Under the pieces are notes generated by a model. It was not told where the DNA came from. It saw nothing but the letters and a program-made list of their open reading frames with translations, and ran no database searches. A stretch of 64,000 bases of DNA from Xanthobacteraceae bacterium (GTDB taxonomy: Bacteria; Pseudomonadota; Alphaproteobacteria; Rhizobiales; Xanthobacteraceae), in NCBI GenBank assembly GCA_019746135.1, contig JAIESI010000160.1, positions 1-64,000 of the forward strand. The letters run 5' to 3'. A program made the translations under genes and the position numbers. Shown piece by piece: positions 1 to 64,000 of the stretch (position 1 is the first letter of the stretch; the number at the start of each line of letters is the position of its first letter).

Positions 1-77
1 TCAACAAACAACACACTGCAAATCCTCAAAAACCCCGTCAATCCGTGGCCTTCTTGCCTTTCGAGACAGAAACTAGC

Positions 78-920
78 CTAGAGCGTCGCCTCGATCCGGG
101 CGCGCAGCTCCGCCGTCACCTTCGGCGTGATCCCGAACCAGGCCTGCCAGGCCGGGATGCCCTGGTGCAGCAGCATGCCCAAGCCTGTCACCGTGCGGTT
201 GCCGCGTCTGCGCGCGGCGACGATCAGCGGCGTCTCGCGCGGATTGTAGATGATGTCGTTGACCAGCGCGGTCGCCGGCAGCTTGTCGAGGCGCAGGTCG
301 AGCGCCGCCTGGCCGATCATGCCCTGGTTGGTCGCATTCACCAGCATCGCGCAGCCTTCGATCGCGTCGTGGCGCTCGTCCCACGGCAGCACCTGGATGG
401 GGCCGCCAAAGTCTTTCGCCAGCATCTGCGCCCGCGCGTGCGTGCGGTTGCAGAGCCTGATCTCGCGCGCGCCGCGCTCCATCAGGCCATAGACCACCGC
501 GCGCGCGCCGCCGCCGGCGCCCATCACCGCGACTGGTCCCGCATCGGCGCGCCAGTCCGGCACGAATTCGAGGATGTTGTGGGTGAAGCCGTACCAGTCG
601 TTGTTGGAGCCCGCGAGCGAGCCGTCGGGCCGCACCACGACGCAGGACATCGCGCCTATTTTGCGCGCGGTGATGTCGACCTCGTCGACGATTTTCATGG
701 CGTCCTGCTTGAGCGGGATCGTCAGGTTGCAGCCGGCGAAGTTGAGCGCGGGCAGCGCCCGGAGCGCGGCTGCGAGCCGCTCCGGCGGAACGGCGAGCGG
801 CACGTAGCTGCCGGCAAGCCCGTGCTGGCCGAACCAGAAATTATGCAGGGCGGGTGAGCGCGACTGCGAGATCGGCCAGCCCATCACGCAGGCGAGAAGA
901 AAACGGTCGTTGGCAGCCAT
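78..920 (-). CDS. Shikimate dehydrogenase family protein (AroE-like)
   Basis: 280-aa ORF; N-terminal 'GWPISQSRSPALHNFW', 'NLTIPLKQ', 'VMGAGGGARAVVYGL' Rossmann motif. Confidence 0.88.
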   Translation of the reverse strand: MAANDRFLLACVMGWPISQSRSPALHNFWFGQHGLAGSYVPLAVPPERLAAALRALPALNFAGCNLTIPLKQDAMKIVDEVDITARKIGAMSCVVVRPDGSLAGSNNDWYGFTHNILEFVPDWRADAGPVAVMGAGGGARAVVYGLMERGAREIRLCNRTHARAQMLAKDFGGPIQVLPWDERHDAIEGCAMLVNATNQGMIGQAALDLRLDKLPATALVNDIIYNPRETPLIVAARRRGNRTVTGLGMLLHQGIPAWQAWFGITPKVTAELRARIEATL

Positions 921-1022
921 CGTTGTTCGCTGGGGTGGGGTAAACGTGCGGCCGCAGCAAGCACGTTGTCGCGGCGTGTCGTCAAGCGTACAAATTCCGC
1001 CCCCTCAACCGGGACCCACGCC

Positions 1023-1553
1023 ATGCCACGACCCTTCCGCCGCGTCGTCACCGGCCACGACGCCCAAGGCCGTTCGACTTTTGTCGCCGACGGCCCGGCG
1101 CCGACCGTGTTCGATCGCGGGGCGGGTGCGACCGCCGTCACCGAATTCTGGGAGACGGGCGCGACGCCGGCAAGCAATGCCGGCAACGACGATCCCACGC
1201 TCGGCAAGCCGCAGCGGCTGCCGCCGCCGAAAAACGGCTCGAAATTCCGCGTGGTCGAATATCCGCCGGATTCCCGGCGTGTCGCCGCGCTGCACGGCGC
1301 CTCGCACGACAACAAGTCCGAGGGCTATGTGCGCGACCTCGCCAACAAGCGGCATCCCGGCTTTCACAAGACCGCCACCATCGACTACGCGATCGTGCTC
1401 TCGGGCGAGATCTACGCGCTGATGGACGAGGGCGAGGTGCTGCTCCGGGCGGGCGACGTGCTGATCCAGCGCGGCACCAGTCACGCCTGGAGCAACCGCA
1501 CCGAGGAGCCGTGCTGCATCGCCTTCGTGCTGATCGACGCCGAGCCGGTGTAG
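1023..1553 (+). CDS. Cupin domain-containing protein
   Basis: Cupin signature 'GEIYALMDEGEVLLRAGDVLIQRGTSHAWSN'; start taken at MPRPFRR inside ORF 966..1553. Confidence 0.85.
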   Translation: MPRPFRRVVTGHDAQGRSTFVADGPAPTVFDRGAGATAVTEFWETGATPASNAGNDDPTLGKPQRLPPPKNGSKFRVVEYPPDSRRVAALHGASHDNKSEGYVRDLANKRHPGFHKTATIDYAIVLSGEIYALMDEGEVLLRAGDVLIQRGTSHAWSNRTEEPCCIAFVLIDAEPV

Positions 1554-1565
1554 GTTCTCTCCACC

Positions 1566-1699
1566 GTCATTCCGGAAGCCGAGCGAAGCTCGGCTATCCG
1601 GAATCCATATCCCCGAATCGTGGTCATGGATTCCGGGCTCGCGCCCATAGCGCGCCGAACACGCGCGTGCACGCGCTGAGGGGCGCGCCCCGGAACGAC
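1566..1699. repeat. Modular intergenic palindromic repeat (copy R1)
   Basis: Ends GTCATTCCGG / CCGGAATGAC; internal hairpin AGCCGAGC-GAA-GCTCGGCT (1577-1595) and CATAGCGCG..CGCGCT module. Confidence 0.8.
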
Positions 1700-1710
1700 A
1701 GCGGAGGAGG

Positions 1711-2664
1711 CTACGCCGCCCGGGCGCTCGCCGCCGGCAGCAGCTTCGCCTCGACCAGCGCCTTGCGGATCCGCTCGATCTCGGCGCGCTCGATCTTGAC
1801 CAGCGGCGGCCGCACCACGGCGCGCGGCAGCTTGCCCATCAGCACCAGCGCTTCTTTCATGCGGTTGTGCATGTCGACCCACGGCTGGGCGTAGAACACG
1901 CTGGCGAGCGGATAGATGCGGTCGTTGAGCGCCTGCGCGGCCTTCAGGTCGCCTGCCTGCACCGCGCGGTACAACTGCGCCTGCAGGTCGGCGATCACGC
2001 TGCCGCTGCCCGAAAGCAGCCCCTTGCAGCCGAACGAGAGCGACGACATCAGCCACGAGCTCTGCGTCGACAGCACGTTGAACGGCCGCGACAGGTGCTG
2101 CAGCGTGCGGACGTGCCACTCGTGCTGCTGCGGCGTGCCGGCCCAGTCCTTGATCGCTTTCAGCGTCGGGATCTCCTCGATCATCCGCAGCATGGTCTCG
2201 TTCGGATAGCCCTGGCCGGTGGCGAGCGGGTACTGGAAGGCGATCAGCGGCAGGTCGGATGCGTCGGCGATGCGCTTGAAGTGCTCGACCGCCATGGTGG
2301 CGTTCTGGCCGAGCGTGAACGGCGCGGGCGGAAACACCAGCAGCGCCGAGGCGCCGCCTTCGGTCGCCATCTTGGCAAGACGCGCCGCTTCGAGGCTGCC
2401 GTCGGCCCAGATGCCGTTGATCAGCGGGAACTTGTCGCCGATCTCGTCGCCGGCGATTTCGAGCACGCGGCGCTGTTCGTCGAAGCTGCAGGACGCCACT
2501 TCCGTGGAGTGCGCGTTGATGGTGACCGCCGACAGCCCCTCGGCCGCAGTCACGTCGCGCAGATGCTTGCGGAAGCTCGCCTCGTCGATCGACAGGTCGT
2601 CGAAGAACGGCAGCAGCACCGCCGGGATGACACCATGCGGGACGTAGCTCTTGTGACGGGGCAT
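1711..2664 (-). CDS. Dihydrodipicolinate synthase/N-acetylneuraminate lyase family protein
   Basis: 317 aa; 'GVIPAVLLPFFDDLSIDEASFRKHL', 'TINAHSTEVASCSFDEQRRVLEIA'. Confidence 0.88.
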   Translation of the reverse strand: MPRHKSYVPHGVIPAVLLPFFDDLSIDEASFRKHLRDVTAAEGLSAVTINAHSTEVASCSFDEQRRVLEIAGDEIGDKFPLINGIWADGSLEAARLAKMATEGGASALLVFPPAPFTLGQNATMAVEHFKRIADASDLPLIAFQYPLATGQGYPNETMLRMIEEIPTLKAIKDWAGTPQQHEWHVRTLQHLSRPFNVLSTQSSWLMSSLSFGCKGLLSGSGSVIADLQAQLYRAVQAGDLKAAQALNDRIYPLASVFYAQPWVDMHNRMKEALVLMGKLPRAVVRPPLVKIERAEIERIRKALVEAKLLPAASARAA

Positions 2665-2777
2665 TGACGGTCTCCATGGGATGAAGCGGCGATGGGCCGC
2701 TGGGCGGTGTGGCGCCGATCTGATCTATTATGCCAAAAAGCGCCCCGCGGGGCACCGCCAAAAACGTGGGAGGATTT

Positions 2778-3764
2778 ATGCAGATTCGACGCCGCCAATT
2801 CCTGTCTCTTGCCGCCGGTGCGACGTCGTTGGCGGTCCTGCCGCGCCGGGCGCGGGCGCAGGCCTATCCGTCACGGCCGATCACCATGGTGGTGCCGGTG
2901 CCGGCCGGCGGGGCGCTCGACACCAACGCCCGGCTCGTGGCCGAGGGGATGCGTGCCGCGCTCGGTCAGCCGGTGGTGATCGAGAACATCACCGGCGCCG
3001 CAGGCTCGGTCGGCACCACCCGGATCGCCCGTGCCACGCCCGACGGCTACAGCATCTTGTACGGCGCCAACGTGACGCACGTGCTCAATCCCGCGGTGCT
3101 TAACGTCACCTACGACCCGGTGAGCGATTTCGAGCCGATCGCGCTGATCGGCAACACGCCCTGGCTGTTCGCCGTAAAGAACGACCTGCCGGTGAAGGAC
3201 CTGCGCGAGCTGATCGCGTGGCTGAAGGCCAATCCCGACAAGGCGACGTTCGGCACCGCCGGCGTCGGCAGCCCGTCGCACGTCGGCGGCGTGCTGTTCC
3301 AGAGAGTCACTGGGACGACGTTCCAGTTCATTCCCTACCGCGGCACGGCGCCGGTGATCCCGGATATCGTGTCCGGGCAGATCGACATGGCGATCCTCGA
3401 CCCGATTACCTCGCTGCCGCAGGCGCGCGCCGGCAAGATGAAGATCCTCGCCGCGATGTCGAGGCGGCGCAGCACAGGCGCGCCGGAGGTTCCGACCAGC
3501 GAGGAGGCGGGCGTGCCCGGCGTCCAGACCGATCCCTGGCAGGGCATGTGGGCGCCGAAAGGCACGCCCAAGGACGTGGTCGCCAGGCTCAATGCCGCGG
3601 TGGTCGCAGCGCTCACGGACGAGGCGGCGCGCAAGAAGTTCGCCGACCAGAGCTACGAGCTCACCCCGCGCGAGCAGCTCACGCCGGAATTTCTCGCCCA
3701 GTTCCAGAAGTCCGAGATGGACAAGTGGTGGCCGGTCATCAAGGCCGCCGGCATCAAGGGTTGA
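2778..3764 (+). CDS. TTT substrate-binding protein (Bug/TctC family)
   Basis: Signal peptide MQIRRRQFLSLAAG...ARAQAYPSRPITMVVPVPAGGALD; 'FIPYRGTAPVIPDIVSGQIDM'. Confidence 0.92.
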   Translation: MQIRRRQFLSLAAGATSLAVLPRRARAQAYPSRPITMVVPVPAGGALDTNARLVAEGMRAALGQPVVIENITGAAGSVGTTRIARATPDGYSILYGANVTHVLNPAVLNVTYDPVSDFEPIALIGNTPWLFAVKNDLPVKDLRELIAWLKANPDKATFGTAGVGSPSHVGGVLFQRVTGTTFQFIPYRGTAPVIPDIVSGQIDMAILDPITSLPQARAGKMKILAAMSRRRSTGAPEVPTSEEAGVPGVQTDPWQGMWAPKGTPKDVVARLNAAVVAALTDEAARKKFADQSYELTPREQLTPEFLAQFQKSEMDKWWPVIKAAGIKG

Positions 3765-3895
3765 GAGCGGTGCCTCGATCCAGCGGCGGTCCATAGTCGG
3801 AATTTGTACGTCGGCCGGCATGAGACGCGCCCATGGCAATCGTCATGACGACACCTTACTTGAACCGGCGTGGTCCATCGGAGGTTGAGACTGTC

Positions 3896-4132
3896 GTGAC
3901 GAAGTCGATCAGACGTCTTGCGCTCGTCGCGGGCTTTGCAGTTGCGTCGGTCGTTGCGATGGCGTTTGCCAGTCCTGCGCAGGCGAGCTGGTGCGCCGTC
4001 TATCAGAGCGGCGCAGAGAACTGCGGCTTCTCTACGCAAGCTCAGTGCGCCGCGGCTGTCAGCGGTGCCGGCGGCTTCTGACGGTCGAGTGGTTACGGCT
4101 ACGGCAGCGAACCGGCCCGGCGCCGGCGCTGA
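3896..4132 (+). pseudogene. DUF3551-like small secreted protein interrupted by in-frame TGA (4079-4081)
   Basis: GTG start with GGAGG upstream; 'TKSIRRLALVAGFAVASVVAMAFASPAQASWCAVYQSGAENCGFSTQAQCAAAVSGAGGF' then TGA, then same-frame RSSGYGYGSEPARRRR and stop at 4130-4132. Confidence 0.65.
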
Positions 4133-4138
4133 TGCGCA

Positions 4139-5128
4139 CTACACCCGCACGCTGGTCATGATTCCCTTCGGGAAAATCTCCTCCGGCTTCACGTGCCGGT
4201 GGGCGATGCCCTGCTCGTGGGTGTAGCGCAGCATCTGCTCGAAGGTCGGGCGGTTCTCGTCGATGCCGAACGGGAAGATGTCGCCGTCGAACTGCTCGGC
4301 CATCTTGCGCGCATAGGTCGGCAGCGAGGCGACCGGATAGCGCGACACCGCGGGGTCCATCAGCCGTTCGACGCTGCGGTTCTTGGAGGCGAGAAACGCG
4401 TTGTAGAGATTGCGCGCGACCCAGGGGTTTTCGTCGAGCACGCGCTTCTGCAGCGCGATGATGTGCATGATCGGCCAGACGCCGGTTGCCTTGTAGTACG
4501 GCTCCTCCATGGCCCAGAAGTCCGGAAACAGCCGCACCACGTCCGGATGGCCGTGCCGGAAGCAGTCCGGCGGGCGGGCGATCAGCGCGCAGTCGATCTC
4601 GCCTGACGCCAGCATCTCGCTCAGCGACTTGTCCTTGACGCGCGTGAGCTTGACGCCCTTGGGCAGGCTCAACTCGACCTTCTCGATCCGGCCGGCCTCG
4701 TTGGCGCCGGCCTGATACCAGTGCACGTCCTTCAGCCCCACGCCGTGCTCGTCGTTGAGCCAGCCGCGCATGTAGACCGCGGCGGTGTGCGCCCATTCCG
4801 GCGAGCCGACGGTCTTGCCCTTGAGGTCCTTCGCGGTCCTGATCTTGCTCTTCTTGTTGACGTAGAACGACGAGAAGCGGAACAGCCGCGAGCACACCAC
4901 CGGCAGGCCGATGATGTCGGTGTCCTTGCGCGTCACCTGGGCGCAGAACTTGGCGAACGACAATTCGGCCGCATCCCATTCGCGGTTGAAGGTGAAGCGG
5001 GCGAAAATCTCGTGATGCCCGAGCATCGACCAGTTGGTCTCGATGCCCTCGGCCTGCACCGTGCCGAGCCGGAAGTCGCGGAAATGATCGTAGTCGGTCG
5101 TTGCGACCGAAAGCTTCAGCTTCGCCAT
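4139..5128 (-). CDS. 4,5-dihydroxyphthalate decarboxylase-like protein (periplasmic-binding-protein fold), paralog 1
   Basis: 'MAKLKLSVATTDYDHFRDFRLGTVQAEGIETNWSMLGHHEIFARF'; similar in layout to ORFs at 44426 and 50795. Confidence 0.8.
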   Translation of the reverse strand: MAKLKLSVATTDYDHFRDFRLGTVQAEGIETNWSMLGHHEIFARFTFNREWDAAELSFAKFCAQVTRKDTDIIGLPVVCSRLFRFSSFYVNKKSKIRTAKDLKGKTVGSPEWAHTAAVYMRGWLNDEHGVGLKDVHWYQAGANEAGRIEKVELSLPKGVKLTRVKDKSLSEMLASGEIDCALIARPPDCFRHGHPDVVRLFPDFWAMEEPYYKATGVWPIMHIIALQKRVLDENPWVARNLYNAFLASKNRSVERLMDPAVSRYPVASLPTYARKMAEQFDGDIFPFGIDENRPTFEQMLRYTHEQGIAHRHVKPEEIFPKGIMTSVRV

Positions 5129-5174
5129 CATGCCCCCCGGCACATGGTTGAATGTTTCAGGCGTCGGGATTTTA

Positions 5175-8096
5175 TCAGAAGCCGCCGCGGCCGCCGAAGA
5201 AGCCGAACGGCTGCTGCCGTCGCTCTTCGTCTTCGAAGCCGCGTTGCGCGCGCGGGACCGGCCGCCGGCCGCCGCCTTCGTACTCGCGCCGGCCGAAGCC
5301 ATCGTATTCGCGCTGGCGATAGGCCGGCTGCGGCGAGCCTTCGAAGTTCCTGCTGAACCAGGGCGCAAAGAAGAACGGGTTGCTCTGCTGATAGGGCTGG
5401 GATTCGTGCTCGCCGACCGAATACTCGTGGCCGCGCGAAACCAGGCGGTACTGCGTCTCGTCCAGCCTGCCGCTGTCGTCCAGCCGGAAATATTCGACGA
5501 AGGCGGTGCGGTCGCGGGTGTCGATGCGCTGGCCGGAGCGGACGTCGATCGGCAGCGCGACCAGCCGGCGGTTGGCTTCGGGCGAGGGGCCCGGCAGCGC
5601 CACCTGCGGCGCGTAGTCGGCCCAGACCGCCCTCATGATCTGATCGAAGATCGGCAGCGCCACGCGCGAGCCGGCATTGCCGTGGCCGAGCGTCTTCCTG
5701 GTCCTCATGGTGGTGTTGTCGTAACCGACCCAGATTGCGATGGTGACGTCCCGGCTGAAGCCGATGAACCAGGAGTCGTTGAAGTCGTCGCTGGTGCCGG
5801 TCTTGCCGCCGATCATGTTCGACAGTGCGCTGAGCCGCGCCGCGGTGCCGCGCGCGACGACGCCCTGCAGGATGCTGCGAAGCTGGAACGCCGCCGCAGG
5901 ATCGACGCCGGGAATCTGCTTCAGCTGCTCGTTGGCCTTGTACACCACGCGGCCGTCGAGCGAGATCTGCTCGATCACGTGCGGGGTGGGCCGCCGGCCC
6001 TCGTTGACGATCCCGGCGTAGAACGCGGCGAGATCGATCGGCCGCACCGGCTGGGCGCCGAGTACGAACGGATAGAACCGCACGCACTGCGGATAGACCT
6101 GCGCCTGCACCGCAAGCTGGCAGACCGCGTCGAGGCTGTCTTTCGGCGTGGCCTCGATGCCGCCATCGAGGATTCGCGCGGTGACGAGGTTCTTCGACTG
6201 CTCGAGCGCGCGGCGCATCGTCATCGAGCCGGCATAGCCGCCGTCATAGTTGCGCGGAGACCACCAGTCGGTCGGGCGGGTCCAGCGGTTCACGCCGCCG
6301 ATCGGCGGATAGGTCACCGGCGAGTCCTGGATCAGCGTGTTGGGCTGCAGCCCGTGCGTCAGCGCCGTCAGATAGACCAGCGGCTTGAGCGAGGAACCGG
6401 GCTGGCGGCGCGACTGCGTCACGCGGTTGAGCTGGCTCAGCGGATAGGAGAAGCTGCCGACCATCGCCAGCATGCGGCCGGTCTTGTTCTCCATCACCAG
6501 CGCGACGCCCTGCACCTGCGGACGGCTGCGCAGCTCGACGCGCGTGCCGCCCTTGTTGCCCGTGCTCTCGATCACTTTGACGTAGACCACGTCGTGCTGG
6601 TTGATGCGCGAGCGGGTCCGCGCGCCCCAGGTCGAGAGCGGCAGGATGCGGCCGTCGAGCAGGCCAACGCGGACCGATTCCGCGCCCTGAACGGTCCTAC
6701 GCTCGACCACGACGGCCGGGGTCCACTGCACGTCGTAGAGCGGCATCCGCACCTGCTCGAGGGCGATGAGCCAGCTCGGCTTGTTCTGGTTCTGGTTCTG
6801 GTCGGTCCTGCGCGCCGTGTCGATCTTGCGGATCGCGTCGCTGATGTTGGTCTCGGCGCCGCGAAACTCGACGCGGCCGTTGTTCTGTTCGTACTGGGCG
6901 AGGCCGTCCTGCAATGCCGCCTCCGCCGCGCGCTGCAGGCTCGGGCGGATGGTCGACTTCACCTGATAGGATTCGCCTGTCAGGCTGTTGATGCCGGCGA
7001 CGGCGCGTGCCTCGCGGCCGACCTCGTCGACCAGATGAAACCCGGTGGTGCGGCGCACCCGGTTGAACGGCACGAAATTGAGCTTCGCCGCCTCGGCCTC
7101 GGTCATCTGCGGCTCGGTGATCGAGCCGTCGTCCTTCATGCGGGTCAGCACGTAGGCGAGGCGCTCCTGGGCGCGGCCGAGATACTTGTCCGGGTTGAAA
7201 TAGGCGGGGCCCTTGGTGAGGCCGGCGAGGAACGCGGCTTCCTTGAGGTCGACGTCCTTTATCGGCTTGCCGAAATAGGCGCGGGAGGCGAGATCCACCC
7301 CCCAGGTCGAGCGGCCGAGATAGATCGAGTTGAGGTAGATCTCGAGGATTTCCGGCTTGCTGAGCGCCTTCTCCAGCCGCGTCGCGACGATCACTTCGCG
7401 GATCTTGCGCTCGAAGGTGACGTTGTCGCCGACCAGGAGGTTCTTCGCCACCTGCTGGGTGATGGTGGAGCCGCCCTGGCGCTTGTCGCCGCCCATGGTG
7501 TTCATGAAGGCGCGGGTGACGCTGCGCACGTCGACGCCTTTGTGCTCGTAGAAGCGCTTGTCCTCGGCGGCGATGAACGCCTTCTGCAGCGACTCGGGGA
7601 TCCGCGACAGCGGCACCCACTGGCGGCGGTTGTCGGGCTCGAACAGCTCGGCGAACTTGGCGCCGGAGCCGTCGAACACCGTCGTCATCTGCGGCAGCCG
7701 CAGCCCCTTGAGGCGGTTGTGGTCGGGCAGGTCGGCCGCGGCGCGGTTATAGAACTCGATCACCTCGGCGATATTGACGACTTCCTTGTCGATCTTCTGG
7801 TGCTTGCAGAACTGCTTGTAGGCGAGGTGCAGGTCGTTGAAGTTGATGCCCTTGAAGCCTGCGACTTCGCCGGCTGCCGCCTGCTTGTCGGTCATGACCA
7901 CTTCGATCAGGCCGTCGAGATCGATGTTCTCGATGTCGAACGCCTTGCGCATGTTGTCGCAGCCGTCCCCGAGGATCTTGAGGACTTCCGCCTTGTCATT
8001 GACGGGATCGAATTCGGTCTTGACGGCGTCCGGCCTGGTCATAACCAGGCTAAGCGCAAGAGCCGTCGCAAAAATCTTGACGAGAATGGCTTCCAT
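5175..8096 (-). CDS. Penicillin-binding protein, class A (transglycosylase/transpeptidase)
   Basis: 'AAEDKRFYEHKGVDVRSV' (GT51), 'PGSSLKPL' SxxK, 'SKN', 'GGKTGTS' motifs. Confidence 0.93.
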   Translation of the reverse strand: MEAILVKIFATALALSLVMTRPDAVKTEFDPVNDKAEVLKILGDGCDNMRKAFDIENIDLDGLIEVVMTDKQAAAGEVAGFKGINFNDLHLAYKQFCKHQKIDKEVVNIAEVIEFYNRAAADLPDHNRLKGLRLPQMTTVFDGSGAKFAELFEPDNRRQWVPLSRIPESLQKAFIAAEDKRFYEHKGVDVRSVTRAFMNTMGGDKRQGGSTITQQVAKNLLVGDNVTFERKIREVIVATRLEKALSKPEILEIYLNSIYLGRSTWGVDLASRAYFGKPIKDVDLKEAAFLAGLTKGPAYFNPDKYLGRAQERLAYVLTRMKDDGSITEPQMTEAEAAKLNFVPFNRVRRTTGFHLVDEVGREARAVAGINSLTGESYQVKSTIRPSLQRAAEAALQDGLAQYEQNNGRVEFRGAETNISDAIRKIDTARRTDQNQNQNKPSWLIALEQVRMPLYDVQWTPAVVVERRTVQGAESVRVGLLDGRILPLSTWGARTRSRINQHDVVYVKVIESTGNKGGTRVELRSRPQVQGVALVMENKTGRMLAMVGSFSYPLSQLNRVTQSRRQPGSSLKPLVYLTALTHGLQPNTLIQDSPVTYPPIGGVNRWTRPTDWWSPRNYDGGYAGSMTMRRALEQSKNLVTARILDGGIEATPKDSLDAVCQLAVQAQVYPQCVRFYPFVLGAQPVRPIDLAAFYAGIVNEGRRPTPHVIEQISLDGRVVYKANEQLKQIPGVDPAAAFQLRSILQGVVARGTAARLSALSNMIGGKTGTSDDFNDSWFIGFSRDVTIAIWVGYDNTTMRTRKTLGHGNAGSRVALPIFDQIMRAVWADYAPQVALPGPSPEANRRLVALPIDVRSGQRIDTRDRTAFVEYFRLDDSGRLDETQYRLVSRGHEYSVGEHESQPYQQSNPFFFAPWFSRNFEGSPQPAYRQREYDGFGRREYEGGGRRPVPRAQRGFEDEERRQQPFGFFGGRGGF

Positions 8097-8278
8097 GAAT
8101 TGGCAATGACTCTGAGACGGCGTCCCCGCATATCAATTATACAAAAAGGCGATTTGACGGTTATGGTTTCTTGCTCGGGCGTGAAAAATATTTCTTCGCG
8201 GTGCGGTCGGCAATTTGCCTTGCCCGGTCAAGGCGTTAATGCGTAAATGCCACAATTAAAAAACTTCGGGAGGAACTG

Positions 8279-9478
8279 ATGGCCGGCAACGGGCTGAGCG
8301 AGCGCCTGCAATTTCCGATCTCGACCGCCGAACTCGAGCGCCGCTGGGGCCTGGTTCGCGCCGCGATGAAGCGCGAAGGCGTCGATGTGCTGCTGATGCA
8401 GAACAACAACGACCACATGGGCGGCTACGTGAAGTGGTTCACGGACATGCCGGCGACCAACGGCTATCCGAACACCGTCATTTTCCCGGCCGACGACGAG
8501 ATGACGGTGGTCTGCCAGGGGCCATTCAACGGCGACAGCCGGCCGCCGGGCGACATCTGGCGCGGCGTGAAGCGGATGCTCACCACGCCGAGCTATGAAT
8601 CGGCGCACTACACCCAGAACTACGACCCGGAGCTCGCTGCCAAGGCGCTCGCGCCCTACGCCAAGGCCACCATCGGCTTCGTCGGCATCTATCAGATGTC
8701 GTTCGCCATGGGCGACTTCATCATGAAGAAGTTCTCCGGGGCGAAGTTCGTCGACGCGAGCGAAATGGTCGACCGCATCAAGGTGATCAAGAGCGCCGAG
8801 GAGCTCGAGCTGGTTCGCCGCTGCGCGATCATGCAGGACGGATCGATGAAGGCGGCCTTCGCCGCGATCAAGCCCGGCATGCGCGACACCGAGGTGGCCG
8901 CGGTCGCGGTGCACTACAGCCAGGTGCAGGGCTGCGAGAACGGCATCTATCTCTGCGCCTCGGCGCCGCCCGGTCAGGCGGCCAAGTTCGGCCAGCGCCA
9001 CGTGCAGAACCGCACCATCAAAAAGGGCGACACCTTTGCGCTGCTGGTCGAGGATTCCGGCCCCGGCGGCATGTACACCGAGCTCGGCCGCTCCTGCGTG
9101 CTCGGCAAGGTGCCGCAGCAGATGAAGGAGGAGCTCGAGATGGTGAAGGAGGCCCGAAAGGTCACCCTCGACATGCTCAAGCCCGGCACGCCCTGCAAGG
9201 ACATCTGGGAGACGTTCAACGCCTTCATGCGCAAGCACGGCCGGCCGGAGGAGGCGCGGCTTTATTGCCACGGCCAGGGCTATGATCTGGTCGAGCGGCC
9301 GCTCATCCGCAGCGACGAGCCCTGGACCATCCAGAAGGACATGAACATCGTCGTGCACCCGACCTACCCCTATGGCGGCTATCTCAACTGGCTGTGCGAC
9401 AACTACATCATCGGCGGCAACGGGCCGATCGACCGCATCCACCAGTTCCCCGAAGAGATCATCGAGATCGACGTCTGA
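8279..9478 (+). CDS. M24-family (Xaa-Pro peptidase/creatinase-like) protein
   Basis: 'CENGIYLCASAPPGQ', 'ALLVEDSGPGGMYTELGRSCVLG', 'CHGQGYDLVERP', 'NIVVHPTYPYGG'. Confidence 0.85.
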   Translation: MAGNGLSERLQFPISTAELERRWGLVRAAMKREGVDVLLMQNNNDHMGGYVKWFTDMPATNGYPNTVIFPADDEMTVVCQGPFNGDSRPPGDIWRGVKRMLTTPSYESAHYTQNYDPELAAKALAPYAKATIGFVGIYQMSFAMGDFIMKKFSGAKFVDASEMVDRIKVIKSAEELELVRRCAIMQDGSMKAAFAAIKPGMRDTEVAAVAVHYSQVQGCENGIYLCASAPPGQAAKFGQRHVQNRTIKKGDTFALLVEDSGPGGMYTELGRSCVLGKVPQQMKEELEMVKEARKVTLDMLKPGTPCKDIWETFNAFMRKHGRPEEARLYCHGQGYDLVERPLIRSDEPWTIQKDMNIVVHPTYPYGGYLNWLCDNYIIGGNGPIDRIHQFPEEIIEIDV

Positions 9479-9592
9479 CCGGGCGTCCTTCCGGCGCTCA
9501 GTCCAGGTCCGCACCGTAGCGCGGACCGCACAGCGATGTTTTGCGAGGCGGACCGTTGTGCCGCCGCACCGTCAAGACCGGGAATGCTTCCA

Positions 9593-10969
9593 ATGAAACG
9601 CGTGTTGATTCGTTGCGGCTGGCTGGTGACGCTCGACGGCAAGCTCGGAGACTTCCGGAACGGCGAGCTTCTCCTGAGCGGCAACCGGATCGAGGCCGTC
9701 GGCCGCAACCTCGGCGCTGCGGCGGACGAGGTGATCGACGCCTCCGACAAGATCGTGATGCCGGGCCTGGTCAACGCCCACATGCACACGTGGCAGACCG
9801 GACTGCGCGGCATCGCCTCCGAGTGGATGGGGCCGGACTACTTCAAGAATGTTCACGGCAATCTGGCGACGCTCTACAAGCCCGAGGACAACTATCTCGG
9901 CAACCTGATCGGTGCGCTGGCGCAGATCGACGCCGGCGTTACCACGCTGGTGGACTGGTGCCACAACATCACCCATCTGGAGATGGCCGAGCGCGCCATC
10001 GATGGCCTTCTCGACAGCGGCATCCGCGCCGTGTTCGCCCACGGCACCGCGAAGCCGCTCAATCAGAAGGAAGGCATCCCGTTCACCCACGTGCCGCATC
10101 CGCGCGACCGCATCGAGGCGCTGCGCAAGGGGCGGCTCGCGGGTGACGACGGCCGGGTGACGCTGGCGATGGCGATCCTGGGTCCGTCGTGGAGTCCCTG
10201 GGAGGTGGTCGAAGCCGACATCCGGCTGGCGCGGGAGTTCGGCGTGGTGTCGTCGTCCCACACGCGGCGCGGCGAGGACGATATCCTGCCGCGGGGCTAC
10301 CACCTGATGGCGAAGGCGGGCCTTCTGGGGCCCGATCACAATCTGGTGCACGGCACGACCTTCGATCGCGCCGATCTGGACATGATCGTCGACAGCGGCG
10401 CCACGCTGACCTCGACGGCGCTGGTCGAGCTGCATCATCACATCGGCGACACCATGGTCGCGGCCTATCGCGAGGCCGGCGGGCTGCCCTCGCTCGGCAT
10501 CGACGTCGAGCTTTTCTGCAGCGGCCAGATGTTCCGCGAGATGCAGGCCGCGTTGTTGTTTGCGCGCGGCAAGGAGGTCCGCAACAACGCGCTGCGCGGG
10601 AATTCGCCGTTGAAGACCATCCCGGTCCGCTCTCGCGAGGCGCTGGAATGGGCGACGATCAACGGTGCGCAGGCTTTCAAGCTCGACGGCCAGATCGGTA
10701 CGCTCACGCCCGGCAAGAAGGCCGACATCGTCATGCTGCGCGCGGGCGACGTGAACATGGCGCCGGTCTACGACCCGATCTATTCGATCGTCGAAATCGC
10801 CGGCGCGGGCAATGTCGACACGGTGATCGTCGATGGCGTCGTCCGCAAGCAGAACGGCAAGTTGACGTTCGCGGCCGACGTGCTGCGCAAGCGGCTTGAT
10901 GAACTGGCCGAATCTGCTGCGCGGATCATGCGCGAAGGCAACTATCGGGTGGCGACCGCGCCGCAGTAA
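9593..10969 (+). CDS. Amidohydrolase (chlorohydrolase/cytosine-deaminase-like)
   Basis: 'DKIVMPGLVNAHMHTWQTGLRG', C-terminal 'LDGQIGTLTPGKKADIVMLRAGDVNMAPVYDP'. Confidence 0.9.
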   Translation: MKRVLIRCGWLVTLDGKLGDFRNGELLLSGNRIEAVGRNLGAAADEVIDASDKIVMPGLVNAHMHTWQTGLRGIASEWMGPDYFKNVHGNLATLYKPEDNYLGNLIGALAQIDAGVTTLVDWCHNITHLEMAERAIDGLLDSGIRAVFAHGTAKPLNQKEGIPFTHVPHPRDRIEALRKGRLAGDDGRVTLAMAILGPSWSPWEVVEADIRLAREFGVVSSSHTRRGEDDILPRGYHLMAKAGLLGPDHNLVHGTTFDRADLDMIVDSGATLTSTALVELHHHIGDTMVAAYREAGGLPSLGIDVELFCSGQMFREMQAALLFARGKEVRNNALRGNSPLKTIPVRSREALEWATINGAQAFKLDGQIGTLTPGKKADIVMLRAGDVNMAPVYDPIYSIVEIAGAGNVDTVIVDGVVRKQNGKLTFAADVLRKRLDELAESAARIMREGNYRVATAPQ

Positions 10970-11018
10970 ATCCGGTCGCGGCATTGCAAGACGGACACTG
11001 CAAGGGGGGAGACGAACC

Positions 11019-11996
11019 ATGACGACGACGATCAGCCGCCGCGCCGCTCTGGCCGGACTTTCGGCACTGGCGGCGATCCCGGCCCGGGGGCCGGCGCACG
11101 CGCAGTCCGGGCGTCCCATCACGCTGATGCACGGCTTCACGCCCGGCGCCAATGTCGACATTACCGCGCGCATCGTCGCCGAGCACCTCAGCAAGCGCCT
11201 CGGCCAGCCGGTCGTGGTGGAAACGCGGCCGGGCGCCGGCGGCACGACCTCGGCCGCCGCGGTCGCGCGTTCCGCGCCGGACGGAGGCACGCTCGCCATC
11301 CTGCCGAGCGGACATGCGGTGTCACCGGCGATGTACAAGCAGCTCGCCTACAACGCGGTGAACGACTTCAGCTTCATCAGCATGCTCACCGAAAACCCGT
11401 TCATCCTGGTGACCTATCCGGACCATCCGGCCAAAACGCTTGCAGACGTGGTCAAGGCCGCGCAGGCCGATCCCGGCAAGCTGACCTATGCCACCGCCGG
11501 CAACGGCACCGGCATGCACCTGGCGTCCGAGCTGCTGGTGTCGATGGGCGCGTTGAAGATCCAGCACGTTCCCTATCGCGGCTCGCCGCAGGCGATCACC
11601 GACCTGATTGCCAAGCGCGTCGATTTCCAGATGGATACACCCCAGCTCCTGCTGCCCTTCCTGAGCGACGGGCGGGTGCGCGCGATCGCGGTCACCGGGC
11701 CATCGCGCTTCTTTGCCCTGCCCCATGTGCCGACGGTGGCCGAAGGCGGATTGCAGGGCTATTCGGTGACCGGCTGGCTCGGCATCGCGGGGCCGGCGGG
11801 GTTGCCGGCCGATTTCGTTCAAAAGATCAACGCGGAGGTGAGGGCGATTCTCGCGGAGCCGGACGTCATTCAGCGGCTGCGTGCGCTCGGCGCTGACGTG
11901 CGTCCGACCACGCCGGACGCCTTCAAGGCGCGGGTCACCGACGACATCGCCAAGTGGACCAGGGTGGTCGCCGACGCCAACATCGAGCGGATCTAG
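11019..11996 (+). CDS. TTT substrate-binding protein (Bug/TctC family)
   Basis: Tat/Sec-like signal MTTTISRRAALAGLSALAAIPARGPAHAQ; 'QPVVVETRPGAGGTTSAAAVARSAPDG'. Confidence 0.92.
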   Translation: MTTTISRRAALAGLSALAAIPARGPAHAQSGRPITLMHGFTPGANVDITARIVAEHLSKRLGQPVVVETRPGAGGTTSAAAVARSAPDGGTLAILPSGHAVSPAMYKQLAYNAVNDFSFISMLTENPFILVTYPDHPAKTLADVVKAAQADPGKLTYATAGNGTGMHLASELLVSMGALKIQHVPYRGSPQAITDLIAKRVDFQMDTPQLLLPFLSDGRVRAIAVTGPSRFFALPHVPTVAEGGLQGYSVTGWLGIAGPAGLPADFVQKINAEVRAILAEPDVIQRLRALGADVRPTTPDAFKARVTDDIAKWTRVVADANIERI

Positions 11997-12014
11997 TCCG
12001 GGCTGACCGTCGTC

Positions 12015-12968
12015 ATGAACGTCCTGATCTTCCTCACCCATCCCGAGCCCACCCGCTCCGGCTACGAGAAATATCTCAAGCCCCGCCATCCCGAGCTCAG
12101 CATCACCACCGTCTCCACGCGCGACGAGGCGCTGAAGCTCGCACCCGAGGCCGGCATCCTGATGGCGTTCGGTCAGCAGCTGAAAAAGGACTTCTTCCAG
12201 CACACGCCGAAGCTGAATTGGGTGTTCTCGCTCGGCATCGGCACCGACGGCATCACCGACTCGCCCTGGCTCGGCAAGGACGTGATCGTCACCGCGGTGC
12301 GCGGCATCCATGGCGAGCCGATCTCCGAGATGGCGTTCCTGCAGATGCTGGCCTTCGCCCGCGACTTCCGCCGCATCGAGCGCCAGCGCGTCGAGAAGGC
12401 GTGGAATCGCTTTCCGGGTACGCTGCTCCACGGCAAGACCGTCGGCATTCTCGGCGTCGGCGCCATCGCCGAAGGGCTCGCGCCGCGCTGCAAGGCGTTC
12501 GGCATGCGCGTGATCGGCATCTCGCGCACCGATCGCCCGATCCCGGGCTTCGACAAGATTTACAGCCGCGCCGATATCGTGCATGCGATGCCCGAGCTCG
12601 ATTATTTCGTCATGCTCGTTCCGCTCGAGGCCGACACCCGCAATTTCGTCAACGATGCCGTGCTGTCGGCGATGAAGCCCACCGCGTTCCTGATCAATCT
12701 CGCCCGCGGCGGCGTGCTCGACGAGGATGCGCTGATCCGCGCGCTGAACGACAAGAAGCTCGCCGGCGCTGCGCTCGACGCACTGGCGACCGAGCCGCTG
12801 CCGGCCGCAAGCCCGCTCTGGACCATGCCGAACGTGATCATCACGCCGCATCTCGGCGGCTACTACGACAACTATCCGCGCGACGCCGCGATGCAGTTCG
12901 AGAAGAGCTGGGAGTTCTACAAGGCCGGCAAGCCCGAGCTGATGCTCAACCGCGAGAGGCGGGATTGA
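12015..12968 (+). CDS. D-2-hydroxyacid dehydrogenase family protein
   Basis: 'GKTVGILGVGAIAEGLAPRCKAFGMRVIG', 'LINLARGGVLDEDAL', 'NVIITPHLGGY'. Confidence 0.92.
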   Translation: MNVLIFLTHPEPTRSGYEKYLKPRHPELSITTVSTRDEALKLAPEAGILMAFGQQLKKDFFQHTPKLNWVFSLGIGTDGITDSPWLGKDVIVTAVRGIHGEPISEMAFLQMLAFARDFRRIERQRVEKAWNRFPGTLLHGKTVGILGVGAIAEGLAPRCKAFGMRVIGISRTDRPIPGFDKIYSRADIVHAMPELDYFVMLVPLEADTRNFVNDAVLSAMKPTAFLINLARGGVLDEDALIRALNDKKLAGAALDALATEPLPAASPLWTMPNVIITPHLGGYYDNYPRDAAMQFEKSWEFYKAGKPELMLNRERRD

Positions 12969-13151
12969 TGTTTCGCCGCGCTTTATTCGTTCGCCATGAG
13001 CGACGCCACGTCCTCCGCCGTCGTGCGCGGGCTTGACCCGCGCATCCATGCGACGCTGCAACAGCGAACAGTCTTACGATTAGAGATCGCCGACGGGTCA
13101 GGCCCGGCGCTGACAGCTCTCACGGTGCGAGTGCGGTGCATACCTGACGGC

Positions 13152-14546
13152 TCAGTGATCGTGCTCGCCGTCGTCATGGTGATGGTCATGCCGCCCATCC
13201 CCATGATGATGGTCGTGCTTGCCGTCCCCGTGATGGTGTCCGTGCGGCCCGTGCCCATGGTGGTGATGGCCGTGCGCGTGCCCCTCGTGCCGTGCCTGCT
13301 GTTGCTGCGCCTGCTGCTGATGATGCGGCGCACGCTTGTAGTGCTGCTTCAACAGGTCGAAGCCGTAGTCGTTGCCGTTCGGCGTGCGCACGATCGTGTG
13401 CACATGGAACTTGGCCGGCTCGGCGTTGGTCAGGAACACGCCGGCGTGGTGGTCGAACTCGATGAAGGTTACCGGGCTCTGCACCCGGTAATAGAACGGG
13501 CTGTCCTCGGAAAATCCGCCGATCCAGCAGAAATGCGTGTCGGCCATGTGCCGCTCGAACTCGACGATGCGGGCCGTCCGCGGACCCGCCGGCAGCGACA
13601 TGAAATACTTGTCGACCAGGTCGGTGAGCGCGCGCCGCTGCAAAGGGGTGAGCTCGCTGCCCTTCAATCCTTCATACGGCACGATGCGGTTGTCCTGGAA
13701 CGCGCCGCCCAGATGCAGGTTGTCGGCGAAGTGCCGCCGGCCCTCCGGCAGGTCGCCGCCCATCATCGAGTGATGGACGATCGCCCGCATCTGCTGCTCG
13801 GGCGAGAACGAGCGCATCAGCTTCAGCCCGGCGCGCTCCTCGTCCTGGAAGATGCGGATGCCCTTGAACGGGCCGTGATCGGCGTAGCTCGGCTCGGCGC
13901 CCCAGAACGCCGGCGTCAGCACCATCTGCTCGCCGAGCGCGAAGCAGTTGAGCACGAGGTGATGGCCGAACAGCTGCCAGCCCCACGGCTCGCTCGTCGA
14001 CGGCGTGCCGAACAGGCAGAAGATGTAGCTCCACTCGCCCATCACCGCAGGTCCCCCGACAAGGTCGCCGAGGAAGCGGTTGAGCTTCATCACGTCGCGC
14101 GACAGCTCGTAGCCGTGCCGGCTCATGCTGGCGCGCAGCACCGCCATGGTCGCGTCGCGCAACGGCTCGCTCACCTCGTCGAGGCGCAGCCCGTAGTGCT
14201 CGACGTAAAGCTCGGTGTTCTGCCAGTGCCGCCACTGGTTGGAGCCCGCCGGAAAGCACGATGCCTTGCGCTGCTCGGGCGTCATCAGCGCCAGCAGCGC
14301 GTTCACCGCCTCGATGATCGCCCGCGTCGGCGCGCCTTCGGGCTTGCGCACGAACAGGCCGGGGAGGGCCTGGCCATCTGTGGTGATGCCGCGGAACGGC
14401 TCGTTGAACATCTCCTCCCATTTGCCGAACAGGCCCTGGGCGCGCGGGCTCTTGATGCGCGCCTCCGCGTGCGCGCGGGCGGTCGGGCCGGCGATCTTCG
14501 ACTCGTGCGGCTTCGGCACGAACGGGTGGTAGTCGTCTGCGCTCAT
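13152..14546 (-). CDS. DUF3500-like protein with long His-rich C-terminal tail
   Basis: 464 aa; C-terminus 'HEGHAHGHHHHGHGPHGHHHGDGKHDHHHGDGRHDHHHDDGEHDH'. Confidence 0.75.
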   Translation of the reverse strand: MSADDYHPFVPKPHESKIAGPTARAHAEARIKSPRAQGLFGKWEEMFNEPFRGITTDGQALPGLFVRKPEGAPTRAIIEAVNALLALMTPEQRKASCFPAGSNQWRHWQNTELYVEHYGLRLDEVSEPLRDATMAVLRASMSRHGYELSRDVMKLNRFLGDLVGGPAVMGEWSYIFCLFGTPSTSEPWGWQLFGHHLVLNCFALGEQMVLTPAFWGAEPSYADHGPFKGIRIFQDEERAGLKLMRSFSPEQQMRAIVHHSMMGGDLPEGRRHFADNLHLGGAFQDNRIVPYEGLKGSELTPLQRRALTDLVDKYFMSLPAGPRTARIVEFERHMADTHFCWIGGFSEDSPFYYRVQSPVTFIEFDHHAGVFLTNAEPAKFHVHTIVRTPNGNDYGFDLLKQHYKRAPHHQQQAQQQQARHEGHAHGHHHHGHGPHGHHHGDGKHDHHHGDGRHDHHHDDGEHDH

Positions 14547-14645
14547 GGGTGCGATTCTCCGGCGCTACGCTAACTCACGTGGCGCCCTGCCGACAGCCCC
14601 ACTATCATTCGGAAACGGCGCCGCCGGGAGCAGGGAAGAACAGTC

Positions 14646-15251
14646 ATGGTGAAGCGCATCGTCCCGGACCAATGTTGCGGGCTGATCGTCGACATGCAGG
14701 GCTTCTTCCTGTCGCAGCTCGACGGCCGGTCGCGCGACCTGATCGAGGCGAACACCGCCCATCTGATCAGGCTGCTCGGCTATTTCCGCATTCCGCTGGT
14801 CGCGACGCTGGAGCGGCCGCTCGAGATGAAAGGCGGCCTGCCGGGCGAGATCGAGCACGAGCTCGGCACACTCAAGCGCGGTCTCGTTGCGACCTTCGAA
14901 AAGGACTTCTTCGATCTCACCAGGGAGACGAAGATCAAGGCGCATCTCGCGCGCCTCAAGCGCAAGCAGATGATCATCGCGGGCTGCGAGACCGACGTCT
15001 GCGTGTTGCAATCGTGCCTCGGCCTGCTCGATCTCGGCTACGAGGTTTTCGCGGTGGAGGAGCTGCTGTTTTCCTCGGCCCGCGATGTCGCGGCGGCGAG
15101 GGCCCGGATGCAGGCCGAAGGCGTCGTGTTCATGTCCTACAAGACGCTCTACTTCGAGTTGATCGAAGCGGTGGGCGGCAGCCGCCACGCGGAAAAGCTC
15201 GACAAGGCGCTGGGGCGGTTTCCCGATGATCTCCCCGAGTCGGCCGTCTAG
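14646..15251 (+). CDS. Isochorismatase-like cysteine hydrolase
   Basis: 'CGLIVDMQGFFL' and 'KRKQMIIAGCETDVCVLQSCLGLLDLGYEVF' catalytic Cys region. Confidence 0.88.
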   Translation: MVKRIVPDQCCGLIVDMQGFFLSQLDGRSRDLIEANTAHLIRLLGYFRIPLVATLERPLEMKGGLPGEIEHELGTLKRGLVATFEKDFFDLTRETKIKAHLARLKRKQMIIAGCETDVCVLQSCLGLLDLGYEVFAVEELLFSSARDVAAARARMQAEGVVFMSYKTLYFELIEAVGGSRHAEKLDKALGRFPDDLPESAV

Positions 15252-16435
15252 CTTTGGCTGGGCGCTGACCGGTTTTTGAGCCCGAACAGCTTCTGCGGGG
15301 CGGCGAAGCCTGCCACAGGAAATTCGCCCAGCAGCACAAGCTCACCGGGCACGTGGGCGGCAAACTCGGCAGACGCGACAATAGTCCGCCCCAGCATCGA
15401 AGCACGCTTTTCCAGACGCGCCGCGAGGTTCACCGCGGGTCCGATGCAGGTGAAGTCGAGGCGGTTGCCACCGCCGATGTTGCCGTACGACACCTGCCCG
15501 ATATGGAGCGCGAGGCCGAAGCGGATCGCATCGTGATCGTCCCCGGGCTGAGGATCGAGCGCCGCGATGGCGGCCTCCGCCTCGTGCGCGCAAGTCAGCG
15601 CCCGGCGGCAGACCTCGTTTGCGTCCTCGCCGTCGCCGGCCAGCGGAAAGATCGCGAGCAACCCGTCGCCGATGAACTTCAGCACCTCGCCGCCACGGTT
15701 GAGGATTGCCGGCACCTGACAATCGAAATAGCGATTGAGCAGGTCGATCAGGTCCTGCGGTGGCAGCCGTTCGGACCGCGTGGTGAAACCGCGCATGTCG
15801 GACAGCCAGATCGCCGCATGGATCGCCTCGACATGGCCGCGTCTGATCTTTCCGGCGAGGATTTGCTCGCCGGTTTGGCGGCCGACATAGGTGTTGAGCA
15901 GGGTGGTTGCGGTCCGCCGCAGCGCCCGGATTTCCGCCACGCGCGTCAGCGGCGCGACGACCTGCTTGAGATCGGCAAACTGCTTCGGCGTGAATCCACC
16001 GGGCTGTTGTGTGGTCCAGCTCACAACATGAACCGAGCCGTCGGTGAAAATCATCGGAAACGCCGCATAGTCGGTGGCACCTTCGGCGCGGAGTTCACGC
16101 AGGACCGGAAAATCATAGTGACAGTTGGGGTCGGCGAGCTGGCGCCGCAGCGGCTGACGCGTGCCACGCACGGCCACCACCGGGCTTTTGAGGTAGTCAT
16201 CGGTTTCCAGGATGTCATATTCCGCCTCCGCGACCTTCACGCCCGATTCCGATCGCCAGTAGAACGCGCGACCCATCAAGTCCGGGTGCAGCGTGGTGAC
16301 GAACACCGCGACGCGCCACAGCGGAATTCCGGTGTCGACCACGCGACGGCACAGCTCCGTCAGAACATCTTCCGAAAGCTGCGCGGACCTTGCACCATCT
16401 GCCAGCCAGTCGATCACGCTACGGATGTCGTTCAT
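15248..16435 (-). CDS. Adenylate/guanylate cyclase domain-containing protein
   Basis: 'AAIWLSDMRGFTTRSERLPPQDLIDLLNRYFDCQVPAILNRGGEVLKFIGDGLLAIFP'. Confidence 0.9.
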   Translation of the reverse strand: MNDIRSVIDWLADGARSAQLSEDVLTELCRRVVDTGIPLWRVAVFVTTLHPDLMGRAFYWRSESGVKVAEAEYDILETDDYLKSPVVAVRGTRQPLRRQLADPNCHYDFPVLRELRAEGATDYAAFPMIFTDGSVHVVSWTTQQPGGFTPKQFADLKQVVAPLTRVAEIRALRRTATTLLNTYVGRQTGEQILAGKIRRGHVEAIHAAIWLSDMRGFTTRSERLPPQDLIDLLNRYFDCQVPAILNRGGEVLKFIGDGLLAIFPLAGDGEDANEVCRRALTCAHEAEAAIAALDPQPGDDHDAIRFGLALHIGQVSYGNIGGGNRLDFTCIGPAVNLAARLEKRASMLGRTIVASAEFAAHVPGELVLLGEFPVAGFAAPQKLFGLKNRSAPSQS

Positions 16436-16518
16436 CGCCGACCGCTCTCATCATTCCGGATCGATGCCGGCCATTATTGCAGGGGCGGTGGGGCGCGGGG
16501 AGCCGACTTTCGTCGTCG

Positions 16519-17238
16519 CTATGGCAGCACCGGGCCGGAGAATTTGTAATTGATGCCGAGCCGGACCACGCTCTGCTTGATCGAGACGTTCGACGCGAAC
16601 ACGCTGGTGGTGCAGGCCGAGCCCTCGTCGATGCGGCCGAGGCAGACATAGAGATATTCGAGCTTGGCCGACCAGTTTTGGGTAAAGGCGTGCTCGACGC
16701 CGAGCCCCGCGGCCCAGCCGATCTTGGTTTCGCTGCCGCTTGCCAGCGCGGGATTGGTGGACGTGGTTTCCACATTGCCGGTGGCGACGCCTGCGGTGAG
16801 GTAAGGCAGCCAGCGGCCGGACGCGTAACCGGCGCGGCCGCGCAAGGTGCCGAGCCAGGTGTTCTTCGCTTCGCAGAAGAACGCGCCGCATGGCGTGCCG
16901 CCGGAGGCGTCGGTCCAGTCGAGGTCGCCTTCGAGGCCCAGCACCCACCGGCCGCGCTGAATGTTGTAGCCCGCGGTGCCGCCGATCAGCGCGCCGCGCG
17001 TCCTGATCTTCACGTTGCCGTCGTTGACGAAGTTGGAGGTGTCGAAGCCCGCGCCGCCGTTGATGCCGGCGTAGAGCCCGCTCCAGTCGTAGATTGGCGG
17101 CAGTGGCAGCGGCCGCGCCTGTGCCATCGCCTGCGCCTTGGTGACCATGGGCCGGATGTCGGCTGCGTCGGCTGCGCCGGAAAAAAGCAACGAAGCGCCG
17201 ATCGCCCAACGTCCGACGCTCTTTCTCTTGAGACCCAT
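16519..17238 (-). CDS. Outer-membrane beta-barrel protein
   Basis: Signal peptide; 'WSGLYAGINGGAGFDTSNF', 'GGTAGYNIQRGRWVLGLEGDLDW', terminal 'RLGINYKFSGPVLP'. Confidence 0.88.
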   Translation of the reverse strand: MGLKRKSVGRWAIGASLLFSGAADAADIRPMVTKAQAMAQARPLPLPPIYDWSGLYAGINGGAGFDTSNFVNDGNVKIRTRGALIGGTAGYNIQRGRWVLGLEGDLDWTDASGGTPCGAFFCEAKNTWLGTLRGRAGYASGRWLPYLTAGVATGNVETTSTNPALASGSETKIGWAAGLGVEHAFTQNWSAKLEYLYVCLGRIDEGSACTTSVFASNVSIKQSVVRLGINYKFSGPVLP

Positions 17239-17430
17239 TCCCCCGCCGTGTCTGGCTGTCCGCCGCAAAGCATGACGTCATCGCTACGCACGCGAATGCA
17301 CGCTTGGACGGACTGGGATACGGGTGGTGTCGACACCGGGCGGAATGCAGGGCCGCCCGGGCCGAATCGGCAGGAGCGATCCGGCCGTCGCCGGACTGTG
17401 GATTTGCCGTGGTTAACGGGTGGTTAACCG

Positions 17431-18510
17431 CTATTCCGCCGCGACCGCCACGCTCTCGCGCAGCCCCGGCATCACGTGACGCTGGAACAGCTCCAGCGAG
17501 CGCGTCGACTCCGGCAGCGACAGGTCGCCGAACGCGAAGCGGCAGACCAGATAGTTCGCGCCCGACTCCGCCATCTGCGCGCGAAGGAGCTCCAGCGCCT
17601 TCTGTGGCGTGCCGACGATGGCGCGGCCGTCCGCCATCTGCCCGTCGATCTCCGGCGGATAGCTCACGTTGGTCGGTGGGATGCCGTGCTTGTGCCAGAG
17701 CGTCATGAAGCTCGACCACCAGCGCTTGTAGGCGCGGCGCCCGGTCTCCAGCGCCTTCTCCTCGGTCTCGGCCAGCACCATGTAGCGGTTGATGCCGAAC
17801 TTGGGTGCATCGGTGCCGGGCCTTGGCTGATAGGCCGCCTTGTAGCGCGCGACCTTGGCCTTCACCGCCGCAGCCGTCGCATTGCTGATGAAGTTCATGC
17901 CGGCCTTGGCCGCGCGCTCGGCGCTGTCCGGATTGACCACGCCGTACCACAGCGGCGGATGCGGCTGCCGGTGCGGCCAGATCTCCATCGGCACGTCCTT
18001 GAACTTGAAGAACGCGCCTTCGAAATCGACCGTCTTCTTCGTCAGTGCCTGCATGATGACGGCGAAGGACTCGGCGAACATCTTGTCGGCGTTCTTGTAG
18101 TCGACGCCGTAGTAGCCGACTTCGATCGGCGAGATGCCCTTGCCGATGCCGAGCAGGAAGCGGCCGCGGCTCGCCTGGTCGAGCATGCAGATCTCTTCCG
18201 CGAGCCGCAGCGGATGGTAGAGCGCGAGCGTATAGACCAGCGGCCCGAAATGCAGACGCCTGGTGCGCTGGGCGATGGCCGAAAGATAGACGCTGGGCGA
18301 GGGCGCCATGCCGAGCGGCGTCGCGTGATGCTCGGCGCAGTGATAGCCGTAGATGCCGGCGCGGTCGTAGGCCTCGATCAGCTTCAGCCGGTCTTCGTAG
18401 AAATCAGCGAGCGGCAGATCGTTCCGGTCGACGTGATCGAAAACTCCGAACTCCAAGGCCATCCGCTTCAACTCCCGGCATTCTGTGGCGGGCACTGTAG
18501 CCCGCCCCAT
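17431..18510 (-). CDS. LLM-class flavin-dependent oxidoreductase
   Basis: 'GYHCAEHHATPLGMAPSPSVYLSAIAQRTRRLHFGPLVYTLALYHPLRLAEEICMLDQASRGRFLLGIGKG'. Confidence 0.9.
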   Translation of the reverse strand: MGRATVPATECRELKRMALEFGVFDHVDRNDLPLADFYEDRLKLIEAYDRAGIYGYHCAEHHATPLGMAPSPSVYLSAIAQRTRRLHFGPLVYTLALYHPLRLAEEICMLDQASRGRFLLGIGKGISPIEVGYYGVDYKNADKMFAESFAVIMQALTKKTVDFEGAFFKFKDVPMEIWPHRQPHPPLWYGVVNPDSAERAAKAGMNFISNATAAAVKAKVARYKAAYQPRPGTDAPKFGINRYMVLAETEEKALETGRRAYKRWWSSFMTLWHKHGIPPTNVSYPPEIDGQMADGRAIVGTPQKALELLRAQMAESGANYLVCRFAFGDLSLPESTRSLELFQRHVMPGLRESVAVAAE

Positions 18511-18560
18511 ACTCCGCTGTCATTCCGGGCCCGGCGCCGACGTGCCGCGTCGGAATGACT

Positions 18561-19337
18561 TCAGCAGGTGAATGACTTGCGGTAGCCCTCGGCCAGCGCC
18601 TCCTGTTCCGAGCAGAACCACCGGTGTGGAGTTTTGGTGCGCTCATAGCTGCGACAGCTCGGCAAATGATAGATGCCTCGATAGCCGGTGGCCTGGGAGC
18701 GTAGATTCATCCTGCCTTTGATCGCACAGTCGGACGGCATGGCCGGAGCGTCCGGGAACAGCGTCTGCCGGATCTTCCAGTTGTTCGGCGGCGGACAGGC
18801 GGCACCCAGCAGGCTGGCTGTGCTGATGGTGAACCGTCGCAACGCCTCGGGTGACACGAAGCACCCCTTCCAGAGCCCCTTGCGATTGACGGTTGCGCTT
18901 TCCCTGTCGGACTTGAAACGCGACCTTGCCCCCGCGTTGAGGGCCCAGCCTTCCTGCACCAGCCACTGGCTGATGCTGATCGACTCGCCCGCCACCCGGC
19001 ATTCGCCGATACGCCTCTTGCCATAGAGGCCGTCCGGCCCGCGGTCCGTGCAACGGACCTCGCCCTTGCCGGCGTAGTCCCGCAACCGGTCGCGGGCCTC
19101 GATCCCGCAGGTCCAGGTGGCTCCCTTGTCGTCAAGACAGGTCTGGTCGGTCTGCGGTGCTTCGATGCCCTCGAGCCGGTAGGTGATGCCATCAAGAACA
19201 AGCGTGTCGCCGTCCGTCACCTGCAGGTCGGCGGCCCAGCCTGGCGCCGCCGCCACCACGGCAAACACGGCGGTCGCGACTCGCATGAGCGCCATGGCCG
19301 TTCGATCGACAGAGCAGAATCGTCGCCGCATCGCCAT
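18561..19337 (-). CDS. Thermonuclease (SNase)-family secreted protein
   Basis: Signal peptide; 'QVTDGDTLVLDGITYRLEGIEAPQTDQ'; C-terminal 'CAIKGRMNLRSQATGYRGIYHLPSCRSY'. Confidence 0.88.
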   Translation of the reverse strand: MAMRRRFCSVDRTAMALMRVATAVFAVVAAAPGWAADLQVTDGDTLVLDGITYRLEGIEAPQTDQTCLDDKGATWTCGIEARDRLRDYAGKGEVRCTDRGPDGLYGKRRIGECRVAGESISISQWLVQEGWALNAGARSRFKSDRESATVNRKGLWKGCFVSPEALRRFTISTASLLGAACPPPNNWKIRQTLFPDAPAMPSDCAIKGRMNLRSQATGYRGIYHLPSCRSYERTKTPHRWFCSEQEALAEGYRKSFTC

Positions 19338-19449
19338 CAACCTCCAATGCACGTCAGGTCGCCACATCAGGTCAGGTCGCCGTGCGGGAAGTGTACCCAA
19401 CAGGGTCACCGTCAGATAGGTTCGCCGAACGAAAGAAGCGGATTCCCCG

Positions 19450-21747
19450 ATGGATCACAGCCACAGCTCCAACCGCCCCATCGGCAGCCCGGTCGAGCGC
19501 CTGGAAGACCTGCGCTTCCTGCGCGGCCGCGGGCAATATGTCGACGACGTGCCGAGCCCGAACGCGCTGCATGCGGCGATCCTGCGCAGCGCGGTGCCGC
19601 ACGGCCGCATCCGCTCGATCGATGCCTCTGCCGCGCGCAAGCTTGCCGGCGTGCATGCCGTCATCACCGCGGCCGACATCGGCGATATCCCGGTCATCAC
19701 CATGCGGCAGGAGCTGTTGCCGGAGTTCAAGCCGTTTCAGCAGCCGGTCATCGCCAAGGATAAAGTGCGCTACGTCGGCGAGCCGGTCGCCGTTGTCGTG
19801 GCTGACACCCAGGCGCTGGCCGAGGATGCCCTGGAGCTGATCGAGCTCGACATCGCGGCGCTGCCGCCGGTCGCGGACCGCGCCGCGGCGCGGGACGGCA
19901 AGAGCGTTCTGTTCGCGGCGAGCGGCAGCAACCGGATCATCACGTTGTCCGCCGTCAAGGGCGATGCCGAGGCCGCATTCGGCAACGCGCCCTACACCCG
20001 CCGCGAGCGCTTTGCGGTGCAGCGCTTCACCGCCGTGACCATGGAGACGCGCGGCCTGCTCGCCGAATGGGACGCGGCCAGGGGGCACATGACCGTCTCC
20101 GGCATCACCAAGGTGCCGTTTCACAACCGCCGCATCCTCGCCAAGCAGATGGGCCTCGAGGAGACCGCGGTCACCATGATCGAGGCCGATGTCGGCGGCG
20201 GGTTCGGCGTGCGCGGCGAGTTCTACCCGGAGGATTTCCTGATTCCGTTTGCGGCAAGGCACATCAACCGTCCGGTGAAATGGGTCGAGGACCGGCGCGA
20301 GCATCTGATCGCCTCCAACCACGCACGCGATTCCGAATGCGAGCTGGAGATCGCCTGCGCCCGCGACGGCACCATCCTCGCGCTGCGCGGGCGCGGCGCG
20401 GCCGATCTCGGCGCCTATATCCGCACCAACGGCGTGACCGCGGCGCGCAACACCGCGCAGGTGCTGTCCGGCCCTTATCGCGTGCCGAGCATGCATTTCG
20501 AGATGGAGCTCCTGCTCACCAACAAGACCCCGTCCGGCACCTATCGCGGACCGGGGCGTTTCGAGGCGGACTTTTACCGCGAGCGGCTGTTCGATATGGC
20601 GGCGAACGATCTCGGCATCGATCGCGTCGAATTCCGCCGCAGAAACCTCGTCGCCGAGCACGAGATGCCGTGGCCGCTGCCGACCGTGCAGCCGCTCGAC
20701 CAAGGCAGCGAGACCGACAGCGGCGACTACCGCATGACGCTCGACCGCTGCCTGACCGACTTCGGCTGGGCGGAAAAGTCGAAGCTGCAAGGCCGATTGA
20801 TCGACGGCCGCCGCCACGGCATCGCCGTCGGCTGCTATCTCGAAGGTGGCGGTTCGGGCCCGCGCGAGAACGTGCGCATGGTGCTGGAGACCGACGGCTC
20901 GGTGTCGCTTTACGTCGGTTCGTCGTCGGTCGGGCAGGGCGTCGAGACCGTGTTCGCGCAGATCGCCGCCGACGCGCTCGACATGCCGATGGCGCGCATC
21001 AACCGCGTGCAGCACGGCTCCACCACCTACGTGAAGCAGGGCTACGGTTCCTATTCGTCGCGCTCGATCGTCATGGGCGGCTCGGCCATCGTGCAGGCCG
21101 CGGGCTTTTTGAAGGACGCGATCCGCGCCGCCGCCGCGACGCGTCTCGGCTGCGGTCCAGGTGAAATCACCATCGACGGCGACAATGCCGTCGGCCCCGG
21201 CCGCGCATCGGTTGCGCTCGCGGTGCTCGCCGCCGACGGCGTCAGCTCCGAAGGCACCTACGCGAGCAGCAAGCGCACCTACAGCTACGGCGCCCACGCC
21301 GCCCATGTCGCGGTCGATCCCGGCACCGGCCATGTCGCGCTCATCGACTACATGGCGGTGGAGGATGTCGGCCGCATCATCAATCCGCTGACGCTGCACG
21401 GCCAGACCGTCGGCGCGATCGTGCAGGGGCTCGGCGGCGCGCTCCTGGAAAATCTCGTCTACGACGCCGACGGCCAGTTTCTCGCAGGTTCCTTGGCCGA
21501 CTATCTGCTGCCGACCGCGGGCGATTTCCCGGTGATCCGCGCGCATGCGATGGAGGCGAAACCCGCGCCCCACAATCCGCTCGGCGCCAAGGGCGCAGGC
21601 GAGGGCGGCATCATCCCGGTCGGCGGCGTCATCGCGAATGCCGTCGCCAATGCGCTCGGCGTCGAGCCGCGCGTGCTGCCACTCTCGCCGCCCAAGGTTT
21701 GGGAGTTGATCCGGGCGGCACGTTCAAACCCCGATCCGTCACCCTGA
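19450..21747 (+). CDS. Xanthine dehydrogenase family molybdopterin-binding subunit (copy 1)
   Basis: 'RLEDLRFLRGRGQYVDDV', 'TYRGPGRFEADFYRERL', 'GAKGAGEGGIIPVGGVIANAVANAL'. Confidence 0.93.
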   Translation: MDHSHSSNRPIGSPVERLEDLRFLRGRGQYVDDVPSPNALHAAILRSAVPHGRIRSIDASAARKLAGVHAVITAADIGDIPVITMRQELLPEFKPFQQPVIAKDKVRYVGEPVAVVVADTQALAEDALELIELDIAALPPVADRAAARDGKSVLFAASGSNRIITLSAVKGDAEAAFGNAPYTRRERFAVQRFTAVTMETRGLLAEWDAARGHMTVSGITKVPFHNRRILAKQMGLEETAVTMIEADVGGGFGVRGEFYPEDFLIPFAARHINRPVKWVEDRREHLIASNHARDSECELEIACARDGTILALRGRGAADLGAYIRTNGVTAARNTAQVLSGPYRVPSMHFEMELLLTNKTPSGTYRGPGRFEADFYRERLFDMAANDLGIDRVEFRRRNLVAEHEMPWPLPTVQPLDQGSETDSGDYRMTLDRCLTDFGWAEKSKLQGRLIDGRRHGIAVGCYLEGGGSGPRENVRMVLETDGSVSLYVGSSSVGQGVETVFAQIAADALDMPMARINRVQHGSTTYVKQGYGSYSSRSIVMGGSAIVQAAGFLKDAIRAAAATRLGCGPGEITIDGDNAVGPGRASVALAVLAADGVSSEGTYASSKRTYSYGAHAAHVAVDPGTGHVALIDYMAVEDVGRIINPLTLHGQTVGAIVQGLGGALLENLVYDADGQFLAGSLADYLLPTAGDFPVIRAHAMEAKPAPHNPLGAKGAGEGGIIPVGGVIANAVANALGVEPRVLPLSPPKVWELIRAARSNPDPSP

Positions 21748-21990
21748 GGCGACCGCGCCATCAGCGCGTTCACGCGCGTCTTCGACGCGCTATGGCGCGG
21801 TTCTCGAAGAGCCTGCCCCGGACTTGATCCGGGGGCGACGGCCACCGACGGCGCAGAGAATCCGGGCCGTTCATCCTTCGAGGCCCGCCTTCGGCGGGCG
21901 CCTCAGGATGACGGGCGAGGTCTGCGCGCGAATGCAGGCCCGCAAAGGGGGCCGTGACCTGTTGAACCGGGTTCGGTTATGGTGCGCCAC

Positions 21991-23181
21991 ATGAACGTCA
22001 CCACGAAAATTTCCGACGCCCATAACGCCGAAGTCCTCATCGAGCGCGCCCGCACGCTCGTTCCGGCGCTGCGCCAGCGGGCCGCGCAGACCAATGCCGC
22101 GCGGCAGCTTCCCAGCGAGACCATCGCCGACTACCAGCGGCTCGGGCTGACGCGCTGCCTGCAACCCGCCATGTTCGGCGGCGCCAACTCGAACTACCAC
22201 GTGTTCTCGAAGATGCTGCGCGTTCTGGCGCAGGGCTGCGGCTCGTCGGCCTGGGTCGCCGCCGTTCATGGCGAGCACAGCTGGATCGTCGGCAACTTCC
22301 CGCTCGAGGCGCAGCACGAGATGTGGGACGGAAACCCATATGCTGTGGCCTCGGCGAGCGTGGCGCCGAACGGCACCGCCGAGCGGGTGGACGGCGGCGG
22401 CTTCCGGCTGAGCGGCCGCTGGGGCTTTGCCAGCGGTGTCGATCACGCCCAATGGATTCTGCTCGGCGCGATGCTCAAGGGCAGCGGTGCGCCCGAGCCC
22501 TGGATGTTTCTGTTGCCGATCGGTGCGGTCGAGATCATCGACGACTGGCATGTCATGGGCCTCGCCGGCACCGGCAGCAAGTCGGTCACCTGCAAGGACG
22601 TGATGGTGCCCGCGCCGCGCGGCGTCAGCCTGCGCGACCTCAAGCGCGGCACCGCGCCGGGCGGCAAGGTTCATGCCGACAATCCGCTGTTCCGCACGCC
22701 GCGCCACATGCTGGCGCTGTTCTCGCTGAGCTCGGTGGTGGTCGGCCTCGCCGAGCGCTCGGTGGCCGAGCTGGTCGAGTTCAACCGCGAGCGCCGTTCG
22801 CGCGGCCAGCGCGTCGCCGACCTGGAAAGCATCCAGTTGATGGTGGCCGAGGCCTCGGCGCTGGCCGATGCCGCGGCGCTGATGGGCGAGCACACCATCG
22901 AGAGCAACATTCGGCTGGTCGCGTCCGGCGCCGAGATCACCCCGCTCGACATCACCCGCTCGCGGCGCAACGCGTCCTACACCGCGCGGCTCGCCCATTC
23001 CGCCGTGAAGCTGATCTTCGAAGCCGCCGGCGGCACGGCGCTGCAGCTGAGCAATCCGCTGCAGGAGATCCTGCGCGACGTCACCGCGGGGACATCCCAC
23101 GTGTCGATCACCTGGAATCGCGCGGCCGTGTACGACGGGCAGGTTCGCCTCGGCGTGCCGGTCGACATCGACATGGTCTGA
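21991..23181 (+). CDS. Acyl-CoA dehydrogenase-fold flavin-dependent monooxygenase (HsaA/HpaH-like)
   Basis: 'GCGSSAWVAAVHGEHSWIVGNFPLEAQHEMW', 'GFRLSGRWGFASGVDHAQW', 'AAGGTALQLSNPLQEILRDV'. Confidence 0.87.
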   Translation: MNVTTKISDAHNAEVLIERARTLVPALRQRAAQTNAARQLPSETIADYQRLGLTRCLQPAMFGGANSNYHVFSKMLRVLAQGCGSSAWVAAVHGEHSWIVGNFPLEAQHEMWDGNPYAVASASVAPNGTAERVDGGGFRLSGRWGFASGVDHAQWILLGAMLKGSGAPEPWMFLLPIGAVEIIDDWHVMGLAGTGSKSVTCKDVMVPAPRGVSLRDLKRGTAPGGKVHADNPLFRTPRHMLALFSLSSVVVGLAERSVAELVEFNRERRSRGQRVADLESIQLMVAEASALADAAALMGEHTIESNIRLVASGAEITPLDITRSRRNASYTARLAHSAVKLIFEAAGGTALQLSNPLQEILRDVTAGTSHVSITWNRAAVYDGQVRLGVPVDIDMV

Positions 23182-23200
23182 CCGCGGGCTCCGGGACTGC

Positions 23201-24109
23201 ATGAGCTGGCTGGCCTTCGCGCTGTGCGGTCCGATCCTGTGGGCGATCTCGACGCACTTGGACAAGTACCTGGTCGAGCGCTACTTCAAGGACTCCGACG
23301 TCATCGTGCTGCTGCTGTTCACCGCGCTGATGGGCCTCGCGGTGATGCCGGTCATTGCCTACTTCGATCCGGGCGTGTTCCAGCGCGATACGCTCAGCAT
23401 GGCGTTGATGTCGCTGTCCGGCATCCTCTACATGGCTGGCATCACCTTTTATCTCAAGGCGCTGCAGGGCCACGACGCCTCGGTCGTCAGCCCGTTCTTC
23501 CAGTCGTCGCCGATGTTCGGTTATGTGCTCGCCTATCTGGTCCTTGGCGAAACGCTGACCGGCATGCAGCTCGTCGGCGGCCTGCTCATCGTCTTCGGCG
23601 TGCTGTCGGTGTCGATCGTCGGCCGCCGCTCGCGCGAGAAGGTCCGCTGGCAGCTCGCCGGGCTGATGCTCACCTGCGGCTTCATCATGTCGCTCTCGAC
23701 GTTGATCTTCAAAGCCTTCGCCGTCAAGGACGAGTTCTGGGCGACGACGTTCTGGATGTTCGCCGGCGAGGCGGTGTTCGGCGTGGTGTTTCTCTGCATC
23801 GCCAGCTACCGCGCGCAGTTCCTCCACCTGGTGCGCAGCAACGGCAAGGCCCTGATCGCGATCAACGCCTCGAACGAGCTGATCAATCTCGGCGGCGGCC
23901 TCGCCACCCGCTATGCGCTGATCTTCGCGCCGCTTTCGATCGTGCAGGCGGTCGGCTCGACCACGACCTTGTTCGTGTTCGCCATCGGTGTTTTCCTGTC
24001 GCTGTGTTTTCCCAGGGTCGCCCACGAGAGCTTGTCGGCGCGCGAATTGATCTCCAAGGGGCTTGCCGCTGCGCTGGTCTGCATCGGCATCACGCTGGTG
24101 AGCCGATGA
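23201..24109 (+). CDS. EamA/DMT-family membrane transporter
   Basis: Ten hydrophobic segments; 'LKALQGHDASVVSPFFQSSPMFGYVLAYLVLGETLTGMQLVGGLLIVFGVL'. Confidence 0.87.
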   Translation: MSWLAFALCGPILWAISTHLDKYLVERYFKDSDVIVLLLFTALMGLAVMPVIAYFDPGVFQRDTLSMALMSLSGILYMAGITFYLKALQGHDASVVSPFFQSSPMFGYVLAYLVLGETLTGMQLVGGLLIVFGVLSVSIVGRRSREKVRWQLAGLMLTCGFIMSLSTLIFKAFAVKDEFWATTFWMFAGEAVFGVVFLCIASYRAQFLHLVRSNGKALIAINASNELINLGGGLATRYALIFAPLSIVQAVGSTTTLFVFAIGVFLSLCFPRVAHESLSARELISKGLAAALVCIGITLVSR

Positions 24110-24594
24110 GCATGCTGATCCGTCCTGCGACACCGAACGATCAAACGGCTATCTGGCGCATCATCAAGCAGGTGATCCGCTCGGGCGAGACCTACACGCT
24201 GCCGCGCGACATGAGCGAGGCCTGTGCCATCGCCTACTGGTGCGGGCCGGACCGCGAAACGTTCGTCGCGGAGGAGGGCGGCGAGATCGTCGGCACCTAC
24301 TATATCCGAGCCAATCAGCACGGCGGCGGCGCGCACGTCTGCAATTGCGGCTACATCACTGCGCCGGGTCAGACCGGCAAAGGCGTCGCGCGGCGCATGT
24401 GCGAGCATTCGCTGGGACACGCGCGCAGCCACGGCTTCAAGGCCATGCAGTTCAACTTCGTGGTGTCCACCAACGAGCGCGCCGTGCGTCTCTGGCAAAG
24501 TCTCGGCTTCGAGACCGTGGGCCGCCTGCCGCTTGCTTTCCAGCACCCGCGGCTCGGCTTTGTCGATGCGCTGGTGATGTTCCGGGCGTTATAG
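24106..24594 (+). CDS. GNAT family N-acetyltransferase
   Basis: ATGA overlap with preceding gene; 'GYITAPGQTGKGVARRMCEHSLGHARSHGFKAMQFNFVVSTNERAVRLWQSLGFETVGRLPLAFQHPRLGFVDALVMFRAL'. Confidence 0.92.
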   Translation: MSMLIRPATPNDQTAIWRIIKQVIRSGETYTLPRDMSEACAIAYWCGPDRETFVAEEGGEIVGTYYIRANQHGGGAHVCNCGYITAPGQTGKGVARRMCEHSLGHARSHGFKAMQFNFVVSTNERAVRLWQSLGFETVGRLPLAFQHPRLGFVDALVMFRAL

Positions 24595-24614
24595 CCACAA
24601 CGGCCGCGGCGCCC

Positions 24615-24649
24615 ATAGCCGTCCGAAGGACGGCGTCGCTTCGCTCGCC
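24615..24649. repeat. 35-bp dispersed module, inverse copy of units at 61026-61097
   Basis: ATAGCCGTCCGAAGGACGGCGTCGCTTCGCTCGCC vs reverse complement of ATAGGCGAGCAAAGCGACGCCGTCCTTCGGACGGCT. Confidence 0.8.
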
Positions 24650-24672
24650 CCGCGCAGGGGAGCGTGGGCGGG

Positions 24673-25056
24673 TCAGCCCGAGCGCAGCCACTCCTCGGCC
24701 GTCAGCCTCTCGAGCTCATCGTAGTACGCCCTGTTCGGGTCCTCGCCAGGACTGGGTTCGGGGCCGTGCCAACGATCGTGGATGTACGCGGCAAGCACCG
24801 ATCCCACGGCATGAATGGCGTCGTGTCGGTCGAGACCTTCAGCCATGAGGCGTTGCACCGTGCGCTTCACAGGCGTCTCGTCGCCGAGTGCGATTTGGTT
24901 CTCCACCACAACGTGGAATATCGCATGCACCTTCCTGTTCGGCAGGCGAATGCGTGCCCGCCGGTGATAATCCTCGACAAGTCGAATTTGCTCCTGCTCG
25001 TCGATGGCCTGCCATTGTTCCGCATGGGGCGGCGTCATGGGATCGTAACGTTTCAT
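24673..25056 (-). CDS. DUF1841-like protein
   Basis: 'VHAIFHVVVENQIALGDETPVKRTVQRLMAEGLDRHDAIHAVGSVLAAYIHD'. Confidence 0.78.
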   Translation of the reverse strand: MKRYDPMTPPHAEQWQAIDEQEQIRLVEDYHRRARIRLPNRKVHAIFHVVVENQIALGDETPVKRTVQRLMAEGLDRHDAIHAVGSVLAAYIHDRWHGPEPSPGEDPNRAYYDELERLTAEEWLRSG

Positions 25057-25348
25057 CGCGCTCCTCTGCCGGCTGCGGCGATCTGCCGGGCTGGTGAACT
25101 CGGCCGCCATTCTGCCAGCGTCTCTCCGCACTGTCTCCGCGGGTCATCACGCTCATGCGCGCATCAGCGCCACGGGGCAACGAATGAGGTCAGGAGTTCG
25201 AATCCTCCAGTTCCAGCGTGCACATAGGGCCTCGGCACGGCGCGGGAGTGGACCCATCTTCGTCGACCGGGGTGGCGAATGGGTGGTCGTGTCGTAGAGG
25301 TCGCCGTCGCGCCGGTCGGGGGCAACTGCTATATTCCATCGTCACAAC

Positions 25349-25945
25349 ATGGTCGATGCGATGAACGTTGCCGTCACCAGAGCTGCCGAAGGCTTCCCCC
25401 GGAGGGCGTTCACCGTCGAGGATGTCAGCCGCATGATCGAGGCTGGTGTCATCCATGAGGACGAGAAGTTCGAGCTGGTCGAGGGGGAAATCGTGATGAA
25501 GGCGGCCAAGGGTATCGCGCATGAGCGCATCAAATCGGCGCTTACGGTTGCGATTTCTCGCGCGCTTTCCGACGATTTGACAATTGGCGTTGAAGCAACG
25601 CTGCGCCTGGCTGACAGGACCATGCTCGAGCCGGATGTTGCCGTTTTCTCCAAGGAAGTCTTCAGGAAATCGACGACGTTCGCGCAGCTCGACCCCGGTG
25701 AGGCCCATCCGGTTATCGAGATTGCGGCGTCGAGCCTCGCCTATGACAAGGGGCTCAAGGCGCGTCTCTATGCGCGTCACCGCGTGAAAGAATTCTGGGT
25801 CATCGACGCCAACACCCGCTCGACGTGAATCCATACCGGTCCGAGCGGCGACGGCTGGTCCTCCATGATGGAACGCGGCCCGCAGGACGCGCTCACGACG
25901 CCTGCGCTGCCCGGCTTTTCGATTCGTCTCGGCGAGATCGATTGA
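25349..25945 (+). pseudogene. Uma2-family (DUF820) endonuclease-like gene with in-frame TGA at 25826-25828
   Basis: 'LEPDVAVFSKEV...HPVIEIAASSLAYDKGLKARLYARHRVKEFWVIDANTRST' TGA 'IHTGPSGDGWSSMMERGPQDALTTPALPGFSIRLGEID' stop 25943-25945, same frame. Confidence 0.75.
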
Positions 25946-26010
25946 ACGATATATTGAAATCGCAAGCCGTCGTAGCTTCTGCGCGAACACGCACGCCTCG
26001 GCATGCATCG

Positions 26011-27792
26011 TCACGACGCTCCAGTTCCGTGATGTAGCTCGCCGCCCCGCATCAGCCGCCGGGCGATGTCCGCCGTCTGCAGCGCTGCGCGTTCAGTTGG
26101 CGAATGGGCCGCGAGATAGCGGGCAACCGCAATCAGGATGTGCCGGCCCTCGTCGGTGTCGCCCCACGCGGCGAATTGCTTAACTCCCGCCTCCAGCATC
26201 TGATAGGCATGGAACCCGGCATCCTCCCGCAACACCGCCCGCGCCAGCGTGGCGATCAATGCCTGCGGCGAATGCCCGAGCGTGAGATGACGCGCCACGA
26301 GCTTCGCCGCGAGATCGACCTGTCGCTGCCGGTCGAAGGCATCGAGCAGTGCGGCACCGATCGCCTCAGCGTCGGTCGGCAGGTCGTCGAGCTCATCGAC
26401 GCCCTCGCCCGGGATGCGGGCCGGCGGCACATTGAGATACCGGGCAAGGTAGAGCGCCATCGCTCCGTGCAGCACGCCGCGTACCGCTGCGACGTGGCTG
26501 CCGGTATTGGCTGTCCCGATCCGTTTGAGCATCTGGTCGACCGCGTTGGCGTAAGTGAACACGTGATGCGCCGTCTCCCAGTCGGCGTGCTCGTTCGCAT
26601 TGCCGAAGCGCGCCACCCGGAGCGCCGCGGCGTAGGCCAGCGATCGGCCGAGGTCGGCAGGAGCCGCGCCTGCACGGATCGCCGCCTTGAGCGCGTCGAC
26701 GATCTCGGTCGGATCGTCGCCGAGCAGTTCTCGCGCGAGCGCGGCGTGATCCGACCAGCCACGCATCCCTTGGCCGGCAGCGAACAGTTCCGGCAATTGA
26801 TTCGTCGCGTCCTCGCAGATAGCGACGAGATCGATGGGCTGACGCCAGGCTGTCGATTCTTCGGCGCCGCGGGCCGCCACCATCTGGCCGACGACGGTCG
26901 GCAGCAGAGCCGCTGCGTGCTCGGAGCCGATGACGTCGAGGCACTCGAACGCCTTGTTGATGAAGTCGAGCGAATGTCCGGTGTCGGCAAACGCCCGCTC
27001 GGTTTCTGCCGCAAGGAGGGTATCGGCGAGCACAACCGGCGAAAGACCGGTCGAAATCGCAGTGAGCACGGTGCGCTCGGCGGCCTCGCGATGGCGTACC
27101 TTGGTCCAGCGTTGGAGCCAGTGCTTGAGCGTGGCCGGCTCCGGCCGGCTCCCGAGCGGCGCACGGTCCCGCCGTGCCGCCTCGCCGTCGCAGTCGGCCG
27201 CCACGCGGCGCGCGCCATGGAACAGGGCGAGATAGGCTTCGTCCTCCGGCAGCAGCGGCAGGATATTGGCGAGCGCCGTGAGGATCGTCAGTCCCACGCC
27301 CCAGCCGTCGCGGCTCTGCGTGCCGAACAACGCCACCTGCCGCACGATATCGGAGCGCGGGATGTCGGCGGCGATCTGACCGTGCACCGCCTTGGCGATG
27401 ACAAGGCTGAGGTTGTGTGCGAGCCCGTCCGCAAGCCGCCGGCGCCACTGTGCGGCGGGATCGGAATGACCGAATGTGGTCTTCACCCAGACGTCGCCGC
27501 CCCGCACCTCGACCGGGCAGATCGGTACATCGTCCGCCCACAGGTCGAAGGTGCAGCCGCTTTCGAGATCGAAGCGGGCATGGTGCCAATGACAGGTCAG
27601 GATGCCGTCCTCGACACTACCGCGCTCGAGCGGGAAGCCCATATGCGGGCAACGATTGTCGAGGGCGCAGACGCGCCCGCGATCGTAGATGACGAGGATG
27701 GGGCGATGGCCACCGCGCACAACGAGCCGTCCCTTCGCCTTCAGCTCCTCGAGACTCCCCGCCAGCGCGAAATCCTTGTCGGGCGCGTTCAT
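26011..27792 (-). CDS. Rieske (2Fe-2S) protein with large C-terminal helical domain
   Basis: 'CPHMGFPLERGSVEDGILTCHWHHARFDLESG' Rieske CxH...CxxH; about 480 aa of additional predicted helical sequence. Confidence 0.85.
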   Translation of the reverse strand: MNAPDKDFALAGSLEELKAKGRLVVRGGHRPILVIYDRGRVCALDNRCPHMGFPLERGSVEDGILTCHWHHARFDLESGCTFDLWADDVPICPVEVRGGDVWVKTTFGHSDPAAQWRRRLADGLAHNLSLVIAKAVHGQIAADIPRSDIVRQVALFGTQSRDGWGVGLTILTALANILPLLPEDEAYLALFHGARRVAADCDGEAARRDRAPLGSRPEPATLKHWLQRWTKVRHREAAERTVLTAISTGLSPVVLADTLLAAETERAFADTGHSLDFINKAFECLDVIGSEHAAALLPTVVGQMVAARGAEESTAWRQPIDLVAICEDATNQLPELFAAGQGMRGWSDHAALARELLGDDPTEIVDALKAAIRAGAAPADLGRSLAYAAALRVARFGNANEHADWETAHHVFTYANAVDQMLKRIGTANTGSHVAAVRGVLHGAMALYLARYLNVPPARIPGEGVDELDDLPTDAEAIGAALLDAFDRQRQVDLAAKLVARHLTLGHSPQALIATLARAVLREDAGFHAYQMLEAGVKQFAAWGDTDEGRHILIAVARYLAAHSPTERAALQTADIARRLMRGGELHHGTGAS

Positions 27793-27912
27793 GAGCCTAT
27801 CTCCCACGGTCATTTGCCTGGGGCGCTGCACCTGCCGTCAAGATAGGTATCTCGCACGCGAACGGGAAAGGCCGCCGAGGATCACCGGGATCGATGCCAT
27901 GCGTACCGGCGC

Positions 27913-27989
27913 GGGGCCGCCTGCCGCGCGCCTTCGACGACCCGCGGCCTGGCCTTGTCGATGTGCTGGTGATGTTCCGGGCGTTGTAG
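27913..27989 (+). pseudogene. Remnant of GNAT acetyltransferase 3' end (duplicate of 24518-24594)
   Basis: Translates RLPRAFDDPRPGLVDVLVMFRAL* vs RLPLAFQHPRLGFVDALVMFRAL* of intact GNAT; 64/75 nt identical by manual alignment. Confidence 0.85.
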
Positions 27990-28032
27990 ACCGCCCCGGC
28001 CGGCGCCTCGCAGGGGGCCGCCCGCCCCGACG

Positions 28033-29427
28033 TCAGTCCGCGGCCGTCGCCTCGATCTGGACCTGGGCACCGGCGACAGGCCCGGGGCCGTGGATCGCGA
28101 CAAACTCCGCGGCCGGAAGCTCGCGGCCGACGCCGGACAGGAAAGCCTCGCGGATTTCCTCATAGATCCAGACGTCGGCGGCGTTCTTCAGGTAAACCGT
28201 GGTCTTGGTCAGGCGATCGAGCGGGATCGCGGCGCGATCCGCGATCGCTTTGAGCAGGCTCCAGGCGGCCCAGCATTGCGCCGCAAAGCCCGGGGCCTTC
28301 TCGAACCGCTCGAGGTCTGCGGCGACCCGCCGGCCGACCGCGTCGCCGAGGTCGCGGGAATGGTGCACGAGCCCGCCGTCCGCGCCGAGACCGGGCACGC
28401 CTGCGAAGAACGTCAGCGGCCCGAGCCTGGTCGCCGCCGGGCCGGCGAACGGCGCGCGGCAGGGCCAGTCGAATTCCCTGACCGGAAGGTTGGACCTGGG
28501 ATCGACGGCCAGCGGTTCGATCTCGATCAGGGTGCCGCGGTGACCGACCTCGTTGAATCCGCAGACGATCAGCGCCGGCGGGTTCTCCGGGAAAAAGTGC
28601 GAGTGGACGCGGTGGAACGTGCCGAAGTCGCGAATGTCCTGGAGCATCACGGCAACGTGCCTGATGTCCTTCATCGTCAGGCCTTGCGCGGCGAGATTGT
28701 CCTTGATGCGCTCGTAGGTGAACCAGGTTTGGGCTGCGATCGGGCCCTGGCGGCTGTCGGGATGGCTGCGGCCGGTGGCAAGGAAGCGTCCCTCCTCGGG
28801 AATGTCCGCGAAGCCGAGGATGACCGGATTGCCGGGCTTGCGCGTCTCGATCGGAATGTGACCCGCCAGGAACACCAGCGGGCCGCAGCGCACGGCCTGC
28901 GAATAGAAACCGGCGGACGGAAAATCCTTGTTGTCGAAGGTTCGCGTCGTGGTGCGTCCCGGGAACAGCGGGTTCTGCCCGGGCACGACCGCGAGCGCCT
29001 CGAGCCCGATCGAACGCCCGAACCGGCCGGGCACATCGGCCACGCCGAGGCAACTGCTCGGCGCCGGCACCTCCTGCCATGCCATGCGGATGCGCTCGTA
29101 GACCGGAAACACCCGCTTGTCCCGCATCCAGATGTGAATGCGGAGCACCTGCGTCTCGTCCGAGCCCGCGGCCTTGATGACCGAATCGAGATTCTCGTGG
29201 GCGCCCCATCCGTCGGCGGCGAAGCCGCTTTCGTCCTGATCGGCGATCGGAAAGTCGGAAAAGCCCTTGGCACGGAACGCTGCCGGCAGCGAGGCAAACG
29301 AGCGATCGAGGTCCGAGCGGCCGCCGCGCAGTCCGCTGACGAACACCAGGCCATGGGCCACGACGGCGGCGGGATAACCGCGGACCACGGGCACGATGCC
29401 CTCCACACGAACAACCTGCCGCGTCAT
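28033..29427 (-). CDS. Triple RidA/YjgF-domain protein (A)
   Basis: 465 aa; three RidA-like repeats ('HGLVFVSGLRGG', 'CGPLVFLAGHIPIET', 'LGPLTFFAGVPGL' each followed by helical and C-terminal strand segments). Confidence 0.82.
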   Translation of the reverse strand: MTRQVVRVEGIVPVVRGYPAAVVAHGLVFVSGLRGGRSDLDRSFASLPAAFRAKGFSDFPIADQDESGFAADGWGAHENLDSVIKAAGSDETQVLRIHIWMRDKRVFPVYERIRMAWQEVPAPSSCLGVADVPGRFGRSIGLEALAVVPGQNPLFPGRTTTRTFDNKDFPSAGFYSQAVRCGPLVFLAGHIPIETRKPGNPVILGFADIPEEGRFLATGRSHPDSRQGPIAAQTWFTYERIKDNLAAQGLTMKDIRHVAVMLQDIRDFGTFHRVHSHFFPENPPALIVCGFNEVGHRGTLIEIEPLAVDPRSNLPVREFDWPCRAPFAGPAATRLGPLTFFAGVPGLGADGGLVHHSRDLGDAVGRRVAADLERFEKAPGFAAQCWAAWSLLKAIADRAAIPLDRLTKTTVYLKNAADVWIYEEIREAFLSGVGRELPAAEFVAIHGPGPVAGAQVQIEATAAD

Positions 29428-29473
29428 GCTTCCTCCGATTTTGTGAACAGCGATTCTACGATCCGCCAAGGGC

Positions 29474-30973
29474 CTACTCCTGGAACGCCTTGCGGCGCAG
29501 CGACTGCAGACCCGGGGCGGCCATGGCCGCGATGAGCACGACCGTCATGATCAGGAAAGCGAGGCTGATCGGCCGCTCGACGAACACGATCGGGTCGCCG
29601 AGTGAAATCAGCAGCGCGCGCCGGAGGTTCTCCTCGATCAGCGGGCCGAGGACGAAGCCCAGCAACAGCGGCGCGAGCTCGCAGTTGAGACGATAGAACA
29701 TGTATCCCAGGAAACCGAACACCGCGCCGATCAGCACGTCGCCGGCGTCGTTGTGGATCGCATAGAGCCCGATGCAGCAGAACAGCAGGATGCTGGGATA
29801 GAGCAGCCGGTACGGCGCCGAGAGCAGCTTCACCCAGACTCCGATCAGCGGCAGATTGAGAATCACCAGCATCGCGTTGCCCACCCACATGCTGGCGATC
29901 ACGCCCCAGAACAGCTCGGGGCGCTGGAACATCAGCTGCGGCCCGGGGGCGAGCCCCTGCATCATCAGCGCGCCGATCATCAGCGCCATGGTGCCGGTGG
30001 CCGGAATGCCGAGCGTCAGCATCGGGATGAACGCGGTCTGCGCCGCCGCATTGTTCGCGGCTTCCGGCCCGGCGACCCCCTCCAGAGCGCCGCTGCCGAA
30101 CCGCTCCGGTGTCGAGGAGATTTTCTTCTCGAGCGAGTAGGCCGAGAACGAAGCGAGGATCGGGCCGCCGCCGGGAAGCACGCCGAGCGCGGAACCGAGC
30201 ACGGTGCCGCGCAAGGCCGGAGGCAGCAGCGTTTTCAGGTCCTGCGGTTTCGGCCACAGATCGCGAATGCGATCGAACACGTGGCGCACCTGGTCCTTGC
30301 GCTCGATGTTGGCAATCGTCTCGCCGAGGCCGAACATGCCCATGGCCACCACGGCGAAATCCAAACCGTCGGTGAGCTGCGCCACGCCGAAGACAAAGCG
30401 CGACGTGCCGTTGTTCATGTCGGTGCCGACGGTGCTCAGCAGCATTCCGAGCACGATCATGCACAACGCCTTGACGATCGATCCTTGCGCCAGGATGACG
30501 GCGCCGACCAGGCCAAAGACCATCAGCGCGCAGTAGTCCGCCGGGCCGAAGGCCAGCGCGACCTGCGCCAGCGCCGGCGCGGCAACCGCCACGACCAGGG
30601 TCGCGATCGTGCCGGCCAGGAACGACGACAGCGCCGCGGTGGCGAGCGCAAGACCGGCCCGTCCCTGCCGCGCCATCTGATAGCCGTCGATCGTCGTCAC
30701 GACCGACGATGATTCGCCGGGCAGCCGGACCAGGATCGCCGTGGTGGAGCCGCCGTACTGCGCACCGTAGTAGATGCCGGCGAGCATGATGATGGCGGAG
30801 GTCGGATTGAGACCGAAGGTGATGGGCAGCAGCACCGATATCGTCGCGACGGGGCCGACACCGGGAAGCACGCCGATCACCGTGCCGAGGATCGTGCCGA
30901 TGAGCGCGTAGACCAGGTTGAGCGGCTGCAGCGCAACCGCAAGACCGAGGCCGAGGTGATTGAGCAGGTCCAT
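29474..30973 (-). CDS. TTT large permease subunit, TctA family
   Basis: 'GTVIGVLPGVGPVATISVLLPITFGLNPTSAIIMLAGIYYGAQYGGSTTAILVRLPGE'. Confidence 0.95.
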   Translation of the reverse strand: MDLLNHLGLGLAVALQPLNLVYALIGTILGTVIGVLPGVGPVATISVLLPITFGLNPTSAIIMLAGIYYGAQYGGSTTAILVRLPGESSSVVTTIDGYQMARQGRAGLALATAALSSFLAGTIATLVVAVAAPALAQVALAFGPADYCALMVFGLVGAVILAQGSIVKALCMIVLGMLLSTVGTDMNNGTSRFVFGVAQLTDGLDFAVVAMGMFGLGETIANIERKDQVRHVFDRIRDLWPKPQDLKTLLPPALRGTVLGSALGVLPGGGPILASFSAYSLEKKISSTPERFGSGALEGVAGPEAANNAAAQTAFIPMLTLGIPATGTMALMIGALMMQGLAPGPQLMFQRPELFWGVIASMWVGNAMLVILNLPLIGVWVKLLSAPYRLLYPSILLFCCIGLYAIHNDAGDVLIGAVFGFLGYMFYRLNCELAPLLLGFVLGPLIEENLRRALLISLGDPIVFVERPISLAFLIMTVVLIAAMAAPGLQSLRRKAFQE

Positions 30974-30981
30974 CGCCGGCG

Positions 30982-31425
30982 TCAGACCGGCAGGAAGCGA
31001 AGCGGCAGCTTCAGCGCGTAGAGGAAGATCAATGCCGAAAATCCGACCAGCGCCGCGGCGAGAATGGCGACCTCGACCGGCTTGTAGCGGCCGGCCGCGA
31101 AGCGGCTGACACCGATGAGCAGCACGCCCGCGAGCGCGAAGCCCCATCTCTCGACCAGAACGCTGAACACGACGACGCCGAGCAGCACCGCGATCAGCGG
31201 CCTGACTTCGACCTGCCCGACCGGTTCATCCTCCCGAATGAAGGATCGGAACAGAACCACGCTGCCGAGACCCAGCAGAACGACGCTGAGCCACATCGGA
31301 AAGAAGCCCGCCGCCATTCGCGACGGCGTGCCGAGGTCGAGCCGTGACGACAGCACGATCCCGGCGATCGCCACCGCGCAAAAGAACAGCCCCGACAACC
31401 GGTCCTGCGAGATCCGAATGTTCAT
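30982..31425 (-). CDS. TTT small permease subunit, TctB family
   Basis: About 147 aa, four hydrophobic segments, directly upstream of tctA; 'MAAGFFPMWLSVVLLGLG'. Confidence 0.9.
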   Translation of the reverse strand: MNIRISQDRLSGLFFCAVAIAGIVLSSRLDLGTPSRMAAGFFPMWLSVVLLGLGSVVLFRSFIREDEPVGQVEVRPLIAVLLGVVVFSVLVERWGFALAGVLLIGVSRFAAGRYKPVEVAILAAALVGFSALIFLYALKLPLRFLPV

Positions 31426-31443
31426 GGCGATGCTCCCCCAAAA

Positions 31444-31478
31444 CCTTACGTCAGCAAACCCAAGCCTTACGTCAGCAA
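31444..31478. repeat. 21-bp-period tandem repeat between tctC and tctB
   Basis: CCTTACGTCAGCAA at 31444-31457 and 31465-31478, followed by a further CGTCAG at the tctC stop. Confidence 0.75.
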
Positions 31479-31486
31479 GCCTGACG

Positions 31487-32494
31487 TCAGTCGGCCGTGG
31501 CTCCCACCGCCTTGGCGACGGTCGTCCACCGCTTCTCTTCGGCGGCGATGAACTTGATCGAGTCGGCCGGCGTCGGGCTCTCGCCGGTGAGGCCGCCCTG
31601 CAGCAGCTTGGCCTTGACCTCGGGATCGGCCATCACCGCGGCGACGGCGGCGTGGAGCTTGTCGACGAGCGGCTTCGGTGTCGCGACCGGCACGAAGATG
31701 CCCTGCCAGGAGCTCATCACCATGTCCGGATAGCCGGCCTCGATGAATGTCGGCACGTCCGGCAGCGCCGGGTGCCGCTCCTTCGTTGCCATCGCCAGGA
31801 CCCGCATGCGTCCGCCCCGCACATGGTTCACCACCGGCGGCAGGCCGGCGAACATCATCGGCACGTGCCCGCCCATGATGTCGGCGGCCGCCGGACCCGA
31901 GCCGCCCTTGTAGGGGACGTGCACCATCTTGAGGCCGGCCATCTCCGCGAACACCTCCATGGCGAGGCGGTTCTGGCTGCCGGCGCCCTGCGAAGCGAAG
32001 CTGACCTTGCCCGGCCGCTCCTTCACGTAGGCCACCACCCCCTGCACGGTCTTCGGCGCAAACGTCGGCCCGACCACGAGCAGCGAAGGCGTATGGGTGA
32101 TGACGGAAACCGGCATGAAATCCGTCACCGGCTTCACCTTCAGATCGGGGTAAAGCGCCGCGTTGATCGTGATGCTGCCGACGTCGCCGAGCATGATCGT
32201 GTAGCCGTCCGGCGCGGCCTTTGCGACCATCTCCATCGCGATGTTTCCGGCGGCACCGGGGCGGTTCTCCACCACCACGGGCTTGCCGAGCCTCTCCTGC
32301 AGCTTCGGCTGGACGATGCGCGCCACGAAGTCCGTGGTTCCTCCGGGCGCGAACGGCACGACGAAGCGCAGCGGCTGGCTTGGGTACTTGGCCGGATCCT
32401 CGGCGGCTCGGGCCGAAGGCATCGCCCCGGCAAGAAGCGCAAGGAGAAGCGCGAGACCCAGCAGGACGGACGGCAGTTCACGGCGAATGATCAT
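31487..32494 (-). CDS. TTT substrate-binding protein (TctC family)
   Basis: Signal peptide MIIRRELPSVLLGLALLLALLAGAMPSARA; 'PVVVENRPGAAGNIAMEMVAKAAPDGYTIM'. Confidence 0.93.
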   Translation of the reverse strand: MIIRRELPSVLLGLALLLALLAGAMPSARAAEDPAKYPSQPLRFVVPFAPGGTTDFVARIVQPKLQERLGKPVVVENRPGAAGNIAMEMVAKAAPDGYTIMLGDVGSITINAALYPDLKVKPVTDFMPVSVITHTPSLLVVGPTFAPKTVQGVVAYVKERPGKVSFASQGAGSQNRLAMEVFAEMAGLKMVHVPYKGGSGPAAADIMGGHVPMMFAGLPPVVNHVRGGRMRVLAMATKERHPALPDVPTFIEAGYPDMVMSSWQGIFVPVATPKPLVDKLHAAVAAVMADPEVKAKLLQGGLTGESPTPADSIKFIAAEEKRWTTVAKAVGATAD

Positions 32495-32543
32495 GGTGCT
32501 TGCTCCATTGGCCCGGCAACGCAGATGGATCGACGGCTGAACT

Positions 32544-33893
32544 TCATTTTGCTTGGGACTTTTCTCGGGACTTTTCTTGGGGCGCATAAACCCAGAGGTC
32601 GAGAAGAACCGAAACGCCCGGCGCAGGCATGTGCCGGGGCACGCCGACGGCCGTGAACGGCAGCGGCCGGCTCGGCAGGAATTCCTGCCAGACCTCGAGC
32701 GCGGGCAAGAGCTCGCCGAGATCGGTGTGGAAGTGCTGGATGCGAACGATGTTGTCGAGTGAGGTGCCCGCCTGCGCGCAGATGCTCTGCGCGCGCTGGA
32801 GCATCTCGCGCATTTGCGCCTTGACCGGCGACACGAGGTACGGCTGGCCGGGATCCGGGCGCGCGTCGGCGACCACGCCGCTCTCGTCGACCGCCATCAG
32901 GCCGGACAGGAGCAGCAGATCGCCGGCCTGCACCGCACCCGGCACGCCGGCGTAACCCATGAAGACGTCGCGGCCGACCAGCCGCTTGCGCGTCGACCCC
33001 GCCTCCTTGAGCGCCAGCACATTGATCTCGAGCCGGGAATGAAACTGCCCGACTCCCGGATTCGAAACCGGGATGATCGAAATCGCCGCGGGGCTTTCCG
33101 CGAAATACCGATGCCAGACCTGCAGGAACGGCGCGTAGTCCTCCGGATGAACCAGATAGACCTGCGCCTTGCATACGCTTTTCGCCGACGCGCCGGCGAG
33201 CTCGAGCGCGGGGATGATCTTCTGCTCGATGATGTATTGCGTCTGCAGCCTGATCGGCGTGCTGCGCCACAGATTGCCCGGCGGCATCTGCGCGGCCTCC
33301 GCAAGCCCGTCGCGCGCCGGCTCGCCCGGCTTGGCTCCGGGCGTCATGCCGGCGATGAACACGTAGTCGCCCGACGCCAGCGCCGGCGGATAGCCGGATG
33401 TCGGATGCGAGGCCATGGCCGCGCTGCGCAGCGGCGTCGGGTCGCGGCCGGCGCCGGGCAGTACGGCAATGGCCTGGACGTTCATCTGCGCGCCGGGCAC
33501 GGAAAGCGCGTCGACCAGCATCGACGTGCTCGGCGGCACCGTCGGCAGCCGTTTGTGCCGGACGACGTGGTAGTGATCGACCGCCGTGTGGGTCGGATAG
33601 TACTGGTCGACCCGCACGATGTTGCCGAGACCGGTCCCGGCCTCGCGCAGCACGGCTTCGATCCGCGAGAAGACGAGATCGGCTTCCTTCTGGTTCTTCG
33701 GCAGTCCGCCGTGCGGCAGCCCGGCGCTCTCGACCGCGGCATCGAGCCCGCCCGGATAGGACTGCGCCAAGGATTGAGCCATGTGTCCGGTCGCGAACAC
33801 CCAGGGCCCGGCCGCCATCCCCTGCGCATAAGGGATGCCGGCCTTGCCCACCTTGACCGGCAACAGCGGCGTAACAGCGCGACCAGCACTCAT
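32544..33893 (-). CDS. Triple RidA/YjgF-domain protein (B)
   Basis: 449 aa; 'AAGPWVFATGHMAQS', 'SGDYVFIAGMTPGA', 'AGDLLLLSGLMAV' repeats. Confidence 0.82.
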   Translation of the reverse strand: MSAGRAVTPLLPVKVGKAGIPYAQGMAAGPWVFATGHMAQSLAQSYPGGLDAAVESAGLPHGGLPKNQKEADLVFSRIEAVLREAGTGLGNIVRVDQYYPTHTAVDHYHVVRHKRLPTVPPSTSMLVDALSVPGAQMNVQAIAVLPGAGRDPTPLRSAAMASHPTSGYPPALASGDYVFIAGMTPGAKPGEPARDGLAEAAQMPPGNLWRSTPIRLQTQYIIEQKIIPALELAGASAKSVCKAQVYLVHPEDYAPFLQVWHRYFAESPAAISIIPVSNPGVGQFHSRLEINVLALKEAGSTRKRLVGRDVFMGYAGVPGAVQAGDLLLLSGLMAVDESGVVADARPDPGQPYLVSPVKAQMREMLQRAQSICAQAGTSLDNIVRIQHFHTDLGELLPALEVWQEFLPSRPLPFTAVGVPRHMPAPGVSVLLDLWVYAPQEKSREKSQAK

Positions 33894-33918
33894 CGTTCAA
33901 ATCACCCTTTCCGTTCCA

Positions 33919-34941
33919 TCAATCGGCGGTGGCGCCGACCGCCTTGGCGACCGCCGACCAGCGGTCGGCTTCGCTCGACACGAAGCTCCGGGCCTCCCCG
34001 GTCGTTGCGCTCGGCACCGCGAGCGAACCTCCGTCGGCCACGCGGCGTTTCACCTCGTCGTCGGACATCACCTTGCGCATCACGTCGTGGAGCTTTTCCA
34101 CCACGGCATCGGGCGTCCGGGCCGGCACGAAAATTCCCTGCCACGAGCTGACGACGAGCTCGGGGAAGCCGGATTCGACCAGCGTCGGCAGATTGGGAAG
34201 TGACGGATGCCTGACCTTGGTGGTGACGCCGAGCGCCTTCATGCGGTTGCCGCGCACGTGGTTCAGCGTCGACACGATGGTCGCGTACATGAAGGGCACA
34301 TGACCGCCCATCACGTCGGCGGAGGCCGGACCCGAACCGCCCTTGTAGGGAACGTGGTTGATCTTCACGCCCGACTTTTCGGCAAACAGCTCCATCACCA
34401 GGCGGTTCAGGCTGCCGCTGCCCTGCGATGCGAAGCTCACCTTGCCGGGCCGCTCCTTGAGATAGGCCACCAGCTCGGCGACGGTGTTCGGCGGAAAGTT
34501 CGGATTGGCCACCAGCAGCGACGGCGTGTCGGCGATGATCGACACCGGAATAAGATCGCGGGTGGGGACGATCCTCATGTCCTTGAAGATCGACGCATTG
34601 ATCGCCAGCGTGCCGACGTCGCCCATGAAGATCACGGTACCGTCCGGCGGCGACGTCGCCGCCATCTCCATGCCGACATTGCCCGCCGCGCCGGCACGGT
34701 TTTCGACCACGACCGGCTGCCCCAGCAGCTCCTGCATCTTCGGCTGCACGATGCGGGCAAAGAAGTCGGTCGCGCCTCCCGGCGCGAATGGCACGATCAT
34801 CCGGATCGGCCGCTCCGGATAGGATTGCGACGATGCCTGCGACGCCGTGAACGCGAGGGCCAGCACGCCGGCTCCGGCGCAAGTTACGAACCAGGCCACC
34901 AAGCAGGTCGCGAAGCGGTAGAGCTTTGCCAGCGTGTTCAT
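33919..34941 (-). CDS. TTT substrate-binding protein (TctC family)
   Basis: Signal peptide; 'RPIRMIVPFAPGGATDFFARIVQPKMQELLGQPVVVENRAGAAGNVGMEMAA'. Confidence 0.93.
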   Translation of the reverse strand: MNTLAKLYRFATCLVAWFVTCAGAGVLALAFTASQASSQSYPERPIRMIVPFAPGGATDFFARIVQPKMQELLGQPVVVENRAGAAGNVGMEMAATSPPDGTVIFMGDVGTLAINASIFKDMRIVPTRDLIPVSIIADTPSLLVANPNFPPNTVAELVAYLKERPGKVSFASQGSGSLNRLVMELFAEKSGVKINHVPYKGGSGPASADVMGGHVPFMYATIVSTLNHVRGNRMKALGVTTKVRHPSLPNLPTLVESGFPELVVSSWQGIFVPARTPDAVVEKLHDVMRKVMSDDEVKRRVADGGSLAVPSATTGEARSFVSSEADRWSAVAKAVGATAD

Positions 34942-34967
34942 GACGTCACCTCATCCGTTTGCACCGA

Positions 34968-35339
34968 TCAAACGATTGCAGTTGCCTCGATCTCGATCAT
35001 CCAGTCCGGATGCGCCAACCGCCGCACCTCGACGGCGGTGCTCGCCGGCAGCGCCTTGCCGAAATAGCGGTTGCGGACCGCGGAGTGCTTGAAGAATTCA
35101 TCGATGTCGGTTGTGAACGAGGTGATCTTGACGAGGTCGTCGAGCGTCGCACCGGCCGCTTCGAGGCACATCTTGATGTTCTCGCCCACGCGCTCGATCT
35201 GCGCGGCCATGTCGCCCTTGCCGACGACATTGCCGTTCTTGTCGCGCGGCACCTGGCCCGAAACGAAGATCTGCCGCTTGCCGCCGGTGATTGACAGCAC
35301 GTGCCAGTAGAGTTGCTGGCCACCCAGGACCCGTGTCAT
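34968..35339 (-). CDS. Single-domain RidA/YjgF-family protein (start may lie upstream at a GTG)
   Basis: 'KRQIFVSGQVPRDKNGNVVGKGDMAAQIERVGENIKMCLEAAGATLDDLVKITSFTTDIDEF'. Confidence 0.88.
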   Translation of the reverse strand: MTRVLGGQQLYWHVLSITGGKRQIFVSGQVPRDKNGNVVGKGDMAAQIERVGENIKMCLEAAGATLDDLVKITSFTTDIDEFFKHSAVRNRYFGKALPASTAVEVRRLAHPDWMIEIEATAIV

Positions 35340-35431
35340 CAGCCCTTCCGGCTGCTTGCCCTCGCGCACAACTGTCACTCTCGTCACTCCTCTTGCTGAT
35401 TTCCATGCACGGCGCGTGCCGCGCCGCCCCG

Positions 35432-36400
35432 TCATGCGTGCAGCGAACGCATGCCGGTCTCCCGCCACCAGATGAACATCCCGCTGCCGGCGATGATCAG
35501 CGATCCGAGCAGGACGGCCGCGCCGGGGACGTGTCCCCAGATGATAAATCCGATCGCGATCGCCCACAGGACCGTCACGTACTTGAAAGGCGCCAGGAAC
35601 GCCGCCTCGGCCGCCCGCAGCGCCGCCACCTGCATCAGGTAGGCCGCGCACGTCGCCGTGCCGAAGCAGAAGAGCAGCGCGGCGTCCCATGCCGATGGCA
35701 TGGTCCATCGCCACGCTTGCGGATCGATGGCGCCGAGCGGCGCGGTCAGCGCGCCCGCGATCACGGTCGCCGTCATGGTGACGAACACCACCGACGCATT
35801 GGTTTCGGTGCCCACCAGGTGTCGTGTGGAGATGTCGCGCAGCGACTGGGCGGCCGCCGCCCCGAGCGGAATCAGCAGCGTCCAGCTCCAGTGTCCGCCG
35901 AACGGAGAGACGATCAGCAGGACCCCGGCGAATCCGGCCAGAACGGCGAGCCAGCGCCGCCAGCCGGCGGATTCGCCGAGCAGCCACGGCGCGATCGCGG
36001 TGGTGATGATGGGGGCGGCAAACGTGATCGCCGTCACCGTGGCAAGCGGCAGCAGGCTGAGGCTCCAGATCATCAGGAACGTCGCCGCCACGAACGACAG
36101 CGCCCGCGCCAGTTGGCCCACGAGACGCCGTGGCAGCAGGTCCGGCAGCCGGCCGCGCGGCAGAAACCACAGCACCAGCAGGGCGAGGACGATCAGGCCG
36201 CGCACGAAAATGATCTCGCCGATCGGATAGGTGGCTGTCAGCCATTTTGCGATGGCATCGCCGGCCGTCAGCAATCCGGCGCTGGAGGCAAGCAGTGCGA
36301 TGCCCAGGCGGCGGTGCCGCGCAATCCTCGCCAGTTCGGCGACAGCCGCTGCGCCCGCGGCCGCCTGGTCCATCGTTGAGCGAGCGGTCTCGACGGCCAT
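35432..36400 (-). CDS. EamA/DMT-family transporter
   Basis: 'GDAIAKWLTATYPIGEIIFVRGLIVLALLVLWF', ten TM-like segments. Confidence 0.9.
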   Translation of the reverse strand: MAVETARSTMDQAAAGAAAVAELARIARHRRLGIALLASSAGLLTAGDAIAKWLTATYPIGEIIFVRGLIVLALLVLWFLPRGRLPDLLPRRLVGQLARALSFVAATFLMIWSLSLLPLATVTAITFAAPIITTAIAPWLLGESAGWRRWLAVLAGFAGVLLIVSPFGGHWSWTLLIPLGAAAAQSLRDISTRHLVGTETNASVVFVTMTATVIAGALTAPLGAIDPQAWRWTMPSAWDAALLFCFGTATCAAYLMQVAALRAAEAAFLAPFKYVTVLWAIAIGFIIWGHVPGAAVLLGSLIIAGSGMFIWWRETGMRSLHA

Positions 36401-36406
36401 GGTCGG

Positions 36407-37108
36407 CTACGCAACCTTGTCGGACTGGCGGGAAGGCGATTCCGCGACGATGCCCCCGCCCTCGATGATCTGCTCCCACGGCGCGTTGCGGATGTGGCGG
36501 CGGACCAGGGTCTCGGCGCTCTCCGCGTCGCCCGCGGTGATGGCGGCGATGATGTCGACATGCTCCTGATGGAGCGGGCGCAGGTCTCTCGACCTGGAGA
36601 AGCTGCGCCGCAGCCGGTTCATGTGCAGCCGGATGTTGATGACGCTGACGTTGGCCACGAGCTCTTCGCTTCCGGAGGCCTGTACCAGCAGGCGGTGGAA
36701 GCGATGATCCGCCGCGGCGTATTTGCCCTTGCCGCCGATCTGGTTGACGTTGGTCTTGGTGAAGCCGGCGAAGCAGGCGTTCATCTGCGAAACGAAGCGG
36801 CGATCCGCCTGCAGGGCGGCGCGCCGCGCGGCGAGCCCCTCGAGGACCTCGCGCATCTCGATCAGCTCGAGAAATTCTTTCAGCGTCGGGATCGCGAGAT
36901 AGATGCCGCGCCGCGACTCGATCTTGACGATCTTCTCCTGCTTGAGCTGATGCAGCGCCAGCCGCAGCGGCGTCTTGCTGATGCCGAGCTGCCGCGCGAT
37001 CTCCTCCTCGACGATCCGCGCGCCCGGATGGATATTGCCGGCCGCGATCTCGCGCTCCAGAAACCGGTGCACCTGATCGGTGATGCTGTCGGTGATGATG
37101 CTCGCCAC
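36407..37108 (-). CDS. GntR-family regulator (FCD-type C-terminal domain), GTG start
   Basis: 'VHRFLEREIAAGNIHPGARIVEEEIARQLGISKTPLRLALHQLKQEKIVKIESRRGIYLA' wHTH. Confidence 0.92.
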   Translation of the reverse strand: MASIITDSITDQVHRFLEREIAAGNIHPGARIVEEEIARQLGISKTPLRLALHQLKQEKIVKIESRRGIYLAIPTLKEFLELIEMREVLEGLAARRAALQADRRFVSQMNACFAGFTKTNVNQIGGKGKYAAADHRFHRLLVQASGSEELVANVSVINIRLHMNRLRRSFSRSRDLRPLHQEHVDIIAAITAGDAESAETLVRRHIRNAPWEQIIEGGGIVAESPSRQSDKVA

Positions 37109-37128
37109 GCCCGCCCCGGGGGTCTGAA

Positions 37129-37144
37129 ATCTGAAATTTCAGAT
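37129..37144. promoter_or_regulatory. Perfect 16-bp palindrome, candidate GntR operator
   Basis: ATCTGAAATTTCAGAT, 20 bp upstream of the gntR GTG, with an adjacent extra half site TCTGAAA at 37123-37129. Confidence 0.7.
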
Positions 37145-37184
37145 ACTGCAACATGGCGCCGCGTTCTCCGTCAAGCGACGCGTC

Positions 37185-37423
37185 GGGCAGGGCGGCAACA
37201 TGTTGATCGAAGACGCGATGTGCCTCGCCGACCAGCCCGATCGAAGCAACGGAGACTGCGTGACGGCGTTCCGGGCGTATCAGGAGAAGCGCCATCTCCG
37301 GACCGGGCGGGCCCAGATCATGGCGCGCGTCTATGGCGAGGTGTGCCATGCGAGCGGGCCGCCCGTGAGCTGCGCACCATGATGCTTACCGGCCGCATGC
37401 GAGCGGGAAGGCGCGCCTCTTGA
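37185..37423 (+). pseudogene. C-terminal remnant of FAD-dependent monooxygenase (salicylate/3-hydroxybenzoate hydroxylase-like)
   Basis: GQGGNMLIEDAMCLADQ...FRAYQEKRHLRTGRAQIMARVYGEVCHASG then +1-type frameshift to ...AARELRTMMLTGRM; no N-terminal part upstream. Confidence 0.7.
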
Positions 37424-37528
37424 ATGCCTTTATGCCGGGCGTTGCGGCCGATCGGCGCAATGGATTTGCCTCGCTGCCTTGCATGTATATGTTTGATATT
37501 ATTTATATTTTCCGTCGATGCTGGCAAG

Positions 37529-37543
37529 CGTCTCCGGGAGACG
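37529..37543. promoter_or_regulatory. Inverted repeat upstream of AbiEii-associated gene, candidate operator
   Basis: CGTCTC-CGG-GAGACG located between an AT-rich stretch and the MAKRHRQ start codon. Confidence 0.5.
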
Positions 37544-37556
37544 TTATATCTGCGGC

Positions 37557-38087
37557 ATGGCGAAGAGGCACCGGCAGCATCGGTATCTGACGAGCGGAGC
37601 AGGGGCCGGCCTCGTGACGGTGGAGACGCTCGTGCCTCCGCAAGGCAGGCAGGCGATCCTGCGCCTTGCGGCGCGCCTGCGAAAGGCGGCGCGCGCGCGT
37701 CCGAAATCGGCAGCCGCGCAACGGCCGATCGACGTCGATGCGGTCGTCGCGAAGGTCCGGGCGCTGTGCGCGCAGCAATCGGCGCGGCCGGCTCTGTCCC
37801 AATCCGACCGCGACCGGTTGATCATCACCAGCGTGAATGTGCCCTTCGCCAGGCAGATCGATGCGGAGCAACTCGCAGCCGGCATCCGCAGCGGCCGTAT
37901 TCCGAGCGGATACCGCGGGCATTTCGAAAGATTTCTCGGCGAGGTTCCGCTCAACCGGCTGCTGTCGTTCTTCGACCGGCACGCGATCGACGCGGAAACC
38001 GTACGCGGCTTCCTGCGCAGGAACGCTGCGGAGCTGGCGCTGCATCGCCCCGATCTCGACGAGCACCTCCATGCCCTATCCCGTTGA
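37557..38087 (+). CDS. Hypothetical small basic protein, possible antitoxin partner of nucleotidyltransferase
   Basis: 'MAKRHRQHRYLTSGAGAGLVTVETLVPPQGRQAILRLAARLRKAAR'; 17-bp overlap with downstream gene. Confidence 0.7.
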   Translation: MAKRHRQHRYLTSGAGAGLVTVETLVPPQGRQAILRLAARLRKAARARPKSAAAQRPIDVDAVVAKVRALCAQQSARPALSQSDRDRLIITSVNVPFARQIDAEQLAAGIRSGRIPSGYRGHFERFLGEVPLNRLLSFFDRHAIDAETVRGFLRRNAAELALHRPDLDEHLHALSR

Positions 38088-39024
38088 GGACGGTCCCCAC
38101 AACGATGCATGGAAAGGGCTTCTCGCTCCCTGCTTCCGTGTCATCGACGAGGTGGTGCGCGAGCGGCAGGTCGCGTTTCCGATCCACGTCGGCGGCGGTT
38201 CGATGCTGCTCCGCAGGTACAGGCATCGCAAGAGCCGTGACCTCGACCTGTTCGTGACCGACGCGCAACTGGTCCGCTGGTGTTCGCCGCGCTTCAACGC
38301 CGCCGCGGCCGACCTCTTCCCCGACTACGGTGAAGAGGCTGCGGCCGTGAAGCTGATGATCGGCATGCAGGAGATCGACATCATCGCCGCCGCGCCGATC
38401 CTCACGGAACACGCGGTCGAAGAGGTCGAACTGGGCGGGAGAAAGGTGATCGTCGAGCGTCCGCGGGAGATCGTCGCGAAGAAGGTCATGTACCGCGGGA
38501 GGACCTTCCAGACGCGCGACGTCTTCGACCTCGCATGCGTGGCGACTGCGGAGCCGGAAGAGGTCGCCGCCGTGCTGTCCGGGCTGACGCCGGCGCACCT
38601 GGACGATCTCGAAGCCCGCCTCCGGGAGATGGAGCCCGTCATCGGGAAGGAATTGAGCGACAAGGTCGAAGCGTATCCGGAGTTCGCTCCGGTCGTCGAC
38701 GGCTGCTATGCGATCGCCCGTGGCGTGGCTCAGGCCTGGCGCGAGGCGCTCGTTCCCAAGGTCGAGGTGCCGCCCTATCCCCGGGATACACACCGCGCGC
38801 TCTTCTCGAAGGACGGACGTACGGTCGTCATCAAGGAATGGGACCCCGTGCAATCGCGTTTCGACCAGATCGGGAATGTGCTCGGGCCGGCGAAGGTCGG
38901 TCCCGAGGGATCGACGTTCATGATCGGCGGCGTGACGATGCCGCACGAAGCTTGGGAAAAACGGCCGGAGGTGATCGCCGCAAAGCACGCCGTCGAAACC
39001 AGGCCCACGCCGAAGCGGCGCTGA
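38071..39024 (+). CDS. Nucleotidyl transferase AbiEii/AbiGii toxin-family-like protein
   Basis: 'IHVGGGSMLLRRYRHRKSRDLDLFVTDAQ' (GG/S...DxDxF nucleotidyltransferase signature), 'REIVAKKVMYRGRTFQTRDVFDLACV'. Confidence 0.8.
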   Translation: MPYPVEDGPHNDAWKGLLAPCFRVIDEVVRERQVAFPIHVGGGSMLLRRYRHRKSRDLDLFVTDAQLVRWCSPRFNAAAADLFPDYGEEAAAVKLMIGMQEIDIIAAAPILTEHAVEEVELGGRKVIVERPREIVAKKVMYRGRTFQTRDVFDLACVATAEPEEVAAVLSGLTPAHLDDLEARLREMEPVIGKELSDKVEAYPEFAPVVDGCYAIARGVAQAWREALVPKVEVPPYPRDTHRALFSKDGRTVVIKEWDPVQSRFDQIGNVLGPAKVGPEGSTFMIGGVTMPHEAWEKRPEVIAAKHAVETRPTPKRR

Positions 39025-39135
39025 TTTTCGGTCCTGATGTTGGCGACCTTGGCGAATTTGTCGCTTTCCGAACGCACAAAGTCGCTCGCCGGCGGAAGGC
39101 GTGGAATGAAGCCTGCTCTTCGACGTCAGTGTACG

Positions 39136-39699
39136 TCAGCTGACTTCAACTTCGGCGTAGACTTCCGACAGAGACAATTCGATGCCAAGCGCCGCGATCG
39201 TGACGACGGCCTCGCGGCCCTGGAGGATTCCGGGGCCGGCTGAGAATTCACCGCGCTCCGACCGCACCCACGTCCATGCTTTCACCTCGTCCTGTGAAAA
39301 CACCAGATAAGCCGCGAGCCCAGCCAGCCGCAGATACTCGGCGGCTTTGTCGCCGAGATCGATCCCGGCTGTCGATGGCGAGAGCACCTCGACGAGAAGA
39401 ACAGGCGCGGTTGCCGTGCGGTCTCCGCCGGGGCCACCGGCTCGATCGACCACGATGTCCGGATATCGAAGCGTCTCCGCTTCGGCATCGAGGCCGAATT
39501 CGGCGATCACCGACCACTGTTTCCGATCAAGCCGATGGCTCAGTGCAAGAAACAGGTTGCCCGCAATGAGGCCGTGGTTGCGCGATCCCCCCACCATCAT
39601 GACGACGCGCCCTTTCACAAGCTCGAAGCGGCCGTCTTGGCGTTCCACCCAGTCGAGGAACGCAGCCTTGTCCAAGCGTGCCGGCAGCTGAACGTTCAT
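39136..39699 (-). CDS. Uma2-family endonuclease (DUF820)
   Basis: 'RYPDIVVDRAGG...APVLLVEVLSPSTAGIDLGDKAAEYLRLAGLAAYLVFSQDE'. Confidence 0.85.
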   Translation of the reverse strand: MNVQLPARLDKAAFLDWVERQDGRFELVKGRVVMMVGGSRNHGLIAGNLFLALSHRLDRKQWSVIAEFGLDAEAETLRYPDIVVDRAGGPGGDRTATAPVLLVEVLSPSTAGIDLGDKAAEYLRLAGLAAYLVFSQDEVKAWTWVRSERGEFSAGPGILQGREAVVTIAALGIELSLSEVYAEVEVS

Positions 39700-39795
39700 G
39701 GCTACCTCTCGCCTATAGTATAGAAGGCCGTGGCGATGAAAAAAGGGCGTGCCGGACCGCGCCCGCGGGCCTGCTCTTCGAATCTTTCGGGCGCA

Positions 39796-42564
39796 TCAAC
39801 CCGTATTGCGGAGCCCGGCGGCGATTCCGTTGATGGAATTGAGGATCCCGCGGCGGGTCGTTTCATCCTGTGCGCCGTCTCGCCAGCGGCGGATCAGCTC
39901 GACCTGCAGATGGTTCAGGGGTGCAATATAGGGGAAGCGGTGACGGATCGAGCGCGCGAGCGCCGGGTTGTCGGCAAGCCGTTCCTGCGTGCCGGTGATC
40001 TCGTTGAGCGCCTTGACGGTCCGCGTCCACTCGGACTCCAGCACGCCGAACAGCCGTCGCGCCATTTCGCGGTCGGGGACGAGCTCGGCGTAGCGGCGGG
40101 CCAGGGCCAGGTCTGTCTTCGCCAGCGCCATGTCCATGTTCGACAACAGCGCGCGAAAGAACGGCCAGTCGCGATACATCTGCTGCAGCAATGTCATGCC
40201 CGGCTCCGGCGCCTCGGCCAGCAGCGCTTCGACGCCCGATCCAAATCCGAACCAGCCCGGCAGGCTGATGCGGGCCTGGCCCCAGGAAAAGCTCCAGGGA
40301 ATCGCCCGGAGATCCTCGATGCGCCGGCTCGCCCGGCGTGAGGCCGGACGCGAGCCGATATTGAGCTCGGCAATTTCGGCAATCGGCGTGGCGCTGAAGA
40401 AATAGTCGACGAACTCCGGCGTCTCATAGACCAGCGCCCGATAGGTCGCCGTGCTCACGTCCGAGATGCGTCCGGCCGTGGCGATGAATTCGTCCGGGAC
40501 CGCGTAGTTGCTCTCGAGCAGCGTCGCTTCGAGCACCGCCGCGACCAGCGCTTCGAGGTTGCGTCGTCCGATGTCCGGATTGGCGTATTTGGAGGCGATG
40601 ACCTCGCCCTGCTCGGTGAGCCGCAACTGTCCCTTCACCGTTCCCGGCGGCTGGGCCAGGATCGCCTGGTAGCTCGGACCGCCGCCGCGACCCACGGTTC
40701 CGCCGCGCCCATGGAACAGCCGCAGCACGATGCCGTCGGACTTCGCGAACAACTCGGCGAGCGCCGTGGAGGCGCGATAGAGCTCCCAGTTGCTGGTGAA
40801 GAAGCCGCCGTCCTTGTTGCTGTCCGAATAGCCGAGCATGATCTCCTGGTGCCCGCCCGAGGCGCGCACCAGATCGCTGACGCCGGGCAGGGCATGGAAA
40901 TCACGCATGATCGGCGTTGCGCTGCGCAGGTCGCGGATCGTCTCGAACAGCGGGACGACAAGCAGCGCTGCCGACGTCCCTTCGTCGCCGAACACACCGC
41001 GCATCAGCGCGCATTCCTTCTGCAGGAGCAGCACCTCGAGCAGGTCGCTGACCGCTTCGGTGTGGCTGATGACATACTGGCGGATGCTGTCCGGGCCGAG
41101 CAGGGCGCGCAAATCACGCGCCGCGTTGAACACTGCAAGCTCGCCGTCGGTGCGATCCGAATAGGCAATGCCGGGAATGCGCAGCGGACGCGGGTCGCGC
41201 AGCAGGCGGAGCAGCAGGATCTGCTTCCCGGCCTCGTCGAGCTTGGCATAGTCGGGCGTGACTCGCGCCACGCTCAGGAGCTCGGCAACCGTCTCCTCGT
41301 GGCGGTCGGAGTTCTGCCGAAGATCGACCGTGGCGAGATGGAAGCCGAACACCTGCACCGAGCGGCGCAGCGGTGCAAGCCGCCCCGACACCAGCGCCGC
41401 GCCGTGGTGCGCGCGCAATGACGCTTCGATCACGGCCAGATCGGCTTGAAACTCGTCGGCGCTCTCGTAAGGCTCGGCGGGCGTCACCGCCTGCCGCAAC
41501 GCGGTGGCACCGGTCAGCTTCTCGAGCGTTGCCGCGAGGCGCCCGTAGATGCCGACGATGGCGCGGCGATAAGGCACATCCTGTCGATGCGGATTGGTGT
41601 CGCCCGACCGATCGGCCAGTGCGGCGAGCGCGTCGGTGCAGCCGACCAGCAGCTGCGACATCGAGAGCTCTGCTCCTAGCTCATGCACCTCCGCCAGATA
41701 GTGCCGCAGCGCGATCTCGCTTTGCTGCCGGAATGCCTCCTTCAGTGTCCCGGCGTCGACGTTGGGATTGCCGTCGCGATCGCCGCCGATCCAGGAGCCC
41801 ATGCGAAAGAACGGCGCGATAGGGTAGCCCTCGCAGAGCTCTTCGAGTTCGGCGTAGAGGCGGGGTATCTCGCGAAGCAGGGTCGTGTGGTAGTAGCTCA
41901 GCGCGTTCTCGATCTCGTCGCGGACCGTCAGGCTGACAAATCTCAAGAGGCGGGTCTGCCACATCTGCACCACGCGCGCCTTCAGCAGCGCCTCGTTGTC
42001 CTGCCGCTCGCGATCGCTCCGCAAATGCTCCCGTTCGCTGAGCAGCCGCGCAACCGAGTTCTCGGCATCGAGCAGGGTCTTTCGCCTGGCTTCGGTCGGA
42101 TGGGCCGTGAGCACAGGCGAGACGACGCTTTGCGCGAGCGCGCGCGAGACGGCGGCCGGCGAGTGTCCCGCCTGCTTCAGCAGGTTGCCGGTGGATGCAA
42201 GGCTGCCCGCCTGATCGCGCGATGAGGCATCCTGTTCATGCGCCTCGCGGCGGCGGATGTAGTGCCGGTCTTCGGCGATGTTCGCCAGGTGCGAGAAATA
42301 GCTGAACGCGCGGACCACCAGAACGGCTTCTTCGCTCGTCAGCGCGCGCAGCAGGGCATCGAGCGCGCGGCCGGCTTCGACATCGGCGTCCCGCTCGAAT
42401 GCGACGCTGAGGCGGCGGACTTTCTCGATCCGCTCGAAGACCGCGTCACCCTCCTGTTCGCGGATGGTCGTTCCGAGAATCTGTCCGAGCAGCCGGATGT
42501 CCTCGATCAGGGGAGCGTCCTTCGAGGCTTCGCGTTTCGGCAACGTGGTGTTGGGCGGGCCGGT
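39796..42564 (-). CDS. ppc: Phosphoenolpyruvate carboxylase
   Basis: '[15 protein letters not shown]', '[14 protein letters not shown]', '[19 protein letters not shown]', '[15 protein letters not shown]'. Confidence 0.96.
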
Positions 42565-43027
42565 CATTGCGGACGCCGATAGCACGGCTTGCCCGATTTT
42601 CCGAGGGGCGGGGTATGTTTCGCGCGTTGTAGCACCCGGTCAGTCCGGGACGGCGCGAAGCGCCGGGTTCGGAATCCAGAGCCATTGCGCATGCTCTATA
42701 TTATTGACAGCAGAGATGGCTGGCACTGGCGCCGGTTCCGAAACGCCCGCATGGAGGGACTCAGGCGAAGCATTGCTTCGCACCATGGACAAGTTCAAAT
42801 TTGCTGACGTGTGGGATCAAATTTCGGCAGCCAGGGATCAGCTTTTCCCCAGCACGGCGAAGAAGACCATGGCCGACACGCTCCGAAAATTCCTGAAAAA
42901 GAAACTTGGGCAGGGCCCAGGAAAGGAAGCTGCGAAATCTGCATGCGAACCAGCGAGACGCGCTTTGGGCGTCTCGCTGCGCTTCTTTGGAATCGGATTG
43001 GGAAGTTCGACACCACACTATTCGGAT

Positions 43028-43060
43028 TTGACGGTTCGGCTAATCTGGCTATAATCTGGC
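43028..43060 (+). promoter_or_regulatory. Near-consensus sigma70-type promoter with overlapping 9-bp direct repeats
   Basis: TTGACG (43028-43033), 16-bp spacer, TATAAT (43050-43055); TAATCTGGC repeated at 43041-43049 and 43052-43060. Confidence 0.7.
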
Positions 43061-43064
43061 CAGA

Positions 43065-43358
43065 ATGCCTTTTGCCATCGTCCTCGCTCCAGAAGCCGCC
43101 GACGACCTCAGAAGGTTGCGGGCGAATGTCCGGGCGACGGTGCGGACTGCCCTCGAAACGCATCTGAGGCATGAGCCGGAGAAAACGAGCCGCAGCCGGG
43201 TCAAGCGGTTGCGGGGGCTGCTCCGGCCGCAGTACCGGCTACGCGTTGGTGAGGTTCGGGTGTTCTATGACGTTTCCGGCGCGACCGTCGAAATCTTGGC
43301 GATCGTGGCCAAATCGGAGGCCGAGTCATGGCTCGCACAGTTCGCAGATCCGGAGTGA
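43065..43358 (+). CDS. Type II toxin, RelE/ParE family
   Basis: 'MPFAIVLAPEAADDLRRLRANVRATVRTALETHL...RLRVGEVRVFYDVSGATVEILAIVAKSEAESWL'. Confidence 0.9.
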   Translation: MPFAIVLAPEAADDLRRLRANVRATVRTALETHLRHEPEKTSRSRVKRLRGLLRPQYRLRVGEVRVFYDVSGATVEILAIVAKSEAESWLAQFADPE

Positions 43359-43603
43359 AAGAAGTTCCACTGTCCGAAATCAAGGACGATCTGTCTCGGT
43401 TTCTTCGAGAGGCGGAGACGCAGGAGATCGTCATTACCCGCCACGGCAAGCCGGCCGGCGTGCTGATCGGTTTCGAGTCCGAGGAGGACTGGTTCGAATA
43501 CCGTCTCGAGCACGATCCCCGCTTCTTGCGCCGCATCGAGCAGGCACGGAACAGCCTGCGCGCGGGGCGGGGCATCAGTCTCGAAGACGTTGTACCGGAA
43601 TAG
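43328..43603 (+). CDS. Type II antitoxin, Phd/YefM family
   Basis: 'KEVPLSEIKDDLSRFLREAETQEIVITRHGKPAGVLIGFESEEDWFEYRL'; overlaps toxin by 31 bp. Confidence 0.9.
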   Translation: MARTVRRSGVKEVPLSEIKDDLSRFLREAETQEIVITRHGKPAGVLIGFESEEDWFEYRLEHDPRFLRRIEQARNSLRAGRGISLEDVVPE

Positions 43604-44045
43604 TGCGCCGCGGCGCACAGCCGTCGGAGCACGCGCGATAGAACGCCAGGCCACCAATTTTGGGGTCAGAAGTTCGAATTCCGCCATCAAGATGCGTTGT
43701 TTCGACTGGAGGTCCGTTCAACTTCTTCCCCGACCCTACGGCTGCGGCTATCGGTAGAGCGCCAATGACATGTGGGGGGGGGGCGAATGCTGACGGGCGA
43801 GCGCCGGGTCGAACCGGTGCAGCCATGGCCAGTCTCCGCACGCTTGAGGCCGGAAGCGGTCAAGCATTCTGCCTTGTCAACGCAAGAAGAATACCGGCCT
43901 TCGCAGCAGCGATTGGTGTCGCCGCGCTCGGGGCTGATGGGTTGACTCCTGCGGTCTGTTCTTTATTTGTTCTATTCATCCTGCTTAGTCGAGGGGCTCA
44001 ACCGGTGGGAACCATTGGCAGAAGCAGGTGCGGCGCCTGCGCGTC

Positions 44046-44353
44046 CGGCCGATCCAACCGGACTCTCGGGGCGCCTCGGGACCCCGTCTCGCGGGCACTA
44101 CGACCCCGCGCGCAGGGAGCTCTGCTGGACTGCCGGGTGAAAGCGCCAGTAACCCGGCAGGGAAGCACGGCCTGAGGTGTGTGAGGCGAGGCCTCACGAA
44201 AACGCCGTGGTGGAGCGCCGAAAGGCGAGGGTCTCCGATCGCAAGGGGACTCGAACACGCCCGAAGGCGTGTTCTCCGGGCCGCACGCAACCGCCCGGAG
44301 GGGTTCGCAAAACCCCTGCGCCTTTCGGCGCTCCGCTCCCCTCTTCAAGAGGG
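44046..44353. repeat. Array of consecutive intergenic hairpins (candidate structured RNA or repeat cluster)
   Basis: Perfect stems in series, e.g. CTGCCGGGT/ACCCGGCAG, GTGAGGC-GAG-GCCTCAC, CGCC-GAAA-GGCG, GAACACGCC-CGAA-GGCGTGTTC, TCCGGG/CCCGGA, AGGGGTT-CGCAA-AACCCCT, GCGCC-TTTC-GGCGC, CCCTCTT-C-AAGAGGG. Confidence 0.7.
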
Positions 44354-44425
44354 TGAGCAACGCGAAAGAGCTTCGCAAATCCCGGGCGCAAGACGCCGCG
44401 GCAACGAGGGCCAATGCCCGCACGT

Positions 44426-45412
44426 CTAAATCTTCGACAGCTCGTAGGTCGGCTTGGCGAACATCTCGTCCAGCGCCACCTGCCGCACCGACAATCCCTG
44501 CTTGAACGAATACCGCGCCAGCGTCTCCAGCGGCAGCTTGTTCTCATGTGCGCCATACGACCAGTAGTCCTCGCCCATCACCTTGCGCGCATGATCGTAG
44601 GCGTAGACCGGCCACGGCAGCGTCGCGTGCAGATGCCCGATCTGGCCGAGCTCGTGCAGGCACAGCGCCTTGGCCTTCAGGTACGCCTTGTAGACGCTGA
44701 CCGCGACCCACGGATATTTCTCGACGATCGATTTGCGGATGCCGATGGCGTGCATGATCGGGAACAGCTTGGTCTTTTTGAAATACGCCTCTTCGGCCGC
44801 CGGATAATCCGCAAACAGCCGTCCGACGTTCGGCGCGCCTTGCAGAAAGCACGACGGCGCGCGCGCGCTCAGCAGCCCGTCGATCTCGCCCTTGGCCAGC
44901 ATGTCGGAGATCGTCCGGTCGGCCGGAACGGGCTTGATGTCGATGTCCGGCGGCAGCGTGATCTTGGCGCGCTCCTCGCGGCCGGGCTCTTCCAGCCCGC
45001 CGCGCCGCCATTTGATGTCGCGTGGAGCCACGCCGTATTCGTCCTCGAGCATGCCGCGCACCCAGACGTTCGCCGTCATCTGGTATTCGGGCAGGCCGAT
45101 GGTCTTTCCCTTCAGGTCGGCCGGCGTCTTGATGCGGTCGGTGCGCACGTAGACGCTGGAATGCCGGAACAGCCGCGACACGAAGGCCGGAATGGCGACG
45201 TAGTGGTTGTCGCCGCGCGACAGCGTCACGAGGTAGCTGCTCATCGATATCTCGGTGACGTCGAACTCCTGGAACTTGAATGCGCGATGAAACGATTCCT
45301 CCGGCTCCAGCGCCACCGCCGTCACGTCGCAGCCTTCGATCGGCGCGCGGCCGTCGAACAGCGCCGCGGTGCGGTCGTAGTTGCAGACGGACATGCTGAG
45401 CTCGACGGCCAT
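44426..45412 (-). CDS. 4,5-dihydroxyphthalate decarboxylase-like protein, paralog 2
   Basis: 'MAVELSMSVCNYDRTAALFDGRAPIEGCDVTAVALEPEESFHRAFKFQEFDVTEISMSSYL'. Confidence 0.82.
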   Translation of the reverse strand: MAVELSMSVCNYDRTAALFDGRAPIEGCDVTAVALEPEESFHRAFKFQEFDVTEISMSSYLVTLSRGDNHYVAIPAFVSRLFRHSSVYVRTDRIKTPADLKGKTIGLPEYQMTANVWVRGMLEDEYGVAPRDIKWRRGGLEEPGREERAKITLPPDIDIKPVPADRTISDMLAKGEIDGLLSARAPSCFLQGAPNVGRLFADYPAAEEAYFKKTKLFPIMHAIGIRKSIVEKYPWVAVSVYKAYLKAKALCLHELGQIGHLHATLPWPVYAYDHARKVMGEDYWSYGAHENKLPLETLARYSFKQGLSVRQVALDEMFAKPTYELSKI

Positions 45413-45564
45413 TTTCGTGTCTCCGGAGGTGCAGTGCGGAACGCCGCGGCACCATACCGCAATTGCATGTCCGCCGCGTTGACGGGTGTTTTCGGGGTGG
45501 CGATAGTAGTCTGGCATCGTTCAAAAGCGCACGCCCAAACGCGGGCTTAAGGCACATACCATCC

Positions 45565-46422
45565 ATGAAAATGCCGCCGTTCGAGTACGCCTGCCCCGCG
45601 ACCTTGAACGAAGCCGTGGCGCTGCTCGCCTCCCATGACGGAGAGGCGAAGGCGTTGGCCGGCGGCCAGAGCCTGATGCCGATGATGGCGTTCCGCATGG
45701 CGCGGCCGACGCTCCTGGTCGACCTGCGCAAGCTTTCCGACCTGCGGCAGATCAAGATCGGCGCGGACGGCGTCCGGCTCGGCGCGCTGGTGCGCTGGCG
45801 CGACATCCTCGACGACAAGCGGCTCGACGCCGCGCATCCGCTGCTCAAGGCCGCGGTGTCGCATGTCGCGCACTACCAGATCCGTAACCGCGGCACCTGC
45901 GGCGGCAGCATCGCGCATGCCGATCCGGCCGCCGAGATGCCCGGCATCTGCCAGACCTGTGACGCGGTGATCACCGCCGTCGGCAAAGGCGGATCGCGCA
46001 CCATCAAGGCCGACGACTTTTTCCAGGGCGCGCTGACGACGGCGCTCGAGCCCGACGAGATCATCACCGAGATCCATCTGCCCGCCTGGCCCGCCGCTCG
46101 GCGCTGGGGCTTTCAGGAGTTCGCCCGCCGCCGCGGCGACTTCGCCATGTCGGGTGTCGCGCTCTACTACGATCTCGACGGCGGCAAGGCTGCGAACGCG
46201 CATATCGGCGTGATCGGCGTCGGCGACCGGCAGCAGCGGCTGCCGAAGGCCGAAGCGGCGCTGAACGGCAACGCGGTGAACGACGCTCTCGCCGTCAAGG
46301 TCGGCGAGGCGGCTTCGAGCAACGTCGAGCCGCAGGACGATATCCACGCCAGCGCCGCCTATCGCCGCTCGCTCACCGGCACGCTCACCGAGCGCGCCCT
46401 GCTCGCCGCGGCCGCGAGGTAA
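45565..46422 (+). CDS. Xanthine dehydrogenase family FAD-binding subunit
   Basis: 'FEYACPATLNEAVALLASHDGEAKALAGGQSLMPMMAFRMARPTLLVDL'. Confidence 0.93.
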   Translation: MKMPPFEYACPATLNEAVALLASHDGEAKALAGGQSLMPMMAFRMARPTLLVDLRKLSDLRQIKIGADGVRLGALVRWRDILDDKRLDAAHPLLKAAVSHVAHYQIRNRGTCGGSIAHADPAAEMPGICQTCDAVITAVGKGGSRTIKADDFFQGALTTALEPDEIITEIHLPAWPAARRWGFQEFARRRGDFAMSGVALYYDLDGGKAANAHIGVIGVGDRQQRLPKAEAALNGNAVNDALAVKVGEAASSNVEPQDDIHASAAYRRSLTGTLTERALLAAAAR

Positions 46423-46448
46423 GCGTCATGGCAAAATCTCTCTCCACG

Positions 46449-46549
46449 GTCATTCCGGGGCGCTCGCGAAGCGAGCGAGCCCGGAATCCATACTCCGCAG
46501 CAGTGGTTATGGATTCCGGGTTCGCCGCTTTGCGGCGCCCCGGAATGAC
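46449..46549. repeat. Modular intergenic palindromic repeat (copy R2), cloverleaf-like
   Basis: 15-bp outer arms GTCATTCCGGGGCGC/GCGCCCCGGAATGAC plus inner hairpins CGCTCGC-GAA-GCGAGCG, CCCGGAATCCAT/ATGGATTCCGGG, CGCCGC-TTT-GCGGCG. Confidence 0.9.
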
Positions 46550-46573
46550 CGAGCTGCATCATTGGCGTTTCAC

Positions 46574-47038
46574 ATGACCACCAAATTCGAAGTCAACGGC
46601 AAACAGGTTACGGTCAACGTCGAGCCGCGGCTGACGCTGGCCGATTGCCTGCGTCACGAGCTGCGTCTCACCGGCACCCACGTGGGCTGCGAGCACGGCG
46701 TCTGCGGTGCCTGCACCGTGCTGGTGGACGGCGAGGCGGTGCGCTCCTGCCTCATGCTTGCGGTGCAGGCCGAAGGCTCGAGGATCACGACCGTCGAGGG
46801 GCTTTCCGAAGACGCCGATCTCACGCCGCTGCAAAAGTCCTTCCGCAAGCACCACGCGCTGCAATGCGGCTTCTGCACGCCGGGCTTCATCACCACGGCG
46901 CATGCGCTGCTCACCGAGGAGCCGGACTGCGACGCCGACCGGGTGCGCGAGGTGCTGTCCGGCAACATCTGCCGCTGCACCGGCTATATCGGCATCGTCG
47001 AGGCGGTGCTCGACGCGCGCCAGCATTACAAGAAGTAA
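46574..47038 (+). CDS. (2Fe-2S)-binding subunit of xanthine dehydrogenase family
   Basis: 'CEHGVCGACTVLVDG' and 'CGFCTPGFITTAHALL...NICRCTGYIGIVEAVLDA'. Confidence 0.95.
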   Translation: MTTKFEVNGKQVTVNVEPRLTLADCLRHELRLTGTHVGCEHGVCGACTVLVDGEAVRSCLMLAVQAEGSRITTVEGLSEDADLTPLQKSFRKHHALQCGFCTPGFITTAHALLTEEPDCDADRVREVLSGNICRCTGYIGIVEAVLDARQHYKK

Positions 47039-47042
47039 CGCC

Positions 47043-49322
47043 ATGAAAAACACCTTCATCGGCACGCCGATGGAACGTCGCGAGGACCTGCGCTTGCTGC
47101 GCGGGCGCGGCGAATATGTCGACGACGTCGCGATGCCGGGCCTGCTTTATGCGGTGGTCCTGCGCAGCTCCGTCGCCCACGGCCGCCTCATTTCGATCGA
47201 CGCCGCTGCCGCGCTGAAACGGCCCGGCGTCCACGCGGTGATCACCGCCGCTGACATGCCGGGCAGCCCGCCGATCGTGCCGATGCGGCTGCAGCCGCTG
47301 CCGGAGTTCAAGCCGTTCGAGCAGCCGGTCATCGCGCATGAGAAGGTGCGCTACGTCGGCGAGCCGGTCGCCGTGGTGCTGGCCGACAGCGTCGCCATCG
47401 GCGAGGACGCGCTCGATTTCATCGAGGTGAAGATCGACGAGCTGCCGCCGGTCGCCGACTGGACCGTGGCGCAGCAGAACAAGAGCATTCTGTTCGAGAA
47501 GCCGGGCACCAACCGCTCGCTGGTGTTCGAATCGCGCAAGGGCGACGCCGACGCGGCGTTCGCCAAGGCGCCTTACGTCCGCCGCGAGCGGCTCCGCACC
47601 GGCCGCCACTACGGCCTCACCATGGAGCCGCGCGGCGTCATGGCGACCTGGGACGAGGGGAAGGGCAAGCTCACGGTCTACGGCGCGGCCAAGGTGCCGT
47701 TCTTCAACCGCCGCATTCTCTCGGCGCAGATCGGCCTGCCGGTCGAGCAGATCGAGATGATCGAGAACGACGTCGGCGGCGGCTACGGCGCGCGCGGCGA
47801 GTTCTACCCGGAGGATTTCCTGATCCCATTCGCGGCGCGCCACGTCAGGCGTCCGGTGAAGTGGATCGAGGACCGGCGCGAGAACCTGATGGCGATGAAC
47901 CACGCCCGCGAGGAGGAGGCGATCCTCGAGGTCGCCTGCGAGCGCGACGGCACGCTGATTGCGATCCGTGGTGAAGTCCACACCGACATGGGCGCCTACA
48001 TGCGCACCAACGGTGCGGTCGGCGCACGCAACGTGTCGCAGTTCATGGCCGGCCCCTATCGGGTGCCGCACGTCAAGATCGACTCCTCGCTGTGGATGAC
48101 CAACAAGACGCCGGTCGGCACCTATCGCGGGCCGGGCCGCTTCGAGGCCAACTTCTTCCTCGAGCGGATGATCGATCTGATCGCCGCCGATCTCGGCGTC
48201 GACCGCATCGAGTTCCGCCGCAAGAACCTGATCACCGCCAAGGAGCAGCCCTATCCGGTCGCGACCGTGCAGCCGACCAACGCGGTCGACGAATACGACA
48301 GCGGCGATTATCCGGCGGCGCTGGAGCGGACGCTGAAGGAGTTCGACTGGCCCCGCGTGTCGAAGCTTCAGGGCAAGCTGATCGACGGCAAGTACCACGG
48401 CGCCGGCATCGTCTGCTTCATCGAGGGCGGCGCGGCCGGCCCGAAAGAGTCGGCGCGGCTCGAGGTGAACGACGACGGGACGATTTCCGTCTACATGGGC
48501 ACTTCGTCGGTCGGGCAGGGTGTCGAGACGGTGTTCGCGCAGATCGCCGCCGATGCGCTGGAATTGCCGATCGAGCGCATCCGTCACGTCTATCACGGCT
48601 CCACCGCCTATGTGAGCGACGGCTATGGCGCCTATCACTCGCGCTCGACCGTGATGGGCGGCTCGGCGGTGCTCGACGCCACCAGCAATTTCATGACGGC
48701 GCTGCGCGAGGCCGCGGGCAAGAAGCTCGGCTGCGCGCCCGGCGACGTGAAGCTCGACATCGACAAGGTGACCGCTGGCGCCAAGTCGATCCTGCTGAAA
48801 GAGTTTGCCGGGCTGACCGCCGAAGGCGCCTTCCTCAACAAGAAGCACACCTACAGCTACGGCGCTCACGCCGCGCACATCACCGTCGATCCGCGGATCG
48901 GCCGCATCGAGATCATCGACTACGTGGTGGTGCAGGACGTCGGCCGCGCGGTGAACCCGCTTACGCTGCGCGGGCAGGTGATCGGCTCGCTGGTGCAGGG
49001 CCTGGGCGGCGCGGTGCTGGAGGACCTGAAATACGACGAGAACGGCCAGTTCCTCACCGGCTCGCTCGCCGATTACCTGCTTCCGACCGCCACCGACTTC
49101 CCGAATCTGCGCTGCTTCGTCACCGACGATTACCCTTCGCCGATCAATCCGCTCGGCGCCAAGGGCGCAGGCGAGGGCGGCATCATCGCCGCCGGCGGCT
49201 GCATGGCGAATGCGGTGGCCAATGCGCTGCAGAGCTTCGGCGCGCAGCCGCGGCAGTTGCCGCTGTCGCCGGGCTATATCTGGGAATTGGTGCAGTCTGG
49301 CGAGCGCAAAGCTGCGGAGTGA
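47043..49322 (+). CDS. Xanthine dehydrogenase family molybdopterin-binding subunit (copy 2)
   Basis: 'RREDLRLLRGRGEYVDDVAMPG', 'TYRGPGRFEANFFLERM', 'GAKGAGEGGIIAAGGCMANAVANAL'. Confidence 0.94.
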   Translation: MKNTFIGTPMERREDLRLLRGRGEYVDDVAMPGLLYAVVLRSSVAHGRLISIDAAAALKRPGVHAVITAADMPGSPPIVPMRLQPLPEFKPFEQPVIAHEKVRYVGEPVAVVLADSVAIGEDALDFIEVKIDELPPVADWTVAQQNKSILFEKPGTNRSLVFESRKGDADAAFAKAPYVRRERLRTGRHYGLTMEPRGVMATWDEGKGKLTVYGAAKVPFFNRRILSAQIGLPVEQIEMIENDVGGGYGARGEFYPEDFLIPFAARHVRRPVKWIEDRRENLMAMNHAREEEAILEVACERDGTLIAIRGEVHTDMGAYMRTNGAVGARNVSQFMAGPYRVPHVKIDSSLWMTNKTPVGTYRGPGRFEANFFLERMIDLIAADLGVDRIEFRRKNLITAKEQPYPVATVQPTNAVDEYDSGDYPAALERTLKEFDWPRVSKLQGKLIDGKYHGAGIVCFIEGGAAGPKESARLEVNDDGTISVYMGTSSVGQGVETVFAQIAADALELPIERIRHVYHGSTAYVSDGYGAYHSRSTVMGGSAVLDATSNFMTALREAAGKKLGCAPGDVKLDIDKVTAGAKSILLKEFAGLTAEGAFLNKKHTYSYGAHAAHITVDPRIGRIEIIDYVVVQDVGRAVNPLTLRGQVIGSLVQGLGGAVLEDLKYDENGQFLTGSLADYLLPTATDFPNLRCFVTDDYPSPINPLGAKGAGEGGIIAAGGCMANAVANALQSFGAQPRQLPLSPGYIWELVQSGERKAAE

Positions 49323-49339
49323 GCCCCGATCTCTCCGCG

Positions 49340-49471
49340 GTCATTCCGGGGCGCCGCGAAGCGGCGAACCCGGAATCCATACTCCGCAGCAGTGGTTATG
49401 GATTCCGGGCTCGCGCCCATAGCGCGTCGAAGACGCGCGTGAACGCGCTTATGGGCGCGCCCCGGAATGAC
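49340..49471. repeat. Modular intergenic palindromic repeat (copy R3)
   Basis: Same 15-bp outer arms as R2; CGCCGC-GAA-GCGGCG; shared core CCGGAATCCATACTCCGCAGCAGTGGTTATGGATTCCGGG; distal CATAGCGCG..CGCGCTTATGG module. Confidence 0.9.
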
Positions 49472-49564
49472 AGCGGTGCATGAGGCGCAGCCGGTGCTTC
49501 ATTGACGCATGAGCCGCCGCGGGCCTAGATTCCAGCCAACCTATTCACTCACAAGGAGCCCATC

Positions 49565-50095
49565 ATGAGCGTCGCCCGTCATCCGCGCCCGAAGGAACTC
49601 GAAGGCGTGCCGGTCGAGGAGATCATGAAGAAATACGTCGGCCGCTTCCGCGAGAAGCGCGGCGATTGGGCGGCCTTCGAAGACGCCAAGATCGAAGGCT
49701 TCAAGCGCGCGCAGCACCGCTTCATCGGCGCAGGCGGCTCCGGCAAGCACACCGATCCGAACGTGATCCCGGCCGGCAACTTCACGCTGTCGATCATGTA
49801 TGTGCCGGTCGGCCAGGGCAACGCCGCGCACACCCACGAGGTCGAGGAGTGCTTCTTCGTGCTGCAGGGCTATGTCGATGTGTTCGTCGAGGACGAGACC
49901 GGCAAGCGCGTCACCACGCGGCTCGGCCCCTGGGACTGCATCTCCTGCCCCGCCGGGGTGATCCACGGCTACCAGAACGACGGGCTCGAGCCGGTCTACA
50001 TGCAGGTGATGCTCGGCCGCGGCAGGCCGGGGCCGATGGGCTATGCCGACGAGGAGCTCTACAAGCGCCGCGACGCGCACCTGAAGGCGGTCTGA
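49565..50095 (+). CDS. Cupin domain-containing protein
   Basis: 'GNAAHTHEVEECFFVLQGYVDVFVEDETG...LGPWDCISCPAGVIHGYQNDG'. Confidence 0.88.
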   Translation: MSVARHPRPKELEGVPVEEIMKKYVGRFREKRGDWAAFEDAKIEGFKRAQHRFIGAGGSGKHTDPNVIPAGNFTLSIMYVPVGQGNAAHTHEVEECFFVLQGYVDVFVEDETGKRVTTRLGPWDCISCPAGVIHGYQNDGLEPVYMQVMLGRGRPGPMGYADEELYKRRDAHLKAV

Positions 50096-50231
50096 CGCTC
50101 GACCCGTCGGGCTTGAACGCGCGGGGACGGCTCAGCCGTCCCCGCTTGCGTATCAGCCATGTGCGAAGGGCAATTCCACACGGCTGGACCGAAGCTCATG
50201 CTGGGGGCTCCACATTCATATGGGGGCTCAC

Positions 50232-50717
50232 ATGCTCAGAATTGCGACGTGGTTCGCCGCGGTTGCGGCGCTGCTTCATGCCTTTCCGGCCGGCGCGCAG
50301 GAGGGGATGAAGAAAGAAGCCTTCAACTACTCGGCCTGGACGCCCGGCATCTTCTCCGAGGCCGTGACGATCACCAACATGGGCAAGGGCAAGTTCATCT
50401 TCCTCGCCGGCGTCGGCGCGGAGGATGAGAACGGCCCGCGCGGCGCGATCCGCCACAAGGGCGATTTCATCGCCCAGTGCAACTACGCCTACGACAAGAT
50501 CAAGCGGGCGCTTGCGGCCAACAAGTCGAGCCTGAAGGACGCGGTGAAGATGACGGTTTATGTCACCGACATGCGCTACCGGCTCGACTGGGCCAAATGC
50601 TCGCAGGAGGCCTTCGCGGGCGAGCGCGTGCCGGCGCAGACGCTGGTCGGCATCAGCTCGCTGGCGTTCCCCGAGATGATGGTGGAGATCGACGTCACCG
50701 CGGTTGCGCACGAATAA
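50232..50717 (+). CDS. RidA/YjgF-family protein with N-terminal signal peptide
   Basis: 'MLRIATWFAAVAALLHAFPAGAQ' then 'FIFLAGVGAEDENG...QCNYAYDKIKRALAANKSSLKDAVKMTVYVTDMRY'. Confidence 0.82.
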   Translation: MLRIATWFAAVAALLHAFPAGAQEGMKKEAFNYSAWTPGIFSEAVTITNMGKGKFIFLAGVGAEDENGPRGAIRHKGDFIAQCNYAYDKIKRALAANKSSLKDAVKMTVYVTDMRYRLDWAKCSQEAFAGERVPAQTLVGISSLAFPEMMVEIDVTAVAHE

Positions 50718-50794
50718 CCGCGGCACCTTGACACGGCGTTGCGGGCCCGACAGCGTGCCCGCAACGCCAAGCACGTTTCAAGCATGGATCGTTC

Positions 50795-51787
50795 ATGAGC
50801 AAGCTGAAGCTGACCTTCGCCTGCGGACCCTATGACCGCACCCAGGCGCTGCGCGACGGCACGGTGCAGGTCGACGGCGTCGACCTGAATTACGTCACCA
50901 TGCAGCCGGCCGAGATCTTCTGGCGCATGCTGCAGTACAATGAGTTCCAGGCCTGCGAGATGTCGCTGTCGAACACGACATCGATGATGAGCGGGCCGAA
51001 CCCGCCGTTCATCGCCATTCCGGTCTATCCGTCGCGCGTGTTCCGCCACGGCTACTTCTTCATCAACACCGAGAAGGGCATCAAGAGCGGCGCCGACCTC
51101 AAGGGCAAGCGCGGGGGCGTCCCGGAGTATTCGATGACCGCGGCGGTCTATATGCGCGGCGCGATGCAGCACGAATTCGGCGTGAAGCCCGACGAGGTCG
51201 AATGGGTGCAGGGCCGCGCCGACCGGCTCGGCCGCAAGCTCCCCGCCGACATCAAGCTCACGCAGGCGCCCGCCGACACCGAGCTCGGCGACATGCTGGA
51301 GCGCGGCGAGATCGATTTCATGATGACGGCGAACAACCCGCTGTCGTTCCGACGCGGCTCGCCCAAGGTCGCGCGGCTGTTCCCGAACTATGCCGAAGTG
51401 GAGAAGGATTATTACCGGCGCACCAAGATCTATCCGATCATGCACACGGTGGTGGTCAGACGCGACGTGTACGAGAACGATCCCTGGGTCGCGCTCAATC
51501 TCTATCAGGCGCTCTGCCGCGCCAAGGAAGCCTGCTACCGCAGCGTCATGGACACCGGCACGCCCAAGGCGTCGTTCGCCTGGCTGCAGCCGATGATCGA
51601 GGAAGAGAAGCGCATCATCGGCGACGACTGGTATCCCTACGGCATCGAGAAGAACCGGCCGTCACTGGAAGCGCTGCTGCAATACACCCACGAGCACGGC
51701 CTGACCGACCGGCGGATGAAGATCGAGGACCTGTTCGCGCCCTCGACCATGCGCGACATCCCGCTGAGCGACGGCCAGCACGTGTAG
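50795..51787 (+). CDS. 4,5-dihydroxyphthalate decarboxylase-like protein, paralog 3
   Basis: 'MSKLKLTFACGPYDRTQALRDGTVQVDGVDLNYVTMQPAEIFWRML'. Confidence 0.83.
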   Translation: MSKLKLTFACGPYDRTQALRDGTVQVDGVDLNYVTMQPAEIFWRMLQYNEFQACEMSLSNTTSMMSGPNPPFIAIPVYPSRVFRHGYFFINTEKGIKSGADLKGKRGGVPEYSMTAAVYMRGAMQHEFGVKPDEVEWVQGRADRLGRKLPADIKLTQAPADTELGDMLERGEIDFMMTANNPLSFRRGSPKVARLFPNYAEVEKDYYRRTKIYPIMHTVVVRRDVYENDPWVALNLYQALCRAKEACYRSVMDTGTPKASFAWLQPMIEEEKRIIGDDWYPYGIEKNRPSLEALLQYTHEHGLTDRRMKIEDLFAPSTMRDIPLSDGQHV

Positions 51788-51964
51788 TTTGCGGTGGCCC
51801 AAGCTCTTGCCACACAACAGGTGTCGTGCGCGGGCTTGACCCGCGCATCCATGCGATAGCGCAGCAGCGATCGCTCTTACGATTGGTGTGCGCCGAACGC
51901 GCTCATGGATTGCCGGGGCAAGCCCGGCAATGACTCGTGGAGAGCGCGGTGGGAATTCAAAGGA

Positions 51965-53014
51965 TCAGAGCGTCGCGCTGCCCACGACGAGCGGCGCTGC
52001 ACCAATCCACGGCGCGCCGTTGAGCGTCAGCTCGACGGTCAGCACCAGAAACTGACCGTGCGCCGGCAAAACGCTTGCTGTCATGCGCGAAGACGCGACG
52101 GCCGACAGCGGATAACTGCCGGTGCAGCTTTCGGCGGCCCAAGCCTTGAGCGAAGCGCCGGGCAATTCCTTGACCTTGTCCGCAAGCTGCGCCGCGAGCG
52201 GCTTGTCCGCCGCGATCGATCGCGCGACCGCATCGAGCCAGACATCGGCCTGCGCCGCCGCACTGTCTTTCACAAAGGTGCGGATGCGCCGGACCCAGCA
52301 GCCCTTGTAGGAAATCGACGCGCGCACCGCGAAGCGTTCGGCCAATGGTGTCGGCTGCGAGGTGCGGTTGAGCCGCGTGTCGGCATCAAGATCGGGCGCG
52401 ACGGCGATATAGGTTTCCTCCGCGCCGGCGAGCCGTGCGTTCTGTTCCACCAGCCCCGCAAGCGTGCCGGCGTCCTGCGCCTTGCCGCCTTCCGCCTCAC
52501 GCAGCGCCGCCGACGCGATGGCATCGCAGCGCGCGAGCAGCCCGCGTTCGGCCTCGTCGACCGTACGGCGCAGGCCAGCAAACATCTCCGTGCCGTCGAT
52601 CCATTCGACCGCGGGTGCCGCGGTTTCCAGATCATGCGCGAGGCCCGCGGGCAGCGTATCGTACTCCAGCACGCCGACGCGGCGGATCAGCGGATCGTTC
52701 TTCAGCCGTTCGCCGATCTTCTCGCCGGGCTTCGGCGTGTTGACGATCTCGCTCACCGGATCGGTGGTCCTGATCCACTCCGACACCCGTTTCGACAGCG
52801 CGGTCGCAAACGCCGGCGCGCCGGTCTGCTGCACCAAGAGCAGTGCGTCCGACCAGTAGGGCGTAAAGCCGGTGATCCAGGTGACCGCGGCCGGGCGCAC
52901 ATTGTTGGTGTAGACGATGAACGCATCCATGCCGGCGGCGTCCATCTCGGTCCGCAGCCGCGTGAGCCGCGCCTCGATCGCCGCGATCGGCAGCTCGTCC
53001 TTGTTCCATCCCAT
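51965..53014 (-). CDS. M24/creatinase-related protein, divergent (N-terminal domain recognisable)
   Basis: 'AIEARLTRLRTEMDAAGMDAFIVYTNNVRPAAVTWITGFTPYWSDALLLV'; no recognisable M24 metal-site motifs in C-terminal half. Confidence 0.7.
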   Translation of the reverse strand: MGWNKDELPIAAIEARLTRLRTEMDAAGMDAFIVYTNNVRPAAVTWITGFTPYWSDALLLVQQTGAPAFATALSKRVSEWIRTTDPVSEIVNTPKPGEKIGERLKNDPLIRRVGVLEYDTLPAGLAHDLETAAPAVEWIDGTEMFAGLRRTVDEAERGLLARCDAIASAALREAEGGKAQDAGTLAGLVEQNARLAGAEETYIAVAPDLDADTRLNRTSQPTPLAERFAVRASISYKGCWVRRIRTFVKDSAAAQADVWLDAVARSIAADKPLAAQLADKVKELPGASLKAWAAESCTGSYPLSAVASSRMTASVLPAHGQFLVLTVELTLNGAPWIGAAPLVVGSATL

Positions 53015-53038
53015 CAGCCCGCGGCGCATTTTTGAGCC

Positions 53039-54136
53039 TCACACCGCGATGCTGAACAGTTCGCGCGGCGTGCCGGTCAGCACCTCGCAGCCGTCGTCGG
53101 TCACCGCGACGCCGTCGCCCAGCACCATGTAGCCGACCACCGGATGATAGGTGTTGGGATGCACGATCAGCGCCATGCCTTCCTCGATCCGTGTCGTGAC
53201 GTCCTCGAGGATGTGCGGCTTACTGTCCGCGAACAGGCCCATGCCGTGGCCGCGCACGCGGGTGTATTCGCTGGTGGTGTACTGTCCCATGCCGTGCTTG
53301 CGGAACACGTCGTTCTCGGCCTTGGCGATGTCGGCCGCGGTGATGCCGGGGCGCACGGTCGCAATGCCGGCCTCCATCGCCTCGCGCCACAGCGCATGCG
53401 CGGCCTTTTGCTCGGCATTGGCCTCGCCGAGTACGAGCGTCCGGCAGATCTGCGCGTAGTAGCCCTCGACGCAGGGCGTGAGCTCCGTCGTCACCATGTC
53501 GCCGCGCTTCAGCCGCTTGCCGCTCGGCGGCGCCATGCCCTTCACCTCGACGCCGCCGACGCCGATGATCTGGAAGTTGTCGTCGACCCCGTTGGCACGG
53601 AAAAAGGCCTCGGCCTCGGCGATGAGTTCGTAGTCGGCGCGGCCGGGCCGCACCGCCTGCATGAACACCTTGTAGCCCTCGTCGGCGAGCTTCGCCGCCC
53701 GGCGGATCGCGTCGATCTCCTCGTCGAGCTTGCGCATCAGCAGGCGGTCGACGAAGCCGGTCTCGTCGGTGATCTTGAGCCCGCCCGCGCGGAGCGCAAT
53801 CCGCCGCGGCAGCAGCCGCTGCGGCGCGGCACCCATGCTCTGGTTGCGCATGCGGTCGAGCGCGGCCTCGACCTCGCCGGTGAGGTCGGGCGCCAGCACC
53901 ACCTCGATGCCCGGACAGTCGAGCGCGGCGCGGTCGGCCTCGAGCGCGCTGTCGACATAGAGCGTGATGTGGCCGTCGCCGCGAACGATGGCGAGCGCCT
54001 GGCCTTCGAGGATGCCGAAGTCGGTCGCGTAGCGCAGGTAGTCGCCCTGCCACGCATTGCCGTAGACCAGCATCGCGTCGAGCCCGGATTCCTGCATGGC
54101 GTCGGTGAGACGCTTGATGCGCTGTCCCGCGATCAT
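53039..54136 (-). CDS. M24-family (creatinase/Xaa-Pro peptidase-like) protein
   Basis: 'MIAGQRIKRLTDAMQESGLDAMLVYGNAWQGDYLRYATDFGI', 'TSEYTRVRGHGMGLFADSKPHI', 'GMALIVHPNTYHP'. Confidence 0.87.
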   Translation of the reverse strand: MIAGQRIKRLTDAMQESGLDAMLVYGNAWQGDYLRYATDFGILEGQALAIVRGDGHITLYVDSALEADRAALDCPGIEVVLAPDLTGEVEAALDRMRNQSMGAAPQRLLPRRIALRAGGLKITDETGFVDRLLMRKLDEEIDAIRRAAKLADEGYKVFMQAVRPGRADYELIAEAEAFFRANGVDDNFQIIGVGGVEVKGMAPPSGKRLKRGDMVTTELTPCVEGYYAQICRTLVLGEANAEQKAAHALWREAMEAGIATVRPGITAADIAKAENDVFRKHGMGQYTTSEYTRVRGHGMGLFADSKPHILEDVTTRIEEGMALIVHPNTYHPVVGYMVLGDGVAVTDDGCEVLTGTPRELFSIAV

Positions 54137-55788
54137 GAGTTGCTCCGCCTCGTGACGACGCCCGCCGCGATGTCGTGCGCCTTCGCCTCGGCCGTGCGCT
54201 CGCGCGGATCGCCGTATCCGCCGCCGCCCGCGGTCAGGAAGGTAACGCGGTCGCCGGCTGAAATCTCCACTTCGGTCGCCTTCTTGACGTCGGTCTCGCT
54301 GCCGTCGGCGCGCCGGATGATGCAGCCGTTCACCGCACCCGGTTTGCCGCCGTGCAGGCCCCAGGGCGGATCGCGCGTGCGGTCGAGATTGATGTTGGCC
54401 TTGCACGTCTGCAGGAGCTGGTAGGTCAATTCGAGCCCGAGTCCGCCGCGATATTTGCCCTCGCCACCTGAATCAGCGCGCAACGCGTGGGTCTCGACCA
54501 GCACCGGATACTTGATTTCCTGCAGTTCGACCGGCGTGTTGCGCACGTCGCCCTGGCAGACCGATACGGCGGCATCCTCGCCGTCCTCGTCCGGCCGTCC
54601 GCCCCAGCCGCCGCCGAAGATGTTCATCAACAGGAAGCGCGAGCCGTCGTCGCGGAAGCCGAAGAACGAGCAGCCGCCCATGTCGCCCTTGTGCGCAGCC
54701 GGCACCAGATGCGGCACCGCGGGCGCGAGCGCCTTCAGGATGGTGTCGATGACCGTGGGCAGCGCGATGCTCCAGAGCCCGAGTGCCGACGGCGGCTTGG
54801 CGGAGAGCATCGTGCCCTCGGGCAACACCACCTCGAGCGGCCGGAAGCAGCCTTCGTTGACGTCGAGATCGGGCGAGGTGAGCGCCTTGAACGCGACGCG
54901 CGCGCCGGCAATGCCGCCGCCACGGCCGGAATTCAGCGGGCCGGGCACCTGCGGGTTCATCTCGGAGAAATCGACCGTCATCTGCGAGCCGCGCACGCGC
55001 ACCTTCACCTTCACGCGCAGCGGCTTGTCGAGCGTGCGGCCGTCGTTGTCGAGGAAGCTTTCGGCCTCGTAATCGCCATCCGGGATTTTCTCGACCACCG
55101 CGCGCGCCGCGGCCTCGGCCTGGTCCCAGACCTTGGCGATGCAGGCCTCGACCGTCGGCCGGCCGTAGCGGGCGATCAATTCGCCGTAGCGCCGCGCACC
55201 GAGCTGGCAGGAGGCGATCTGCGCGCGCAGGTCGCCAAGCGCCGAGTCCGGATAGCGCGTGTTGTCGCGGATGATCTGCCAGAGCGTCTCGTTGCGCTTG
55301 CCGGCCTCGTAGATCTTCAGCGAGCGCATCTGGATGCCCTCGGCATAGATGTCGCTCGAGCCGTAGGAGCCGAAGCCCTGCCGCACGCCGCCGATGTCGA
55401 CCCAATGCGCGCGGTTGGCGGCAAAGCCGACCAGTTCGCCGCCATGGAAGCAGGGCGAATAGACCACCACGTTGTTGAGATGCTGGCCGCAGATTTCGCC
55501 CTGGTTCATCACCACGACGTCGCCGGGCGCGAAGCCCTTGAGGCCGTAGCGCGCGATGCCGTCGGCCACCGCAACGCCGAGGTCTGCGAGGAAGATCGGC
55601 AGACCGCCGCGGTTCTGCGAGATCATCCGCGCCTGCGTGTCGATCAGCCCGCAGCAATAGTCGCGGACCTCGTAGATCATCATGTTGTAGGCGGCTTTCG
55701 ACAGCGCATTGGCCATCTCGTCGGCGTAAGCGACGATGGCGTTGCGCACCACCTCGACCGTGATCGGATGGGCTTCGTTGCGGGTCAT
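54133..55788 (-). CDS. Hydantoinase B/oxoprolinase family protein
   Basis: 'ITVEVVRNAIVAYADEMANALSKAAYNMMIYEVRDYCCGLIDTQ', 'GGGGYGDPRERT'; ATGA-type overlap with downstream gene. Confidence 0.93.
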   Translation of the reverse strand: MTRNEAHPITVEVVRNAIVAYADEMANALSKAAYNMMIYEVRDYCCGLIDTQARMISQNRGGLPIFLADLGVAVADGIARYGLKGFAPGDVVVMNQGEICGQHLNNVVVYSPCFHGGELVGFAANRAHWVDIGGVRQGFGSYGSSDIYAEGIQMRSLKIYEAGKRNETLWQIIRDNTRYPDSALGDLRAQIASCQLGARRYGELIARYGRPTVEACIAKVWDQAEAAARAVVEKIPDGDYEAESFLDNDGRTLDKPLRVKVKVRVRGSQMTVDFSEMNPQVPGPLNSGRGGGIAGARVAFKALTSPDLDVNEGCFRPLEVVLPEGTMLSAKPPSALGLWSIALPTVIDTILKALAPAVPHLVPAAHKGDMGGCSFFGFRDDGSRFLLMNIFGGGWGGRPDEDGEDAAVSVCQGDVRNTPVELQEIKYPVLVETHALRADSGGEGKYRGGLGLELTYQLLQTCKANINLDRTRDPPWGLHGGKPGAVNGCIIRRADGSETDVKKATEVEISAGDRVTFLTAGGGGYGDPRERTAEAKAHDIAAGVVTRRSNS

Positions 55789-55799
55789 GGGCAGGTCGT

Positions 55800-55965
55800 T
55801 TCCCCACGTGTCCCGGGCGCAGCGCGGCACCATAAGCGCGTCCACGCGCGTCTTCGACGCGCTATGGTGCTGCGCTGCAGACCCGGGACCCCGGTTTGCT
55901 GCGGCTTGAAGAAAGCTGGGTCCCGGATCAGCAGTGCACCGCTTCGCGCTGCACCGCATCCGGGA
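55800..55965. repeat. Intergenic palindrome containing the CATAGCGCG..CGCGCT module (inverse orientation)
   Basis: CCCGGGCGCAGCGCGGCACCATAAGCGCG...CGCGCTATGGTGCTGCGCTGCAGACCCGGG. Confidence 0.85.
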
Positions 55966-55987
55966 TACGAGGGGAGAGAGCTGTGGT

Positions 55988-58042
55988 TCATGTCAGCGCC
56001 ACATCGATAATGAGGTGTCCGGCGTCGGACACGGTCGCGACGTCGCCCGGATGGATCAGCGTGGTCGCGTTCGGCTCCTCGATCACCGCCGGGCCTTCGA
56101 CCCTGGCCCCTGCGGCGAGCGATGGCCGCCAGACGATGCGGGTTTTTAAGGGTTTTGCCGCGTCCGTGAAGATCACTTCGCGCCACTGATCGGCAACAGG
56201 CGGTTCCGGCGTCCATTTTTCGGACAGCCAGCGTTCCGCGAGCGTGTCGCTGCGTGCCGCAGTCACCACCAGCCGCACGTTGACGATCTCGAGCCGCTCG
56301 TCGGGCGCGGCCTGGCCGTAGCGCTGGTCGTGCTCGGCGTCGAACGCCGCGCGCAGCGGCGCAAAGTCGCCGGTGAGCAGCGCAGGGTCCTGCACCGGAA
56401 TGGCGATGGTGTGCTCCTGGCCGACATAGCGCAGGTCGGCGAGATAGGTGAAATCGGCTGTATCCGGTGCAATCCCGTCGCGCATGGCCTGCGCCTTGCC
56501 GGCCTCGGCGAGCTCGGCGAACACCGCCTCGACCTGCTTCGCATCCAGCGCGCCAAGCAGCCCGTAGAGCGTGCGCACGAAATCCTGCCGCCACGACGCC
56601 ATCAGCATGCCGAGCGCCGAGAATGTGCCCGGCACCTTCGGCACGATCACCTTGGGAAGGAAGATCTCCCGCGCGATGGCAACGGCGTGCAGCGGCCCCG
56701 CGCCGCCGAAGGCGATCATCGCCGTCTCGCGCGGATCGACGCCCTTCTTCACCGACACCGCGCGGACCGCAAGCGACATCGCCGCGTCGGCGATCTGCAC
56801 GATGCCGAGCGCGGCCTCCTTGATGCCGAGCCTGGTCGGGCCGCAAAGCTTCTGCTCGATCGCGCGTTCCGCGGCAGCGACATCGAGCTTCATCGCGCCG
56901 TTGAGAAAGCGCCCGGCATTGATGCGGCCGAGCACCAGATTGGCGTCGGTCACGACCGGATCGGTCGAGCCCTTGCCGTAGGCCGCGGGGCCTGGATCGG
57001 CACCTGCGCTCTTCGGTCCGACATGGATGCCGCCGGTCGCGTCGCACCAGGCGATCGAGCCGCCGCCCGCGCCGATCTCGACGATGTCGACCACCGGCAA
57101 CTGCATCGGCTGGCCGCTCGCCTCGCCGCCGATGGTGTAGCCGTCTTCGATCGCGGGGATGCCTTTGGTGATGAGGCTCGCCTTCGCCGTCGTGCCGCCC
57201 ATGTCGAAGCCGATCGCGCGCTCGATGCCGAGCATCGCGGCAAGCCGTCCCGCGCCGATGATGCCGGCGACCGGGCCGGACTCCATCATCGACACCGGCT
57301 GCTCCTGCGCGAGCCGCACCGACATCACGCCGCCATTGGAGCGCATGATGTTCAGCTTGCCGGGGAATTGGCCGTCGCGCAGATGGTGCTCGAGTCGGCC
57401 GAGATAGGCCTGCACGCGGGGGCCGACGAAGGCATTGAGCGCCGTGGTCGAGGTGCGCTCGTATTCGCGATATTCGCGCACGATCTCGTGCGACAGCGTG
57501 ACGAACAGTTTTGGATTGGCCGCGCGGAGGATTTCGCCGACGCGCCGCTCGTGCGCCGGATTGGCGTAGGCGTGCAGGAAGCACACCGCGACCGACTCGA
57601 TGTCCTGCTCGGCAATAGCCCTCGCCAGCACGTGCACTTCGCTCTCGTTCAGCGATTTTAGCACCTCGCCCTTGGCGTTCATCCGCTCGGTGACCTCGAA
57701 GGTCAGCTCGCGCGGGATGAGCGGTTTGGGGCGGTGAAAAAACAGGTTGAACGCCTCGATGCGGTTGCCGCGGCCGATGGCGTAGGTGTCGCGAAAGCCC
57801 CGCGTGGTGATCAACGCGGTGCGTGCGCCCTTGCGCTCCAGCACGGTGTTGATGGCGATGGTCGAGCCGTGCAGCAGCTCCGACAGCGCCGGCATCTCGC
57901 AATGGGCGAGCGCGAGGCTTTCCGCCACGCCGCGGGTCGGGTCGGCCGGAACGGTCGAGCACTTGGAGGTGACGATGCGGCCGTCGACGCAGCCGACCAG
58001 ATCGGTGAAGGTTCCGCCGATATCGACGCCGACAATGTTCAT
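55988..58042 (-). CDS. Hydantoinase/oxoprolinase A family protein
   Basis: 'MNIVGVDIGGTFTDLVG', 'GPVAGIIGAGRLAAMLGIERAIGFDMGGTTAKASLI'. Confidence 0.95.
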   Translation of the reverse strand: MNIVGVDIGGTFTDLVGCVDGRIVTSKCSTVPADPTRGVAESLALAHCEMPALSELLHGSTIAINTVLERKGARTALITTRGFRDTYAIGRGNRIEAFNLFFHRPKPLIPRELTFEVTERMNAKGEVLKSLNESEVHVLARAIAEQDIESVAVCFLHAYANPAHERRVGEILRAANPKLFVTLSHEIVREYREYERTSTTALNAFVGPRVQAYLGRLEHHLRDGQFPGKLNIMRSNGGVMSVRLAQEQPVSMMESGPVAGIIGAGRLAAMLGIERAIGFDMGGTTAKASLITKGIPAIEDGYTIGGEASGQPMQLPVVDIVEIGAGGGSIAWCDATGGIHVGPKSAGADPGPAAYGKGSTDPVVTDANLVLGRINAGRFLNGAMKLDVAAAERAIEQKLCGPTRLGIKEAALGIVQIADAAMSLAVRAVSVKKGVDPRETAMIAFGGAGPLHAVAIAREIFLPKVIVPKVPGTFSALGMLMASWRQDFVRTLYGLLGALDAKQVEAVFAELAEAGKAQAMRDGIAPDTADFTYLADLRYVGQEHTIAIPVQDPALLTGDFAPLRAAFDAEHDQRYGQAAPDERLEIVNVRLVVTAARSDTLAERWLSEKWTPEPPVADQWREVIFTDAAKPLKTRIVWRPSLAAGARVEGPAVIEEPNATTLIHPGDVATVSDAGHLIIDVALT

Positions 58043-58069
58043 GGGTGCTCGACTGGACGTGAAAGGGCG

Positions 58070-58906
58070 TCAGAATCCATAAAGACGCGCCGGATTGTCA
58101 ACCAGCGCTTTCCGGCGCGTCGCCTCGTCGGGCACCCATTCGAGCATCATGTCGAGTGTCCAGGCATCGTCGGGCTTTTGCAGGCCGGGCGTCGGGTGTG
58201 GCCAGTTGGTCGCCCACAGCATGCGGTCGGGGGCCGCTCGGGAGAGCGCGGTCGCGAGCCGGCCGACGTCGCTGTAGTTCGGCGGTCCGGACTTGGACCA
58301 TTCATACGGTGCGGAGAGCTTCACCCAGGTGCGGCCGTTCTCCAGCAGCTTCAGCAGGACCTTGAACGCCGAATGATCGACCGGAACAGGCTCCAGGAAT
58401 TTGCCGACGTGATCGACCACCAGCGTGCCGGTGAGCTTCTTCAAGAGCGGCTCGCGGTCGGGCAGCAGCCGCCCGTCGAGCTGCAGCTGCACGTGCCAGC
58501 CGAAATGTCCGACCCGCGCCGCCATGGTCTCGAGAATGTCCCAGGGGAGCGCGCCGCCGGCCAGCATGTGGAAGCGGATGCCGCGGATGCCCGCCTTGGT
58601 GAGGCGGTCGAGCTCCGCGTCGGTCACCGTCTGGTCGACCACGGCGATGCCGCGCGCGCTGTCGCCCAGCGCCGCGATCGCCGCAAGCGTGCATCGGTTG
58701 TCGGTGCCGTAGGTCGAGGGCTGCACCACGACCGTCCGCGCGATGCCGAGCCGCGCCCGCACCTTGAGATAGTCCGCAACCGACGCGTCCGGCGGCGTGA
58801 ACGCAGCGGTCGGCGCGGTCGGAAAGCGCGAATCGTATATATGCATGTGGGTGTCGCAGGTGCCCGCGGGCGCCTTGAGCTTCGGCGGGCTGTCGTTCGG
58901 CGGCAT
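58070..58906 (-). CDS. Amidohydrolase-2 family (2-pyrone-4,6-dicarboxylate lactonase-like)
   Basis: 'APAGTCDTHMHIYDSRFPTAP', 'LVVDHVGKFLEPVPVDHSAFKVLLKLLENGRTWVKLSAPYEWS'. Confidence 0.88.
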   Translation of the reverse strand: MPPNDSPPKLKAPAGTCDTHMHIYDSRFPTAPTAAFTPPDASVADYLKVRARLGIARTVVVQPSTYGTDNRCTLAAIAALGDSARGIAVVDQTVTDAELDRLTKAGIRGIRFHMLAGGALPWDILETMAARVGHFGWHVQLQLDGRLLPDREPLLKKLTGTLVVDHVGKFLEPVPVDHSAFKVLLKLLENGRTWVKLSAPYEWSKSGPPNYSDVGRLATALSRAAPDRMLWATNWPHPTPGLQKPDDAWTLDMMLEWVPDEATRRKALVDNPARLYGF

Positions 58907-59011
58907 GAAATTTCCTCCCGGCGTGGCAGTGTCCCATGCCGGGCTCTTCCTTCCAAGCACACCGCTCGCTAGAGACTATGCCGTGGCGGACGAGACCCAA
59001 TTGATTTGTCG

Positions 59012-59695
59012 ATGGCGGCGATCAGGACCAGCAGCAAGGCGCAGGTGAACAGGAAGGTCCGGGGCGCAGGCCCGCGCGATCCCGAGCGCACCAGCGCATC
59101 GATCCTCGCTGCGGCCGTGGCGGAGTTTACCGAGAAGGGCTACGCCGGCGCGCGCATCGATGCGATCGCCGAGCGCTCGGGCGCCAACAAGCGGATGATC
59201 TATCACTATTTCGGCGACAAGGACGGGCTCTACCTCGCCGTGCTCGAAAGCGCCTATGTCGGCATCCGCTCGGCGGAAGCCGAGCTGCATCTCGCCGATC
59301 TCGAGCCGGTTGCGGCCATCGAGCGGCTCATCGGCTTCACCTGGGACTACTTCATCGCCCATCCGGAATTCCTCAGCATCCTGAGCACCGAGAACCTGCA
59401 TCGGGCCAAGTTCCTGAAGAAGTCGAAGCGCGTGCTGCAGCTGCATTCGCCGCTGGTGTCGGTGATCTCGGACGTGCTGAAGCGGGGCACCGAGCGCGGC
59501 GTGTTTCGCCGCGACGCTGACCCGGTCTATGTTTACATCTCCATCGCCTCGCTCGGCATTTTCTATCTGTCGAACCGATGGACGCTCTCGACCATCTTCA
59601 CGCGCGACCTGACCGCGCAGCCGGAAATCCGCGCCTGGGGCCGGCATATTGCCGCTGTCATCCTCGGCTATCTGCGACCGGGAAAAGCGGCTTGA
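59012..59695 (+). CDS. TetR-family transcriptional regulator
   Basis: 'RTSASILAAAVAEFTEKGYAGARIDAIAERSGANKRMIYHYFGDKDGLYLAVL'. Confidence 0.94.
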   Translation: MAAIRTSSKAQVNRKVRGAGPRDPERTSASILAAAVAEFTEKGYAGARIDAIAERSGANKRMIYHYFGDKDGLYLAVLESAYVGIRSAEAELHLADLEPVAAIERLIGFTWDYFIAHPEFLSILSTENLHRAKFLKKSKRVLQLHSPLVSVISDVLKRGTERGVFRRDADPVYVYISIASLGIFYLSNRWTLSTIFTRDLTAQPEIRAWGRHIAAVILGYLRPGKAA

Positions 59696-59710
59696 CGGCA
59701 TCGGCCATTT

Positions 59711-59726
59711 GTAACTAGATAGTTAC
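59711..59726. promoter_or_regulatory. Perfect inverted repeat, candidate TetR-family operator
   Basis: GTAACTA-GA-TAGTTAC between tetR-like stop and the downstream oxidoreductase ATG (59761). Confidence 0.65.
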
Positions 59727-59760
59727 TATCCAAAGATCACGGACCGGGAGGAACGGAAGC

Positions 59761-60912
59761 ATGGCTCAGCAGCGTCTTGGCATCATCATGAACGGCGTCA
59801 CCGGGCGCATGGGCATGAACCAGCATCTGATCCGCTCGATCTGCGCCATCCGCGACCAGGGCGGCGTTGTCCTGAAGAACGGCGACCGGGTGATGCCCGA
59901 TCCGATCCTGGTCGGGCGCAACGCCGAGCGGGTGCAGAAGCTCGCCAAGGCGTACGGGGTCTCGCGCTGGACCACCGACCTCGATGCGGCGTTGAAGGAC
60001 AAGAAGGACGCGCTGTTCTTCGACGCCGCGACCACGCAGCTCCGCGCCGGGCTCCTCAAGAAGGCGATGAAGGCCGGCAAGCACATCTACTGCGAGAAGC
60101 CGGTGTCGGACACGCTCAAGGATGCGCTCGACCTCGTTCGCGCGGCCAAGAAGGCCGGCATCAAGCACGGCGTGGTGCAGGACAAGCTGTTCCTGCCGGG
60201 CCTGCTCAAGCTCAAGCTCTTGATCGATTCCGGTTTCTTCGGCCGCATCCTGTCGGTGCGCGGCGAGTTCGGCTACTGGGTGTTCGAGGGCGACTGGCAG
60301 CCGGCGCAGCGGCCGTCGTGGAATTACAAGAAGGCCGAAGGTGGCGGCATCATCCTCGACATGGTCTGCCACTGGCGCTACGTGCTCGACAACCTGTTCG
60401 GCGACGTCGAGAGCGTGACCTGTCTCGGCGCGACCCACATCCCCAAGCGGGTGGACGAGAACGGCAAGACCTACACCAACGACGTGGACGACGCGGCCTA
60501 TGCGACGTTCCAGCTCAAGGGCGGCGCGATCGCGCACATCAACATGTCGTGGTGCACGCGGGTGCGCCGCGACGATCTCGTGACGTTCCATGTCGACGGC
60601 ACGCTTGGCTCGGCGGTGGCCGGGCTGCAGAACTGCTGGAGCCAGGCGCGGGTGAATACGCCGCGGCCGGTGTGGAACCCGGACGTGCCGCAGCCGATCA
60701 AATTCTTCGAGACGTGGCAGGAGGTGCCCGGCGTCGGCGCCTACGACAACGGCTTCAAGGTCGAATGGGAGATGTTCATCAGGCACCTCTACGAGGATGC
60801 GCCGTTCAAATGGACGCTGTTGGAGGGCGCCAAGGGCCTGCAGCTGGTCGAGGCGGCACACAAGAGCTGGAAGGAGCGGCGCTGGATCGACATTCCGGCA
60901 CTGAAAGTCTGA
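59761..60912 (+). CDS. Gfo/Idh/MocA-family oxidoreductase
   Basis: 'MKAGKHIYCEKPVSDTLKDALDLVRAAKKAGIKHGVVQDKLFLPGLLKLKLLIDSGFFGRI'. Confidence 0.92.
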   Translation: MAQQRLGIIMNGVTGRMGMNQHLIRSICAIRDQGGVVLKNGDRVMPDPILVGRNAERVQKLAKAYGVSRWTTDLDAALKDKKDALFFDAATTQLRAGLLKKAMKAGKHIYCEKPVSDTLKDALDLVRAAKKAGIKHGVVQDKLFLPGLLKLKLLIDSGFFGRILSVRGEFGYWVFEGDWQPAQRPSWNYKKAEGGGIILDMVCHWRYVLDNLFGDVESVTCLGATHIPKRVDENGKTYTNDVDDAAYATFQLKGGAIAHINMSWCTRVRRDDLVTFHVDGTLGSAVAGLQNCWSQARVNTPRPVWNPDVPQPIKFFETWQEVPGVGAYDNGFKVEWEMFIRHLYEDAPFKWTLLEGAKGLQLVEAAHKSWKERRWIDIPALKV

Positions 60913-60929
60913 TAGCTCTCTCCACTCGG

Positions 60930-61115
60930 TCATTGCCGGGCTTGACCCGGCAATCCATGATGACCATCCGCTGGTGTAGATCGTAAGATCGGGCTTCGCG
61001 GTTGCTTCTCATGGATGCCCGGGCCATAGGCGAGCAAAGCGACGCCGTCCTTCGGACGGCTATAGGCGAGCAAAGCGACGCCGTCCTTCGGATGGCTATG
61101 CCCGGGCATGACAGC
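60930..61115. repeat. Composite intergenic repeat with 36-bp tandem duplication (61026-61061, 61062-61097)
   Basis: GTCATTGCCGGGCTTGACCCGGCAATCCATGATGA ... TCATGGATGCCCGGG; ATAGGCGAGCAAAGCGACGCCGTCCTTCGGACGGCT x2 with one mismatch. Confidence 0.85.
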
Positions 61116-61165
61116 CGAGAGGCAGGAGTCCGGCGGCAACACAGCAAAAGAAGAGCAAGGCATCG

Positions 61166-62329
61166 ATGCCCACATTGAATCTCCCCACCGCTGGCGGCCG
61201 GATCACGGCCTACCTGATGCAGCCGCCGCGGAATTTCCCGAAGGCCGAGCCGCCGTTCAACCGCATCGCCTATGCGGCGGCGCATGTCGTTGCCGACCCG
61301 CTGGCCGATCGCGAGCCGTGGCTCGATGCCGCGGTGGACTGGGATACCACCATCGAATTCCGCCGCCACCTCTGGTCGCTGGGGCTGGGCGTCGCCGAGG
61401 CGATGGACACGGCGCAGCGCGGCATGGGCATGAACTGGGCGAACTCGCTGGAACTGGTCCGGCGCAGCCTCGACGCGGCGAAGGATTTTCCCGGCGCGTT
61501 GATCGGCTCGGGCGCAGGCACCGACCACCTCGAGGTCACGCCCGACGTGACGGTGGACGACGTGATCCGCGCCTACGAGGAGCAGTGCGAGGCGATCGAG
61601 AAGCTCGGCGGGCGCATCATCCTGATGGCGAGCCGGGCGCTGGTGAAGGCGGCGCGCTCGCCGGACGACTACGTGCTGGTCTACGAGCACATCCTCAGCC
61701 AGGTGAAGCAGCCGGTGATCATCCACTGGCTCGGCGAGATGTTCGATCCCGCGCTCGAAGGCTACTGGGGCTATCGCGACCACGCGGACGCGATGGACGT
61801 CGCGATCGACGTGATCGCGTCGAACCCGTCGAAGGTCGACGGCGTCAAGATTTCGCTGCTCGACAAGAACAAGGAAGTCACCATGCGGCGGCGCCTGCCG
61901 CAGGGCGTCAGGATGTTCACCGGCGACGACTTCAACTATGCCGAGCTCATTGCTGGGGACGAGCAGGGCTATTCCGACGCGCTGCTCGGCATCTTCGACG
62001 CGATCGCGCCGGCGGCATCCGCGGCGCTCGATGCTTTCACCCACGGCAATGTCGCCTCGTTCCACGATATTCTCGCGCCGACGGTGCCGCTGTCGCGGCA
62101 CATCTTCAAGGCGCCGACCCGCTTCTATAAGACCGGCGTGGTGTTCATGGCCTACCTCAACGGCCTGCAGAATCACTTCACCATGATCGGCGGCCAGGAA
62201 AGCACCCGCTCGACGCTGCATCTCGCCGAGCTGTTCCGCCTCGCCGACGCGGCGGGGCTCCTTGCCGATCCGGAGCTCGCCGCCTCGCGCATGCGCACCG
62301 TGATGGCGACTCGCGGGGTCGCCGCCTGA
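61166..62329 (+). CDS. DUF993-like dihydrodipicolinate synthase-related protein
   Basis: 387 aa; 'GALIGSGAGTDHLEVTPDVTVDDVIRAYEEQCEAIEKLGGRIILMASRALVKAARSPDDYVLVYEHILSQV'. Confidence 0.82.
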   Translation: MPTLNLPTAGGRITAYLMQPPRNFPKAEPPFNRIAYAAAHVVADPLADREPWLDAAVDWDTTIEFRRHLWSLGLGVAEAMDTAQRGMGMNWANSLELVRRSLDAAKDFPGALIGSGAGTDHLEVTPDVTVDDVIRAYEEQCEAIEKLGGRIILMASRALVKAARSPDDYVLVYEHILSQVKQPVIIHWLGEMFDPALEGYWGYRDHADAMDVAIDVIASNPSKVDGVKISLLDKNKEVTMRRRLPQGVRMFTGDDFNYAELIAGDEQGYSDALLGIFDAIAPAASAALDAFTHGNVASFHDILAPTVPLSRHIFKAPTRFYKTGVVFMAYLNGLQNHFTMIGGQESTRSTLHLAELFRLADAAGLLADPELAASRMRTVMATRGVAA

Positions 62330-63159
62330 TGCGCGATCTCTCCCGCGATAAGAGCCTGCTCGCCATCAATTCGGCGACGGTGAAGCCGTGGACGCTGGAG
62401 CAACTGGTCGAAGGCTGCGCCCGCTCGGGCATCACCGGCATCGCGCCGTGGCGCGACATCGTCCAGGCCGTGGGCATCGAGAAGGCGGGCCGCATGATCC
62501 GCGCGGCCGGGCTGACCGTGACCTGCCTCTGCCGCGGCGGGATGTTTCCGGCGGCGGATGCAGCCGGTCGCCGCGCGGCGCTTGACGACAACCGCCGTGC
62601 CGTCGACGAGGCCGCGGGCATCGGCGCGCGCTCCCTGGTGCTGATCGCCGGCGGCTTGCCGAAGGGTTCGAAGGATCTCGCCGGCGCCCATGAGCAGGTG
62701 CGCGATGGCCTCGCGGCGCTGTTGCCCTATGCGCGCGACGCCGGCGTGCCGCTCGCCATCGAGCCGCTGCATCCGATGTATGCCGCCGACCGCGCCTGCG
62801 TGAACACGCTCGCGCACGCCAATGATCTCTGCGACGAGCTGGGCGAGGGCATGGGCGTTGCGGTCGACGCCTATCACGTCTGGTGGGATCCTGATCTGCC
62901 GCGGCAGATCGAGCGCGCCGGCTCGCGCATCCTCACCTATCACGTCTGCGATTGGCTGGTGCCGACGCGTGACCTGCTGCTCGATCGCGGCATGCCGGGC
63001 GACGGCGTGATCGACCTTCCAGGCTTGCGCCGGATGGTCGAGGCGACGGGCTATGACGGGCACATCGACGTGGAGATTTTCTCGGCGGAGAACTGGTGGA
63101 AGCGCGAGCCGGGTGAGGTGCTGCGCATCTGCGTGGAGCGGCACCAGACGGTGGTGTGA
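62329..63159 (+). CDS. Sugar phosphate isomerase/epimerase (xylose isomerase-like TIM barrel)
   Basis: Overlaps previous gene; 'GVPLAIEPLHPMYAADRACVNTLAHANDLCDELG', 'GYDGHIDVEIFSAENWWKREPGEVL'. Confidence 0.9.
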   Translation: MRDLSRDKSLLAINSATVKPWTLEQLVEGCARSGITGIAPWRDIVQAVGIEKAGRMIRAAGLTVTCLCRGGMFPAADAAGRRAALDDNRRAVDEAAGIGARSLVLIAGGLPKGSKDLAGAHEQVRDGLAALLPYARDAGVPLAIEPLHPMYAADRACVNTLAHANDLCDELGEGMGVAVDAYHVWWDPDLPRQIERAGSRILTYHVCDWLVPTRDLLLDRGMPGDGVIDLPGLRRMVEATGYDGHIDVEIFSAENWWKREPGEVLRICVERHQTVV

Positions 63160-63162
63160 GCG

Positions 63163-64000
63163 TCAGACGGGTCCGCCCCTGAGCGCACGCAACGCGTTGA
63201 CGATCACGGCGATGTCGATGGCCTCCTGAAGCAGTGCGCCTTCGACGGGCGTGATGAGCCCGAATGCGGCGGCTACCATGCCCGCCACCGACAAGCCGAT
63301 CCCGGCCACCACGCTTTGCAAGGCGATCAATCTTGATCGGCGGGCGATCTCCACCGCCGGGACGATGCGGTCGAGCCGGTCGACCAGCAGCACCACGTCT
63401 GCCACTTCGGCGGACGCCGCAGCGCCGCCCGCGCCCATGGCAACGCCGACATCGGCGGCAGCGAGCGCGGGCGCGTCATTGACGCCGTCACCGACCATCA
63501 ACACCTGGCCGTTCTTGCGCTCCGACACGACGATCATGACCTTCTGATCCGGCGTGAGGTCGGAGCGCACGGCATCGAACGGCAGGCCGTCGGTGATCGC
63601 GTCCGCCACCTCGCGCCGGTCCCCCGTCGCGAGGATCAGCCGCTGGAAACCGAGATCGCGCAGCCTGCGCAACAGGTCCGGCGTTCCGCCCCGCAGCTCA
63701 TCGGCCATGATCAACTCGGCGGCATGAACGCCGTCGATGGCGACTGAAACGGTGACCGCGCCGGGTGGCCGGTCCCCCTGTGGGGCGGGCCGAGAGCCCC
63801 GAGGAATGCGCGACATCACGAAGCGTCGGCCGCCGACCACCACGCGATGCCCGTCGACGACACCCTCGATCCCTTCGCCCGGCGTTTCCGCGACCCCGCT
63901 TGGTACCGAAAGCGTGTGTCCGCGGCTGCGCGCCGTCTCGACGAGCGTGCGCGCCAGCACATGCTTGGAGGCTTGGTCGAGCGATGCCGCGAGCCTGAAT
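63163..64000 (-). CDS. Heavy-metal translocating P-type ATPase, C-terminal part (truncated by window edge)
   Basis: 'LILATGDRREVADAI', 'VLMVGDGVNDAPALAAADVGVAMGAGGAAASAEVADVVLL'. Confidence 0.92.
   Translation of the reverse strand, partial: FRLAASLDQASKHVLARTLVETARSRGHTLSVPSGVAETPGEGIEGVVDGHRVVVGGRRFVMSRIPRGSRPAPQGDRPPGAVTVSVAIDGVHAAELIMADELRGGTPDLLRRLRDLGFQRLILATGDRREVADAITDGLPFDAVRSDLTPDQKVMIVVSERKNGQVLMVGDGVNDAPALAAADVGVAMGAGGAAASAEVADVVLLVDRLDRIVPAVEIARRSRLIALQSVVAGIGLSVAGMVAAAFGLITPVEGALLQEAIDIAVIVNALRALRGGPV

Follow-up and report, generated by a model that had tools for sequence, protein, structure and literature searches.

The locus and its element

The window analysed here is a stretch of 64,000 nucleotides of DNA from a bacterium of the family Xanthobacteraceae. 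On its plus strand, from 43940 to 44413, lies an element that consists of a promoter and a putative gene for a structured non-coding RNA, the limits of which were set by how far 15 full-length copies in the same genome remain homologous; the alignment of these copies starts at GGTTGAC (43940) and stops near 44413, and their flanks differ. The element at this locus is a class I copy. Its 5' edge is formed by a -35 hexamer, TTGACT (43942-43947), which is part of the GGTTGAC kept in nearly all copies and marking the start of homology, and a -10 hexamer, TATTTG (43964-43969), follows at a distance of 16 bases, a spacing found in 30 of 48 promoters. The -10 element falls within a LexA (SOS) box, GTTC-TTTATTT-GTTC (43958-43972), which matches GTTCN7GTTC perfectly and overlaps the sigma-70-like promoter. 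The predicted RNA has a length of approximately 437 nt (43977-44413), with a start inferred from the promoter spacing and a 3' end inferred from the end of homology; neither end has been mapped. No tRNA was found in the window.

All of the RNA's predicted parts are likewise on the plus strand. At the 5' end, the hairpin domain P1 (43980-44028), which is supported by compensatory change, would bring together the arms CCTGCTT and AAGCAGG around a conserved inner hairpin, GAGGGGC...CCGG. The closing arms vary in a compensatory manner within the genome itself (UA in nine, CG in six), with other copies reading CCCCGCTC/GAGCGGGG, and in most copies of other genera the inner hairpin lies upstream of the model match. 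Domain A (44029-44210), captured by covariance model R1, has a closing stem and branched hairpins at 44043-44063, 44090-44110, 44130-44160 and 44181-44197. Domain B (44212-44334), which rests on covariance model R2 and on covarying helices 13-18, is a multi-branched structure closed by a 16-bp long-range helix, in which 44212-44227 pairs with 44319-44334 (GGAGCGCCGAAAGGCG/CGCCTTTCGGCGCTCC) around four hairpins (44229-44252, 44253-44274, 44276-44298 and 44299-44317). One pair of this helix is A-U in three copies, including the one at this locus (GAAA/TTTC), and C-G in 12 (GCAA/TTTG), with the long-range pairing retained. Beyond domain B are a 3' hairpin, GCTCCCCTCT...AGAGGGTGAGC (44335-44358), which takes a changed form in other copies, and a 3' segment (44362-44413) with a GCGAA/TTCGC hairpin and CCCGGGCGC...GCCGCGGCAAC, which runs to the end of homology and is the part in which the structure is least certain.

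An earlier note on this DNA had drawn attention to the hairpins of 44046-44353, and the nine stems that it named are all in place, the last one shifted by a single base (44339-44353). The region has six non-overlapping perfect hairpins (arm of at least 6, loop of 3-15) as against 1.5 +/- 1.1, and a maximum of 5, in 300 dinucleotide shuffles, and the segment 44046-44360 folds with a minimum free energy of -181.4 kcal/mol (z = -6.5), a value matched by none of 100 shuffles. The hairpins are thus real, but the interval covers only the central part of a unit that is about 470 bp long, since homology among the copies begins at 43940 and ends near 44413. Two of the stems, CGCC-GAAA-GGCG (44216-44227) and GCGCC-TTTC-GGCGC (44318-44331), which had been taken for separate hairpins with GNRA-like loops, are better read as a single long-range helix, that of domain B, to which each supplies one arm. 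The promoter, the LexA box, the long-range helix and the 5' hairpin domain are all additions to what had been noted before.

Copies in the genome of origin

The genome of origin was searched as an assembly of 7.7 Mb in 395 contigs, with an estimated contamination of 8.5 %. A BLASTN search with 43980-44430, the kind of search by which copy number was to be established, confirmed a multi-copy element with 34 places, the full-length copies being 70-79 % identical and many others being cut at contig ends. At least 24 further copies or fragments exist beyond this locus; covariance model R1, for domain A, gave 26 matches, and model R2, for domain B, gave 52, part of which are the same places on the other strand. 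Because contigs break at repeats, the copy number is a lower bound. The related elements of this genome fall into approximately four classes, which have in common portions of the 5' domain, the long GGAGCGCC...GGCGCTCC helix and the 3' segment.

Several individual copies deserve mention. A class II copy on contig C147 (L221) has an insertion of about 180 bases between the arms of the long helix, and on contig C380 two copies (L012 and L016) lie about 1.5 kb apart with a TctC-type receptor gene between them. A segment like GGGCTGTTTGACA..TGTGAATC is common 3' of the ends of many elements, examples being L202, L209, L227, L235 and L239.

Conservation of the RNA fold

For the 15 full-length copies, RNAalifold gave a consensus of -156 kcal/mol with 113 pairs, 32 of which have both sides changed in some copy, and 97.8 % of cells were paired when counted on the fixed structure. 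Cells with both sides changed numbered 129 in these copies, compared with 44 in shuffled alignments and 2-24 when the partner was slid, a level reached by none of 500 shuffles. Across genera, 67 matches (65 distinct) for domain A gave 473 such cells, compared with 134 when shuffled and 60-102 when slid, again with 0 of 500 shuffles reaching the observed level, although this alignment was guided by the covariance model and hence leans towards it. The stems are therefore kept by compensatory change, which is the covariation for which the earlier note had proposed to look. Entire hairpins are also exchanged for unrelated sequence, as where GAACACGCC-CGAA-GGCGTGTTC at this locus is GTCCCTTCCGCTGAAGGGAC in other copies, and three other genomes, each aligned separately, gave the same architecture (-245, -204 and -208 kcal/mol).

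The fold is also specific to one strand. In all six sets with values, the consensus for the promoter (plus) strand is better than that for the minus strand by 14-38 kcal/mol, and the plus strand has 192 G-U pairs versus 8 A-C mismatches, with the caveat that the G-U count leans on the RNA folding program. No protein frame is conserved among the copies, in which most gaps are of 1, 2 or 4 bases; the observation that the region lacks convincing coding sense has held, and a protein-coding gene was rejected on the ground that frames are unconserved among copies. The suggestion of a structured RNA has gained strong support from the compensatory change, seen among copies as well as between genera, from the preference for one strand, from the fixed position of the promoter and from the lack of conserved coding sense, and it can be concluded with high confidence, as far as comparison of sequences permits, that these elements encode a family of structured non-coding RNAs under selection for their fold. 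The most conserved exposed parts of the RNA are the ACUACGA loop of GGGCACUACGACCC and a GCGAG-GAG-CUCGC hairpin, which are the first candidates for contact with a protein or another RNA.

Promoters and the LexA box

Nearly every copy has TTGAC(A/T) upstream of the RNA, and most have a -10-like hexamer 16 bases further on. In 16 class I copies, the promoter is overlain by a perfect GTTC-N7-GTTC in 12 cases and by a box with a one-base change in two, the remaining two being without a box. In Caulobacter, GTTCN7GTTC has been published as the SOS box (PMC9578287), and the genome's own lexA gene (L124) is preceded by GAACAAGGATAGAAC, which is the GAACN7GAAC form of the same box. GGTTGAC is combined with GTTCN7GTTC at 37 places in this genome and with GAACN7GAAC at 16, for a total of 53, as compared with 0 for a reversed-pattern control and with 0-2 in each of ten sister genomes. 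Five of the 16 GAAC-form places resemble class I copies whose GGTTGAC was matched on the opposite strand.

When 48 distinct promoters with a -35 element and a box were extracted, 44 fell into one similarity cluster of structured elements, and nearly all of the places examined lead into structured RNA elements of the approximately four related classes. The box stands at five different offsets from the promoter start (12, 16, 18-19, 20-22 in the GAAC form and 31-32), and the -10 element is mostly 16-17 bases from the -35 element across the box-carrying promoters. That varied offsets lead to the same outcome argues for repeated selection of LexA control, rather than for inheritance alone. With a LexA box lying across most of the promoters, repression of the copies by LexA and their induction by DNA damage are to be expected; in the absence of transcript or binding data, LexA control in this genome is an inference, held with fairly high confidence. 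It is not a property of the family as a whole, since the box is missing or altered in some class I copies and other promoters are used in other genera.

Among the matches to the promoter pattern in sister genomes are one element of this RNA family (in G004) and an imuA-like frame with the same layout, the name resting on visual inspection of the translated frame; in Caulobacter, imuA belongs to the SOS genes. At two sister-genome loci (L186 and L192), a LexA-box promoter is followed by a small conserved frame, some 90-100 codons long, which is possibly an unnamed SOS gene. In the genome of origin, two truncated copies (L195 and L208) place a LexA-box promoter directly before an open reading frame, as if it had been captured.

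Distribution among relatives

Of 200 Xanthobacteraceae genomes, 41, from 19 of 47 genera, had matches to model R1 at E <= 1e-5, often many of them, the number per genome reaching at least 13. Model R3 gave matches in four genomes from two other families of the order (398 searched) and, apart from the genome of origin, none in genomes drawn from the class (385 searched). The carriers include Rhodoplanes sp. Cfx2-03 (G086), Rhodoplanes tepidamans DSM 9987 (G132) and two Hyphomicrobiales MAGs (G066 and G008); the copy that was read in R. tepidamans lacks a LexA box.

In other genera, promoters with TCCTA/TAGGA-like or TTATCCCCG motifs replace the LexA box. One type, seen upstream of L065, L071, L089-L099 and L060-L086, has TTGACA with TCCTA...TAGGA or GACTATAGTC-like palindromes, for which there is no known regulator; another, upstream of L068, L100-L106 and L153-L169, has TTATCCCCGC, which forms an inverted repeat in some copies, and a TATAAT-like -10 element. 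The copies L071 and L089-L099 of one genome (G157) sit inside clusters of several other dispersed repeats.

Genomic surroundings and mobility

The genes beside the copies are unrelated to one another, including transporter receptors, an AMP-binding enzyme, a response regulator and a luciferase-like enzyme, among others. The downstream gene, as found by a composition heuristic, is convergent with the RNA in 27 of 47 cases, and this is so at the present locus, where the gene occupies 44426-45517. Eight sister genomes have orthologues of that gene, with 77-84 % identity over about 2 kb; in these eight relatives, homology reaches no further than the gene's stop codon, and the element is absent at the orthologous place. 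As the relatives align to the downstream gene only up to that point, they do not furnish a clean empty site. Just upstream of the element, at 43065-43603, is a pair of genes for a ParE-like toxin and a Phd/YefM-like antitoxin.

No partner protein was found beside the copies, and neither a transposase nor phage genes were seen among the identified neighbours. No reverse transcriptase or nuclease gene lies beside the RNA, the neighbours that were tested having ordinary, different domains or none, and a retron or the RNA of an RNA-guided nuclease was ruled against for lack of such neighbours. BLASTN against plasmid and phage collections returned no match to the element, and viral contigs, which were scanned with one exact pattern only, likewise gave none. 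Inspection of the ends of copies by eye revealed no terminal inverted repeats or target duplications, and an empty site matched on two flanks was not available. Taken together, unrelated gene surroundings, the lack of a partner protein, variable copy number and absence at the orthologous place make non-autonomous mobile DNA the most likely nature of the elements. Confidence in their mobility is moderate; it is inferred from indirect evidence, a terminator, terminal inverted repeats and target duplications being undemonstrated.

Interpretation

The earlier note had left the choice between a structured RNA and a mosaic of REP-like elements. The second idea is correct insofar as the sequences are dispersed, multi-copy and intergenic, but the unit spans 470 bp and carries a promoter of its own, which sets it apart from a mosaic of short REPs. 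It might nonetheless be a DNA-level element of the REP or MITE kind, the hairpins of which matter as DNA, for a transposase or in recombination, and the promoter of which is incidental. GC-rich palindromes, a copy number that varies by species, multiple intergenic copies and the two copies that flank a single gene on contig C380 would all be compatible with this, which nevertheless appears unlikely: a correctly spaced -35 and -10 pair holds a constant position in nearly all copies, whereas the remaining spacer drifts, and both the better fold of the promoter strand and the excess of G-U over A-C (192 versus 8) would be needless for a DNA hairpin. Moreover, terminal repeats were not seen and the identified neighbours lack a transposase.

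Two other proposals accept the RNA but assign it a different role. In one, it is a large RNA of the GOLLD/ROOL kind, from prophages or satellites, that builds RNA-only assemblies. Its similar size and ornateness recommend this, and SOS control would suit prophage induction, but the lack of any Rfam, phage, plasmid or (with one exact pattern) viral match, the absence of phage neighbours and the dozens of copies per genome leave it very improbable. There is even less reason to believe that the RNA is the 5' leader or riboswitch of a neighbouring gene; although a promoter does precede a structured RNA, and truncated copies L195 and L208 lie just before a gene, downstream genes are unrelated and are convergent in 27 of 47 cases, this locus included.

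What is observed is a multi-copy family, the conservation of an RNA structure on the strand of the promoter, and the promoter and box themselves. The explanation that we consider quite probable, with transcription, LexA control and mobility being inferred, is that of a family of dispersed, self-contained, DNA-damage-inducible structured RNA genes, which are most likely non-autonomous mobile DNA. Each copy would have its own promoter directly before a GC-rich, multi-branched non-coding RNA of approximately 430 nt. LexA bound over a promoter blocks transcription, and RecA filaments trigger LexA cleavage. LexA over most of the promoters in the genome of origin would keep the copies off, and, upon DNA damage, RecA-driven self-cleavage of LexA would turn on together some fifty copies of approximately four related classes. 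The elements would spread as non-autonomous mobile DNA, with the RNA as the selected product. How the RNA acts is a guess; its conserved hairpin loops may let it work in trans, or it may serve its own spread during SOS repair, and confidence in any particular function is low. A bolder version, in which some fifty mobile RNA genes make up a large share of the SOS regulon and damage releases a burst of large structured RNAs, acting in trans or self-spreading, selfish or regulatory and without a protein partner, is offered tentatively and might well fail.

Relation to known systems

A search of all families in Rfam 15, at the gathering threshold and at permissive E-values, gave no match to the element or its hairpin region, the GOLLD, ROOL and OLE models included, and a search of the literature for an SOS-controlled repeat or RNA of this kind brought up nothing matching. 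The RNA family thus seems undescribed, a statement that rests on Rfam 15 and on the literature searched and does not exclude that it has been seen before. To our knowledge, new families of large structured RNAs are seldom discovered, and the known ones mostly have few copies per genome. A family that unites a large and highly structured RNA, dozens of dispersed copies, a promoter of its own and LexA control reached through several promoter layouts would, if the interpretation is true, represent a novel type of SOS target and possibly also of mobile RNA gene.

OLE, GOLLD and ROOL (PMC12286853) are similar in being long, multi-branched non-coding RNAs with covarying helices, from which the present element is set apart by the lack of an Rfam match, dozens of dispersed copies, LexA-type promoters and the absence of any phage link found. 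REP/BIME, ERIC and RIME-type repeats and MITEs are, like it, non-autonomous, intergenic, multi-copy and hairpin-rich; unlike them, it has a sigma-70-like promoter at a fixed place and a strand-specific RNA fold, with terminal inverted repeats not shown. Br-REP1 and Br-REP2 of Bradyrhizobium (PMC5082802) are also dispersed palindromic intergenic sequences, in related Alphaproteobacteria, but they are short, have a different consensus and have no LexA box described, whereas the element here has its own promoter and a length of about 470 bp. Neither published consensus string (CCGGAATCTCGAGATTCCGG or CGAGATTCCGGGTTCGGCTCTT...) occurs in 43940-44413, and identity with Br-REP was rejected because the sequences differ. 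The BRE repeat of Bordetella, with the sRNA bprJ (PMC3110155), likewise ties a dispersed repeat to a small RNA, but it is a betaproteobacterial repeat of about 90 bp, often in tandem, for which no LexA control has been described. Finally, SymE/SymR of Enterobacteria (PMC1891008) resembles the present family in being a LexA-controlled locus with an RNA part; it is, however, a single toxin/antisense locus, whereas the structured RNAs here number about fifty, are dispersed and lack a conserved frame.
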